Shown here: positions 1-64,000 of the stretch, in pieces
Numbering within the stretch: the first letter of the stretch is position 1
Layout of the letters: each line of letters starts with the position of its first letter
Origin: Zymoseptoria tritici IPO323
Lineage: Eukaryota > Ascomycota > Dothideomycetes > Mycosphaerellales > Mycosphaerellaceae
Length of the DNA: 64,000 nt
Assembly (NCBI RefSeq): GCF_000219625.1
Contig: NC_018214.1
Span: 124,001 to 188,000, forward strand
Direction: 5' to 3'
Program-made: the position numbers and the translations under genes
Notes under the pieces: generated by a model
Told to the model about the DNA's origin: nothing
Databases searched by the model: none
What the model saw: only the letters and a program-made list of their open reading frames with translations

Positions 1-3000
1 TCAGGAATTGCTTCTTGTCCGCACTTCCGACAGTGGCGAGGATCTTGGCTCCGATCGTCTTGGCGAGCATGATGGCAGCTTGACCAACACCTCCAGCAGC
101 GGCGTGGATCAGGATCGTCTCGCCTTCCTCCAAGCGAGCGCAGTCGAAGAGCGCATAGTACGCTGTGGCGAAGATGACCGGAATTGTGGCAGCCTCTTCA
201 AAGCTCACGCTGTCAGCGATGGGGAATGCGCTCGTCGCCAGGCAGCGTGCGTAGGTGGAGTAGGCACCGGTGGTCATGGCCATCACACGTTGACCGACTT
301 GAACATTTGTGACGTTCTTGCCGATCGAGGCAACCACTCCACTGCACTCGACGCCGATGTATGGCTGGCTGACTTGCCCCATGGACACGACGATGTCCTT
401 GAAGTTGACTCCAGTCGCTCGGACCTCGATCTCAATTGCATCGTCTTGCAGCACTTCCACTGGTTCATCCTCCCAGTATAGCGTGTCAAGAGCACCGGCA
501 GACTCGATCTTCATCCGCAGTCTGCGATCAGGCTGTGCAAAATCTTGCTTCTGGAAAACGGCGGTTCCAGTCTGGCTTCGCATGAAGTCATTGAGCTGAT
601 CATCGTCGACGATACGCAGAATGCTCAGGTGGCCCCTTGAAGCAGTAAATTCTGCATCTCGCACAGCCTCTTCAGGCGGAGAGAACCATAGACATTGCAT
701 CGCCTGCTCGATCGCCATGACCGACCAGGAGCCTTGCAGCTCGCTTGAGTCCACGCCGAGTGTGTAGATCTTCGACATGTTTTCGGCACGGATAGTTCTC
801 GCCAGTCCGACGCTCATGCCCGTCTCGGGCTCGTCTTTGGCGTACACCCAGATGACTTGCGCGCCAGTGAGCAAGACCTGTTTGAGGCTGTCAAAGTCGG
901 CGCTTGAGACGTCCGCGAGCGAGGTACCACTGGCTTGAAGGAGGACCACTCGCTTTCCAGAACAGTCCACGCTGCCCAGGGCATCGATCGGTGCTTCCAG
1001 GCCGGAGTTGTAGTGGATTGATTCGGACACGTCACTGCTGAGCTTGTCGCAGTTGCCGAAATGGACAACGGTGATTTCGGATGTCTCAGCGGCATGGTCA
1101 CCGTTCACTGCAGCACCGTTCACACCATTCGTGCCATTGAGCTGGGTCAGGTGGCCATTCGTGCCGTTGACGTGATGATGGTCTCCATTCGTGCCGTTGC
1201 CGTTGGTAAGGGCATGTCCATTCGTGCCGTTGCCGTTGGTAGTGGCATGTCCGTTCGTGCCGTTGGTGCCGTTCAAGAGTGTGAAGCCCGTCGGCGCATC
1301 GAGAGGGGAGTCTCTTCGAGCATCCTCGAAAGGCGAGTCCTTTCTACCATATGGCTCGAAAGGCTCGGCAACCATTTTGTAGCAGATCTTCTCGATCGGA
1401 GCGGAAGTCGAATCAGCGTTTCCTAGCGGAGTCATGACGAATCCCTTGAATTCAATCACCGGCCGCCCTTGCTCGCCAGGCTTGGTCGCATGCATGTCGA
1501 AGGTCGTCGGCTTGGGAGCGGCGAGATCTGGCGTTCCGGAGCACCAGACTTGTAGATGCTCGCCAGTTTGTTTCACAGAGTCCATCTGGATCTTCACCGA
1601 CTGCACGCTCGTGGGCATGTAAAGGTTCTCGAAGGACCCTTGACCTGCTCCCAAGATCGGCCAGGTCAAGTGGAGAAATATGTCGAGCAGCGATGGATGG
1701 ATGACAAGCTCAGGCTCGAAAGCCTTGGGCATGAGGTTCTTCGTGTCCTGCACAAATATGTCTCCTCGGGAGTGCTCCGCGCCGGAGAAACAGTTCCGCA
1801 GGCCCTGGAATGAGGTTCCGTAACCAGCACCGACACGATCCAGGTCTTCGTATATCAGCTTTTGACATACCTCTTGGGTTGCCCTCGCAGTGATGATTTC
1901 TTCACGGCTACCCAAAACCTTGGCTTCGAGCTGTTGGCACGAAGCAAAAGCTTGATGCTCCCGGGCCCGAGAATTGGTCGCTCTCACGAGTCCACGGCAG
2001 TTCTCCGTCCAGCCGGGACCTTCACCCCAAGAGCAAATACGGAACTCTTTCCATGTCTTTGAGTAGCCTCTTGAGGCTTCGTTGTGAGGACGCAGGGTGA
2101 TCGTGGCCTCCGTATCAGAGGCATCATCTAGGACCATAGCGGCACTGACAACAATCTCGTGCAGCTCGAAGCCGTCGAACTCCAACTTTTGGAACTGCGA
2201 CTCCTGTTTGGCAGCCTCAATGGCCATTGCGATATAGCCTGCGAATGGAAAGACGGGAAGACCTTGCATCTTGTGGTGACGCAGCCATGGAATATCGTCC
2301 AAACGGATGATGTTCCGCCAGGTTGGCTCAAGATCGTTGGAGTATGCAGCCAGCGCTCCAAGGACATCGTTCCTCTCGCCTGATCGTGCGATGTGCTTCT
2401 GCGCAAGGCGCGAGGAGTGCCAGTAAGAGGTCGAATGCTGCCACGGGTAGCGAGGAAGATCGGTCAACAAAGCGCACGACTGGGCCTGTGAGTGCGGGAA
2501 GTTGATCGCCAGCGTGTCCAAGGTAACGCCTCGCATGTATACAGCACCGGCAGCTGTAAGGACAGAGGTCAAGGCATCCTCATTTCTGATGAGACATGCC
2601 GAATAGCTGATGTCTTCAGGCGTGAGACCTTGTGCCTTCATGGAGTCCAAGATCGGTCCTTTGAGCGCAGAGTGTGGTCCAAACTCAATGAGCATGTCAG
2701 GCCTCTCCGAATCCGAGCACATCAAAGCGACGGCATCAGCGAAGCGCACCGGGGAGATCAGGTTGTCCACCCAGTACTGAGGCTCAATCTGGGAGCCCTC
2801 CAGATGCCGCCCGTAGACGGAGGACACAAAGCTGCAAGTCAGAGTGGTCGACGGCCTTGCTGCTGAAATGCTGACGAGGTACAGGTCTGCGATTTTTGCC
2901 ATGTGGTTGGAGTGATAAGCAACATCGATCGGCAGCTGGCGGTTGAAGATATTTTCAGCTTGCAGAATCTCGTGGAGTTCGGCGATTGCAGTTCGGTCTC

Positions 3001-5292
3001 CAGAGACCGTAACACTCGTTGGGCTGTTGATGCAGGCGATTGTAGCATATCCTTTGCTGATCTTCTCCAGATAAGGTGCAACACCATCGGGGCCCAGTCC
3101 GATGGCGATCATACCACCTTCGAGGTCAGGGTATGCCGCCTTCAACTTCAATGTCATGAGCCCGCGGAAATACGCCAGCCCCATCGCAGTATCAGCGTCG
3201 AAAGCACCCGCGGTATATGCTGCTGCGATCTCTCCGCTGCTGTGTCCGACCACAGAACTAGGCTGGACACCCCATGATCTAAAAAGCTCTACCAACCCAA
3301 TCTGTACGGCAGTGCAGGCTGGCTGGCTGATCTCCGGATTGTTGATGTGAGACATCTTCTTGGGGAGAAGAAGTTCCGCGGAAAGTGAGAAATCGGCACC
3401 CAGTGAACGCAGATGCGCATCAGCACGGTTGATCGCAGAGGCGAAAATAGGATACTCTCGCATCAAGCCCATGCCCATTTGTGGCCATTGGGCTCCCTGG
3501 CCGGTGAAGACGAAGCCGAGCTTAGGAGCGTCCAGACTTCTTGTTAGCCGAATGCTGTTTGTTGTCATGCTGTTGCTCAGCTCGGCGAGACAAGTGGCCG
3601 GCACTGCCAATCGGTACCGAAGATGCGAACGGCGAGCTCCAAGGGTGTACGCAACATTGGGACACAGGCTCTTCTCGAAGACTTCGGGGCGCTGCTCGAT
3701 GTAGACGGTAAGATCGTTCATCCTTTTCTTCAAGGCTTCCTGATCGTTCGCAGAAGTCAGGAAGAGCTTGACAGTCGGGTCTGCTGGCTGGCTGTTGTCG
3801 GCTTGTGGAGGTCTCCTTGTCTCACGAGGAGCCATTTGAAGAATGGCATGAGCGTTTGTCCCGCCGAAACTAGTCAGATCGTCAGCTTTGCCAGCAGAGT
3901 ATCGATGCAAGACAAGACCATCCACGACCTGGAGGACAACCTCAGGCTATGCGGCAAGCCTCACTCTCCTCAAGCTACTTACCCATAGTTCGAAACATCG
4001 ACGTAGTGCTTTCCCTTCGGCCAAGGTCGAGTGGACTTGAGCACCTTCATGTTCCAGTCATCCATTGGGATTGCAGGATTCGCAACCCGGAAGTTGGCAT
4101 TCGGCAGCAGCAGCTCTTTTTCAAGCATGAGAGATGCCTTGATCATCGAGATCACGCCACTCGCTCCTTCAAGATGGCCAACATTTGACTTGACCGAGCC
4201 GATGTACAGAGGGTCTTCAGGAGATCGCAAATGAGACAGGGACTGGTGTATCGCTCGGGCTTCGATTGGATCTCCCACTAAAAGCGAAGCGTCAAGTCAG
4301 CATACGGTCGAGGTAAACTGAAGCGTTGCCTGCTACAACATACCTTTTGTGCCAGTTCCGTGGCATTCCGCAAATGCGCACTCCGCGGGATCGATATTCG
4401 CATCGCTGTACATTTGCTGGACAAGACTCTGTTGAGCATCTCCATTCGGGTTGGTAATGCCGATTGTTTTACCATCCTGGTTTACACCAGTCTTCGTAAT
4501 GACTGCTCGGATGGAATCTTTGTCTCGGATAGCATCCTTCAAGGGCTTCAAGACGAGAACGCCTGCGCCCTCGCCCTTCGCAAATCCTCCGTCCGCTCGG
4601 TCATCGAAAGCAAAGGTCTTCCCGTGGTCGTTCAAGAGCTGAGACATGGACATTGTCACAAAGTAGTCGGGGAGGATGTTCAGCCGACATCCAGCGACGA
4701 TGCCTTCGCTGGTCTCTCCTCGGGCAAGACTCTGCACTGCGTGGTGTAATGCAACAAGCGAGCCAGAACATGCGGTATCGATGGTCATGCTGGGCCCTCG
4801 GAAGTCGAAGAAATGCGATATTCTGTTTGCTTGCATAGCCGGTGCACATCCGGTGGCCTGGAACACGGGTGCGGTCTCCAAGTCTCGTACGTTCATCAGC
4901 TCGTAGTCGGCGAAGTTGCCGCCGACGTACACGCCCACTTTCCTGCCCGCATAGCTCTCTCGCGGGAATCCGGCATTTTCCAGGGCCTCGTATGTACACT
5001 CCAGAAGGAGTCGCTGCTGAGGATCCAGAGATATGGCTTCCTTCTTTGTGAGATTGAAGAATGGAGCGTCGAACTTGGAAATGTCGTCTTTGAGGAAAAA
5101 CCCGCCCTTCGGGTTGAACGTTCCTGGTTTGAGGGGATTCGGATGGTGGAATGCACCGGATGAGAAACGTTCTTCGGGAATCTCAGACCAGCCATTGCGA
5201 CCTCGCGTACACAGCTCCCACAGGTCGTCTGGAGTGGAAACATGTCCTGGAAGTCGGCATGCATAGCCTACTATGGCAATGTCGTCCGCCAT
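1..5292 (-). CDS. Highly reducing type I polyketide synthase, 3' end outside the window
   Basis: Iterative enzyme that builds a reduced polyketide from malonyl-CoA. Exons read 5292..4344, 4277..3983 and 3869..1; both introns are GT-AG and restore the ketosynthase motifs ECHGTGTKVGDPIEA and FGGTNAHA. I start at MADDIAIVGY (5292) rather than the in-frame ATG at 5340, because KS domains begin there. Domains in order: KS with DTACSGSL (Cys near residue 175), acyltransferase with GHSSGE (about 3247), dehydratase with HHKMQGLPVFPFAG (about 2269) and LLDIFLH, an Asn-Gly-Thr-rich linker, a structural KR-like region with GLARTIRAE, then the start of an enoylreductase (GVNFKDIVVSMG, AAAGGVGQAA). The frame is open from 3869 to 1. 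No C-methyltransferase signature fits between DH and ER. KR and ACP are expected beyond the left edge. The product is not predictable. Confidence 0.95.
1104..1277 (-). repeat. Coding low-complexity NGTNG linker repeat in the PKS
   Basis: The minus strand here encodes repeated Asn-Gly-Thr-Asn-Gly units, interrupted by short His/Leu/Val stretches, between the dehydratase and the structural KR region. At DNA level the unit is a degenerate gttcgtgccgttg repeat on the plus strand. It is likely a flexible linker prone to length change by slippage. Confidence 0.8.
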
Positions 5293-6689
5293 GGTTGAGT
5301 GACAGCGGCGGAAGACGAGAATGTGGTCGCTTATGCACAAGCCTGTAGGCGATCTTCAAGACAGGACCTGGGGTTTTATGGGCCCTCGATGGGCTTTCTA
5401 CTCGGACATGCCCCTGGACCCCAAGTATTCGTCCACGATGAGTGGATGCCTCGCTCATTGGTGGGGCCGTCGAACAACTCAGTCTGGGCTCCATTGCACA
5501 TCGGCCCTTGTCGTACCCGAACATTAACAAATTTGCTGGATACGATCGTGAATCGCGCGCACCTGGTTGCTTCGGCAGTGATCGACAGGTGCAATGGCTT
5601 GTGATAAGGAGCTAGCGTTCGGAGTGTGCCGAGCAGAGACGACTTCTGGAACCAGAATCAACCAAACAAGTTTAGCGTCCGCTACTAGCGCCGATCCCCG
5701 GGGCACAGGTGAAGTCGTCCGCTGAAGTTTATATAAGGTCGACGATCCTTGTTGAACCTTGATGAACGGGTGATGAAAGGTTGTTTCAACAACCAACGGC
5801 GCGCTGTCTCATGGGCAGTGTCGGTGCCGCGGGAACTTGGCTGCGCAGGTTCTTGCTCGAGAAACAAATGCTGAGGCATTTTGAAAAGCCTTCTCAGCTT
5901 TTGCAATGCGAAAGCGTGTCCCATGGAAAGAAGACAACAAATGCCGTCATCATGCATTACGTTGCATTCGGAGCAACTCGAATACTCTAGCAGAGACTCT
6001 GATAGGAGATAGCGACGAGGTCTGCTGCCCAAGTTATCTCGCGCTCCCAAGTTTCTCGAAAATCGAACGTCCCAAGAACACGGAACACGCTCAGCCAATG
6101 TCGATGCCTATATGGATGGTTGAATAGGTGTGTAACGACCCAGCCAGCGAACGACCATGTGGCGCGGAGCACAAAGATTCGTGACAAGCAGCTCACAGAT
6201 GCACGGCAGTATTATTCAGATTCACACGTGTGATACCCTGTCTCCCCACTCGTCTAGGAGTCATGGCCTGTCCGGGGGCCCCAACTCTCGAGCATATACT
6301 TCCGAGGTACGCATCTGTCAAGGAGATGTCCCGGGGTATCGTTTGATTTCCATGATATGATCTGTCAGTTGAGGATCGTTGGTGCTTTATCCGGTCTGCC
6401 GCCGCATAAGAGCGCCTGCTGCGTCAACTATCAATCCTGCATATCCAAGTCTGCCGCCCATAGCCAGCCGGAAAGAAATTATCGGCAGTAGTACAGCCCG
6501 ATCGCCCTACACGATTCAGTGTGCCGTCTGCGGCGTTCCTGCGATTGCTGCTTTCATTTCCTCCAATAGTTGCACAGAACCCTGTGTCTATTGCCAATTT
6601 GCCATCGTGGCTTTGTTTACGATCAGATAGAAGAGCATTGGGTCCCCGCGTCGCTCGGTCTGAGACAAATTCATGAACGTTTGGTCGCA
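5293..6689. promoter_or_regulatory. Divergent intergenic region between PKS and phospholipase B-like gene
   Basis: This is a 1.4-kb bidirectional promoter region between genes transcribed outward. A palindromic TATA-like TTATATAA lies at 5729-5736, about 440 bp upstream of the PKS start. No gene or repeat was recognised; the small ORFs here show no family features. Confidence 0.5.
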
Positions 6690-8388
6690 ATGGTTGTCTC
6701 ACACAGCTTCGTCTTGCTGCTAGCGCTTGTCTGCGCCACATTCGCTCACAGCATCGGGCTCTCATCTCGTGAGGCAACGGAACCGTTTCCTTATGCTCCG
6801 AAGCCAGGCCTATGCCCTTCGACCCCTCTCGTGAGAATCGCTCAAGGACTGAGCAGCTCAGAGCAGGCTTGGTACAACAACAAGAAGCCAAAGGCCGATG
6901 CTGCTCTGCGATCATGGCTTCGCCAATTCGGATCGTTCAACGTCAACTCCATGCCGACCATTGGATCTGCACTGGCGGGCGGCTTCCTACGTGCGTCTCT
7001 GCTGTCTGCGGGTATCCATCAACAGCTTGATGGTACCGAGGGCAGTGGTCCCATGGCTGGCTTGCTCCAAGCAATAACCTATGAGACGACACTCTCCGGC
7101 TCAACGGCATTCCAAGGAGGGCTCATCCAAAACAACTGGCCTTCGATCAGCTCCCTTTCCAACAACATCTGGCAGCCCAAGTACCAATACGGCCTCAACA
7201 CCCTCAAGGATCCGGACCGGCCAAATTCAGGTGCAGAGCTTGCAAGTGACGTTGGGTCGAAATCAAATGCGGGCTACCCAGCGACCTTGATCGACATGTA
7301 TGGTCGGCTCATTAGCTATGCCAACCTGTACGGCGATCACGGCGGCATTCGAGCCTTGATATCCGACGGCCGAAGTCAGTCCAAGTTCACAAATGGAGAA
7401 GTTCCTATGCCAATCTTCACGTCCATCGGATCATCGACCGCAGACGGAGGTGGTACTTGCGGTCCTGGATCAAACGGAACTCAGTATGAGATTACTCCTT
7501 TCGAATTTGGAAGCTGGGACCCTGCCGTGAAGGCTTTCATGGACATCAAGTACCTTGGAACTCGAATGTATGCTGGCAGACCCGTCGCCTTCCAGTGCAC
7601 GACAGGCTTCGACAATCTCGGCTTCATGATGGGCACTTCGGCCAATGTCATCGTGAATGCATGCAAGGACGCCGGCGGTGCTTTCGCCGGCACTCCTCTG
7701 GCACCGATATTCCAGACCATTGGTGAAGGGATCACCTATCCACTCAACCGCCAGTACTTCTCTGCCATCCCGAACCCGTTCTTCGGAATGAGATCATCGC
7801 CGCAAGTTGCCCAACAGCAGGAGTTGGCCCTTATTGATGGAGGGAATTCGGGTCAAGTGATCCCAATTTGGTGCGGAAGTTCATATCACGGTGTTGTTTG
7901 AGCTTCGCTAACTCTTATACCTTTTTGTGTTTAGGCCCTTGCTCAAGCGAAACAACGTTGATGTCCTGTTTGTGTGGGACGTATACTACGATCTCAACGG
8001 CGTCCAAAGTACCGGAGGCCAGCTGTACAACACCTACCAAGCCTCCAAGCCTGCAAACCTCAACCGCATGCCAACGATCCCGCCTCCGGATGAATTCCAA
8101 GCGAAAAAGCTCAACACCAAGCCAACCATCTTTGGTTGTAACGATCCCTCCAAGAACACCTTGATCTACGTCCCAGTGCAGCAATACCTGCCGCAGACAT
8201 CAAGCACCTTCAACCTGACCACTACACCTGAACAGACCCGGGACTTCATTACCAACGGAAACAGAATGGCCACCAACAACAACAACTCCAACTGGCCTCG
8301 TTGCGTCGCATGCTTCATCATGAAGAAGAAGGCCTCGAGCCTGCCAGACTTCTGCAACGCTTGCTTCTCGCAGTACTGCTACAACTAG
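6690..8388 (+). CDS. Divergent secreted phospholipase B / lysophospholipase-like protein
   Basis: Predicted secreted protein related to fungal phospholipase B, which deacylates lysophospholipids at the cell surface. Exons 6690..7870 and 7935..8388 give 544 residues; the 64-bp intron has GT-AG ends and splicing yields GQVIPIWPLL. The start at 6690 gives a clear signal peptide (MVVSHSFVLLLALVCATFA); an upstream in-frame ATG at 6570 would bury it. Family landmarks are GLLQAITY followed by TLSGST (Ser near residue 136, where the family has GLSGG), LIDGGNSGQ (Asp near 383), and a Cys-rich C-terminus with WPRCVACFI and CNACFSQYCYN. The oxyanion-hole motif, usually GGGYRAM, reads AGGFLRAS. Activity is therefore uncertain, although the fold assignment is good. 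It is divergent from the PKS, so co-regulation is possible but not shown. Confidence 0.8.
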
Positions 8389-9119
8389 TAGACATGAGGA
8401 AGGGAAGGGCCTGTGATCGGTCAATATACATGTCCACATAGAGAGTCTATAGTCTGGAATCACTCAATACATATAGACAATATATAACGTTTCAGACGAA
8501 GCTTCGTCGTCAGATCGCATTTGTCCGTTCGATTTGACTCCGTTGCCTGCAATACGCAGTGAATCTTCTTTACCCGGCTTTGTAGCAAGACCTGTGCGGT
8601 TACATGTACAGCTATCTGGCTGCCCTCTGTCCTTTCTTACGCGCATACATCTGCGACTTGTAACTTGTTTGCCGTTCTGTCGTGTTCTCCGTATGGTACC
8701 TGGCCAGAGTACGCTTTACGCTTACATGTACCCTCACCTGTACGCTCCCCTGTCGCTTGCTTCCTCGCTTACCTACATGATATGTGGCTCTGTCATATCA
8801 CCTCGCTTGTATGCCTGTCGTCACGTGGATCTGGCCGGCCTGCCATAGCAGTAGCACCTCGGCATCACTCACCCCTGGCACGCACATGTTCGTCCATTCA
8901 ACTTCGACGCACGTTGAACTCAGAAGCACGTTCGCAGCCGGCCGCAAAGTCTTGCCGCATCTGTCACATGCAATGCACGATGAGTACATCAACTAATGCC
9001 GCTATGGAGATTCAAGGATGAACTGCATGGGGAAAATGCGGCATAGCCCGTCCTGGTTCCTGGATTTTGAGATGTGTTCCCGCTAGTATAGCGCTCCTTG
9101 CCGATTCCGTGCGTTGCCT
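8389..9119. other. Gene-free spacer upstream of the MITE
   Basis: This is 0.73 kb of 3' flank and spacer. Short ORFs occur on both strands but show no domain, signal peptide or splice structure. I see no repeat here. Confidence 0.5.
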
Positions 9120-9129
9120 GAGTCAAGTA

Positions 9130-9455
9130 CGGCGGGGCTATGGACAGCCATGAATCTCATCTTGGGACAGCCATACGGTACTAATTCTACGCGCACTGTC
9201 TTTTATCGACAAGCGACGAGCGACGGAGGGAAGTAAGTACTTAGGAGCCCGAGCTTGCGAGGACAGCGACGGGCGTACGATAGCCGAGCGCGTGAGGCAT
9301 TATCCCCTGCCCGCAGCGACGAGCGCTTAAGCAGAACTATTCTAGCCGCCGGAGGCTCTAATGCTAAAGAAATGAGGGCAAAGTAGTGTGTGGTATAGAA
9401 TCTACGCGTGTATGGCTGTCTCCAGACAAAATTCAAGGCTGTCCATAGCTCAGCC
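9130..9455. mobile_element. Short non-autonomous DNA transposon (MITE) with 10-bp target duplication
   Basis: The ends are inverted copies: the left reads GCTATGGACAGCC followed by TGAAT and GACAGCCATAC, and the right reads the same on the opposite strand over about 50 bp with mismatches. The block is bracketed by direct repeats GAGTCAAGTA at 9120-9129 and 9456-9465. A 10-bp duplication and the TIR structure fit a Mutator-like (MULE) derivative. There is no coding capacity. The interior is rich in gcgacg units. Confidence 0.85.
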
Positions 9456-9465
9456 GAGTCAAGTA

Positions 9466-9724
9466 AGGTTGTGCGCCACGGTTGAGGATGCCGATCACTG
9501 AGACTTGCCTATCTGGGTTTGGGGATGATCGAACTTGATCTGTTTCGGACAAAGTCAATGATCCATGATCGACGAGGCGTTTTTGGCGTGGGCCGTGGAT
9601 ACGAAGGAAATTGCTCAAGTTGGTCGTGATCGTAAAGAGGTACTTATGACTTTGGTCTGCGTACGAGGTATATTTGACTTATCGACAGTGCTGCAGGGGT
9701 TTGTGAGTGTTCAGCTTCGACAAG
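9466..9724. promoter_or_regulatory. Short upstream region of the FSH-type hydrolase gene
   Basis: This 259-bp stretch lies between the MITE's right target duplication and the hydrolase start, so the MITE sits within the likely promoter. No specific motif was recognised. Confidence 0.4.
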
Positions 9725-10685
9725 ATGAAGTTTCTCTGTCTGCACGGTGCCATTGGCAATACCGAGGTGAGTGCTTGAATTGACAGAAGGAGAGGAATGA
9801 TCTGATGCTTTTCACAGAATTTCAGCATCCAGCTGCGTATGTTCAGTGAAATGCAACCGTGATTACATGCATGGTCTGACGTGCAACAGAGCCACTGGAA
9901 AAGGAGCTGGCCGCTCACAATGTAGCATCCTTCCAGTACATCAATGGCCCATGCGTCGTTGATCCACCAGAAGGTAAGGCTTCGAGAAAGACATTCTTCG
10001 CCAGACTTTGCACTCAACACTCTCCAGGTTTCGAACAATACTTCGGTGCCGGCCCTCATTATCGTTGGTTCGATGATGGCGGTGCGGCCGAACAGAGCAT
10101 GATCACTCGAATTCGCAAACTTCCCAATGGCGAGACACCCGAAGATGTCATTCGGGCATCAGCTTCTTCGAGCAACATGACCACCATGGAGTGGCGCAAT
10201 AAGACTCAGTTGCTAGATCTCATTTACGAGACACTGGAAAACGATCCAGAAATCCAGGGTGTCATAGGGTACAGCGAGGGCGCCGGGTTCGCGGCGTCAT
10301 TGGTCCTCGATGAGATGGATCGATTCCAGAGAGAAGGCCGACCACGAAGGCTGAAATGTGCGATGTTCATTACTGGATGGCCACCAATTGGACCAAGCGG
10401 AGGCATCGTGCTTTCTGATGAGACTGACCTGAAGCTGGACATTCCTACCTTGCATGTGATTGGAGCATCAGGTCGGTGTTGCAGCTGAAGATGTTTAAGA
10501 TGTTCGCTGACCATGTCCCAGATCCGTACAAGGTCGGTGCGATCGCATTGTTCAATGTGTGCAACCCAGATACAGCAATGCTGTTTGATACTGGCAAAGG
10601 ACACACGATCCCCCGAGCTGGCCTTGTGCTGCAAGAATGGAGAGAGGCGTTCGAGGAGACAATCGCAATCGCTGAAAGAAACTGA
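9725..10685 (+). CDS. FSH1-family serine hydrolase (LovG-like candidate polyketide-releasing enzyme)
   Basis: Alpha/beta hydrolase of the FSH1 family, which includes LovG, the enzyme that releases the lovastatin nonaketide from its PKS. Exons 9725..9766, 9818..9836, 9890..9973, 10028..10471 and 10522..10685 join in frame to 250 residues with GT-AG introns of 50-54 bp. It opens with MKFLCLHGAIGN, typical of the family. The catalytic triad is visible: Ser near residue 131 in GYSEGAG, Asp near 197 in GASDPYK (created by the last splice) and His near 224 in GKGHTIP. A releasing role for the PKS 4.4 kb away is inferred from family and proximity, since highly reducing PKSs lack their own thioesterase. 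A housekeeping esterase is the alternative. Confidence 0.88.
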
Positions 10686-10962
10686 GAAAAGGTGATATGC
10701 TTTCGACGACGGCGTTGATCTACCTTTGTGCTCCCTTCCAGCCTGCACGCTCCAAGCCACTCAGGACCACTTCGTCCGGCGCAACTTGAGCAACAGCATG
10801 GAGCTACATTGCCACCGAAGCCCTGTAGAATTCTGAGCAGCCGATTCAAATGCGCAACTCTCCAACTTTCCGTGCAGCCTTCGCAGCACACCTTCCGCCC
10901 GATTAGCTGAGATCGTGCAGGTTGCGCGGGGGATCGGAGATAACTACAGTCAGCGCGAATTA

Positions 10963-11843
10963 TCAAGACCAGGTGTAATACGCAGCGATCCCAACAGCCG
11001 AACAAGCTCCCAGCGTGACCAGCATCAATCTCTTCCTCAGCATGCGTAGCAGATCATCACGCATCGTCACTAATGAGGAAACTCCAATTCCACTTCTTCG
11101 AAGTCACCGCTTCCATCATCCTTCCCAATCATCTTCGTCGCAACAGGTTTCCCAAGAAAATCGCACAGCGGCTTCCACCCATCACGCACATCAAACATCA
11201 ATAGTTGACGTTCTGGCACCGTCTCCCGCAAATGCTGTATGTGCGTGTCCCAAACATCTTTGAGCAACTCTTTATCAAACACAGGCGATTCCAGAAGTTT
11301 ACGGCCGACGGGTACGGCGTAAGACGTGCAGCGTTTCCGAAGTCGATTCTTCCAGCCGGACTCCACGCACGCAATGCAACGCCTCAAGGAAGGCCACAGC
11401 CATGCATACGGCACTAGTAGTGTGAACGAATGCTGAATGTTGGTGAAAGAGAAATACCACGGCTCGAATGAACGGACGGTGCAGACGAATTTGGCGTCAG
11501 GGTATAGAGTGATTAGTTCCGATACGTAGGAGGTGAAAGGAGCGTCCGTCGTCGCCTTGTACGGTAGTCGTGAAGTCAAGATATGCTCGATCAGGGGAAG
11601 CAGTTCCGGGTCGTCGGGTGCAAGGGTGTTCATTCGGAGGAACTCCTGTTGCTGGGATGCTGTGCCGTAAAGGAAGGTATCCTAGATACCGTCCAGGACA
11701 GGGCCGTCGAGGAGTATGGCCAGTGCCAGTCCAATTGTTGTGGTTCCCGTTCGTGGGAGACCACATGCGACGACCTGAAGACCCGAAGCTGTTGTGGTGG
11801 TGTCGACGTCAGCCTTTGGAGTGAGAACCAAAGTTTGGGACAT
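10963..11843 (-). pseudogene. Sulfotransferase-like P-loop protein, broken by a nonsense codon and a frameshift
   Basis: Fungal sulfotransferase-type family (often mislabelled NAD-dependent epimerase). From MSQTLVLTPK the frame carries a P-loop-like GLPRTGTTTIG, then meets an in-frame TAG at 11684-11682, and resumes in the same frame (DTFLYGTASQQQ) through KFVCTVRSFEPW and GWKPLCDFLGKPV to a stop near 11070. A basic plus hydrophobic C-terminal anchor (LRKRLMLVTLGACSAVG) typical of the family continues in another frame to 10963, so a second lesion lies near 11070. No intron removes the TAG: the only GT-AG pair there spans 8 nt. The gene is convergent with the FSH hydrolase. A sequencing error at either site is possible. 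Confidence 0.75.
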
Positions 11844-12992
11844 TGCTGAACGATCTCTGGCGGATTGTGGGTCGGGTTTCAAGAGCATTTGACCAAGAAG
11901 GAATGACTGCTGTATCTCACGCAGTCTGCAGACATGCGTTCACCTCCGTGATCCCGCTTGAACTGCATCACACGACTCGAAGCCCTGTGACTTGGAGTGT
12001 GCATATCGAGCAGGAGAGCAAGCCGCGTAGGTTGCTTCATCAAACATAAACCACCTCAGTGGTCCCACGCAAACTGCACTGCAAGACTCAAACCTCAGTA
12101 GCCTGAAGAATGCGGTCTGGGCAGGAGAATGAAGACGTGAGCCACGACCAAGGGCTTATGCAACTCCCTTGACCCTGCGCAAACTGCACGGGATGCGTCG
12201 AACTCAGGTGGTTCTGGGTATGCAGGCCGCGTCAGAAAGACGACATGATTCGAGGAGTATGCATGCGTCTATGCGGGAGGGAAAGCAGCGACAATTCTTT
12301 CGCTTCCCGGCTTGAACTGAACCATCCAAGCCACCCGAATACAAGCCAGGTGGTGCGGTGTAAGCGGAGCCACGGAGACTCGTGTCGTTGGTAGCAGCTC
12401 AATCCGGAGGAAGGGTGGCACGGGTGCAGTCTTTGAGCCCTACCCAGCTCCCAAGCTCGTTCAATTCGCTTAGCATGGATTCATTCTTGAAAGAGAGACG
12501 TTGCATGTCAATGTAGATAGCTTTCTCAAGAGCGATTCGGAAGGACGAAAGATGCAAAGCTTGCTTCGTCAGGTCATTGCGGCCTCAGGCATCAGCTAAA
12601 CGTGTCTTAGGTTTGGGGTTGGTCTATTAGCAGACATCAGAGAGGCATATGATACTGACATCAAGTTGTTTTACCTCGTCTCCGCAGTGATCAATCTCAA
12701 ATCTTGTTGATCTGTTGGAGCACTTGAGCAGGACAACCTGAAGCTTGAACAATCATACTAGAATGGCAAGCTCACAACCTGTTCATGTACTTCTGTGTGG
12801 CTCAATATGCTGTACGAACGATAGACTGGCTGATGAATGTATCTGCTATTAAGTTGTATGAACGGATTTCTGGGTTATGCTCATGACCTTTGACCATGCT
12901 AATGCTGCATAAACAACGGAGCAGCATTCCGTCGATTGATGATCAAAAATGAAGCGTGTTTCGGCGCAGCGCATCGAAGGCTCGACACGATA
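11844..12992. other. Gene-poor spacer with dispersed short repeats
   Basis: This is 1.15 kb without a credible gene. Its first half holds four copies of the short repeat described separately. The rest, 12,354-12,992, is AT-richer and featureless to me. Confidence 0.5.
11941..12353. repeat. Cluster of four diverged ~50-bp repeats
   Basis: Copies lie at about 11941-11992, 12051-12102, 12166-12212 and 12301-12353. They share a core close to (c)aaactgca with flanking ccacc and ggtgg-like ends, in the order CCACC, a CGCNNGAACTGCA-like core, CGAACC, GGTGG. A fifth copy is in an intron at 38,144. Each copy has short inverted ends. Divergence is high, so the exact borders are approximate. Confidence 0.5.
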
Positions 12993-14267
12993 TCATGCCG
13001 CAGCTTCCAGACCTCCTACCGCCTTCCTTTTCTTCGTCTGCAGCTCGGTACGCTCCCAGATCGTGCAGTCGGTTCTCGGTCCAAACATGCTGCTATCCAG
13101 ATTCTGTATCCAGAACGCATCATCCTTGTAGCCAACCCCTTCGGCTCTTACATCCTCAGGTAGTGGCAAGACTCTCCATACGCCAGTTCGCATCCAGCGA
13201 AGGCACACCCTGCCAGCGCGAGCACAGCCAGAGCATGCATACAAGCCCGATCTGCGGACCGACCAACGTGACACACGTTTCCCACCCCCGCTCATCCAGT
13301 AATGCGCACATGTCCCTGCCGGCGCAACCACCGGCTGAGGAGGGATCCGTTGAGTGCCATAAAATCCAGATGAAATCGTATTCATTGTTTCAACGATCGA
13401 CGCTAGAACCAGGTCCGGAAGATCATGGATCCCAGTCATTAGCGGAACGCCAGTATCGGAGAAACCGACGAGCGCTTCAAATGTGAACTTGGAGTTCAAT
13501 GCGACACCAGGTCTGTCAATAACTGTGTTACCCTTGCGCGGAGCGACGGATGCTGGCGTTGTCTCGAGCTGGAGTCTCTGTCTTTGAATCTCCTGGGGGG
13601 TAGAGTCGGCGAAGGTGCGGCCTGTACCGCCATCATCCAGTTCCGCGCCGTCTTCCGACGTTTCGCTCTCGCTGGAAGTGGGCGAACCGGTCGACGTGGA
13701 AGCGAGCCGCTTGGCACGGTCGTCGGGAGCAAAAGAAGAGGGCTTCTGCGCGGCGGCAAGTCCGGCGTGAAGCAGATTGTCTGCGGTTAGGGACGTCCGA
13801 TATCCACCGAGGCTGTGCTCTCGTTCTTGTTCGAAGGGCTGCTGTTCTTCGAGAGCCGCGTGTAACCGGGCGTTTCTTTCTTCCAATGCAATGTTTCTGG
13901 CTCTCAAGTCCGATATTATGATATCCTTTTCTCGAGAATTGAGTTGCAAGGTATGATTGCCGGCTGTATCGTGGAGTAATTCCAACTCGAGTATTTGAGC
14001 AATTTTTTCTTCTTCCTGCGTCTCATCCGATTTCGATGACGTGTCAAAGGCTTCTTCCTGCTTGTTATCATGCGCGGAGTGAAGCGTTTCGGAAGCGGAA
14101 GCTCTCGTGCTTGTGCTTGTGAAGGAAGGCGTGAGGTATCTGCCGCCAAAAGATGGAGTGGAACATTCGTTGGCTGTGAAGGACGGCGTAAGTAAATTGG
14201 TGTTTTGGTCCTCCATTGAGTCGGGTTTGAGGTGATGTTGGAAATGTATTTCGTTGTGTTGAGACAT
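12993..14267 (-). CDS. Hypothetical protein with central coiled coil and C-terminal cysteine motif
   Basis: Single-exon ORF of 424 residues, no recognised function. The N-terminus is Ser/Thr-rich with repeated LTPSF. Residues about 85-150 are charged and leucine-rich with heptad-like spacing (LEERNARLHAALEEQ), predicted as a coiled coil. An acidic and Ser-rich linker follows. The last 100 residues contain a compact Cys cluster, YACSGCARAGRVC, then LRWMRTGVWRVLPLPE. The Cys spacing is too short for a Zn2Cys6 binuclear cluster, so I do not call it a transcription factor. No signal peptide or membrane segment is seen. Codon use looks like its neighbours. Confidence 0.75.
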   Translation of the reverse strand: MSQHNEIHFQHHLKPDSMEDQNTNLLTPSFTANECSTPSFGGRYLTPSFTSTSTRASASETLHSAHDNKQEEAFDTSSKSDETQEEEKIAQILELELLHDTAGNHTLQLNSREKDIIISDLRARNIALEERNARLHAALEEQQPFEQEREHSLGGYRTSLTADNLLHAGLAAAQKPSSFAPDDRAKRLASTSTGSPTSSESETSEDGAELDDGGTGRTFADSTPQEIQRQRLQLETTPASVAPRKGNTVIDRPGVALNSKFTFEALVGFSDTGVPLMTGIHDLPDLVLASIVETMNTISSGFYGTQRIPPQPVVAPAGTCAHYWMSGGGKRVSRWSVRRSGLYACSGCARAGRVCLRWMRTGVWRVLPLPEDVRAEGVGYKDDAFWIQNLDSSMFGPRTDCTIWERTELQTKKRKAVGGLEAAA

Positions 14268-15345
14268 TAGCGGCGGAGGCGCAGGCCAGAAATTTGCAAG
14301 TCGTGTCTGGCTGATTCGATTTCTGATGATGACTTTCTGAATCGTATACGAATTTGGTGTTTGGAAGGGAATTCCCTTGTCAGACCTCGCCGGCTACCAA
14401 CTGCTCATGAAGGTGATGCAGCCCAAGTGAGAATTCAGCTCGTGTAAATTACCACAGGCACTTCAGCATCCGAAATCGAGGTTGTACAAGGAATCGTTGC
14501 GTTGTGGTTTGGTCGGACGTCGTGTGTTTGGCTGCTGGTGTATCGAAGTTGGTGTGTCGACATCTGGTGTGTCGGAGTTGGTATATCAAATCGAAGTTGG
14601 TATGTCGAAAGTGGTTTGTCGAAGTTGGTAACAAGACGATTTTATCCCAATCTCCAGAACTCGGCGGCTGGTTTTACGAATCGTTTCGTGCTCGGAAACG
14701 ACTGAGAGCCGAATCCGCCTTCATGCGAAGGGCACAGAAAGTGCGGTGGGGCACACCAGGCAGCGCAGGAAGTCGGTTTGTTGTAAAAGTCGGACCAGAT
14801 TTTCGAAGCATGAAAGCGGTGCGTGTCTCTTCCGGCCCGGTTGGAGGTAAACGTACTTGCTTACTGCTTTGGAAGTTGCGTCTGAGCCTGTGTGTCCTCG
14901 TGGGAGCTCGAGCACAAGTTTTCTGCCTTGAAGTGCAGATTGAGTGGCCGGGTTCATGTGAACAACACAGTAACTTCTATATCAGACCTCCGGTATGAAG
15001 CTGCAGTGGAACCGGTTGATAGTTTGTGTTGGTCGTTCGGCCAAAGTCTGAATCGTCCAGTACGGAGCGCGTCTTGCAGTCGCAGTTGGAATGTGCGTGA
15101 ATGTTTTCGGAGTTCGAGGTCTGAAATGCTCGGTCGGCGTAAACATTTGCTTCTGGCAAGCAATTCGCACCCTTCACGGCACGTATTTCGAATCGTCGTT
15201 CTCCTGGCCCAACGAGCGTGAGTGAACTTCTTCCGCCGAACGACTGCATCACGCCTTGCTCCGTCACCCACGACGATCAGTCAAAGTTCCACTTCGCAAC
15301 CGCTCACAGCTGTGCGGACAGCCAAAGTGCTCAACCCCTTGAACC
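14268..15345. other. Intergenic region upstream of the coiled-coil gene, containing a tandem repeat
   Basis: This is 1.08 kb of promoter side of the minus-strand coiled-coil gene and 3' flank of hsk3. It includes the 14-bp repeat at 14,536. Overlapping short ORFs on both strands are not supported by any family feature. Confidence 0.5.
14536..14629. repeat. Degenerate 14-bp tandem repeat (GGTRTGTCGAAGTT)
   Basis: About six head-to-tail units close to GGTRTGTCGAAGTT, some with one to five extra bases, lie 270-360 bp upstream of the coiled-coil gene start. A minisatellite or a clustered protein-binding site would both fit. Confidence 0.7.
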
Positions 15346-15754
15346 TCACTGCCCACCACTCCCCGCCTGCTGCTGTCCACCAGCACCACCACTGCCCCCA
15401 CTAACAGTCTCCTCCCCCAACACCTTACTCGCCGCCATAAACCTATTCCTTCGTCAGCACTCTATCTATCACCCCTCTTCCCCTCTACTACTCCTACTCC
15501 AAGGATAGAAAAACTTACATCCCCCCAGCATACCCCCCCAGACCACGCATACTCTCCGCCTGCACGGCCGTCATCCTCAACAAATTCTCCAAATCCGACA
15601 TATTCGCCGTCAACTGCGCGAGTTGGGCGTGTAAATGTGAGAGTTGCCGGGATTTGGAAGCGGAAGTGGGGACCGTGGAGAGTCGCGCGGAGGATGTCGA
15701 ATTCGTATGCGTGTGGCCTCCAGGGGTGCGGGTGGGGTTGTTGGTGGTGGACAT
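15346..15754 (-). CDS. hsk3: DASH complex subunit Hsk3
   Basis: Small subunit of the DASH/Dam1 ring that couples kinetochores to spindle microtubules. Exons 15754..15519 and 15442..15346 give 110 residues. Splicing joins GGYAGG to MFMAASKVLG, reconstituting the conserved Hsk3 core: SRQLSHLHAQLAQLTANMSD, ENLLRMTAVQAESMRGLGG, then FMAASKVL. I chose the start at 15754 (MSTTNNPTRT). The ORF could extend to 15946 through a His/Gln-rich stretch with no homology that I recognise and that probably lies in the leader. The C-terminus is a Gly/Gln-rich tail. It is divergent from the small membrane-protein gene 222 bp away, so the two likely share a promoter. Confidence 0.9.
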
Positions 15755-15976
15755 TCTCGACCGATTCCTGTGGGTTGATGCCGATGTCGACGATGTTGGA
15801 TGTTGTTGTTGTTGTTGGTGGTGATGTTGGTGTGTATGTATGTGTGGACGTGAAGATCCTCGCGTCCGCGTCAACTTCGGCTCTTCTTTCCTCTTTGCCA
15901 AGCCTTTGCTATCGACATCTCTTCGACAACAACATCCACCCTCCATCCAACCTCATCTCCACAGAGCGCACCCATC

Positions 15977-16383
15977 ATGGCGGAACCACTAATCCAAAGC
16001 CTCCGCTCCGTATCTCTCAAAATCAGCACCCTCCCACCCCTCGCCAAAACCGCCATCGTAGGCTCCCTCGCCGCAACAGGAGCCCTCACCGGAGCGATGT
16101 GGAAGATGAGCGATGATTTCAAAGAGGTTCGACCACACCTCATCGCCGTCAGAGTGTGGACGTGTAGACTAAATCAGTATGGCTGAAATAGGAAAAACAA
16201 GCCATCATCCAATCCACTCCCGCGGAGAGAATTTCCCAACTACAATTTTCTCGGGAGAAGATGGTGAAGCAACGGGAGGAATTGAGACTGAAAGTCGAAG
16301 GTCTACTGGGATCAAAGGGGCAAGACGGAATGCCTGTTCCTGCGTCTCCGGGAGGTCCGACGAGAGCGAGTGGAAATCGCTGA
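15977..16383 (+). CDS. Small single-span membrane protein, function unknown
   Basis: Exons 15977..16126 and 16192..16383 give 113 residues. The first exon carries one hydrophobic segment (AKTAIVGSLAATGALTGAMW, about residues 23-42). The second is charged and helical (ERISQLQFSREKMVKQREEL) and probably coiled. The N-terminus is Ser/Leu/Lys-rich and could act as a mitochondrial targeting signal, which is inference. The intron has an unusual donor (GTTCGA), a plausible branch point ACTAAAT and a TAG acceptor; splicing is needed to keep the charged frame open. I do not recognise the family. Confidence 0.7.
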
Positions 16384-17476
16384 AGGGTTGAGGAATGATG
16401 ACACGCTGCCACTCCACTTTGAACGGTTTACCCGCGAAACCACTCAATCATGGCCGCCCAACTATCCGGAACGTGAAATAATGAGCGCCCTGCCCGCCAT
16501 GCTATGGCCATGATCGCGGAGACCAGCGCGGAGACCCCCATCGAACTGCGCGAAACCTCCCCTAACACGGCGTCCACCTCATCGTCCCATCTCCCATCCC
16601 ATCGGCATAGTCGCGCCCAGCAGAACTGCGGCAGGAAAAAAAAACCCCCGGTAGCAGCAAAAAGCGCGCCTCATTCTCCTGCTAGCGATCCACCGTCCAT
16701 GCCAACCGTCACCGCGCGGTGCAGCTATCCGAGGTCCTTCCGCGCAGGAGAGAGAGAGCAGGTCCGTCGATTGATTTCCGCAGCAGTGCGCTTGGGACAG
16801 CTGAGGTCAGGCAGAAGGGGTGGATACTACGAGCTGCCACGCTGGGACGGGAAGCAGAGAGCGTTTGCAGCCAAGTAGCCAAGGCGGACGGGCGAGAGAT
16901 GGAGTAAGGACGTCAGCTGCAGTGGGAGGTGAGATGCGCAGTCGCGACTGCATTGGGTATACAGTGGCAGGTGCAGTGGCAGTGAAGGCAGAGAGAGCGA
17001 AGAGTTTGTCGTACGGCATAGAGTCGCGCATTCTTTACATGCAGCAGCGAGGTCAAGAGAGCATTTCTGTGGCTGAAGATGAAGTCAAAAAGAGATCATA
17101 TCCATTGTTTTCTGTCTGCAGTATCTCAAAGCAGCGAAGCTCTAAACCTGCCGTCAACATCTCCCATCCCATCTTGATTCCGCACGTCAAAAAAAGCCCA
17201 GGATATCTCATGCTCACATACAGCCATTTCCATATTCTCGTCGCGTCAGTCCCTCCCCTTAGGAACGTCCCTGCCTTCATTTCGTCTGGTGTATCTGCTT
17301 CTTCTTCCTCATGCCATTCATTCACAAGCTCAACGATCACCCGAATGTGGGCTCACGTTCGCACTCCCATTACCGTGTCCATGTCCATGCGGGTGTGGGT
17401 GTCCCTGCATCGGGCCGTGACCGCCATGTCCCTCAATTACAACCCCAGAGTCGCGATGATGCTGCTGCGGAGGCTC
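16384..17476. other. Convergent intergenic region downstream of mcm1
   Basis: This is 1.1 kb between the converging small membrane-protein gene and mcm1. It contains an A8/C5 homopolymer step near 16,637. Long ORFs entering from 16,820 are antisense to the mcm1 glutamine-rich exon and are not credible genes. Confidence 0.5.
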
Positions 17477-18268
17477 CTAACCCCGGTTGTGCATCTGCTG
17501 CTGCGGTGGCATGGGGTATGCTCCCTGCTGCGCCGCCTGTTGCTGTTGTTGAAGGTAGGCCTGGTATTGCAGGGCTTGTTGTTGGTCGGCGGTCATGTAC
17601 GGCTGCTGCTGTTGTTGCTGATTGCGTGGCATGTTTTGCGGCGGCATGGCTTGTGGCATTGGTGGAGGCGCGGCGTGCTGCTCTTCGGGAGACTCGACTG
17701 CGGATTCGCCGTCGACGCCGTTGGCCTCGGCGGGTTCGGGAGCATTGAGGCAGGCCTGGGAAGGATGTCAGAATCGTGTGCATGACGTGAAGTGAGACAA
17801 GGGTATCACCAACCTGAATGAGGTTCTTGCCTTCAGGCTTGGTGACGAGTGGCTGGAGTTTGGGCGTGGTGAAGGTATAGACGAGACCGGTTTCGGAGAC
17901 GACGAGGAGGAGGACTTGAGTGCCGGTGAGGACGGAGAGCTCGTATGCCTGTGAATGCATTGTCAGTCAATCATGTGCAACATTACGCGCCATTCACGAC
18001 GCGTTGTGTATTGCATGTCCCGACGAACCTTCTTCATGATGCCAGCCTTGCGCTTGGAGAATGTGATGTGACGACGCGACTTGTCCTGGATGAACTTGAT
18101 CTCAATCTTGCGACGCTCACGGCCCGGCTTGTCATCATCATCATCGTCGTCGTCGGCGGCCGCGGTGGATGTGCGTTGACGCTTGACGCCGCGCGACTCG
18201 TTGTTGCCGTTCTCGAGGTCGTCCTCGTGGTCGTTGGCCGGATCCTGGTTGACGATCTCGGCGGACAT
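17477..18268 (-). CDS. mcm1: MADS-box transcription factor Mcm1 (SRF type)
   Basis: Nuclear DNA-binding regulator that dimerises on CArG-like sites and works with mating-type and other cofactors. Exons 18268..18029, 17948..17814 and 17755..17477 encode 217 residues. The MADS box spans the first intron: RRKIEIKFIQDKSRRHITFS, KRKAGIMKK, then AYELSVLTGTQVLLLVVSE. The SAM extension (KLQPLVTKPEGKNLIQACLN) spans the second. An acidic run (about eight Asp) precedes the box, and the C-terminus is Gln/Pro-rich, typical of an activation domain. The first donor is GTTCGT, weak by consensus but required to join the MADS box. Family assignment is firm. Confidence 0.96.
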
Positions 18269-19417
18269 GTCGGCGGTGAGAGGGCGGGCAGGTCGTCGAC
18301 GAGGATGTGTGGTTGGTGGTTGTGGAGGTTGATGCAGCTACGCTCCTTTGGGCGGTGGAGAGGGATGGATTGGGGAAATGCTAGAAAAGGAAAGAAGGGA
18401 CAACCGCTTGACTCGGAGGAGAAAGACCGCCAAGGCTCGGTTAGATGGTCCAATCAAGATGAGGCAGGTGGATTGTGGGGTCGGAGCTGGAGGCGGTTGC
18501 GAATTCGAGTGGGTGCGTGCGTCTTGGTGATGACGGGAGCGTCTGCGAAGATGTGGTGGTGAAGTCGACGTCGTCGGTGGATATGACAAAGACTCCTCAA
18601 AGGAGTGAGGCGCAGCAAGAACGGGAATCCCGGCGTGAGATTCGCAGGAATGTGGAGTGAGGCAGGTGTGGTGTGCGGCGTTGTGCAGCAAGAAGAGCGC
18701 AGACCGCAGCAGCAGCAGGCGCAAACGGCTCGTTCGGGCGAAGTGCGACGGGGCGTAAGGGAATGCGGAGAAGGAGATCTCTCAAGTGGAAAGCCCTCAA
18801 AGTGTGTCAGATGTCGGAGGGGGATATCGACGTCTTGAGGCCAGACGAGGCAATGGGCTAACTGCGTTGGTGGAGAGTTGGAGGAGGGTGAGAGAAAGGA
18901 GTTTAGGGCGGCAAGCCTCGTCTTTTTAAAAGAGGACAACGATCACCCCCACTCTAGCTCGGCCTTGGCACGGAGTGAGGTCCGCTCGGGGATATGTGCG
19001 AGCTCGTCCCGAAGTGGTCGTTTGCGCTGAAGCTGATACACTTCTTCCCGAACGTGTGCTACGATGCAGTAGAGCGAGCCGCGGGTCCGGATATTCGAAG
19101 CACACATCACAACAAGCCTACAATCACGACCTCACTCGTCCGGTCCGTCTATCCGTCTCCGGAACTACATGCTGCTTATCTGTCTGCTCCTTGCCATGCT
19201 TCCATAGGCTCCTGGTTTGAGAACAGAGATGCTCGTGCTCCGCGGCCTTGTGCTAAACGTTTCCACCTCCGTAGGCCCAGAGAAAGGCGGAATCGTAACG
19301 CCATGCTGAATGATGCTCAATGCAATACCCAACCCCATCCCTCATGCATGCCATACCATGCCATACCCAAAACGCCGCTTAATGCCTCCCTTCCCGATTC
19401 CCGTCTCTGACCATCCA
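18269..19417. promoter_or_regulatory. Promoter side of mcm1 and 3' flank of sen1
   Basis: This is a 1.15-kb gene-free stretch. A TATA-like TTTTTAAAAG lies near 18,924, about 650 bp upstream of the mcm1 ATG. Overlapping short ORFs on both strands are low-complexity Arg/His/Ser frames without family features. Confidence 0.5.
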
Positions 19418-22400
19418 TCAACGCCCACCACCCGTCGGCCTCGGCTTCTTCGGAATAAACGGACTCGCCGCAGCCGGCCTCTTCAAGACCTTCTTCACCA
19501 CCGTCGGCGGCGGCGGCGGCGCATTCGCATTCGGCGTCAGATCCCTCGACTTCTCCTTCTCCGATGCCATCCCACCGAGCTCATCAGCGGGAGTAGCGGA
19601 CTTCGAGCCCGTGGTCGCGGTGGAGGTGCCCCGTGGAGGGTTGACCAAAGGCGTGCCAGCTCGTGAACCAGAAGCAGAAGCGTTCGCCGACATCGTAGCT
19701 GACTTCGAGACCGCGCGACTAGGCGCAGCTGATGATGCACCACCAGAAGTGGTAGCCGGGAAGAAGTCGTCGGTGTCGACGAAACCATCGTCCAGACCCG
19801 CGTCGGCCATTTCGACGTCTTCGCCTGCTTGGCCTGATTTGCTGGTCTTGTCCGCAGCCTTGGTCGCAGCAACGCGGTCCTGGTACCGGTAGCGCACGCC
19901 TTCCATGCGATCTTCCTCCATCCCATTATCATCAACATCACCCGCGCCATTTGCAGCAGCGCCGTTGTTCTTCACAGCAGCTCCGTTCTTCGCAGGCACG
20001 GGCGTCTTGCCCATCGTCTCATCATGATCGACCTCGCCAAGCACCTTCCCACCCTCCACCACCCTCGCGGGAAACTTCCCCGACCCCATCCTCAACATCC
20101 CCATCAAATCCCCCTTAACCATCGCCCCCTTCCTCTCCACATCCTCAATCAACAACCTCCAATACTGCCCTCTCGACAGACTCTCCGAATTCCCCAACAC
20201 CCACAAACTACACTTCGCCCTCGTCAACCCCACATTCATGCGTCGAATATCCTGCAAGAACCCCACGCCACCTTTATCACTCGCCCTCACACAGCTGAAA
20301 ATGATGATTTCAGCTTCACGACCCTGAAAGGCGTCCGTGGTGTTGAATTCGACTTTTTCGAGAATCTCCAAGCCGAATGCGGTGCTGAATTTCTTGCGAA
20401 GCAGTTCGAGTTGGGACTTGTAAGGGGTGATGATGCCGATGCGGTTGGAGAAGTCGTAGGTACTGCCGAAGTCAGTGGTCAGGCGAGAGTACAGCGCCAT
20501 GGCGACTTCGACTTCGGCGTGGTTGACAAGGGAGAAACCTTTGGGCGCGGCGGAGTGCTGGCCTTTGACGTCGTAGAAGCGGTATGGTGCCAGCAAATTG
20601 GAAGCGTGCCAGGATTTCTTGCGGAGAGCGGCCATGTTGCTGCCGTCTTTGAGTTTGTGGTCGTAGAAGGTGGCGGAGGGGAATGCGGAGATGTCTGGGT
20701 GCATGCGGTATTGCGTGTCGAGCAGGTGGACTTCATTCGGGAAGTTGTTTTGCATGCGGACGAAGAGGGATTGTTCGTACTGGAAGCGGGCGGCTTCCTT
20801 GGAGAAGACAGTCGGAGGCAACTGCTTGGGATCACCGACCATGATGCACTTGACACAGCCGTACTTCAGTGGGATGAGCGACGACATTTCCACACACTGT
20901 GCTGCTTCATCGATGATGACCGTCTCGAACTCGATGTTGAGCGATTGGAACATGTCGTGACCAGAGCCGGACAGCGTTGCGCAGATGACATGCGCTTCGT
21001 CGAGAACAGCCTGCTGGGCCCTCTTGCGGTTGAGCTCCTGCTCGCGTCCGGCGGCAAGTTCTCGATCCTTGGTCTGATCGATGCGAGACCCGAGCTCGGC
21101 CTTGCGTCGTCGGACATGCCCAATGTTGTCGTCGAGCTTCTTCCGCTCGGACTCCTCCATCTTCTCGTTGGCGTTGCGCTGGGTGTACATCTCCTGCAAT
21201 TGATGAGAGACCTGCTGGTGCTCCTTGAACAGCTCTGCAGTAGCCTTGCGCTTCTGCTCGTCCATCTGATTGCCACCAAGCTTCTTCTGCACCAGTTCCT
21301 CCATGGTGACGTCTCCGACCATCGCGTTGATACGTTCACTGCGACCGATACGCACGACGTTGATATCATGACTGCGTCCGTCCTTCGTTTTGACACCTTC
21401 CTTCAGACGCATGACAATCTCATCGACGGCTGCGTTACTCGGAGCACAGACGAGAAGCTTCTTCACCGCTCCATCAGCATTGGCATTCCCGTTTGGCATG
21501 GAGATCCTCGTCGCGCCTTTGTAAGCACTGCTCAAAGTATGCGTCAGCAGTCCGCCCACAATCGCCACGATCGTTTTTGTCTTTCCAGATCCCGGAGGAC
21601 CCTGAATGAGCGAAAAGCCTTCATTTTCCAACGCAGCATTGATAGCTTCAGACTGCGCGCGATTGACGTCGTACACGTCCTGAAAGTTGGAGATCTGCTT
21701 CTCGCTGTACTCGATGCGCTGGGACGGTCTCGCGCGGACGATCTGATTGCACAGATCGTAGTACTGCAGCGCTTTGAGCGCACCGTACTCGCGCTCGAGA
21801 GGAGTGATGGACTGGACTTTGACGCCGTGAATGATGGTCTGTGGCGTGATCTGCGAGGCTAGAGATGAGCCGGGCGTGAATTGGTAGACGACTTGAAGCT
21901 GGCCCTTTTCCCGCTTGATGCGGTAGACTCGTGCGAGACAGTTGGGTGTTGTGGAGTCGCCGGCAGGACGGGGCGATTTCGAGAACAGGATGATGTCGCC
22001 TTCCATGATCTGCAAGTCGCGGTTCTCCTTCTGTCCGAGGACGCTGTTGATTTCGACGAATTGATCCACGTTGTTGCGATTTCCCACCTTGATCTCGTAC
22101 GGCTTGGAATTGTCCTGAAGTCGTGACTGAACCAGACCCTGCCATGCTTCTAGCAAGAGGAGCGGCTCGAATGTTTGCTGGTAGGTGACCGGGTCGGAGA
22201 ACGAGTCCGACACCTGCGAGAACTCGTGTGGGTTGCTTCCAGGTGGGTAGTCTCCTTGATGGAAGTAATCCCATCCAAGAATCATACGATGAAGAGATCC
22301 AAGATCTGGAGCCAGACGCGCTCGCATATCTCGCAGAGAGCGTGCTGTCCGCTTGATCTTCGTCGGGCCTTTCTTTGCCTCAGCCTTCAGCCCAATCGCA

Positions 22401-25400
22401 CCAGTAAGGTCAAGGCCAGGTCGCTGCTGTTTCTTGATAGACGGACCGAAGAGATCGTCGTCAAGATCGTCACTATCGTCATCTTCGTCTTCGCTCTCAT
22501 CTGAAGAGACCATAACGTTCTGACCCTTGACGGCATGGTCTTTACCAAAGTCGCCAAGACCAGCGACACCACTGCCAGCTCCCAAACCATTGGCTTTGGC
22601 AAGATTCGCGAGACGAGTGCGTTCAGCCTCAGCCTTTGCCGCCTTGCGCTTCTCAAGAAAGTCTTTTCCAATATTGGCTTTCTGAGCAGCCAGCTTGGCG
22701 GCGGCGTTCGGTCGTGCGGGTAGCTTCTTCGCAAGATCTGGCCTCTTCTCTTGCTTCGCCGCTGCGCTCTTCCACTGCTCGAGATCGATGGCATTCTTCG
22801 GCTTCTTGCCGTCCAAGGTCTTCTGCTTCTTCTCAAGCTTGATTTCCGGCTCGGCTGGTGCAAGTGCATGACCGATATGCTTCTCCAGCGCTTGCTGAAG
22901 CTCAGCTTTATGATTCGGTGTAAGCTTTGTTTTGACTCGCATGTCCTTCTCTGTGCTGAGGATGATGTCTTCGATGTACTTGAGCGACTCCGACGAGATC
23001 TTGAGGTCATTTTCTTGCAGTCGAACGAGCATGTTGGAGATCAAGCCGACTGCTTTCTCGATGAGATACTCATCTCGCAGGCGCAGCCATTTGGCAATGA
23101 ACTTGAATGCCTTGCTTGGGAATTGCAACAAGGTCTTGCCCACCGGCATGCTCGACTTTTGCTTCCCGCCGTGCTCAAACGTGGCGGCAATGAGAGAATA
23201 TTGGTGAAAGGCGAAGTCTGCAAAGTCCATAGTCTCTCGACAGAATTCCGACATGATGGCTTTGGGGAATCCAGCCGCGCTCCAAAGCTCGGTCTGTTCG
23301 AAGATCGTCTCCAAAGTCGTCCAAGTTTGAAACCAGAATTTCCTCAATGCGTCCAGATCTTGCTCGTCGGTGAATGCGCGCGAGCGGAGAATGCCGTCTT
23401 CACTGTCACACAGACTGCCGTAAATGTCTCGGATGAGCTTGAGGGCTGTAGGGCAAGGTCCAAAGACCTTTGCATCCGAGATCAGTTTCAAAGCGTGAGA
23501 CACGGCTCCCAAGGCGGGCGCAAAGAAGGCCAATAGCAGATGTCGCAGACTTCCCCGTCGACCGTCCTCGCCAGACAGAGACTTCAACACACTGAGCGCC
23601 GACTGATGGACACGGTCGTCTCCGCTGAAGAGGAGAGCCATGAGTCCTCGAGCGCCGTCGAATTCTTGGAACAAGTCAGTCAGCTGCTCGGCACCGAAGG
23701 AATCTATCCGCTCCAGAAGTTCGATAGACACGATATTCAGCACTCTATCCAGCGCACTGTCCCATTTATCACAGATAGGCTTGAACTTGTGGTCGATATT
23801 GTTCTTGCCATCTTTGGCGGCGTTCGGCGGCATCATCTCCAAAGTCAAGATGCCTTGCACACCCGTGAGAATATGAATCACCAGGTGAGGTCGGCCCGGC
23901 TTGACATGGCGCGTGCTGAGATTCCACACATTCAGATTCGACTGGCTAATCTCGTGGTCAAGCTCTCTGTTTCTTAGGATGACACGGCGATCGCGAGCAA
24001 GGCTCTTGAGGTCGAGCGCGAGAATGTTCTCAACGACCTCCAAGTCGAGGCCCTGAGTGACGGTGAGTTGGAATTCCTCCTTGTGCTCAGTCTCGCTCAG
24101 TTCGTGCAAGATGTTGGCGATGTGGTCTTTGGACACCGCTTCGATGAGGTGCGCATACACCGGGCCACCGTCGACAGTTTCCGAGATGCGGCGAATGGCC
24201 TCAAGGATGGAGGTGAGACCTTTATGCCATGCCACGCTACTAGCCCAGTGGCTGTATTGGTCTCCTTGATAGTGAAGCATGAGTTGGTTAAGCATGGTTC
24301 GGAGTGGTGGGACCAAAATGCCGGGCTTGATGCTTCGAACGAAGCTGTCCACCCAAGCCATGATCGCGTTAATCTCAGCCACCGGATTGTGCATGCTCTC
24401 TGCGTTTCGTGTGAGGATTTGTTCGAGTCTCGGAGCTCTGCAGATATTCTCAATGACGTTCTGCGGATTGACGGCTCCCATGGCGGCCCAGAAGTCTTGT
24501 GGGCTGAGCTCGATGATGTTGACATACACGGCGATGAGATCCGAGAAGTGGTTGGCGTCGATTTGGAAATGATCGAGCGAGAGCGTGAGGAGGTTGCCGT
24601 TCATCTTGCGCAGGTTTTGTGCGACAAGAGTGGGCGTCAGCTTCGACACGATCAATTTGACTGCGCTCCAAAAGGTGGGCAGAAACTCCAACTCCAACGA
24701 CACAACATGGACTCGATTCATCGCGGGCTCCAGAAATGGCCTGACGCTGTACTCGAACTCATTGGCGAGCATTGGCCGCTTGACTCTGCCGAAGTTGCGC
24801 GTTGCCCACGACAAGCGCATGGGGTTCTTAGAGAAGAGAAACGCCACCATGCCTGGAGCGATAGCTGGCAGTGTGAACTTCCTCTTTGACTGCGCCATTG
24901 CAAAAGGCCTGTCGAAGTATTGCTGAAGCGCCTCCTCATTGCGAAGAAAAGGCACCGACTGCAACGCCTCGAACATGGCGTACATTGCCTCATCTCCCGC
25001 AGAAGTGATCTTGCGTTGTTCTTCTGGCAATCCCACCAACGCCTCAGTCATGCTGTTCAACCCGGAGATGATCCTCGCCGCGTTCATATCATCATATTTT
25101 TTCAAGAAGCTCTGCACGTCTTCCTCGGGATAGTCCTCCTCCAAGCTTTGCCTCAAGCTTGTTCGTGATCGATGATATTCGCGGATGCAAATATCGCAGC
25201 GGGAAAGTTGTTTCGTCAGACACGCTGTCAGACTCTTTTGAAAGGCCACTGCGTCTGCGCCGTCGTAAGCCAGAATCTGCATCGCCAGCATCACCTTCTC
25301 TCGTCTCTGTGTCGCCTCTTCAATCTTCCCTTCTCGAACCACCCTGTCGCTGGGTGTCTCGCCGGTGTGGACATTGCAATGGTCTTCGTCGTAGTAGATG

Positions 25401-25554
25401 TTGAAGTCGTCGGACGTGCTTCGCGGACAGAACCAGTGAATGTCCTGATCGAGGGCGGTGAGTTCCCTGGGTTGTTCGTGATTAGCGGGAGATTTCTAGG
25501 ACATTGACGGGCATGAACTCCTCACTGAATGGCCTTCACCAACACTTCTCCCAT
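19418..25554 (-). CDS. sen1: Sen1-type RNA/DNA helicase
   Basis: Superfamily 1B helicase that terminates non-coding RNA polymerase II transcription and resolves R-loops. A 9-codon first exon (25554..25526, MGEVLVKAI) splices to 25466..19418, giving 2,025 residues. The added exon supplies the only ATG and restores an N-terminus with DQDIHWFCP. The N-terminal half is the helical Sen1_N domain. Helicase motifs: GPPGSGKT (about residue 1298), IIDEAAQCVE (II), GDPKQLPPTV (III), DTQYRMHP (IV), TTDAFQGREAEII (V) and NVGLTRAKCSLWVLG (VI). An acidic stretch (SSDESEDEDDDSDDLDDD) precedes the helicase core, and the C-terminal 230 residues are disordered with basic patches. The length is normal for fungal Sen1. 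Confidence 0.96.
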
Positions 25555-26247
25555 GATTGCAACGCGCCGGGCCAAGCGGGCCCGGCGTAATCACGTAGAC
25601 TGGTTCTATGCCAGAGGGAGGTATCAATGGAAGAATGTCGAGGAGTGGATGCGCATGCGCTTAGTTGTGAGACAATGTGGAGAGACACAAGAGTGTTATC
25701 AGTCAGACCTCGAGGCCGCAGGTGGTAGTCGTGATCGGCGGTGAGGATGTTCGGTAAGAAGTGCTCTCATGAAAGTGGCGGATGTTCTGAGGTCGTGAGT
25801 GAGGTGGAAGATGTCGGTCTTCGAAGTGATGACGATGCGGAGGTGAACTGAGTTGAAAGTGATGGAAGGCCGTGATCACATGAAAGACTTGTCCCAACGC
25901 CAATCGCAATTCACCAGCTTGCAATGGAATGGGAAGCAGAAGAGCTTCGAGTTGGTCGAGTGTTTGACAGAAGTGCTTGCATCTGCACCTCATCTTTCAA
26001 TGTCGTTAGATCCGCGATCTGGCCGACGCGACTGCACGCGAGCGCGACGGATGACGGACCGCGCCGAAAGTCTATCCCAGAGCTTCGTCACGGATATATT
26101 GCAAAGTGATCCGAATAACATACACGAATAGACAATACATCTTGAAGGGGAAAAAGTGAGGTTGGTACGAGGAAACAGTCGCATGAGCCTAAAATGCGCC
26201 ATGTGATCAGCTAGCGAAAGACTTGGAAATGAAAGGTGCCCTTGAAT
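25555..26247. promoter_or_regulatory. Divergent promoter between sen1 and the Ppk6-like gene
   Basis: These 0.69 kb separate two genes transcribed away from each other. Short ORFs on both strands show nothing recognisable. No clear TATA box was found. Confidence 0.45.
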
Positions 26248-28095
26248 ATGTCCTCTGATCTGTTCGCCGCTTTTGGAGACCCGGTATCAGAACCCGTACA
26301 GAAACGGTCACAAGACACACCGGAAGAGGATCCATGGCAGTTCGATGGAGGAGAAGCACAATCATGGCAGGCTGGCACTGCAAGCAATGCAGGAAAGACG
26401 GCAAATGTTGAAGATGGAGAGCACATTGCCGAAGACGACGACGATGATTTCGGAGACTTCGAAGATGCCTCTGCTCCTACAGCACCAGCAGCAACGAAAC
26501 ATGCGCCCTCGACGGAGTCGAATCCTTGGTCTTTCGACTCTCAATCTATCTCAATATATCAGCCGACCACCAGATCGGAGCCTCCCCAAAAGCCAACACC
26601 TCCGAAGAAGTCATCTCTTCCATTCTCTCCCAAACCGCAAGTCCAGGAGAAGCCCTCAAAGATTGGCAAACACCCATTCGCCGACCACATGGACTTCCTC
26701 TTCTCCGGCGGAGACGACGAATACGACGCCGGCGAGGACGAGCTGAATGACCTAGCCACCAATCCCGAGGCCGCCATGGCATATTCGAAACGCATCATTG
26801 CCGAACAGGAGGCCAGATCGAATGGCGTGCCCAGCCCTACAACATACAGCAAACCGACGAAGCCTTTGCCATTCAAGCCGAAGAACGAAGCTGTTCCAGC
26901 GAAGAAGTCAATACCGCAACCTCAACCTCCACGGCCGCCTAATAAGCTCCGCAAGAAGTCGGGGTATGCGCCTGCGAAGGATCCGAATGTTCTTTTTGAT
27001 GCTGAGGATGTTTCGTCGCAAGATGAGGATGATGAGGATGAGTTTGGAGAGTTTGAAGCGGGAACTGCAGACGTCCCACAGCCTGCCGCTGCTCCTTCGA
27101 CCAAGCCTTTGGCATCAAAAGCTCAAGTACCTGGCATTGATCTCCTCGGTCTAGACGATTCATTTGCAAATGACACCACAATGGACGGCATGGCAAGTCC
27201 CGGTCAACAACGAGCTGCACCCGTCTTTGGGCGGGCACTCGACTCCCGGGCGTCTAAGCCCGTCGACTCTACAGCACCCACATCTGCTCCAGCGGAAGAT
27301 ACATGGGAAGACTTCGAAACCGCCGAACCAACCTACCCACCCCCAACCACCAATCCCACACCAAACCCAACCGCATCCTCACCTCCACCTCACCCATCCC
27401 AACCTCCTTCAAAACCCCTCCCCAAAACCCCTCCAACCACAATCCCCCCACCCTCAACCCTCCTCTCCCTCCTCCCCTCCCTCCTCAGCACCCTGCAAAC
27501 CACCCTCCTAACCCCCCTCTCCCACCTCACCTCCAATCCCATCTCACGCTCCGCCCTCCTCTCCCACCCCTCCACCCTCATCTTCCTCCACACCCACCTC
27601 TCCCACCTCCTCGCCCTAGCCCACATCCTCGCCGGCCGCAAATTACGATGGAAGCGAGACAGTATCTTATCACAATCCCATCGCCTCGGCGCCGCAGGAG
27701 GCAAAGGAATGAAACTCGCCGGCGTCGACAAATCCATCCTCATCCGCGAAGATCGCGAGGCACTCGACGCCGTACAAACCTACCGCCCCATCGCATCCAA
27801 ACTTCGAGCCGCGGTCGCATCCATCGTCAAAGATACCCCCTCTGCGACTGGGCTAGTGATACCGGAAATGTCGGAAACAATGCCAGTGAAGAGTCTAAGT
27901 GTGCAGGACGGCGGCTTGACAGGAGTGAGGGCATGTGCATTGTGTGGACTCAAGAGAGAGGAGAGGGTGGCGAAGTGTCATGATTCTGGGGTGGAGGATA
28001 GTTTTGGGGAGTGGTGGGTTGAAGGGGCGGAGATGCATGTTTGTTGTGCGAGGTTTTGGGTGGAGGTTGCGGAGGGGGGGTTGAGGGGACGGTGA
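26248..28095 (+). CDS. Ppk6-like family protein with adaptin-ear-type acidic motifs
   Basis: Single exon, 615 residues from MSSDLFAAFGDP; four extra residues are possible from the ATG at 26236. Fungal relatives are usually named serine/threonine-protein kinase ppk6, but I see no kinase motifs. The N-terminus and middle carry acidic phenylalanine motifs (DDDFGDFEDA and DEFGEFEAG), which resemble peptides that bind clathrin-adaptor ear domains. A disordered Pro/Ser region follows. The C-terminal third is ordered, with LAGRKLRWKRDSILSQSHR and a Cys/His module, CALCGLKREERVAKCHDSG, then EDSFGEWW and HVCCARFW, that could bind zinc. A role in AP-1/clathrin trafficking is inference. The codons at 27,330-27,630 are extremely C-rich. 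Confidence 0.8.
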   Translation: MSSDLFAAFGDPVSEPVQKRSQDTPEEDPWQFDGGEAQSWQAGTASNAGKTANVEDGEHIAEDDDDDFGDFEDASAPTAPAATKHAPSTESNPWSFDSQSISIYQPTTRSEPPQKPTPPKKSSLPFSPKPQVQEKPSKIGKHPFADHMDFLFSGGDDEYDAGEDELNDLATNPEAAMAYSKRIIAEQEARSNGVPSPTTYSKPTKPLPFKPKNEAVPAKKSIPQPQPPRPPNKLRKKSGYAPAKDPNVLFDAEDVSSQDEDDEDEFGEFEAGTADVPQPAAAPSTKPLASKAQVPGIDLLGLDDSFANDTTMDGMASPGQQRAAPVFGRALDSRASKPVDSTAPTSAPAEDTWEDFETAEPTYPPPTTNPTPNPTASSPPPHPSQPPSKPLPKTPPTTIPPPSTLLSLLPSLLSTLQTTLLTPLSHLTSNPISRSALLSHPSTLIFLHTHLSHLLALAHILAGRKLRWKRDSILSQSHRLGAAGGKGMKLAGVDKSILIREDREALDAVQTYRPIASKLRAAVASIVKDTPSATGLVIPEMSETMPVKSLSVQDGGLTGVRACALCGLKREERVAKCHDSGVEDSFGEWWVEGAEMHVCCARFWVEVAEGGLRGR

Positions 28096-29539
28096 TGGGG
28101 GAATTTTTGACAGTGTGGCCTGATATCCGTTGAACACAGCACGACCTAAGGTATATGTAATAACTGTAGTCGTAATTGCACCGTATCGAAAGGACAATTG
28201 TGGTGCAACGAAGGAGGAGATCAACATTTCGAGCCAACCCTAACCCTAAGACGTCGATCACCGACCCTCGCACTTCAGTTCTCTCGCACTTCTTCTTCTT
28301 TCCTCACCACCATCTTCCCCTCCGTGCCCACTGCCTGCAACTCGCACCTCTCACAGGCCTGGATGTCGCCGTCCAAGCTGTATCACGAAAATCTCATCAC
28401 TCCACTGCGCGGTCGTGCCAGGTCCACTACTGTGCCTCCCTCCTGCACGCCCAGCGCTCAAACCCTGTCGGTTTCAGTTTGGACCTGCAGTGCGACCTCA
28501 CACGCTGCTCGAGAGATTTGATTTGAGATACAGCATCAGGTCTCCAGCTCGGTCTGGATCTGATCATTCTGCGAAGAGTTTGCTTGAATTTCTGGAGTCC
28601 GGACGAATTCCTGGACTCTGGTCTCTCCAGGACGAGATCGACTTCCGCCGACCAAGCTTTTGTGGAGCTTCCCACCCACCACGTCTATTTCGACCAGAGG
28701 AACGGCGCACCATTATTACATGCGGTGTGACGGACGTATTGCGAACGTGAACTAGCTGCAGCAGGCGTACCATCAACCTCAGCCAAGCGATGCCAATGGA
28801 CGACGCAGCCCTGTCCTCTTTCTTCCGATCCTAGCGCCTGAACATCTGCCGTGTCGCTGGGCTGGGCGTCGTGGTCGGCGATGGAAGAATAGAAGCTCTT
28901 CTTGACCGCTCTTGCGCCAGCTTTGGGCTACCTGTGTGGCAGACGAAGCATTGATCTTGAGCCCAGCTTGGACCACGAGATACTGGATGTGTGGGTACGC
29001 TTCTCTCTTTTCTGTGCTGTGTGTGTTCATGTTCATGTATGTGTCTATGTTGTGCTCGTACCATTCACTTTCCGTGCACTGTCGTGCGCTCTATCCTTTC
29101 CGCACTACTTGGCTGCATCTCTTCGTTCTATTTTCCTTCTCTTCGTTTCCACGCAATCTATCTCCTCCGACACTCTCGTCCATTCCGTCATCACCCCAGT
29201 CCAACCTCCGGGTCTGCTTCAAACCCACCACGAAACACGATCGACAAGCGGACCCCACACACCTTCTGTACAGAACCCATGCTCGCTCAGCAAACAGGAC
29301 CCGACTCGAAATCAGGCGGAATGGAAATATAGTGGTTCCCCACCGCAGTACCGTACCTCCCTCCGGCCCTCCGCGTGATTGAAGCAAGCAATCAGCACCA
29401 CGCACCACAAATTCCATCTTCCGACGTACAGTGTCATTGTCTGCCACCCGCATGGTGCGTCGCCGCACCCCGGCTGGCCACGCACGATCACACGAGTCCT
29501 TCTGACAATCATCTCATCCTCGTGTGTACTGTATGTGAA
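28096..29539. other. Long upstream region of the Ser/Pro-rich protein gene
   Basis: This is 1.44 kb between tandem genes. It contains a telomere-like motif at 28,236 and pyrimidine-rich tracts near 28,290 and 29,060-29,200, typical of fungal leaders. The in-frame ORF reaching back to 29,375 lacks support beyond the ATG at 29,540. Confidence 0.45.
28236..28250. promoter_or_regulatory. Interstitial telomere-like motif (AACCCTAACCCTAAG)
   Basis: Two CCCTAA units sit in an intergenic region. In fungi such TTAGGG boxes can bind Tbf1/Teb1-type factors in promoters. Two units are too few to indicate a telomere scar. Confidence 0.4.
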
Positions 29540-32500
29540 ATGCAGTCTCCCGCGTTGGCGCAGCACGGTCGGAAGCCCTCTCGACCAAGCTTCACCAACC
29601 ATACGCCTCGTGCGTGGGAATTGAGGGCCCTCAACCCTTCGATGTTTCCCGCCTCCGGCGAAGACATGTCCGAGTCTGATAGAGGGCGATCGTATACCAC
29701 ATCCACCTTCGCTTCCACCTCCGCCATGGGTCAGCGTTCTTCTACTACGTCTCCCACCTCCGGCACTCTTGACCACGACGACCATCGCCGTCACCACCAA
29801 CACAACGAGAGAATCGTGAGGCAGCATTCCATCCACCAATCCGTCGAGGACAACAGCACCACCAGCCCCTACATGCTCGTCACTCTCTCGCGGTCGGAAG
29901 ACTCCTGGTCAATGCTTTCCGACAGCACGAACCCTCCAACGTATTCAACCCTCTACACCGGCGGCATTTCTCGCCGACCAAATCTCGAACCTCGCCCAAA
30001 CCCACCCAACACAACAACCAGAATGATCACCCAAACAAGTCACCTCCGCCTCCCACGGAACAACGACTCTCGCGAACTGGCCTTTTTCTTACGTACAACA
30101 GGACCCAGTATTCCCCGCCAAGTTCCCAACCACCCGGAACCGCCTCGGGTGTATTCTCATCTTCGCCCACCGAGAAGAGCGGTCAGCGTTCCGAAGAGCG
30201 CGCTCAAGTTTTTGAAGTTGCGAGGTGGCGGTGGATCCCAGCAGGGTCGAGGAGGTGCTTTGCCGCCGATGCAGAAGCGGGTTGTAACCGAGGTGCAGGC
30301 GGAGGAAGAGAGGTGCGTCCTTTCTTTTTTTTGTTGACGTTTTGTGGTTCCGAGGAAATGTGACCTGTCGCTTTTTGATCGGCTTTGAGGTGAAAACTTT
30401 GGAACTTTCCACTGACTGTTGTTTTAGATTGTGCCCGCGCGATGAAGGTGGCTTGCTAAGTTCGGTGCAGCAGAAAGTTTCTTCGACAGGTGAGTTACTC
30501 CGTCGTACCTCATCGTCTACGTCGTCGCTTGATCGTTATACATATTCACCAATGCTAATCATGGTGCAGGCACGCCGTACCTGGAGCTTCGAGCACCGAT
30601 CAGTCAACGCCGCATCGGCACCGAGAAGGAAGAGAAGAAGCAAGAGGATATACTGAGGTACGTGTGTCGATGTCATAATCTGTGGAGTAGCCGGCACAGC
30701 ACCAACATCCTACCAATCTAGTCCCGAAGTCTTGGAGTCTCGAGTCTCGGTCCGCTTTCACGACGAACTCAACGGAAGCGATGTACTGAGCAGCTGGCTA
30801 TCCACGCTCAATTTACAACACACCACACCGCAGAGTAGCAGCCAGAAACAGCTGTCACATACCAGCAGTGAGACTCCGCCGAAAGCGACGACATACGAAG
30901 AAGTGGCCCACCGACTGGCACGACAATGTCCTACACCGATTCGCCCTGCTGCATCTGAACCTCCTTCACCAATACCTGAGTCGGCGGTGTCCATGTCAGA
31001 GTCGTATAGAAGTGCATTCGATCAAGAGACTGAGACGGAGTCGTCTGAGACTACACGAGCACCACTGCCACATCCCGCATATCGAAAGCGTCTCACCATC
31101 TCGCTACCAGACGAGGAGTTCCCAGTCAAGCATCCCACATACGACAAAGACGTTGAGATCCGCCATCCATTCCCTCGACGTATGGGAAGCCATCCCGTTC
31201 TCTCGCAAAGAGCGTCGCACATCACTCCTAGCATGTACCAACGTGACGTCTCTGACAGTCCTGGTCCACCTCCGCCAAAGTCTCCCCTTCGTCTCAGACA
31301 CGACCATCGTACCATTGACGGTACGTTGAACAGGAACACTACGACGACTTCCAACGGTCGAGCGACTCCAACACCACGAATGGCTCCGAGCATCAAGTCC
31401 GTCAGCGACTTCCACTTCGACGTCGACCCTATCCGAGCTACTGTTACAACCGAATGCACAGGTCCGATATCACGTCACAAGTCGAGAAACGGAGAAGTAT
31501 TGCAGGGCTACCCTTCTCTTCGAAGAGGCAGTAAATCCGAACGAGCTGTGGAGAGACTTCGTGCTCGGAAGTTGCGTGAGCGACCGACCTTGAACGTTCG
31601 GACGATCGACTCGGTAGTCAACAGCTCGCCGTCCGACATCCATATCAGCAACGCTAACGCTCGCCATCGACTGCGCAAGACGAGACCTCAGATACAGATA
31701 CCTTCTTCCTCATACACTCCACCTTCACGCCAGACTTCCATGTCCTCGAATGGCACTTCTCGATGGGAGCAGCGGATCGCTCACTCTTCCAAAATCCCAG
31801 TATCTCCTGTTCCATCTCTCGCGAGTATTCCCTCCTTCACGCACCAAGAGGAAGGTGCAGAGAGGTTGTCAACTTCAATCCGACGAGAATCAGGCTACAC
31901 ACCCATCTCACCCTCCGCCTGCTCTGAAGCAGCCACCCTCCACCCACCACGAGAATCCCACACCACCTTCCGACAGAGCACCTCAACTCAACGCTCCCAC
32001 TCCCTCCGCATGAGTCGAAGCCCAAGAATGTGTCTCGCCGAACAAGTCCCCTTCTCGAAAGTCCGACCAACTCACTACGCTCCCCGTCCCCGATCCGCCA
32101 GCATGGGCAGAAAACCCGGCAAGCGAGCCCGCAACTCCTCCTCAAACGACTCCCGAAGCCTGAAACAACAAGAAGACAAACTCCCCCGCCAGCACCCCAT
32201 TCTATCAGCAGGAGACTCCTGGCCAGACCTCTCCGTCGCCTCTCCACCCCCGCCTCCAATCCCCGACTTCATGCCTCCTCCACCGACCCGAGCTCTCCCA
32301 CCCACACCACCTGCATCAGGAAGCGAACGTCTCGCCAATACATCCAAGCGTAGACCCTCCCCCAGCGTCACCTCTTCACCCACCACAAACGGAGCCATCC
32401 GAACATCCTCCTCATCATCATCAATCCCCTACCGTCCTCGCACCTCCGAGGAAATCATAAGCAGACTCCCCCAACAAAACGTCGGCACTTCTTTCAGCTC

Positions 32501-33215
32501 GCACACTTCCTCCCGCGTCCCCGCTGTGGCTGCAGATCAAGAAAAAGAAGTCGTCGTCGACAACACCGTCGCCCGGCTCAGCACACCGGCTCCATCCCGC
32601 GCGACGGCACGATTCAACGCCCGGCTCGAAGCGCTGGAGAAACAGAATGCTCTCCTCTCCGCGGCATTGGTCGCCGTTTTACGTACGAATGGGGACTTGA
32701 ACGCCGCCGTCTCACCAGGCGATGCAGTCCCGGGAGCTGTTCAAAGCGGCGTCTCTCCAATCGGTGCAGATGGTCCCGCCGAGATGCCCTTGCCTAGCAG
32801 ACCATCAAGGGACGCAGAGCCTTGGAACCAGAAGTCCCCAGCCATGGCACCACCACAACCCACCCGCCCCAGCGCCGACTCGAATCGACAGAAACCTCCC
32901 GTCCCTCGGAAAGACATCCCCACAGGAACGACCGACTTAACCCTCGTCCAAACCAGCACCGGCAAAATCGTCAACCTAGGAGCAGGAGGGGGAGGCACGA
33001 AAATGATGGCCTGGCAAGCTCGAGTCGCGAAGAGGAGTGGGGGGCTGCCGCCGGCGGGTGGGGGAGGGGTTGGGAGTGGTGGGGAGGGGAGGGCGAGTGG
33101 TGGGGAGGGGAGGGGGGGTCGGGAGAGTAGGGAGAGTGCGAGGAGTGGGGGGAGTGTACAGAGTGGGAGTTTGGGGGCGTTGGATATGTATTTGAGTACG
33201 AGGAGGGGTGGATGA
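29540..33215 (+). CDS. Large Ser/Pro-rich hypothetical protein with C-terminal coiled coil
   Basis: Exons 29540..30312, 30428..30489, 30570..30657 and 30722..33215 join in frame to 1,138 residues; all introns have GT-AG ends. Most of the protein is predicted disordered and rich in Ser, Pro, Thr and Arg, with proline runs near 32,240-32,310. The only ordered-looking part is a short leucine-rich helix (FNARLEALEKQNALLSAALV, near 32,610-32,670), followed by DLTLVQTSTGKIVNLGAGGG and a Gly-rich tail. I do not recognise a function. The Gly-rich tail is encoded by the start of a G-rich tract. No signal peptide or membrane span is seen. Confidence 0.75.
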
Positions 33216-33337
33216 TGGGGATGGAGTATGAGGGGGATAGGGGGAAGGAGTGTGGGGATGAGGGGGTTAGGGGGAAGGAGTGTGGGGATGAGGGGATGAC
33301 GGGGATAGGGGTGAGGGGGAGAGGGGGGAAGGGGGTG
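33050..33337 (+). repeat. G-rich tract with direct repeats, quadruplex-prone
   Basis: The plus strand is dominated by runs of three to six G. Two near-identical ~30-bp units, each with GGGGGAAGGAGTGTGGGGAT, lie at about 33,239-33,298. The tract starts inside the Gly-rich 3' end of the upstream gene and continues past its stop. Confidence 0.75.
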
Positions 33338-33501
33338 ATGATATCGCACGGCCGTTTTTGACGATGGGATGTTCATGGATAATAGATAATTTCGGCATAC
33401 ATATATGGTATATTCGTCAAGAGTCAATCCTAACACCGCAGGTACAGACTTTCAAAGGTTCGCTTTGACAAGCTCTTGTCAGACATCGATATTCGTAGAT
33501 C

Positions 33502-33992
33502 AAAGAAAAGCTATACACGGCATTTCCGCTCAACCTCCAACACCATCTCCGCGAATCTCCTCTAGCCCCAACCTCCGCACCCACTCACCTCTCCCACCCT
33601 CCCACCCTCCCCTCCTATCTCTGCGCCAGATACACTTTCTTCCACCTCATCGTCACCCTAAGCCCCTCCCGCGCCACCGCTACGCTCAGCAGAGTCCACG
33701 TCGTCGGCAGCGTTTCCTATATGCTACACACCGCGGAGACGGTAGACCAGATCGAAGCGCGATTAGCGAGCGAGGAAGGGTTCAACGCAGGAGGCAAGTG
33801 CGGCTGATGGAATCTCCGCGGTGCTGGGGGTGGGGGGTGGAGGAGATTGAGGGCGCGGTGTGGGGTTTGATTGGTTGTTTGGTGTTGGCTTCCTTGGGCG
33901 AGGAGGACGTTGGTGGCTATCGGAGGGAATGGTGGCGTGGTTTACTGTTAGAGGAGATCGAGGAGCGATGGGGAGAGGAAGAGGGTGGCTAG
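33502..33992 (+). CDS. Possible small gene or gene remnant, poorly defined
   Basis: Two frames look protein-like in succession. The first contains FHLIVTLSPSRATATLSRVH and SYMLHTAETVDQIEARLASE and stops at 33,807. The second, from about 33,837, contains EEIEGAVWGLIGCLVLASLG and YRREWWRGLLLEEIEERWG and stops at 33,992. I found no GT-AG intron that joins them in frame, and no convincing start codon. It may be a decayed gene, a gene with an unusual intron, or a chance result of biased composition. The family is not recognised. Confidence 0.25.
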
Positions 33993-34047
33993 CTGACAGG
34001 GAGGATCTAATGGCTTGGTATCGAAACTGCTCTTTCTGCCTTTCGCT

Positions 34048-36597
34048 TCAGGCGCAAGAGATCTTGAATCGTCTCCTCCCCTTCCCATCATCCTCCTCCC
34101 TCTCCACCTCTCCCCCCGCATCCATCTTAACAACCCTCCTACCATCTCCCACCGGCAAAATAACCGTAACTCCCCTCTCCGACCAAAGCGGCCTAAACTC
34201 CCCAATCCCCGCCTCCAACCCAACCCTAACCACCTCCCTCTCCGCAATATACACAACCTTCATCTCCGCCACCTTCACCGGCGGCGGCGAAATCCCATCG
34301 TCTTCATACCAAACATTCTCAAACCTCCTCTTCCCATCCGAACGCTCAGCCATAGGCGGGAAAATCTCCAACCCCCTCCAGTCATCAGCCGGGAGAGCTC
34401 CTTCATTTCCCATATCACCCGGCGCAACAGTCTGCCGATTCAGACCCACGGGAACCGCGCCTCCGACGCGTGCGAGGACGGGTATGCTACCTTCTTTCCA
34501 AGGCGCGGCGATGGTATGCCACTTTCCCGCTTCAAGAAACTGGAATGGGGCATTTGTGTTCCAGAATCCAGGATCCTCTCCGGAACGAGCAGGAGCATAA
34601 ATCCTCGCCTCCACAACTCCCGGTTCGAAAACCCCTCCTACAAGCAACGTGTCACCCAACCAATACTGTTCTTCCCCGTCTGTGAGGGTTTTATTCGACC
34701 AGACTTCGGGATCGGACTCATAGCCCCACCCGACCCATCGCTGTGGCGGGAGAGCGTCACGGTGGGAGAGGAGGTGGGCAGAGTAAAGATATGGAATGAG
34801 TTCATACCTCCTTTGAATCGCCGCGCGAATTTGCGGTAAGATCTCGGGGTACATCCACGGCTCGATGACATCGCCGACTAAATTATCGTCTCCCGTTTTG
34901 AAGCAATTGATCGCGAAGCGGGGACTGTGAATACCCTGCTGAACCCATCGGAGTAGCAACTCCGGGCTGGGTTGGGGGCCTTCGAAACCGCCAATGTCGT
35001 GGCCGTAGGATTGTAAGAGACACATGCCCGCGTTGAGGGAGAGGGCGTTCGCGCCGCGGAGACCCGGCCAGGAAGTGATGTTGTCCCCCGACCAGGAACT
35101 AGACGCGTACTTCATCGTGCCCGGGGTGGCGCTGCGGGTGAGTACGAAGGGACGTTCGTGGGGTGCGACGGCGAGGAGAGCGTCGTGGGAGGCTCGGGCG
35201 TGGAGTTCGGTGTGCATGGCGCGGCCCCAGAGGCCGATGTCTTTGCGGGGGGTGGTGGAGGTGAAGGTGAAGGGGGTGAGGGAAGGGTCGTCGAGCCAGA
35301 GTTGCCAGTCGTCGGAGGGAGTCATGTATTCGTTGTTGTCGTTCCACATGCAGTCCATGCCGGTTTGGCGGAGGGCTTTGACGCCTTGGACCCAGAAGTC
35401 GAAGCCGGCGCGGGAGGAGAAGTCGATGTGCCCGCCCTCGCCGCTTTCGCCGCCGCCGGCGGACCAGAGGCGAGCGACGGCGGATTGGCCGGTGTGTGGG
35501 TCTGTGAAGAGTGCGCCGGCTTTGACGAGGTTTTGGTATTCTGGGTGGCTTGCGAGGATGTACGGCTTGATGTTGGCGATTAGACGAATACCCTTGGAGT
35601 GGAAAGCATCGCAGAAGCCTTTTGGGTCAGGAAATCGATGTTTGTTCCACGTGAAGACATTCCTCGTCTTCGGCTCAGTTTCTGCGACTGTATAGCCCGA
35701 CGACATCTGAAACCCGGAGCACGGAATCTCATACTTCTCCACTTTCGCCGCCCACTCCATCAACGCCTCACTCGCACGAGGCTCATCCAGCATGGAGTAC
35801 TTCATGCCTCCGCCGAGATACCCCATGGCCCACCTCGGCACGAGGAGAGGAAATCCAACCAATTCGGCGTACGATTTGACCACTTCCTGCAGCGTTTTGC
35901 CAACAATGGTGTACTGCTCAAGCCCACCATGATCCTGACGATAAACCTTGTAGAAACCCCACATACCATCCATCTCCGATCCGACGGAGTAATAGCCGCG
36001 AGCATGGGAAGTGGTGAATGTAGCAACCACACCATTTGGAGTTGCGCGGATTAGCAGCGGGATGTGCTTGTACAATGGATCCGTGCGGTGGACATCATAG
36101 CCGAAACAGTCCGTAGCGGAGAGCGTGAAGTGGCGATTAGAGAGATCCATGGGAGCGGCCTTCTCCCCTAGTCCGACGTGGAGGTCACCGCGGAAGTAGC
36201 GGGAGTAGTGAGCGATGCCTTGACCATCGAGGGCGTAGGAGCGAAAGGGTAGGTCGGTGTGCAGAGGTGGTTGGCCGGTGAATCCGATTGTCGCGATGGG
36301 AGTTGAGGTCCATTCTACTGTGGCGGTGAGGGTGTCTGATGTGAATGTCGTCGACTTGTCCGATGTTGTCGTCTTGAAAGTTGATGGAACGGCCTGTGGC
36401 TTTGAGGCACTTGGGAATGGTGGGAGTGGATATTTCTCCGAGGTGAATGTGGTCCGGAAGAGGCCTGGCTTGAGAGCCTCAAAGGTGAAGTCGACGGCGG
36501 CATCCCTCGCTGGTGATGTGAGCTGGATTGATGCCTCCGCTGAATTTGACTCCGGGTGTTGCATATATGCCTGCGGGACGAATTCGGATTGTGGCAT
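34048..36597 (-). CDS. Glycoside hydrolase family 31 (alpha-glucosidase/alpha-xylosidase type)
   Basis: Single exon, 849 residues. It is a retaining GH31 enzyme that would hydrolyse terminal alpha-linked glucose or xylose. The N-terminal beta-sandwich leads into the (beta/alpha)8 barrel with LVPRWAMGYLGGGMKYS. The catalytic nucleophile is Asp near residue 420 in CMWNDNNEY, and the acid/base is Asp near 505 in SSWSGDN. The substrate loop GHDIGGFEG and the C-terminal beta domains (YWLGDTLLVGGVFEPG, YAPARSG) are intact. No signal peptide is visible, so an intracellular location is likely. Substrate choice cannot be told from motifs alone. Length is normal for the family. Confidence 0.93.
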   Translation of the reverse strand: MPQSEFVPQAYMQHPESNSAEASIQLTSPARDAAVDFTFEALKPGLFRTTFTSEKYPLPPFPSASKPQAVPSTFKTTTSDKSTTFTSDTLTATVEWTSTPIATIGFTGQPPLHTDLPFRSYALDGQGIAHYSRYFRGDLHVGLGEKAAPMDLSNRHFTLSATDCFGYDVHRTDPLYKHIPLLIRATPNGVVATFTTSHARGYYSVGSEMDGMWGFYKVYRQDHGGLEQYTIVGKTLQEVVKSYAELVGFPLLVPRWAMGYLGGGMKYSMLDEPRASEALMEWAAKVEKYEIPCSGFQMSSGYTVAETEPKTRNVFTWNKHRFPDPKGFCDAFHSKGIRLIANIKPYILASHPEYQNLVKAGALFTDPHTGQSAVARLWSAGGGESGEGGHIDFSSRAGFDFWVQGVKALRQTGMDCMWNDNNEYMTPSDDWQLWLDDPSLTPFTFTSTTPRKDIGLWGRAMHTELHARASHDALLAVAPHERPFVLTRSATPGTMKYASSSWSGDNITSWPGLRGANALSLNAGMCLLQSYGHDIGGFEGPQPSPELLLRWVQQGIHSPRFAINCFKTGDDNLVGDVIEPWMYPEILPQIRAAIQRRYELIPYLYSAHLLSHRDALPPQRWVGWGYESDPEVWSNKTLTDGEEQYWLGDTLLVGGVFEPGVVEARIYAPARSGEDPGFWNTNAPFQFLEAGKWHTIAAPWKEGSIPVLARVGGAVPVGLNRQTVAPGDMGNEGALPADDWRGLEIFPPMAERSDGKRRFENVWYEDDGISPPPVKVAEMKVVYIAEREVVRVGLEAGIGEFRPLWSERGVTVILPVGDGRRVVKMDAGGEVEREEDDGKGRRRFKISCA

Positions 36598-37163
36598 GAT
36601 GATGTGTCCTCAAGCTGTTCTAACACCAGGTCAATTGAGAGCCTCTTCGACAGAGTGATTGTCGTGCTCGTCGAGAGACATCGCACCTGGAGTGGAGTGC
36701 GGCGAGGGGAGGTTATGCAGCGTCCCACTTGAGCAAGGTGGAGCTCATATAGCGAGGCACGTGTTGAGATGTAGGGCTCCCATGGCGTTGGCGCTGTACA
36801 TTGTCCCGGTGGCGAGACACAGCGTTCAACCTCACCTTTGACCAGACATCCAGCATCATTGACATATGGCCAGTCCATACTCGGTCTCTAACACAGTGCA
36901 TTTGACTGATGCCAGTGATGCTGTTGATGTTCGATGGGGCTCTTTTTGTAGTCGATGGAGGGGAATCTGGAGAGCTCCCTCGCAGCCCGGATAATCATTC
37001 ATCCAAGCGCCAGGACGATGGCTGTTCACGCAGAGATGCAGAGGTCGAGATGCAGCTGCCAGAGTAAACCCGAGTACCGTTGAACTACCTTCCTCAAATA
37101 CCTCCAGTAGCCACCTCATCAGTGCCCCAAGCTCAATCCATCACAATCGCAACGTCCCATCCC
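36598..37163. other. Intergenic region between GH31 and the LysM/mucin-like gene
   Basis: These 0.57 kb lie upstream of the GH31 gene and downstream of the next minus-strand gene. Nothing recognisable was found. Confidence 0.45.
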
Positions 37164-40100
37164 TCAAATAGCCCCGTCAAACCGATACCGCAAACATCCC
37201 ACATCCATATACCCTCCAACTCCACCATTGTTGCAGTTCCGATAAATCGCCCGCATCACAATCGGACAAGTGATTCCATTCCCCTGCGGCATATACGTAT
37301 TCTGATGATCCGTGCCCTCAGGTCGGCAGTCAATGTCCTTCCACGAAATGCTGTAGAAGTAATTGATATCATCGCCATCTTGCAAAGTCTCCGCGAGAGG
37401 CGGACCTCGTCCTGGATACGCTTCGACATTATGGCTGCCGCAGAAATCCTGGGCGAGTTTCTCTTGGGCGCCCGATGCGACGTCGGCGTGGCCGGGGAAG
37501 TCGGCTTCGTTGTTGCAGACGGTGGGGGATGTGAAGAGCGGTGCTTCGTAGGTTGTAGATGTTGGCTCGGTGGAAGTCGGAGTCGGGGTGTCTGTTGCTA
37601 CGAAGGATGCACAACTAGAAGTTGTCACACATGCGGCTCCACCGCCGGAGCCGTTGCATTGCGAGAAGGTGGTCGTGGAAGCGCAAGAGCTGCCGGATGG
37701 TGTAGAGAAGGCAGTGGTTGTGAGATCCGGTAGATCTGTGAGTGGAGGCGGAGTCGTCGCGGGCGCGGAAGCAGAAGTTGGTTCCGAGGTTGGAGCCGGA
37801 GTCGAGCTGGGAGATCCGCAGTCACCAGCCTGACGTTTCTGGTTGATAGCAATCTGACTGCAGTGTATGTTAGCAGACTGCTCTCGAGGTGTTGTGCAGT
37901 GTCGGGAAAGCTACACTTACGCTGGGAGGGCATCCCAAAGGTCGCTGCCCATTAAGAAGTCCTGGATGTAGCATTGCCAAACGGCCTTTTGTCGCCGAAT
38001 CTCACATGAGCCTCCATCTGAACCTGCGATCGTGGTGGGAGTCCAGTCTTCATCTGAGTATGGGTCTGCTGGATCCCTTATTTGACGGTTGCTGTAAACG
38101 ATCTGCAAAAGAAACATTAGCATATCATCATTTCGTCTACGATGCCACTTCGGTGTTCCCGCTCAACATTGACCGCACGACCTGAACCCTGGTGGCTTAG
38201 AGTGTGCAAGCTACACAAGAGAACGGAGCGCCATGGCTCCGGTATGGTCGTGGAAAGAGCACATGGCGTGAAGTTTAGCCACTTACCGTGGCTTTCCCAT
38301 ACGCTTGTCCCCTCACTTTGGCATCGTCAACCTGCCTTCTATAGTTGAACTGTGAGATCGGCACGCCTGGCATCAGAGCTGACAGTGCGGCCTTCATTGG
38401 AGTGAGTCTATCCGGCGGACCGCCAGGGGTGTTCCCATCGAAGAGAGGCGGGTCAGCGCTGGACAGAAGGCTGGCTCGTTGTTCCCTTTCTGGGACAGCG
38501 GGCTTGCTTTCGATACTACCGTCGTTGAGATCGAGATCGTAGGTCGCTGGTGTCATGATGAAAATCTTTGTGGTTACGGAGTCGCTGAACACTCCACGTT
38601 GCACGAGAGATCCAAGGGGTTCAGTGCCACTCTCGCCGCCGCCGACGCGACCATTGCTGCGAGATCGGTTGTCAGTCGCGTGTATAGATAATGTGGTTGA
38701 AGCGTTGTGCGATTGACTCACCGGAGGTAATCGAGTCCCTCTACTTGAAAATTACCTGCTGTGAATGTTGGCTCCCATATGTGGGAGATGTATGCACCTG
38801 CGATGATGTATCATTAGTACACTCGACTAAGCATGATGGTCTTGTGTGTATGGGATAGATGCCATTGGCTTGGTGTGAGAATGGAGAGAGCAAGTGATCC
38901 AGCTTACCGAGTCGGGAAACCACCAATATAGATGTACATCCTCTCAGCCCCTCAACCCTGATATTCCGCTCCGAGGCGTCGAAAGGTATGAACTTGGAAG
39001 TCGTCTGCATCACCAACCGCTGGTCGTGCTCAACATTGACAGTGTTCGACGAAGCTTTCACAGTGTCGTAAAAATCAACGGACCCATCTGCCTCCAGTCG
39101 GTTCGGAATGTCACGCCTGGCCAGTGCGATGTCGTGGAATGAGATGAGACCTCTTGGCTCTGACACCAATGGTAGGGCGGTTGGAGGTGAGACATCTCGA
39201 CGAGCATTGCCATTGCAAGCTTCACACCCGAAGGTGCAAGAATAAGGATAGTCAGAAGCGGTGGAGGTGGATGCAGTAGAAGTTGAGCTGTCGGAAACCT
39301 CACAGCCGTACACCGTGGCACATCTGGACGTGGGATGTATGGTCAGCAGGCGTCCCTTGGAATAAACACGGGAAACGGCATGACTTACGTAGATAGGACA
39401 TCGGAAGCGGTAGTGGTAACAGTGCCACCAACTGAAGACACGCCAAAAGAAGTGCTAGTTAAGCACAATTCCGCAGACTCAGTCTTGCACTCTTCTGGCT
39501 CAGGCTCATACGTCGGAAGACGATCGGGACCAATGGTGAGGGTAGGCCAATCAGGGATCGTGCCACTGACGCTGATTTGAATGCCCGGCGGGAACGTGAT
39601 GCCTGGCGGAGGTCCGGGAGGATAGATGCCCGGTGGAAGGTTGATTTTCCAGCCGAGTATGCTCGTGTCCAGCCACGAAATGCAGATCTTGAAAAACCAA
39701 AGACTGCATGGAATCTCCGTGCCATCATCTGTCGCCTTGGGCTCGGGTACCGATGTTGTGACTGGGAACACACCCGCAAGTGCCGTTGAGCTGGAGCTCG
39801 TGTCTGTTGGAGGGGATGTGGTAGGTCCGGGCGCGGTTGTCGCCTCAGGTCCTGTTGTCATTCCATCCGATGTAAGGTCTGGCGTGGTGCTTGGAGATGT
39901 GGAGGTAGTTGAGGTTGATGTGATCGTACCACCACTGCTATCGATGATAACGCTTGAGGGAGAGAGCGTAGACGATATGTTGAAGCTTTGCCCTGGGCCT
40001 AAGATGGTGCTAGGTGCAACAGGAGGTGCTGTTGTGGAGATAGAGTCGCTTGCTGATGGCTGCTGAGATGCTGACAAGCTGCTAAAAGTTGAGACACCGA

Positions 40101-41919
40101 CCGAGCCATCAGTGTTTGTGATCGTCGTCAACGATGCGATTGAGGTAGGGACGTCGATAAGAGTGGAAGTTATCGTCTCTCCAGCCGAGTTGGTCAAAGT
40201 GATGACCGAGAGCGAGCTCGATGGGCTCGGTAGCTGGCCAGACGAAGGAGATGGTATGCCCACTGTAGCGGAAGGCACCACGCCGACCAAGGTCGAAGCA
40301 ATCGTCTCTCCAGCCGAGTTCGTCGTAGTGATGACAGAGGGCGAGCTTGGCGGGCTCGACGGCTGGCCCGACGGCGGAGAAGGCAGACCAGCTGTGGCGG
40401 AGGGGATGACCCCAGCCAATGTCGAAGCTACCGTCTCGCCGTCAGAATTGGTCGTTGTGACGACAGAGGGCGAGCTTGAAGGACTTGGTAGCACGCCAGA
40501 TGAAGGCTCTCCGACAACGGTCGAAATCAGCGTCTCTCCAGCCTCATTGGTCGTAGTAACGACAGAAGGCGTACTTGATGAGCTCGGAGGCTGTCCAGAT
40601 CCAGGAGACGACGATAGACCAGCTGTAGCGGAAGGAACAAAGGTGATAATCGACCCGTTGGGCAAAGTCTGGGTAGCCGTAGCGGGAGCGCCATTAGACA
40701 GAGTCGTCACTCCAGAACTGCCGGATATGATCGTTTGTCCCAAAGAGTTCGTGGTAGTGATCAGTCCTGGAATAATTGATGATGATGAAACTGCACTGGG
40801 TTGAGCTGTAGCAGAATCATCTGGCGGGAGTGGTGCGGTGCCCGTTGCAGAGCCGCCAGTAGGTTCAACGATGGTCTGTCCAAGGGAGTCGGTAGTAGTC
40901 ACCAATCCTGGACTAGACGAAGGAGTGCCAGATGGAGGGGGTCCAGAGGAAGGAGATCCAGACGGGAATAGTCCAGACTGAGGAGTGCCAGACGGAGGAG
41001 CGCCAGATAGAGGAGTGCCAGATGAAGGGACACCAGATTGAGGGAGACCAGACGGAGGCAGTGTAGACGGAGAAGATCCAGAAGGCTGTGTTGTAACACT
41101 CGACTCTCCTGGTGCTGGGATGGGGTTCATGGATGGCAGACCAGATGACACTGTGATGCCAGCAGAGTCCGAGGACGTAGTACTCGGGCCAACCGGGTTG
41201 TCAGTCGTTCCTGATCCAGAAAGACTCCCGGCTGGCACAGAAGAAGGTTGAGCAGTAGTGACTGAGCCGCCCGGGAGTGTCACAACAATTCCGGAAGGAA
41301 TAGCAGTCGGTAGAGCGACAGGGCCAGAGCTACCAGAGATGATGGTCTGTCCGAGAGAATTGGTGGTGAAGGGAAGACCATCTCCAGTGGATGATCCGCC
41401 GCCAATAGGACCCGGCAATGTGCCGCCAGCGCTGGACAGGATGTTGCTTTCGCTCGAGACCAGTACGGTGCTCGATACGCTTGAGGGCACAGGGTACTGC
41501 GAGGGTGCCACAGGGGTGCTCGAAGCGGAGATGCTTGTGGTGATAGTCGAAACGCAAGTCGTGCTAGGTCCATTCTGCACAGGAGCCGGCGTGGTTGATT
41601 GACCCTGGCACTGAGGCCGCTTGCTGCAGAACTTGCCCTCGCAGCTTGTTCCGCAGCAGGCGTGAGGAACAGTGCAGTATTGACCACGTTTGAGTGCGGA
41701 CAACAACGGGTTGGCGGCTCGCAGGCACGAGATGTCGACGGTGAGTTCCTTGGCCAGCTGTTCGAGAGTTGCGAATGAGGATAAGATCACCTTGACCTCG
41801 CTGTTTATGGCGACATTGTTGGCTCGGGCTTGATGCTGATGCTGGCTTTCGGGAATAATCAATGCTTGGGCGACACCTGAGGCCAGCAGAAGAGCTGACA
41901 GGAAGTCGAGGATTGCCAT
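37164..41919 (-). CDS. Large secreted mucin-like protein with LysM-like N-terminus
   Basis: Six exons (41919..39389, 39323..38908, 38797..38722, 38656..38287, 38102..37921, 37857..37164) join in frame to 1,422 residues. It starts with a signal peptide (MAILDFLSALLLASGVAQA), then a LysM-like stretch (FATLEQLAKELTVDISCLRA, QYCTVP) and a Cys-rich HACCGTSCEGKFC. About 500 residues of Ser/Thr/Pro repeats follow, including PSG-x units and four to five ~40-residue units around VTTTNSAGETIASTL, probably heavily O-glycosylated. Next come PPGPPPGITFPPG, a Cys-bearing conserved region (AYISHIWEPTFTAGNFQVEG, AVWQCYIQDFLMG) and a C-terminal domain (DFCGSHNVEAYPGRG, CNNGGVGGYMDVGC). A wall-associated or chitin-binding role is inference; no enzyme motif was found. 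Confidence 0.85.
38103..38286 (-). other. Unusually long intron containing a dispersed-repeat copy
   Basis: This intron is 184 bp, against 63-110 bp for the other four introns of the gene, with clean GTAAGT and CAG ends. Its middle (about 38,144-38,209) matches the repeat at 11,941 over roughly 65 bp, including agtgtgca. The arrangement resembles an introner-like insertion. Confidence 0.45.
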
Positions 41920-43357
41920 TGATGGCGGTATGTTTGCGAGTCAAGATTGAGTGTGGAGTGTAAGGAACTGCTGGGACTTCGATGATAGGATAGACTCAGC
42001 GAGCAACTTGACCTACATATATGTGAATTGCCCGTCAGAAGCATGGTCAATCCTACCAGTCTAGAGAGTGGAGTGCTTGCTGGAACATCAAGCTGATGGC
42101 GAGGTTATGTGCGTGCACAGCCCAATGTCAGTCCTTCGTCGTTGCACCGTGAAGCCACTCCATATCTCCGAGAGCAGGCCGTTCGAGAATCGCTGAACGG
42201 ATGAACGGAGAAGGAGTTGAATGCCAGTCTTCAGCCGAGAGCGGCCATATTGCAGGGCGGCCCAGGGAGTACTCATGAGCTCGGCATATGTCGCTGCACG
42301 AAAGCGCAGAGCCATCTTGATGTCCAAAGGTGCTAAATTCCACTGCGACGACGCCGTGGACAAAGCAAAGGAGCATAGTCCGAACATCCACGGATGCGAA
42401 CAAGGCTTGAGATCTGCAGGCACGGTTTCACGTATCATCGCAGTCCACTTAAATGAGACTCAAGCGGAGTCGACAAGCAAATAGAGGGACCTGCAGATGT
42501 TGGCATACTCTTTCGGGTCTCGAGAGGATCCTTCGTCCGAAAAATCCGTGGCTTTGGGAACCGGGGTCTAGGATTGCGCAAAAGGACACGCGCAGAAGGA
42601 TCAAACATTCGACCGAATATGGAAGACGGCATGAGACGACTTCGCCCGGTGGATCTGAAAGTCGTCCGAACGTATGAAAATAGGCGGGCTGTTGAAAGCT
42701 CGTGCTCTTCCTGATGCTATGCGATGCTGTACCACATGGGCAGACACGCTTGGGTCCGAATGTTCCGAGTGTCGAGTTGTGCCCTTGATACGCTGACAAT
42801 GTGTCTATGACCTATTGGAGGGCTGAATGCATCAGGTCCGTTTATGTTCGCCAGGCTTGACTGAGCTGGAAGCAGGCATGTATTTTCTTCGAAGATCTAG
42901 CATCGAAGAGGGCTGACGGCGTCGCATACCTCCTATCAGGGCCAGAGACCAAAGCAGTATCCACAGGAACGCTGAGCCGGCTCGAAGGCCGACATTCTGA
43001 AACGCTGGCTGTAGGTGGGCGTCGCTGTGTTGGTGACACGGTGGAGGTTGTCAAGTCGTCCAATTTTGAGCTTTTGCCCCGGCTCGGCCGAGAAGGATCC
43101 GGATCCCTGCCTGAGGCTGAACATTTTGTTGGTGACTCACTTGCATGGATGTGACACAACATCTATATCCGTTCACCATGAAGCAGAAAGCTCATCAGTG
43201 CGGCGTGGGTCAGGACAGAATGGCGCAAAGAACGACTGCGCCTTCGTCCGCTTTTCGCGAGGCCGACTGCTTGGCTCCTTCACCTCCAGACTGCACTTCT
43301 CCCTCGCACATCTTCATACCTTGACCACATCAACAACACAACAGAGCATTCACCATC
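41920..43357. promoter_or_regulatory. Divergent intergenic region between the LysM/mucin-like and ankyrin genes
   Basis: These 1.44 kb separate outward-facing genes. A TATA-like acatatatgtg lies near 42,014, about 100 bp upstream of the LysM/mucin-like gene. The 80 bp before the ankyrin ORF are CT- and CA-rich, a typical leader. No gene was recognised. Confidence 0.5.
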
Positions 43358-44356
43358 ATGGCGGCATCGCTCAGTGCGAAACTCAACGAATTGCGCGCTG
43401 AGGCTATCACAAAGGATGATCCATCACTCATGGAACAAGCCATTGAGATCGCCTCACAACCAAACTTCAGAATGAGCGTCCAGGACCTGATTAAAAGAAC
43501 CATGAGACGCGCGACAGCAAACGGCGCAACCAAAGTGCTCACGTACCTACTCGATCTCGGCGCCGACGTCGAGGCCGTGCGCAGTCACGAGACCTTTCCC
43601 TGGACGGGTGACCTTGTAGAAAACGACGCCGACTACGATTATAACAAACCTCATATGGACGTTCTGGAGATCCTGGTCGCTCACGGATGGGACGTCAATA
43701 CCTATGATAGCGACCAAGGCGGCACACCTTTACTCTGGTCTGTCCTGCGATATCCTGAGCTGGTTCAGTGGTGCTTGGACCACGGAGCCCGAGTCGATGA
43801 TCCCGACTATAGACCACACGCGTTGGGATACTCTTGCGACCCTCCTCAATTCACTGCTGACGGTACAGAAACTCGCCACTCTGCGCCAAGAGGCCCCTTG
43901 ACAATCCTCGGACGAGCCGCCACAGATGCAAGTGTCGAGACCTTCGAGCTGCTGCGAGCGAGAGGTGCTCCAATGGATCCGCGGACGCTGCACATCGCAA
44001 CGGAATGCGGACGCCTCGATATGGTTCGCCATCTTGTCGATGTCGTCGGACTGGATGTGAACGCGATTGAATACCATCTTGGCGATTGTTGCGCCACGCC
44101 GCTCTGTTACTTGGCGCATCCACCCAGAGGAAATGATGAGAATTACCGCGCAGTAGCCACTTTTCTACTGGAACGCGGCGCCAATCCCGATCTACCTTCT
44201 GGTCTTCCCGGATGTCCCATTATGGACAGTGCCAATCTATGTGCTCAACAATTCCACAGTGAAGTCTTCTTAAATGCGGTGAAGGCGTGGCAGGCAAAGC
44301 AGCAGAGCGATGGAGCAGACGAAGGTGTTCCCGACACGAAGCAAACTGATGTCTGA
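43358..44356 (+). CDS. Ankyrin-repeat protein
   Basis: Single exon, 332 residues, starting at ATGGCGGC after a CA-rich leader. Ankyrin-type helices recur: ATKVLTYLLDLGADVEA, MDVLEILVAHGWDVNTYD, ATPLLWSV-like GGTPLLWSVLRYPELVQWCL, TFELLRARGAPMDPRTLHIA, RLDMVRHLVDVVGLDVNAIE and VATFLLERGANPDLPSG. It probably acts as a protein-binding scaffold. No other domain is attached, and no signal peptide or membrane span is present, so it is likely cytosolic or nuclear. The partner is unknown. It is the last intact gene before the large RIP-mutated element. Confidence 0.88.
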   Translation: MAASLSAKLNELRAEAITKDDPSLMEQAIEIASQPNFRMSVQDLIKRTMRRATANGATKVLTYLLDLGADVEAVRSHETFPWTGDLVENDADYDYNKPHMDVLEILVAHGWDVNTYDSDQGGTPLLWSVLRYPELVQWCLDHGARVDDPDYRPHALGYSCDPPQFTADGTETRHSAPRGPLTILGRAATDASVETFELLRARGAPMDPRTLHIATECGRLDMVRHLVDVVGLDVNAIEYHLGDCCATPLCYLAHPPRGNDENYRAVATFLLERGANPDLPSGLPGCPIMDSANLCAQQFHSEVFLNAVKAWQAKQQSDGADEGVPDTKQTDV

Positions 44357-45262
44357 AGGACGACGACTGCAACATATCCTGCATCGAGCAGAGTCCGGCG
44401 ACAAGCTGTTCAGGACAGAGCATCTCGATCCACAAAGGGCAAGGCAGTGGAAGCGACCAGGACCGATTTCTCAGTACGAGAATGGATGATGGCAGAATTC
44501 CGAAGGCTTCTTGAAGGAGGACAATCCATGGCTTGCGCTCGCTGGTGCGGGATTTTCACGGCGAAACCGAGGCAACGACGATGATTCAAGCGTCAGTCTA
44601 TCGTGGGCTTCATCTGCGAGTCAAAGCATATTGTACATGTATGCAGTCCTTCCAGTCTTCTGGGTAACTCAAAGCTCACTGCGGGAAACGACTCTCAGTC
44701 CAGTTCTGCTCGCGCTTTTCGATCGTCGTACATGCGGCTGTAGACCATGAGTATACATCTCTCACATGCTTCCACCTCATCGTGTCGCAAGGCCTAGACC
44801 CTCGCCATAGCCGCCGGAGCTGACCCCGGCCTTCAAGATGCTCGCAGGATGTTCCTTGCAAGATCGAACAGCACCGAGGTCCAGACTGAGCTGTATCAAG
44901 CAGGCTCGACCCCGTCTAGCGACCTTCTGCTTCCTCTTGGTGTGGACTCTATGTGTTTGTTGCTCTTGATGCTGAGATATTCGTTCCGCGAGATGTCAGG
45001 TTGAAGTACGATATGCTTTCGGACAGATAGTTCTATGCCGAACGGCGCGAAGGATCCAGAGCTGTTGCTAGGCGAAAGTAAATGCACAAGGTAGTTCTAG
45101 ATAACGGTACAAGGAAGCTTCGTCCAACCTCCTTGAGCTATGAAGATGAATAAGTATTGTTCTCAATGCTTCACCTCCAGTGTACACGTCAGCGGCACGA
45201 CACGTTGGTCATCGGGTTCAGCTCCTCCCGTGCAAGGATGTTTGATAGTTCCAGCCGCCACG
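44357..45262. other. Gene-free flank left of the large element
   Basis: This is 0.9 kb of ordinary composition up to the target-site duplication at 45,263-45,271. No gene or repeat was recognised. CpA and TpG are present at normal-looking levels, unlike the adjoining element. Confidence 0.5.
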
Positions 45263-45271
45263 AAGCTGAAC

Positions 45272-45365
45272 TAGTCTCAGAAGCACAGACCCTCTTGGCG
45301 AGCACTAACCTCTTCGAGCGCCTCGCCTAAGAGGGTCTGAGGGCCCAGCAGCGTTTTTGGGTAAT
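45272..45365. repeat. Left terminal inverted repeat of the large element, with internal hairpin
   Basis: The outer 20 bp match the other end. An inner block GGGCCCAGCAGCG, a T run and GGTAAT at 45,341-45,365 matches the inner right end. Between them lies a near-perfect stem, CAGACCCTCTTGGCGAG at 45,285-45,301, pairing with CTCGCCTAAGAGGGTCTG at 45,322-45,339, apart from one bulged base. Confidence 0.8.
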
Positions 45366-46687
45366 GCTGTGTAGCGCCGCGACATCGAAAATTCAAAACT
45401 ACTTTTATCGCATAATTAAGGTATGTATAAGAAGCTACATGTCGATCTAATTGCACTGCTATAAAAATTATGCTGTAATTCCATCGCTGTCGTACGTAGT
45501 AGGGGTATTAGTTTCTAACTAGTATCGTAGCTAGATTCTTATGCCAAAAGCTTAAAATTACTATACCTATGTCTATTGCGCCCCTATATCCGTCGCTAGT
45601 ACTATATTATTTGTCCGCTATAGCAAGACGCTGCCGCGCGCGTTCCTCCTTAGCCTTAATCGCTGCCGCCCTACTCTGCTAATCCGCCAGGTTCTACTTC
45701 GTTAATAGTAGTTAATAAGCTCTTAGTCGTCGGCTAGAGCGACTGCGTACACTCGACTAAGTTGCTATAGTCTCGATACGGGGATGCTGTCCTGTGTTGC
45801 GATAAGTCGACGGCGCTATGCTACGAGGCGCTAGCCGCGTTATAAACAGGTTGTTAACTTGGGCGGGCTATAGATTCCGGGTCGTCCGCCTAGCATCTCT
45901 AGTATTACGTCCGTTATCTAGCCTTATCCCTAGCCTCCCCTCTACGCGCTGTCCTAAACGTAATTCTTATGTCTTATCTATGTAATAGTAGTTAGAGCTT
46001 CCTACATAGTATCCTAAGCCTCTATATCGCGACTGATCGCGGTTGTCGGATAGGCGCCGTACTAGAAGATCGTATATAGATTCGAAGTTTTGTTCTTACG
46101 CTATACGCTCGTCCTACCGCTACGCCTAGCGCTCTTCTTCTAAGTAGTTCCGGAAGGTGCGCAACTTTCGCAGACCTTACTTCGGGTAGCGGTTAACACC
46201 ACGATAGACTAACTAGTCGTCTAAAGAGAAGCATATAGTATCTGGCGAATGTTAGTATAGTTCGGATGTTTGCCTAGGCAGCTAAGGCATGCTTACTAGT
46301 CTCGCTTAATAGTTGTTAATGTTAGTGTTCGAGAGAAGTCTTAGGGGCTCTTATAGGGTTGTTTTGTATGCTATTCGGTCGCCTAGCTACGTAGCGTAAC
46401 ATTAGCATCTCGTTGGTGAATTCTGTTAGCTGCTAATTACTATTCGTACGTAGCTGTCGACTTATCTACGTTGCCGGCCTTTATCTAATAAATAGTTATG
46501 CTAAAGTGCTATAAGAATAGCAATCGCCTCGCGTGTTCTATAATCTTACGGCGAACTCTATTGTTATATAGCAATGTTTAATAAAAGGGAGCCTTACGTT
46601 TGCTAGAGCACTAGTAAATAAGACGGTTCGGGTTATAAAGGCACTAGGGTTGTATTAAAAAGGACTTAACTGTAAGTATGCTTTTAA

Positions 46688-46712
46688 CCTATAGGGCTAT
46701 CCTATCGACAGG
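46688..46712. repeat. 25-nt hairpin motif, copy 1
   Basis: Core AGGGCTATCCTATCG flanked by CCTAT and ACAGG arms. The core itself can pair AGG with CCT around GCTAT. Confidence 0.7.
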
Positions 46713-46836
46713 TAGAATTAGATAGCGATGTTAGGACTTGCAGTCCACTGCCGTGCGCGTTATGTCTCGTCTCTACTCCTATCTTATATAGGAGTCGCAA
46801 TGCGTAAAATCCAATGCTCGCTTAGCAATCGCTCTA

Positions 46837-46861
46837 CCCGTAGGGCTATCCTAACGACGGG
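46837..46861. repeat. 25-nt hairpin motif, copy 2 (compensatory stem)
   Basis: Core AGGGCTATCCTAACG with arms CCCGT and ACGGG-type, so both sides of the stem changed relative to copies with CCTRT and ACAGG. Confidence 0.7.
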
Positions 46862-46959
46862 CTAAGTTCGATGCTGCTCTACTAAAGTCGCAGCGCGATG
46901 CTAGTAAATGCAATAAAAGTACTAAAATCCAAGTTAAAACATCCGCATGCTCCGTAGTG

Positions 46960-48681
46960 CCCTCCTATTATCCGCACCTATCGCTCCGTTTCTTAGCGGT
47001 CGCGGTAGCGACCGCCCTAGCTAGACTCGCGGCGCTTCTGCTTTCCTGCCTTAGTAGACGTATTAGTAAGGTCCTAGGTCGTGTTGTCCTTACCGAGATC
47101 CTTTATACGCGTATCCTAATCCCGAGGCTTGTATACTCGACGAGCTAGTACCTCCGCCGTACGAGGCTTTACTACACTTAATAGCGCAACTAAGCGGCTG
47201 CTGCGGCTACGGAACCTATCGAACATCCCTATCGCTCTAGTCCGGGGTTCCGGTTCTGCGCTAGGATCCGGGCTAAAACCTAAGCCTAAGTTTATGTCCG
47301 AGAAAACACTACCCTTCTTCTTCTTGCTAGGTGTCTTATCTACCTTCGAACTAACTATCCTGCCGTCCTTAAAGGGGGGACGGCTAGACGTCTGGATCCC
47401 CTCGAGATCCTTATCTAAGTCCTCCTGTACAAACTCTAGCGAGAGTTGGGAAGTCTTCTTAGAGCGGCGACGACGTCGGCGGCTTACTAGCTAATCGTCT
47501 ACCTCTATCTCGTCCGCCTAGGGCTACTAGGTAGTGCTCTGCGAGCGGGTAATACGGCGCTAATTACGCGCGAAGTCTTTAGGCTCCCTCCTTAGTTCCT
47601 CTAGCTCCTCCTCTATCCTACTAGTTGTCCTCCGAGGTATCTTCTTCTTCAGACTTGCAGTCTTTATTCTTAGCCTCGAAATGCCCGATCCTATCGACTA
47701 AGCATCTCTAGCATTAGACTCAGATAAGTTCCGGAGCTCTTAATTACGTAGTGTCGACCGACACTCCTCTACTCCATCCTTTAATACGCTCTTAATCCGT
47801 CTAACGTATGCAGCAGTATCGTCGTTCCGGCTAAAGGTAAAGGGAACGCTTAGCATACCTACTATGCGGTTAGTTACCCGGATAGAGTCGTCTAAGGTAG
47901 GATAGGTAACGGAGTCTAGGATACTAGCACTATCGTCGAAGATCTCGCCAATGCGCACCTGCTAGGTAACTCTGTTTAGTAATAACAACGGCTAAGTTTC
48001 TTCTCGCTTGCTACCTTTGCTCGCACGCGACACGCGCTTCTTTACCGGGACTATACTAATGCTGTATAAGTAGTAACTACTATTAAGCAGGCAGTTCGTA
48101 TAAGCGCCGCCGAAGAGGAGAGATTTGCCGTCTAGCGCGGGAAACGTAAAGCAGCCGTTAACCAGGCCTTTCGCGTCTGAAGATAGTCCGCATTAGTTGC
48201 AGCTACGTTAACCTACCTTATCGTCTAGCTCGCCTATTTTATTTGTACCCTTTATAAAGCTAGCTAGGATGGCGCTAAGCTTCGTAGCGCTTCCCTATAG
48301 GTTAACGTTTATGTCGCTACGCAGGCGGTCCTTAATTTCCTGCGGGCTAATAAGCCTCGCCTAGCTTACTAAAGAATCCAGGATAGACTCTAGTTCGCTA
48401 TAAGGGCGACTATTTACATAAGTCGACAGGATAAACTCTCTACATTTTTGTACCGCCGCTCTATCCTCCTATAATAGAGCCTAGTAAAGCTTTCTAATAA
48501 ACTCCGCGATACTCTCCTTCGTATACTCGACTTGCTTACAGCCGAACTAATGCTTCTACAGCTACCTTATAACAGCCTCGTACTCCTCCTAGTCTGTTCC
48601 AGATAGCGCATTACCCTAGCTCGCTAGGCGCTCGAGACTATCGCGGATAATCTTCGCGCGTTTTCCTAGAGTCTTAGACAT
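46960..48681 (-). pseudogene. Cysteine-motif (DUF3716-like) protein remnant, copy A
   Basis: Reading through TAG/TAA stops from MSKTLGKRAKIIRDSLERLA at 48,681 gives a coherent protein frame. A Cys module follows (CGLSSDAKGLVNGC, then FGGAYTNCLLNSS), matching the fungal DUF3716 style of CxxC, GxC and GACxNC. Further downstream are SVTYPTLDDSIRVTNRIVGM and a basic Ser-rich C-terminal part (47,600-47,000). Several expected Cys codons read Tyr, as expected from TpG to TpA change. Function is unknown; the Cys module suggests nucleic-acid or zinc binding. It is a paralogue of copy B, 2.9 kb away. Confidence 0.6.
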
Positions 48682-49604
48682 TTCGGTAGTGCTATAGTCT
48701 CGTTAGTCTTTAGATTGTAAATCGCGGTAAATATTAGGAAGTTATAAGCTTACAATAGCTACTTCTAATAAGGCAGCGTAGTTACGAATAGTAGCCTGCT
48801 CGACGCAAGCGGACGATAGCGGATAGTATAGCGGATAGTATAATAGATAGTGTAATAGATAATGTAGTAGATAATGTAAGGAAGGCAGAAGGGGAAGGAG
48901 GTTAATAAAGGATAGAGAAAGAAGATTAAGAAACGAGGTTAGTAGGGCTGTAGATATACGCAGGTTGCCCTCTATGCAGCTAGCATAATTACCGCTTTCG
49001 AGTCGGCTAGTTAGTGCATTAGCTAGCTCGTGAATTTACTACGCGGCCCCTCCTACGCGTATAACAGCGCATAATAGGTTTGCTGTCGCGCCTTGCACAT
49101 AGGTGTTTAGGGAGCACGATATTACTTATCGTCGCGGTTAGGTTACATAGTTTACTAGGCTTATTTCAGCAATAAGATCTTAGCCGTAAAGTCGGTTATA
49201 TAGCTTATTAGCCTCGCTCCGGTAGTAAGGACTTAGTAGTAACTTTAGCTATTCTAGTAGTACTAGGAATTATAAGGTGTGCGGTATAGCCGGATCTAAG
49301 ATTCATTCCGGTCTACGGTTCAGACCTCGTCTTATAGCTCCTCTTATGTTTACGAGCCTCGAGGCTATATTAGACTCCTTAGTCCGTGTATATGTACTAG
49401 GCCCGCCTACTTTAGCGTAGGCATAATATAAGTCCTAGACTCCGGCGTTATAGCAGCTCGGATGATAAGTATAATACGGATAAAGAAGCTGCGCTCCTGT
49501 TTATAACACTACTAGGTTTACGCAACACCTAAGTAATATAAGGCGATAGCTAATAGGGATACTAAGGTTTAATTCGAAGAATGTATCTAGCAACTTGCTA
49601 TCGA
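48682..49604. other. Spacer between duplicated modules
   Basis: RIP-mutated sequence upstream of copy A. It includes short tandem repeats close to TAATAGATAGTG near 48,826-48,880 and segments resembling 51,480-51,740 upstream of copy B (for example the tataacagcgc stretch). No separate gene was recognised. Confidence 0.5.
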
Positions 49605-49629
49605 CCTATAGGGCCATCCTAACGACAGG
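49605..49629. repeat. 25-nt hairpin motif, copy 3
   Basis: Core AGGGCCATCCTAACG with arms CCTAT and ACAGG. It lies 2,917 bp from copy 1. Confidence 0.7.
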
Positions 49630-49754
49630 TGCGAACAGACCTTTAATAACGGGCTTGTAGTCTATTGCTAATTAGCATGTCGTGTTAGAGCGACTACCGT
49701 TCGTAAAATCCAAGGCGCAATGCGCTAAACAAATGCTAAGAAGCGGTCGCTAGT

Positions 49755-49779
49755 CCTATAGGGCTATCCTAACGACAGG
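49755..49779. repeat. 25-nt hairpin motif, copy 4
   Basis: Core AGGGCTATCCTAACG with arms CCTAT and ACAGG. It lies 2,918 bp from copy 2 and 150 bp from copy 3. Confidence 0.7.
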
Positions 49780-49869
49780 ACGGCAGCATAGCAGCTACGT
49801 AGGTAATAAAGCAAAACGCGAATCTAAAATAGCAGTGCAGGCGCTATAAATTAAGCAAGCTCTAGTGTC

Positions 49870-51470
49870 TTAGTGTAGCTATCTAACTACCGCTTACGGC
49901 GGCGATCACTCTTGTCTACTTTGTTGCTCCTACTAGGCCTTATAGTACCTATAGGTACGGACTCTATAGTAACGTCTCGGTCCCCTCCGGCGTCGACTAT
50001 CTCCTCGTCTGAAATTTGTCGCGGCTTGTAGACCCTCCGCCTAGGCGGCTGCGAGGCGCGAGGCTAGGAAGGCTGGGTTACTATGCGACTCTTATTGCGA
50101 CTGCTTAGCAAGCTACTAAAGATGTTGCTTATTATTAAAGCTTACTTCTTCGCTAGCGTAGTCTCCGGCTCGGGGCTGCTAAACAGGTCGGTAAGTGCTA
50201 GTTTCTTCCTTCCGGATTTCCGGGCCGAAGGGACGACTAGATCGTCTTTATCTTCGACGTTTATTTCTCTAAAGCTGCTAGGCAAATTCTTTCGATCCGA
50301 GCGGCGCCTAGAACAGTCCTCGTCGATAGGAACCCTCCTGCCTTAAGTTAGTCGCTCTAATCTCGTGCTCCTATACTGCTTACGCTCTTAGACCTTAGCC
50401 TTCGGCATGCTAAACACTAGTACAGAGTCTTTAGATCCGGATAAGGACACCTGTCTCTCCTCGGCCGCGGCTATCTTAGTTTAGTCTCGAGCTATAGCGG
50501 CATTCCTAATAGCAGTCCGACATGCTTCTGCAGTCTTAGCCGCTATGCTTTCTATCCGACCGACGTAAGCCTCCGTAGTATCGTACTAGCTAAAGACGAA
50601 AGGAATGTTAAGTGTACCTACTATGTAGTCTTCTCGTAGGATAGAGTCGTTCGAAGTAGGATAGCTAATAGCATCTGGGACACTATCTTTGTCGAAGATA
50701 TCTGCAATGTTAACTTCGGCCAGGACGCGTCTAAGTAATGCTAATAGCGGATCGTTGCGCCGTCTAGTCGACGTATTAGCCGTGTTTTTAGATGCTAGCC
50801 TGTCGTAAACTCGCGATAACTTCCTTCTGCTAATGCTACATCCCTTCTTATTGCCGTCTAGTAGGCAGTTAGTACACGCGCCCGACTAGAGCTTGGACAA
50901 ACTATCCGGCGCCGGGAATATATAGCAGCCTTTAACAAAGCCTTTCTAGTTATCGTATAGACTGCATTAGTCGCAGCCGCGTTAACTATCCTTCTCCTCT
51001 AGCTCGCCTATGCGCTCGGCACCTACTATAAAGCTAGCTAGGATCGCAGAAAGCGAAGTAGTACTTGCATATAGGTAGAAATCGTTACGGCCGCGCATAC
51101 GCGTAGCGATCTTGTCCCGGGGAATAAGCTTCGCCTAGTCGGCTCGGCTGTCGAGGAGAAGCATAAGTTCGGTGTGCGGTCTGCTAGAAGCGTGTAACCT
51201 AGGTATAAATCTCTTAAGTAGATCTAGTATAGCACTATCCTCCTATGTAAGGACGCTATAAAGCTTAACGATAAACGCTATTACCTTAAGCTCTAATATC
51301 CGTATTTTTAGCTAGCTAAACTAGTTCGCCTATATCTAGATGCATGCCGCGTTATACTAGTCTTAATTAGTGCCTAGTAGGGCTTCGCCAAAGTCGGCTA
51401 GTCGCTAGAGACCCGAGAGGTTTCTGCCGCTCGTAGGAGTGCTTATAGTAAGCTAGTATTCGAGTTCGCG
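49870..51470 (-). pseudogene. Cysteine-motif (DUF3716-like) protein remnant, copy B
   Basis: Paralogue of copy A. The best-preserved stretch, near 50,990-50,860, reads GFVKGCYIFPAP and SGACTNCLLDGNKKGCSIS, with an upstream CxxC in which one position is now a stop. It retains the cysteines that copy A lost. The C-terminal part (50,346-50,083) is Ser/Lys-rich and partly open, with segments such as SARKSGRKKLALTDLFSSP. The start codon is not clear. In-frame stops are TAG/TAA, as expected for RIP. Confidence 0.6.
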
Positions 51471-51779
51471 TACGTTCGCGAAGGTAGGTAATAGAAGAGA
51501 TAGTTAATTAGTAGATAAAGTAGACAAGAGAGTAGATAAGGAAGTAGATAATAAAGTAGAGTCGAGATGTTGTTAGTAGATAGAAGAGTTCCGAGTAATA
51601 ATGTCGATAGGGCGGTAGATATACTAGGAGGCACCTATATAGTTAACACAATTAATGCCCGTGAATTTCGGTAAATCAGCTGACGATAGCAGGCGCATAA
51701 CAGCGCCCTACTACGCCCGGTTTGCTCCCGTGTAGCACGTAGCGACTAGCGAAGTAACTAACATTACTCTACCTCGCCT

Positions 51780-54700
51780 TGTTATAAAAGCTCTAATTCG
51801 TATCCGTCTATCGGATCCTAGGATAACATAATAAGTCTAGGTGTTAGGTCGGTCGCTACCGCTTATTGTAAGTAAGGGTCCGTCCTTAGGTCCGGAAGCT
51901 CTATGCTAATAGACAATAAGGGCTGGTCGGCCTGTATAATCTGTTATCCTTTAACTACTATATTCTTATTAAAGCGTTCTAGACGGCTAACATTCTTAAC
52001 TAGAGTTACTAGGTTCTTAACACCTATAGCATACAGGTCTATAGCGTAAAACTGGGCTACTACGTTAGGATCCGGATCGACTTCTTTAGTCTTTAACGTC
52101 TTGTCCTAGTATGCCGCTGCAACGGCATGCACCTCTTTAACTAATTTTGGGGACGTGTGCTTTGTGTTTGTAGACTCCCTAAAGCTAGCCTCTATAACCT
52201 CTCGCAGATAGCTAGTATGCGTTGCTAAGAGGGTTGCCTCTTCTAGTTAATTTTCGACGTCGAATGTCCTATTACGGCGGCTACTAATAAGAGTCTTTAG
52301 GTATCGATTAAGGAACTCGTTTGCCCGGTTAATCTCGAACTAACTATCCTCGGCACCCGCTATGTTTACGAACCTATTCGCTAGTATCGCTCTTTGTAGC
52401 ACCGGATCTAACGCCTTAGAATTAGTTAGCTATTTTATCTATAGTATAATAAAAGCGTAATTCTTGTAGCTGCGTATATAGAAGATTAGGATACAGCGGT
52501 TAACGACTCGACGTAGCAGGCTAATGTCCGCATATTTAACAGCCCGGCTAAGTATATAATACGTCTCGATAATATACAGGAATCGGACATAGTTTCTCCG
52601 CTCTTCGTTTCTATCGATCCGGGTAGCTGCCTTTTTAGTCGCCTTTGCCTTCTTCCCCTACTGCTTCTTCGAAGAGTACGAATTCTTTGCCTTCTAGGTG
52701 TCAGCTTTAATAGTATCGGGTTCTAGGCGACGAGTAGATAGCGAGAACACCTTCTCGTACACCTTTCCGACTAGACCTATAAAGCCGTCGGCTAATAGCG
52801 CCTAGATGTAGTTGGATATAATATGCCTCTTAGGAACTACCGGGTCGATTTCTTTGTATACGAATGCTAGTACCCTTGTATTAAAGCTGTCGAGTGTTAG
52901 TCGTTCTAGGTAGCTATGCGGCGCGTGAAATAATAGACATATCTTCCGCTCTATTATCTCCCGGTATACTAAGAGTAACGATTTAGCCTAGCAGCCCTCT
53001 CTGCTGTTAAAATTGTTCTCGATTGCCTATATTAGACACATCTTAAGGAAGAAGAGCCTAGGCAATAGCAGTACCTATTACATGCGGTTAAAATCGTCCT
53101 TATTCTCCCGGGACTCCTTTAGCTATATCCGCATGTTGCTTATAGAGAGCTGATTGCCGTACATTAGTAGAATATACCTAGAGGGGTTATACGCACTACC
53201 TATAAAGTCCTCGACCAGCCGTCGAACATGCAGAACGTCGTCCTTAGCACGTTCTCCGTCTATAGGTAGTCGATTTCGAGTACTAGGGGGCTAGTCTCGA
53301 CTAGTAGGAGGCGGATTCCGTAGCGTAGGAAGGCGGTTCTACGAGGTAGGCGGCTAGTATTATAAGCTAGGAGGCTAACTCTATAAGGTAGGCGGCTAGT
53401 ACTATAAGCTAGGAGGCTAACTCTGCAAGGTAGGCGGCTAATATTGCGAGCTAGGAGGGCAGCTTTGCGAGGTAGGCGGCTGATATTGTGAGCTAGGAGG
53501 GCAGCTTTGCAAGGTAGGCGGCTAATATTGCGAGGAGGGGGGCTGAATTTGTGTGCCGGGACGATGGTTATTAGCTACAGGCGACTAATTTAGAGGAGCG
53601 GACACTTAGGTCTGCCTAGTAGAGGGCTAGGTCTAAGTAGTAGGAGGGCGTTCGTAGCAGTCGAAATCACTAGGGCGGCAGATCCAGTCCGCGTTCTATC
53701 CTTTAACGGCCTGTTCGTACAATTCCCTAAGCTTAAGTTGCTCCTTTAGTATATTCTCTATAACGTTATAAGTGCCTTCGGTCGTACCCTCTTGTTCGTA
53801 GATTAGATTTATAGTAGTACTAATAGTTTTCTACTTTACTATACGATTAAAAGCCGGGAATTAAGGGAAGCCCTTTACTTTAGTCTAGTCGATGCTGTTA
53901 GGGTTAGCTTCGCTACCGGTAGCGGTATCTCTACTAATACTAGGGTCCTAGCTAACATTCTTCTTCTTCTTCGGTTTCTTTTTTAAAACAGAATTGTTAG
54001 ATTCGACACCGAATGCCTATACAACGTCGGCTAGATATACCCTTACTATAGCGCTTACGATTAAGTAGAGTAAGATTACCTTCTACTAAGCGTCGTGCCG
54101 GTTGCCCGGGCTATCTAGGATATCTTGTAGCTAAAGCGGCCTGTCCTCTCGGAATAGTTCTTTCTTTAGGCCTAAGCATAGCACCTCGATGCTCTTAAAC
54201 TATTTTGCGGTAGTAACATGTTTTAGGACGTCCCGCCTACCGAAGCTATACTAGCCGACGCGGGCAAAGTAGTCTAGGTTGTCGAATATACTATAGGTAA
54301 GGTTAGACCGGCCGAATGCCTTAATACGACCGGCAGCTAGGTCGTAGAGCATCCGGTTGTAACAGTATATACTCTTCGGGTATCCGCATATACCTAGTCT
54401 AGCTAGGACCGCAAGAACGCGACGTTTAACACCTTAACTCTGTAGGTATACTCCTAACTGCATAGCGAACTAGTTCCCGGATCGAGGATGTCTTATGCGC
54501 AGAAGCATACTAGAAATAAGACTAATGCAGCGGAGCATTAACTTAGAGAGATCCTAAGTTGCCGGCAAGCCTAAGAGCTCCTTTACGAGAGCCTAAATAG
54601 ATAGGACGTACTAACCTATAGCTGCTACCGCGTCTCTGTAATCTAGTTCTTCTGCGGGCAGTTTTCTATCCTAAGACCCGAATTCCTATATAGACTTAGC

Positions 54701-55142
54701 AATAGAACCTATACGTGCTAATATTGCTTACCTTCCGTCCCTTTAGATCCTCGAGCTCTTTCGCTAGACTCGCAGTACTTAGCTACTTACTATTAGACAT
54801 ATATAGTGCAATACACTCTACTACTTTATCCTCCTACAGAATCCATACTAACTTTGCCGCCCTAGTAGCCGCCCGCTCGCCCTAGTTAGGTATGTTCTAT
54901 TCTTTCTTAGTTATTACATAAAGCGTTAGGAAGTCCTCGAACGACAGGTGCTGCCCGCGAATAGTCTGTAGTATGAAGTCTACTTTCTCGCGAGCGGACT
55001 TCGAGTCGCTATGCTAGTTGTTCCCTCTCTTCCTCCTAGTCGGCTTAGGTTTCGTCTGCTAGCTAGCTTTAGTCGTAGGTAGCGGCGAGCCCTCGGGCGA
55101 ATTAGATAGCGACTAGGGGGCAGGTAGACGAGGACTACGCAT
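51780..55142 (-). pseudogene. DUF6589-like protein remnant, candidate transposase of the element
   Basis: From MRSPRLPAP at 55,142 (reading through stops) come KVDFILQTIRGQHLSFEDFL and later, at 52,700-51,960, the most recognisable part: YYILSRAVKYADISLLRRVV, DPVLQRAILANRFVNIAGAE, FEINRANEFLNRYLKTLISS and SYLREVIEASFRESTNTKHT. These resemble the fungal DUF6589 family, common in repeat-rich fungal genomes. Assignment as the transposase is inference from size (about 1,100 codons), position and family habit. The frame at 55.1 kb differs from that at 52.5 kb, so introns or indels lie between. All in-frame stops I read are TAG or TAA. Confidence 0.6.
53345..53540. repeat. 42-bp in-frame tandem repeat within the DUF6589-like remnant
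   Basis: GGTAGGCGGCT starts at 53,345, 53,387, 53,429, 53,471 and 53,513, exactly 42 bp apart, with degenerate units on both sides. 42 bp is 14 codons, and the unit lies in the same frame as the conserved DUF6589 segment. It would encode a Pro/Ser-rich 14-residue repeat (PPTSQSCPPSSQY). Confidence 0.8.
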
Positions 55143-55399
55143 ACGGCGAGAACTAGAAGCTAACTGTTATTAATCTATATTATAAGATATTAATATTAAC
55201 TTAGCTTAAGATAAGGTTAACGACAGTGTTAACTAATGTTAACTAAGAGCCTAGTAGCTAAAAATACACTTATAACTTAGCATTCTTAGCAAAACAAACC
55301 ACCTAGCGCCGACTACCTCTTCTCTCTATTTAGCTTATCTACATAACTATTAATCTACCTAAGTCGATGCCGCTAATAAACCCCGTTTACGACCCGCTT

Positions 55400-56668
55400 C
55401 CTACCTTAAGATGTTTCCGTAGTTATAGGCGACTAGGCTACTTCGGAGGATGCTAGAGAAACAGGAGTAGGCGCACGAGAGCCTCGACGATTAGGATCTA
55501 ATTCTATGCCGAATCTACGCACTAGCGAGGCTCGGGCGACAATAGGACTAGAAGCCGCGCTCTTGCCCTTCCGAGAGCCTACCGCCGTAGGGCTAGGAAC
55601 TACCGTAGGAGGTAGAGGCTAGGCGCTAGCAGATAGGCCGGGAGTAGGCAGAGGAGGAGCTTTCGCCTTCCCTCGGCGGCGCTTAGAACTAGTAACGACT
55701 AAGGAGGTAGGCGATACCGGGGAGGGTATACAAGCAAGGACCGAACGAGCACTACTAGTAGTAAAGGCGACAATACGAGGGTCCGGAGCACTAGCAGACC
55801 TTACTTCCTAAGAGGCTGCGAAACAATCCCGTTCTCGACTAGAAGAGGCCTCTTCTCGTCGGAGCCGCTAGCGCTAGCGCTCCTCCTAGCGCTCCCTCTC
55901 CCGACCCTCGCGCTTAGTCGTAAGCTCCTATAGCCGCTAGGCTTTAATAGACTCTACGACCTTACGTAGGGTCGACAACTGCAGTGCTAGCATGTCGCAC
56001 AACTTAGAAGAGACTACGAAGTCGACACCTACACAGAGTCCCTAGATCCGGCTATAGCTAAAATTAGGTAGCGCGTCCTCCACACCGTACACTTTAGCGA
56101 GGTAGTTAACTATATACGAAGGCAGTAGAGACCCAGGAACTCCCGGAAAGATAGCGTTGCTATAGTATAACTAAGCGGCTCCGGACTCCTATTTAATTAG
56201 ACTATCGCGGATCGACTTAAGGTATAGCCGGGTAATGCTTGCTGCCGTACAAGTACCTAGATTAGTTGCCTATTCGAGCATATAATCCGAAGGCAGAGCG
56301 GACGCCGGCGAGCAGATATCGTAATAGACACGTCCTACTACCGGCCTAGGTACCTCGGAAAACAACTTAAGTGCCGCAACGCGGCGACAAGACGGTAGAA
56401 AGGACGTACTGCTTAGCGGACAAGCGTTAACAAACTTCTAGACATATCTATCTATCTTGTCGCGCTTCTGCTAATTTGTTAGTTTACCCTTCTTTTTCTT
56501 TGATTAGCTAACCTAAAGAGGCTTATCGACATCTAAACTAGCGTCTAACAGGCAATCTATGTTAGCGTTAGAGCTCGTAGGCGTTACGGTATCGTCGTCT
56601 ACTTAGCTCTGCTATCTTATAGGGACCTAAGAGTCTAGCGGCCTTTGCACAACCCAATTACTAAGCAT
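55400..56668 (-). pseudogene. Unknown ~430-residue protein remnant of the element
   Basis: One continuous frame from MLSNWVVQRPLDS at 56,668 to about 55,400, broken only by TAG/TAA codons and with no frameshift. Readable parts include FVNACPLSSTSFLPSCRRVA, VPRPVVGRVYYDICSPASAL-like sequence, AIFPGVPGSLLPSYIVNYLA, LCDMLALQLSTLRKVVESIK, a charged helical stretch (TTKREGRERER) and a Ser/Pro-rich tail. The family is not recognised. It sits between the helicase and DUF6589 remnants on the same strand. Confidence 0.55.
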
Positions 56669-56759
56669 TTACAGATTATATAGGAACGTAAACGAACTAG
56701 CTCCCTATTTTCGACTATCTCGGACTACGCGGCTAGCACGCTAGATAATAGTACGCATA

Positions 56760-58720
56760 GTGCCGTTTATAGCTAGTCGGTACTGCATAATACGTTTAAT
56801 ATTAGGTAAGTTAACCCCTAGGCTAAGCGCCTTAGTAGCTAGAAGGATGCGGATGCGGGAGTTGGGCTTCTAGAACTCTCGGATAACATTTGCCTAAGTC
56901 CTCCTTACGGTCCTGCTATAGTAAGTCCTTACAAGCTGGTATACTTCGTCCGAACTTAGCTAACTAGGATACCTTACTTAGATATAGGCCCGGAGACTAG
57001 CAGCAGCAGCATAGATGCCGGCATAGCTATTAATAAAGACGACCGTCTTCTCTACGCTCTAAGGTCTAGTAACGCCGTCCGGGCCGACTAGGTCTACGAG
57101 CAGATACTAAAGCGCCTGCTAGTTCGTTAGCATCCCGTCCGGAATAGCACAATACCGCATCGATATCTCTAGCCGATCGATCGGATCGCAAATAAGCTAA
57201 GTGTCCAGGTCGAACCCGGCCGCCTCCTAACATTTGAGCAGAGTAGACGCATTAAGTATTGCAGAGCAGCCGTAAAACTTCACCTACTTGTGAAGTATAG
57301 TCCGGAGGTTCTTTAGCTAGGTATACTATTTCCGGAATCCTCCTCCCTTAATGCCCTACTAGTAGACGAGATAAAACTTATCGTAGACGAGTATTCCTAG
57401 CCTTTTCCGCATGTCGGTTCTTATTATAAGCTTCCGGAACTAGGACTATATAGCTATCTCTAGAGACAATATTAAGTAGGTGCACCTGCTAGAATACAGG
57501 AGTTTCTAGTTGTTTGTTTGTTTGTTTGTTTGTTTGTTCCATTTACGTCCTTTCGGAGTCCAAGACTATGTAGGACGGCCTTGCCCTAGAGGCAAGGCAG
57601 TAGATCTATTTACAATTAAATTCTTTCGGTATTCTTTAACCTTAGGGGAAACCCCGTGCCTAAGGCAGGACCTACAAGCAGAATCTGCCGAAGGACTTTA
57701 AAACAGCGCAAGACAAAGGAAATCAAACGAGTGTTGCAGCCCAAGGCTGCAGAATTTTCGCGCCAAGCTTTTGCAGAATTTTCAGCGGATCCTTCCGCTT
57801 CGTATATACGCTGCGAATTCGAAAGAGATGCAGCGCAAGGCAATGCAGCGCAAGGCGATGCAGCGCAAAGGCGCAAAAAGCAGCTGTCCAACTCGCTGCC
57901 TTCTCTTGTCCTTAATATGCCTTTGTGGTATCGTAGTAGTAGTTCTATCTACGACAACGTAGGTTAATTGTAGAGTTGTAGATTCCACCGAGTTCTAGCT
58001 CTTTAAAGTGTATGTATGCTTCCTTTCGAGGGCGACGACGTCTCTAGGGACATGCGATTTCGATTCGGATTTCGAGGAGGTGCGCGTATAGGATAGAGTG
58101 GACTGCTTCTTCTCGTTCGTAACGTAGAGGGCTGTTCGTACGAATCGTGCCGTTGTTCTGTAGCTTGTATTTCGAGGCGGATTTCGAGAAGGATTTCGGG
58201 CGGATTTCGAGAGGTTTTCGAGGAGGTTTCTTCCAGACTGTCTTGGTTTCCCTTCCGAGGAAGGTACTTACGACGGCCACCGCGTGAAGGTGCAGTCTGT
58301 TCGGCCGTCAGTTTCTAGTTGTCCGCCGTAGTACTAGCCTTCGTATTATGTGTTAGTGCAACTAGCTTGCCTCCTATACCTTCGATCCTTTTAAACTGTT
58401 CCCTGCTAATCTAGTTTAAGGGCAAGATTAGGATCGACATCTTGTTACAGATAATAGGCTACACCTAGAAGACGAGGCTCTTGCCTACAGACGTAGTAGC
58501 GATCTAGATAAGATCTCGGTTGTTAAACAGCAGCTAGTAGAGTGCCCGGACCTATAGCGGGCGAGCGTAGTAGGGAAGGAGGAGTCGCACTGCCTACTAA
58601 ACTAAATGCATCTGCTAAGCGGTAGTTATAGGTAGCCCGCTATCGATAGGGACAGGCTCGTCGATCGCCTAGTTAATTGTATTGCGTACCTAAAGAAACG
58701 CCCGCCGGCGCGATAGCATA
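56760..58720 (-). pseudogene. RecQ-like superfamily 2 helicase remnant, split by a retroposon
   Basis: Motif I reads IATTSVGKSLVF (about 58,490), followed by PLN*ISREQFKRIEGIGGKL with a RIP stop. After the 0.8-kb insertion, motif II reads LVYDKFYLVY (about 57,400), a mutated DE-box followed by FRK and YGCSAILNASTL. Motif IV is TVVFINSYAGIYAAAASLRA, and motifs V-VI are ILLATKALSLGVNLPNIKRI with QYRLAING (about 56,800). This order fits RecQ-like helicases seen beside fungal repeats. Stops fall at probable Trp and Gln codons. The true gene probably starts nearer 59,300. Confidence 0.7.
57514..58309 (-). mobile_element. Un-RIPped ~0.8-kb retroposon with (CAAA)n tail inside the helicase remnant
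   Basis: Identical 13-bp direct repeats AGTTTCTAGTTGT flank it (57,501-57,513 and 58,310-58,322). On the minus strand it ends in about six CAAA units, as retroposed LINE/SINE-type sequences do. CpA and TpG are common here, unlike the surrounding block, so it arrived after RIP or escaped it. It contains a 15-bp unit ATGCAGCGCAAGGCA in three copies (57,826-57,872), hairpins such as CCTTGCC/GGCAAGG, and repeated ctcgaaatccgcc units on the minus strand. I recognise neither a reverse transcriptase nor clear Pol III boxes. Confidence 0.75.
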
Positions 58721-59650
58721 AATAGACTGCTAACTATGTCTTTAGGTATCTCGAGGGTTAGCTTGCCGTTAGCGCCTACCGGATTAAGCTAGGTAGAACG
58801 CACGGCTTCCGGGTTAGTGTTTTGCTATTATGCATTATGTAGCGCCTAAAGTACGACCTTCTCTATGCCTGTGTTGTTAACCTCTACTAGTATACGCAAT
58901 AGAGCGGCGGTTATCTTAGCTACCTATTCGCGTCGCTTGGCGAAATAGATCCTTATATCCCCTCTACCTAGGACCTTCTATATAGACAAATCTTCCTTAG
59001 ACGCCTTAACGGATGCTTGTAGACTACCCTAAAGCCCTCCTATATCGTTAAAGTTACTAGGTACGTCCGAAAGCCCGCTATTACTACTATCGTCGTCGCC
59101 TAGGCACCTATTAAACTAGTCGAGCAGGGCAGCTATACGCTCGATATCTATACTAGGAGACTACTCTTACGATCGATTTTCCTCGACGACCGACGTCCCT
59201 ATACTGTTCTTATCTTGTCCGGTACTGCTAGCACTAAAGCTGCTCGAGATATCGCTAGCGCAAGATCGGGGATTAGCGACCTTTAGTTATCTACAGCAGG
59301 CCTTTAGGGGAGCTATTAGAGAATCGGGGACTATAACTTTGCAGAGGGAGCGCGTATAGTTCTAGTAGATATAGTTTTGTTAGTATTAGTCGCTAACTGC
59401 GACCTCTAATAGAGCTCGCGTCCTACTATATAAACGCGTCGTTAAGATGCGAGGTACGCGAGCTCTATTAGAGGTCGCTACTAAGGAGGTATAGACAAAT
59501 AGATAGCAGGAGGTTGTTTAGCAAGTCTAGTTGTACAAAGTTATAGTATCCGAAATTTGAATATTATACCTAGTGTCGCTGTCGTCGCTACTAGCCGTTA
59601 TTAATGCTACACTGTATGTTAGTAGTGTTTACATACTAATACTGCGCTCT
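58721..59650. other. Element interior toward the right end
   Basis: RIP-mutated sequence that probably holds the helicase N-terminus and its promoter. No further motif was recognised, apart from the perfect inverted repeat at 59,399-59,478. Confidence 0.45.
59399..59478. repeat. Perfect 23-bp inverted repeat near the element's right end
   Basis: GCGACCTCTAATAGAGCTCG plus CGT at 59,399-59,421 is exactly complementary to 59,456-59,478, with a 34-nt loop. The arms contain no CpA or TpG, so further RIP cannot alter them. Confidence 0.85.
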
Positions 59651-59753
59651 ATTACGAAAAAAGCGCGTCTGGACCCTTAGACTACCTACAGTAGGGCCAG
59701 CTGCTTGCAGCTAATAGGCCCGTTAAGCGAGGTGGTCTGAGCGCCTGAGACTA
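59651..59753. repeat. Right terminal inverted repeat of the large element
   Basis: Read on the minus strand it starts TAGTCTCAGGCGCTCAGACC and includes the inner block GGGTCCAGACGCG, a T run and CGTAAT (59,676 down to 59,651). The segment between them also folds on itself (GGGCC, AGCTGC / GCAGCT, GGCCC), although its sequence differs from the left hairpin. Confidence 0.8.
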
Positions 59754-59762
59754 AAGCTGAAC

Positions 59763-60219
59763 GGGACAAAGAAGTGGAGCTCCATCGGCGAACATTCACC
59801 GTTGACGCCAGCAATCTGCACCTCATCTACACGGGAGCCCAAGACTTCACTCAATCGTTACTGCTTGGCTTACAAACGACACTTCCTTCCGAATGACGGG
59901 ATCCTTCACCTCTAACAAACATTCGCTCTCTACACCTCTCATCACTCTCGTGACCACGCCCTTCATTCACCGTGAACGAATCCACCACTCCACCAACTCG
60001 ATGCGAGCTTCCACGCGGCCTGTGATGACCACGATCCTTCGAGGTCCAATTGGAAGGGCTGCGGTCTGAGCTTCCGACCTTTCTCTGAGCACACGCGGTG
60101 CTTACTCGACACTCTTCCCCAATCGTTTCTACATCGAACGCATATGAGCGAAACCGAGGGCCACTTCAGAAAGAGCTAGCCAAGTCAGAAAGAACTTCGC
60201 AACACAGATCGCGCACATC
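59763..60219. promoter_or_regulatory. Promoter region of the Flc-like gene
   Basis: These 457 bp of normal composition lie between the element's target duplication and the ORF. The large element therefore inserted close upstream of this gene. No specific motif was recognised. Confidence 0.5.
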
Positions 60220-63200
60220 ATGATCACACGGACACGAATGGCCTTGCTGGTCTTCTTCACCTTTCTAGCATGCCTCCGATCATCGCTTGCGCAAACAAGC
60301 CCAGTGTCGACAGATAAAGACGGAAACAGATACGTTCAATACACCGGCGAGGATGGCCCTGTGCTGCTGGCAGACAATCGCCGCCCATCGCTCTACACGG
60401 CAGATTTTGGTGACTGCATGGGAGGAAGCACCATCAACGTCACTCGGTTCGATGCGTCGTACTACAAGGACAACATGACGGTGCTCTTCCATCTTGCGGG
60501 AGAGACTGGCGTGAAGAGCGATGTGGTTATGCTGTACATTGGAGTCTTTGCGTATGGCGAGAATCGATTCGATCTCGTCTTTGATCCGTGTAATGCGAAT
60601 ATTGCAAGGTATGTTGTCGAAGCACTCTAGTACCTGCCATGCTGATCTCAATCCCAGCCTGTGTCCGATGAACGGCACCGTACCGATCGAAGCAAGTGGA
60701 ATCATTCCAGTATCGCAGGAAGACGTCGCTGGAATTCCTCCCATCGCTCTCTCGATTCCCGACTTTGAAGGCGAGGCCATTCTTCGCATCTTCTCCAACA
60801 CTACCCGTCAACAAATCGCATGCTATACAGCCGTTGTCACAAACGGCAACTCCTTCAGTCATCCCGCTGCGGTCGGGTCGGTTCTCGGCATCTTCACATT
60901 CGTTGCAATGATTGCATCTTTCGCTACGGCAATCTACGGAACGGCCGTCCCGACGATGAGACTTCACTACGCTCACTCGCTGTCCGTCGGAGTGGTCTTC
61001 GCAGTCTGGCATCATATCTTCTTCACCGGCGCTCTTTCTGTCAACTGGCCGTCCGTCTTGGTGGCATGGTGGAGCAACTTTGCGTGGAGTGGTGGCATGA
61101 TCTACAGTTCGACCATGCAGGACAGCATTAACAAGTTGATTGGCAACAACATTGGCAATACATCGCATGTGGGAGCTGCCCAGACTGGTGGAGACAATAC
61201 GGATGTTGGAGGTGGATTCGACACGAGTCTGCTGTACAAGAGAGTGGTGACTTGGGGATCGAATCATCCAATGGTGGGCGATATTGCATCCAAGATCTTC
61301 GACCGCGACTCCGGCATCGTCACCAAACGCGATATCGTGCAGCGAACGCTGGAAGCCCGCCAGGCACCAATGTCTGGTGGGTCGACTCTCGGCACTGCAG
61401 AACAGGGCTACCATTGGTACGGAGACCCGGTGCCTGAAGGACTGCCTCTGCCTGGAAACTTCTCCGGGTTCGCCGGCACTCTCGGACAAGAAGGCATTCG
61501 GGCGAGCAATGCTTTCATGACTGGTTTCCTCTGGTTCATCATTCTGTTGGTGATATTGATTGCCGCTGTAATTGCCTTCAAGTGGTCACTGGAAGGTCTG
61601 GTCCGCTATAAGAAAATCAAGCAAGACAGACTTCAATTCTTTCGGGACCACTGGCTCGGCTTCACTGCTGTCATCACACTGCGCATTTGCTACATTGCGT
61701 TCTTCGCGATGTTGTTCCTCAGCATCTTCCAGTTCTCGTACGAGTCGTCGAGTGGCGTCAAGGCCATCGCCGGGATCGTCTTTATCGTTTTCTTCGCCGG
61801 CATGCTGGGCGTCGCTAGTTACGCATACTGGTATCGGAGACATACCGTGGATTTTGAATCTCGTCCACAATTCGAGCGTAAGACGCTTCTGGGCAAGATT
61901 CCTTGGTTTGGTTTCAAAGACGCACCGCTTCAGCCCAGCCGTGGCGACGCCGTCGCGCATGATGGCAACTCAAACATGGACGAGTCAGCCGCCAAGCCGC
62001 GCTTCTGGAAGCGTCTCAGCACAGGACCTGCTCTCGTACATACCACAGTGAACAGCATACATGACGACGAAGACTACACTCGCAAATTCGGCTGGCTCGC
62101 CGCTCGATTTCGCCGTACACGCTGGTGGTTCTTTGCATTCTGGCTGTGCTACGAATTTCTCCGTGCCATCTTCTATGGCGGTGCGTCCGGATTCGCTCGA
62201 GCTCAGGTCTTTGGTCTTCTTGTCATTGAAATCGTTGCGGCGGGCTTCATCATCTGGATGCGACCATTTGAAGGCCAGCGACTGAATCTTCTGGTTGTTT
62301 ATGCGTTGAGCTTCAGCAAGGTTATTACTGTCGGTCTTTCCGCTGCATTTGACGTGGAGTTCAATTTGCCACGTATTGCCACGACGGCACTGGGCATAAT
62401 CATAATTGTCGTGCAGGGCATACTTACCATCCTCACAATGATCGCCATCGTCGTCGGATCCGTCAGCTCCTACATGTCCCTCACCCGAAACCAGGAAGGC
62501 GACGACTTCCGGCCGAAAAAGTGGGCGGGCATCCGCGAGAAGTACTTCAACCACCTGGACAAATCCGTCAAGGACCTTCCCGGCGAATCTCGCAAAGTGA
62601 AGAAGGAACGCAAAAAGCAAGAGAAGCTGGCCAAGAAGCTGGCCAAAACCCGACCGTCATTCGACCCGGAGGCAGATCCTGAAAAGGTCGGCTTTACTGT
62701 CCGTTCCATTCGCCGCAACCCCAAAATCGAGGACGAAGATGAAATTTTCGTAAACGAAGTCAATCCGTCCACTTTTGACATCCCGATCAATATCTCGACG
62801 ACAACTTTGCCTCAACCTTCAGCCACCCCGATTCCTTCCGGCAGCCGGCCAGCCAGTCGTCCCGTCTCCCGCGCTCCAAGTGTGCGTAGCGTGAGCTCCG
62901 GTAATTTGCCCTTCGGGGCAAGGGCTCATCGGATGAGTTGGAGTATGCGAGACTTTCAACAGCAGCAGGAGCTCGACGCAGAGTATGCTGGACCAGCCAG
63001 TCAAGTCTCGGCGGAAGACTTGAAGAGCATGCCAAAGGCTCTACCTAAAGACGTTGTTGATAGAGACCGTGCCCTGCAGGAGAGGGACAGCACGCTGAGC
63101 ATCCGAAGCTCCAGAATCAGAGTGAAGAAGCGAATGAGTCGTGGCGCGGAGGTCGAGCCATCAGTCGACGGCGCCACCGCTAATGCCGAGGAGAGCGACA

Positions 63201-63628
63201 CTGCGCTCGACATTGCTTCTCCTATGTCGTCCGTCACACACCTCCCGATCTCCGCCGTTCCGCCGCCGACGATGCGTCCTCGCGCGGGCACGGGTGGTTC
63301 AACGAGGAATGTGTCTTCAGGTCTCCTACTCCCTGTTGCAGGATTGGGACCGAGTGCTAGTCATAGCGCCGGATTGGCGAGTCGAAGTAATTCGATGAGA
63401 GCGAGGAGTGGGAGTGGGAGTGCAGGAGGGTATGGATTGGTGGTTGAGGAGGAAGAGGAAGAGGAGGAGGAGGATAGAGGGGTCACGCCGGTGAAGGACG
63501 GGTTGAAGAGGAAGAGTGGTGTTTTGATGCCGCAGGTTGAGGAGGGGGAGGAGTGGTTTCAGCCGATGGGGAAGGGTGAGGGGATGGAGGTGAAGGGGAA
63601 GGGGAAGGAGAGGGTTGTTGAGGAGTGA
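60220..63628 (+). CDS. Flc/TRP-like multi-span membrane protein (flavin carrier / calcium channel family)
   Basis: Exons 60220..60608 and 60658..63628 give 1,119 residues; the 49-bp intron (GTATGT...CAG) joins CNANIA to SLCPMNG. It has a signal peptide (MALLVFFTFLACLRSSLAQ; a later start at 60,238 is equally good), then an ML-like luminal domain with paired cysteines (FGDCMGG, FDPCNAN). About nine hydrophobic spans follow, for example SVLGIFTFVAMIASFATAIY, FIILLVILIAAVIAF and TALGIIIIVVQGILTILTMI, separated by WWSNFAWSGGMIYSSTMQDS and FWLCYEFLRAIFYGGASGFA. The last 380 residues are cytosolic, Lys- and Ser-rich. The family (Flc1-3, Pkd2) acts in ER/wall maintenance and calcium flux; the exact paralogue is not assignable. 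Confidence 0.92.
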
Positions 63629-64000
63629 AGGTTGCGGAGGTAGTGGATAGAGGAGGAGTGCATGCAATGGGAGTTTGGGTCGATGAGATGGGTTGGTGCA
63701 TTGCGGTGCAGTGTGCACATTTGTGGTGTTTGGGAGAGCGGGATGGCATTTTCCAACGGCTTTATGGGTATATGAATGAATGATATCTTTCAACTGTGTT
63801 TGCGACAGGATGATTTGGCAACGCGGTCTTCGATCGAGGTCCTCATCTCCCGGACTCGCTTTGGATGTTAATCGAGGTCGTCGTCGTTCGGATCTTCCTG
63901 GATACGGTGCCATCTTCTTTACGGCTCTTTCTGCTCAATTGATGATATCCGTACGCATGGCACTTTATCCACAGGGAGAGCGTTCGGTAAGTCTCCGGGG
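63629..64000. other. 3' flank at the right edge
   Basis: 372 bp after the Flc-like gene. No gene or repeat was recognised. Confidence 0.4.

What the first reader, a model, noticed from the sequence alone, without database searches (positions are those of the whole stretch)
45263..59762. Apparently undescribed 14.5-kb DNA transposon with 9-bp target duplication
The exact direct repeats AAGCTGAAC sit directly against matching inverted termini (17 of 20 outer bases), and the RIP-like composition changes at the same points. Three independent boundary signals agree. The size and multi-gene content exceed ordinary cut-and-paste elements, and I cannot match the termini to a named family.
Basis: partly seen in the sequence, partly recalled or inferred. 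Interest (0 to 1): 0.88.

Follow-up and report, generated by a model that had tools for sequence, protein, structure and literature searches.

The report
Helicase-carrying Academ-like fungal DNA transposon
The block is a real, mutation-silenced jumping gene of a wheat-infecting fungus, one of about twenty related insertions that each made a 9-base target duplication, and it looks like a new, large member of a known but little-studied transposon group that pairs a transposase with a helicase.

Summary
The element (45272-59753) has 17/20 matching inverted termini and an exact 9-bp duplication. Of 22 loci of the family read at both ends, 22 have 9-bp duplications, 21 exact. A terminus pattern hits 89 places, its reversed control 1. 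Usual length is ~13.7 kb; this copy is 14,482 bp because an 809-bp insertion splits its helicase. The 11 copies aligned differ almost only by transitions (5405 of 5436), in independent patterns: near-identical copies spread first, RIP came later. Read through stops, the minus strand shows DUF6589, a RecQ-like helicase and two DUF3716 genes. DUF6589 and helicase occur together in 18 of 18 long copies and in 10 of 10 two-ended copies of a sister family. A 9-10-bp duplication plus a helicase is what is reported for AcademH (PMC10045372). Verdict: real transposon, AcademH-like, probably a new family of a known kind. Not shown: that DUF6589 is the Academ transposase; an empty site in a sister strain; that no existing library lists it.

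The parts
45263..45271 (.). left copy of the 9-bp target duplication, AAGCTGAAC
   Evidence: sequence; repeated exactly at 59754
45272..45291 (+). left terminal inverted repeat, TAGTCTCAGAAGCACAGACC
   Evidence: 17 of 20 complementary to the right end; same ends in other copies
47742..48638 (-). left DUF3716-type gene (paralogue), approximate extent of the paralogous region
   Evidence: tblastx self-match of copy C2_3572, 45% over 195 codons, carried over to window coordinates by offset; weak DUF3716 hits in that copy
50501..51412 (-). right DUF3716-type gene (paralogue), approximate extent; DUF3716 hit at 50832-50984
   Evidence: Pfam PF12511, E 2.1e-5, 24.8 bits over a cut-off of 22; 4 stops in the 51 codons of the hit
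52118..54553 (-). DUF6589 gene, the candidate transposase; Pfam hit at 52157-53182
   Evidence: PF20231 E 6.3e-29; tblastn matches of DUF6589 proteins over this range; 12 stops in the 342 codons of the hit
53284..53551 (.). array of 21-bp repeats inside the DUF6589 gene region
   Evidence: the repeat finder family D1
56720..58560 (-). RecQ-like helicase gene: Helicase_C 56720-57058, DEAD 58321-58560, interrupted by the insertion below
   Evidence: PF00271 E 6.2e-10 and PF00270 E 2.5e-4; in copy C2_3572 both in one frame and RecQ the best match; 5 and 6 stops in the window hits
57501..58309 (.). secondary insertion (809 bp including one copy of its 12-bp duplication AGTTTCTAGTTG) with a GTTT/TTTG run at one end; splits the DEAD part of the helicase
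   Evidence: gap in the other 10 aligned copies
59399..59478 (.). subterminal hairpin, 23-nt perfect arms with 34 nt between
   Evidence: the repeat finder I1; both 13-base core arms found in 8 of 11 copies, one arm only in the other 3
59734..59753 (-). right terminal inverted repeat
59754..59762 (.). right copy of the 9-bp target duplication

Best explanation
One copy of a ~13.7-kb cut-and-paste DNA transposon family of the Academ type, helicase-encoding branch (AcademH-like). Inferred mechanism: the DUF6589 protein is a DDE-type transposase that recognises the TAGTCTCAG... ends, cuts the element out and joins it to target cuts staggered by 9 bp; the RecQ-like helicase opens or processes DNA during excision, integration or repair. 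Shown: the ends, the 9-bp duplications, the linked DUF6589 and helicase domains, the spread of near-identical copies, short derivatives and ~567-bp elements with the same kind of ends, and later independent RIP that broke the genes. Inferred: catalysis by DUF6589, the helicase's role, and any role of the two DUF3716 genes.
For: 22 of 22 loci with 9-bp duplications, 21 exact; sister family 10 of 10 exact; 7 of 8 short relatives with 9-bp duplications, 6 exact. DUF6589 plus Helicase_C in 18 of 18 long copies and 10 of 10 two-ended sister copies, and in one sister copy with a single end found. Helicase RecQ-like: NCBIfam recQ_fam E 1.4e-16 (below its curated cut-off) and E. coli-type RecQ structures first in the PDB. 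PMC10045372: AcademH makes 9 or 10 bp duplications, AcademX 3 or 4, and the difference seems related to helicase versus nuclease. No MULE domain in any of the 18 long copies and no Helitron_like_N in any of the 22 loci, though both are detected elsewhere in the genome. The P-element and Hermes transposases head the structural second look, weakly.
Confidence: 0.8

Rival explanations
1. DUF6589 elements are a transposon superfamily of their own that happens to share a helicase and a 9-bp duplication with AcademH.
For: No sequence link to Academ could be made here; DUF6589 is of unknown function in Pfam and no paper I could search names it (0 papers).
Against: The combination of helicase and 9-10-bp duplications is what is reported for AcademH.
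Confidence: 0.12
2. A Mutator-like (MULE) element; these also duplicate about 9 bp (recalled).
For: Duplication length; many MULE domains in the genome (50 matches).
Against: No MULE match in any of the 18 long copies, although RIP-damaged MULE domains are found elsewhere; one match lies in the 35.7-kb composite that has no DUF6589. No MULE hit in the six read-through frames of the window copy.
Confidence: 0.03
3. A Helitron, as helicase-bearing repeats of this species were called in 2014 (PMC4522978).
For: Helicase; 5' TA and 3' CTA ends; a subterminal hairpin; the paper lists TA, hairpin and CTRR for two families.
Against: Inverted termini and 9-bp duplications; Helitron_like_N found at 12 places, none in these elements; the helicase is RecQ-like.
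Confidence: 0.01
4. Chance repeats round a RIP-affected region, or a segmental duplication.
For: None beyond the short length of the termini.
Against: Same ends and duplications at 22 loci with different flanking 9-mers; pattern control 89 to 1.
Confidence: 0.005

Closest known systems
AcademH (Academ superfamily; Kojima 2020, Mob DNA 11:15, not held; known here from passages of PMC10045372 and PMC10799480)
   Same: TIR-bounded DNA transposon with a superfamily-2-type helicase gene; 9-bp duplications; the group is reported from Ascomycota
   Different: Relationship of DUF6589 to the Academ transposase not tested; two DUF3716 genes and a length of ~13.7 kb, which I cannot compare with published members
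Styx (IS3EU element of the same species, PMC10853768 passages)
   Same: Large multi-gene DNA transposon of Zymoseptoria
   Different: 7,927 bp, four different genes, searched with 6-bp duplication and 36-bp TIR
MULE
   Same: About 9-bp duplication (recalled)
   Different: No MULE domain in the 18 long copies
Helitron
   Same: Helicase, TA...CTA ends, subterminal hairpin
   Different: TIRs and 9-bp duplications; no Helitron_like_N domain; RecQ-like helicase

Membership tests
AcademH | 9- or 10-bp target duplication | tested here: met
   22 of 22 loci, 21 exact
AcademH | helicase encoded in the element | tested here: met
   Helicase_C in 18 of 18 long copies; RecQ-like
AcademH | Academ-type DDE transposase | tested here: inconclusive
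   DUF6589 with conserved YDN and GDQ motifs and a later E; no Academ reference held; fold match weak
AcademH | terminal inverted repeats (recalled as a feature of the group) | tested here: met
   17 of 20 bases; pattern census
AcademX | nuclease gene and 3-4-bp duplication | tested here: not met
   9-bp duplications; no nuclease family in the six read-through frames of the window copy at E <= 1, which RIP damage could hide
MULE | MULE transposase domain (PF10551) | tested here: not met
   0 of 18 long copies, 50 matches elsewhere or in the composite
Helitron | no TIR and no duplication; Rep/Helitron_like_N domain | tested here: not met
   TIRs and 9-bp duplications; PF14214 at 12 places, 0 in these elements

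The most novel reading that the evidence does not exclude
DUF6589 proteins are the transposases of a lineage of large helicase-coupled transposons that is a separate branch of Academ or distinct from it, and this family carries two duplicated DUF3716 proteins as accessory transposition or anti-silencing factors, so that two domains of unknown function gain a role.
Probability: 0.2. Interest if true: 0.6.

Novelty: new member of a known kind. Interest (0 to 1): 0.42.

Why it matters
It ties the uncharacterised domain DUF6589 to a mobile element with well-supported ends and duplication length, and to a RecQ-like helicase in 28 of 28 two-ended long copies of two families. The 11 aligned copies are an unusually clean record of a burst of near-identical insertions followed by independent RIP. 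It also shows how helicase-bearing elements with TIRs might be misfiled as Helitrons.

Tried and rejected
Reading it as Styx: rejected, since size, genes and duplication differ. Homologue search with the RIP-damaged DUF6589 piece: none at E <= 0.001. Search of solved structures with the window's damaged helicase piece and with the undamaged helicase of contig C18: nothing; the less damaged copy C2_3572 hit RecQ. First structure model, pLDDT 37.5: not used. Foldseek with the second model: 0 matches at E <= 0.001. Mapping original reading frames by stops shared by all 11 copies: 3 stretches of at least 180 codons (190, 199, 207), while 2 of 5 column-shuffled controls also gave such stretches (185, 243); not informative. 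Ends of the undamaged DUF6589/helicase locus on C18: no convincing TIR with duplication in 12 kb. The three host DUF3716 loci gave no tblastn match to the element at E <= 0.01, so recent capture of these genes is not supported. The idea that the 2014 'Helitron' families are these elements: possible, but real Helitron_like_N domains exist at 12 places and I could not see the paper's coordinates; left open. Empty site in sister strains: not held, not run. Rows dropped: of 8 short elements one (L074) had no recognisable right end and is counted as a miss; one sister copy (C11:1083328) with only one end found is left out of the two-ended count.

Full report
Setting. The window is G000:C5:124001-188000 of an assembly of 39,686,251 bases in 21 contigs. 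A DUF6589 protein of the same assembly is 100% identical to one named Zymoseptoria tritici ST99CH_1E4. That the assembly is the reference isolate IPO323 is recalled from its size and chromosome number, not tested.

Observation. Termini and 9-bp duplication are as described. Composition is RIP-like from about 100 bp inside each end. A DNA search with the left end gave 40 matches, starting at query positions 30-43, the terminus being position 43; the right end gave 36. I fetched ten other long copies; with the window copy, 11 of 11 have the same ends and 9-bp duplications, 10 exact and 1 with one mismatch. Ends of ten further loci: 10 of 10 exact; one more: exact. Together 22 of 22, 21 exact. 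Of these 22, 18 are long (13.4-28.4 kb, 11 of them 13,631-13,767 bp) and hold DUF6589, three are short derivatives (1,371, 421 and 123 bp) and one is a 35.7-kb composite without a DUF6589 match. The 9-mers differ from site to site, with no strong motif among 32 tabulated from both families. A terminus pattern with one mismatch allowed hits 89 places, its reversed control 1. The matched lists are lower bounds, as the tool scores only the best candidates.

Related elements. A sister family, 11.6 kb in 7 of 10 two-ended copies (the other three 17-20 kb), has nearly the same last 20 bases; 10 of 10 have exact 9-bp duplications. Of eight short elements examined that share the left end, seven (566-570 bp) have a recognisable right end and a 9-bp duplication, 6 exact and 1 with one mismatch; one is unresolved.

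Content. The domain hits are all on the minus strand. In the window copy, read through stops: DEAD 58560-58321 (E 2.5e-4, below its cut-off), Helicase_C 57058-56720 (6e-10), DUF6589 53182-52157 (6e-29), DUF3716 50984-50832 (2e-5). In the less damaged copy C2_3572 DEAD and Helicase_C lie in one frame, RecQ is the best match of the helicase, and two weak DUF3716 hits, both below the cut-off, lie in two regions that match each other at 45% over 195 codons. In the assembly DUF6589 matches 41 places and Helicase_C 117. Sorted by position: 18 of 18 long copies and 10 of 10 two-ended sister copies hold both; an eleventh sister copy with one end found also does (C11). Of 9 other DUF6589 places 2 have a Helicase_C match within 7 kb. 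DUF3716 matches 11 places: 8 in 7 of the 18 long copies, 3 undamaged host genes, none in the sister family. In the window copy the hits contain 12 (DUF6589), 5 (Helicase_C), 6 (DEAD) and 4 (DUF3716) stops, all TAA or TAG.

Nested insertion. The window copy is longer because of 809 bp at 57501-58309 with a 12-bp duplication and a GTTT run; similar sequences sit at other places in copies C6_2413 and C13_933. It falls inside the DEAD domain, which is continuous in C2_3572.

History. Among the 11 aligned copies 5405 of 5436 differences from the column majority are transitions; C-to-T changes (both strands) fall at CpA 1808, CpG 1608, CpT 167, CpC 43. 29 ungapped columns contain a transversion, mostly in a single copy; 2420 are two-state transition sites, and 56% of 20,000 random pairs of the 1334 informative ones fail the four-gamete test. 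Inference: near-identical copies spread, and each was then hit by RIP separately.

Comparison. PMC10045372 (passages) states that AcademH makes 9 or 10 bp duplications and AcademX 3 or 4, and relates this to helicase and nuclease. PMC10799480 (passages) says AcademH is found in Basidiomycota, Ascomycota and Mucoromycota as low-copy elements; the 18 long copies here are more than that suggests. The original AcademH paper is not held. MULE and Helitron_like_N domains are detected elsewhere in this genome despite RIP, but not in the long copies. PMC4522978 (passages; [quoted passage not shown] The last may be the short elements here, and the 'Helitrons' may include these families; I could not check.

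Verdict. A real transposon, AcademH-like by structure, most likely a new family of a known kind; moderate interest. A score above that would need the DUF6589-Academ link or a role for DUF3716 to be shown.

Noticed in passing
L068/L069 (G000:C18:113000-125000): A DUF6589 gene and a RecQ-like helicase gene without stops in their matched parts, facing each other tail to tail about 6 kb apart; the DUF6589 protein is identical in strain ST99CH_1E4. Still active or host-used; no ends found.
   Followed up: partly
window 57501-58309: SINE-like insert with a GTTT/TTTG run and a 12-bp duplication, little RIP-affected; relatives inserted at other places of two other copies.
   Followed up: partly
G000:C9:1888508-1900108 and nine similar places: Sister family, typically 11.6 kb, with DUF6589 and helicase, 9-bp duplications and no DUF3716 match.
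   Followed up: yes
L073, L075-L080: Short elements of 566-570 bp with the same kind of ends and 9-bp duplications, probably moved by the long elements.
   Followed up: yes
G000:C5:2181416-2217161: 35.7-kb composite with the family's two ends and an exact 9-bp duplication, no DUF6589 match but a MULE match inside.
   Followed up: no
window 53284-53551: 21-bp repeat array within the DUF6589 gene region, in the part whose length varies between DUF6589 proteins.
   Followed up: no
window 43358-44356 and 60521-63628: The nearest long ORFs on either side of the element match ankyrin repeats and a TRP ion channel.
   Followed up: no
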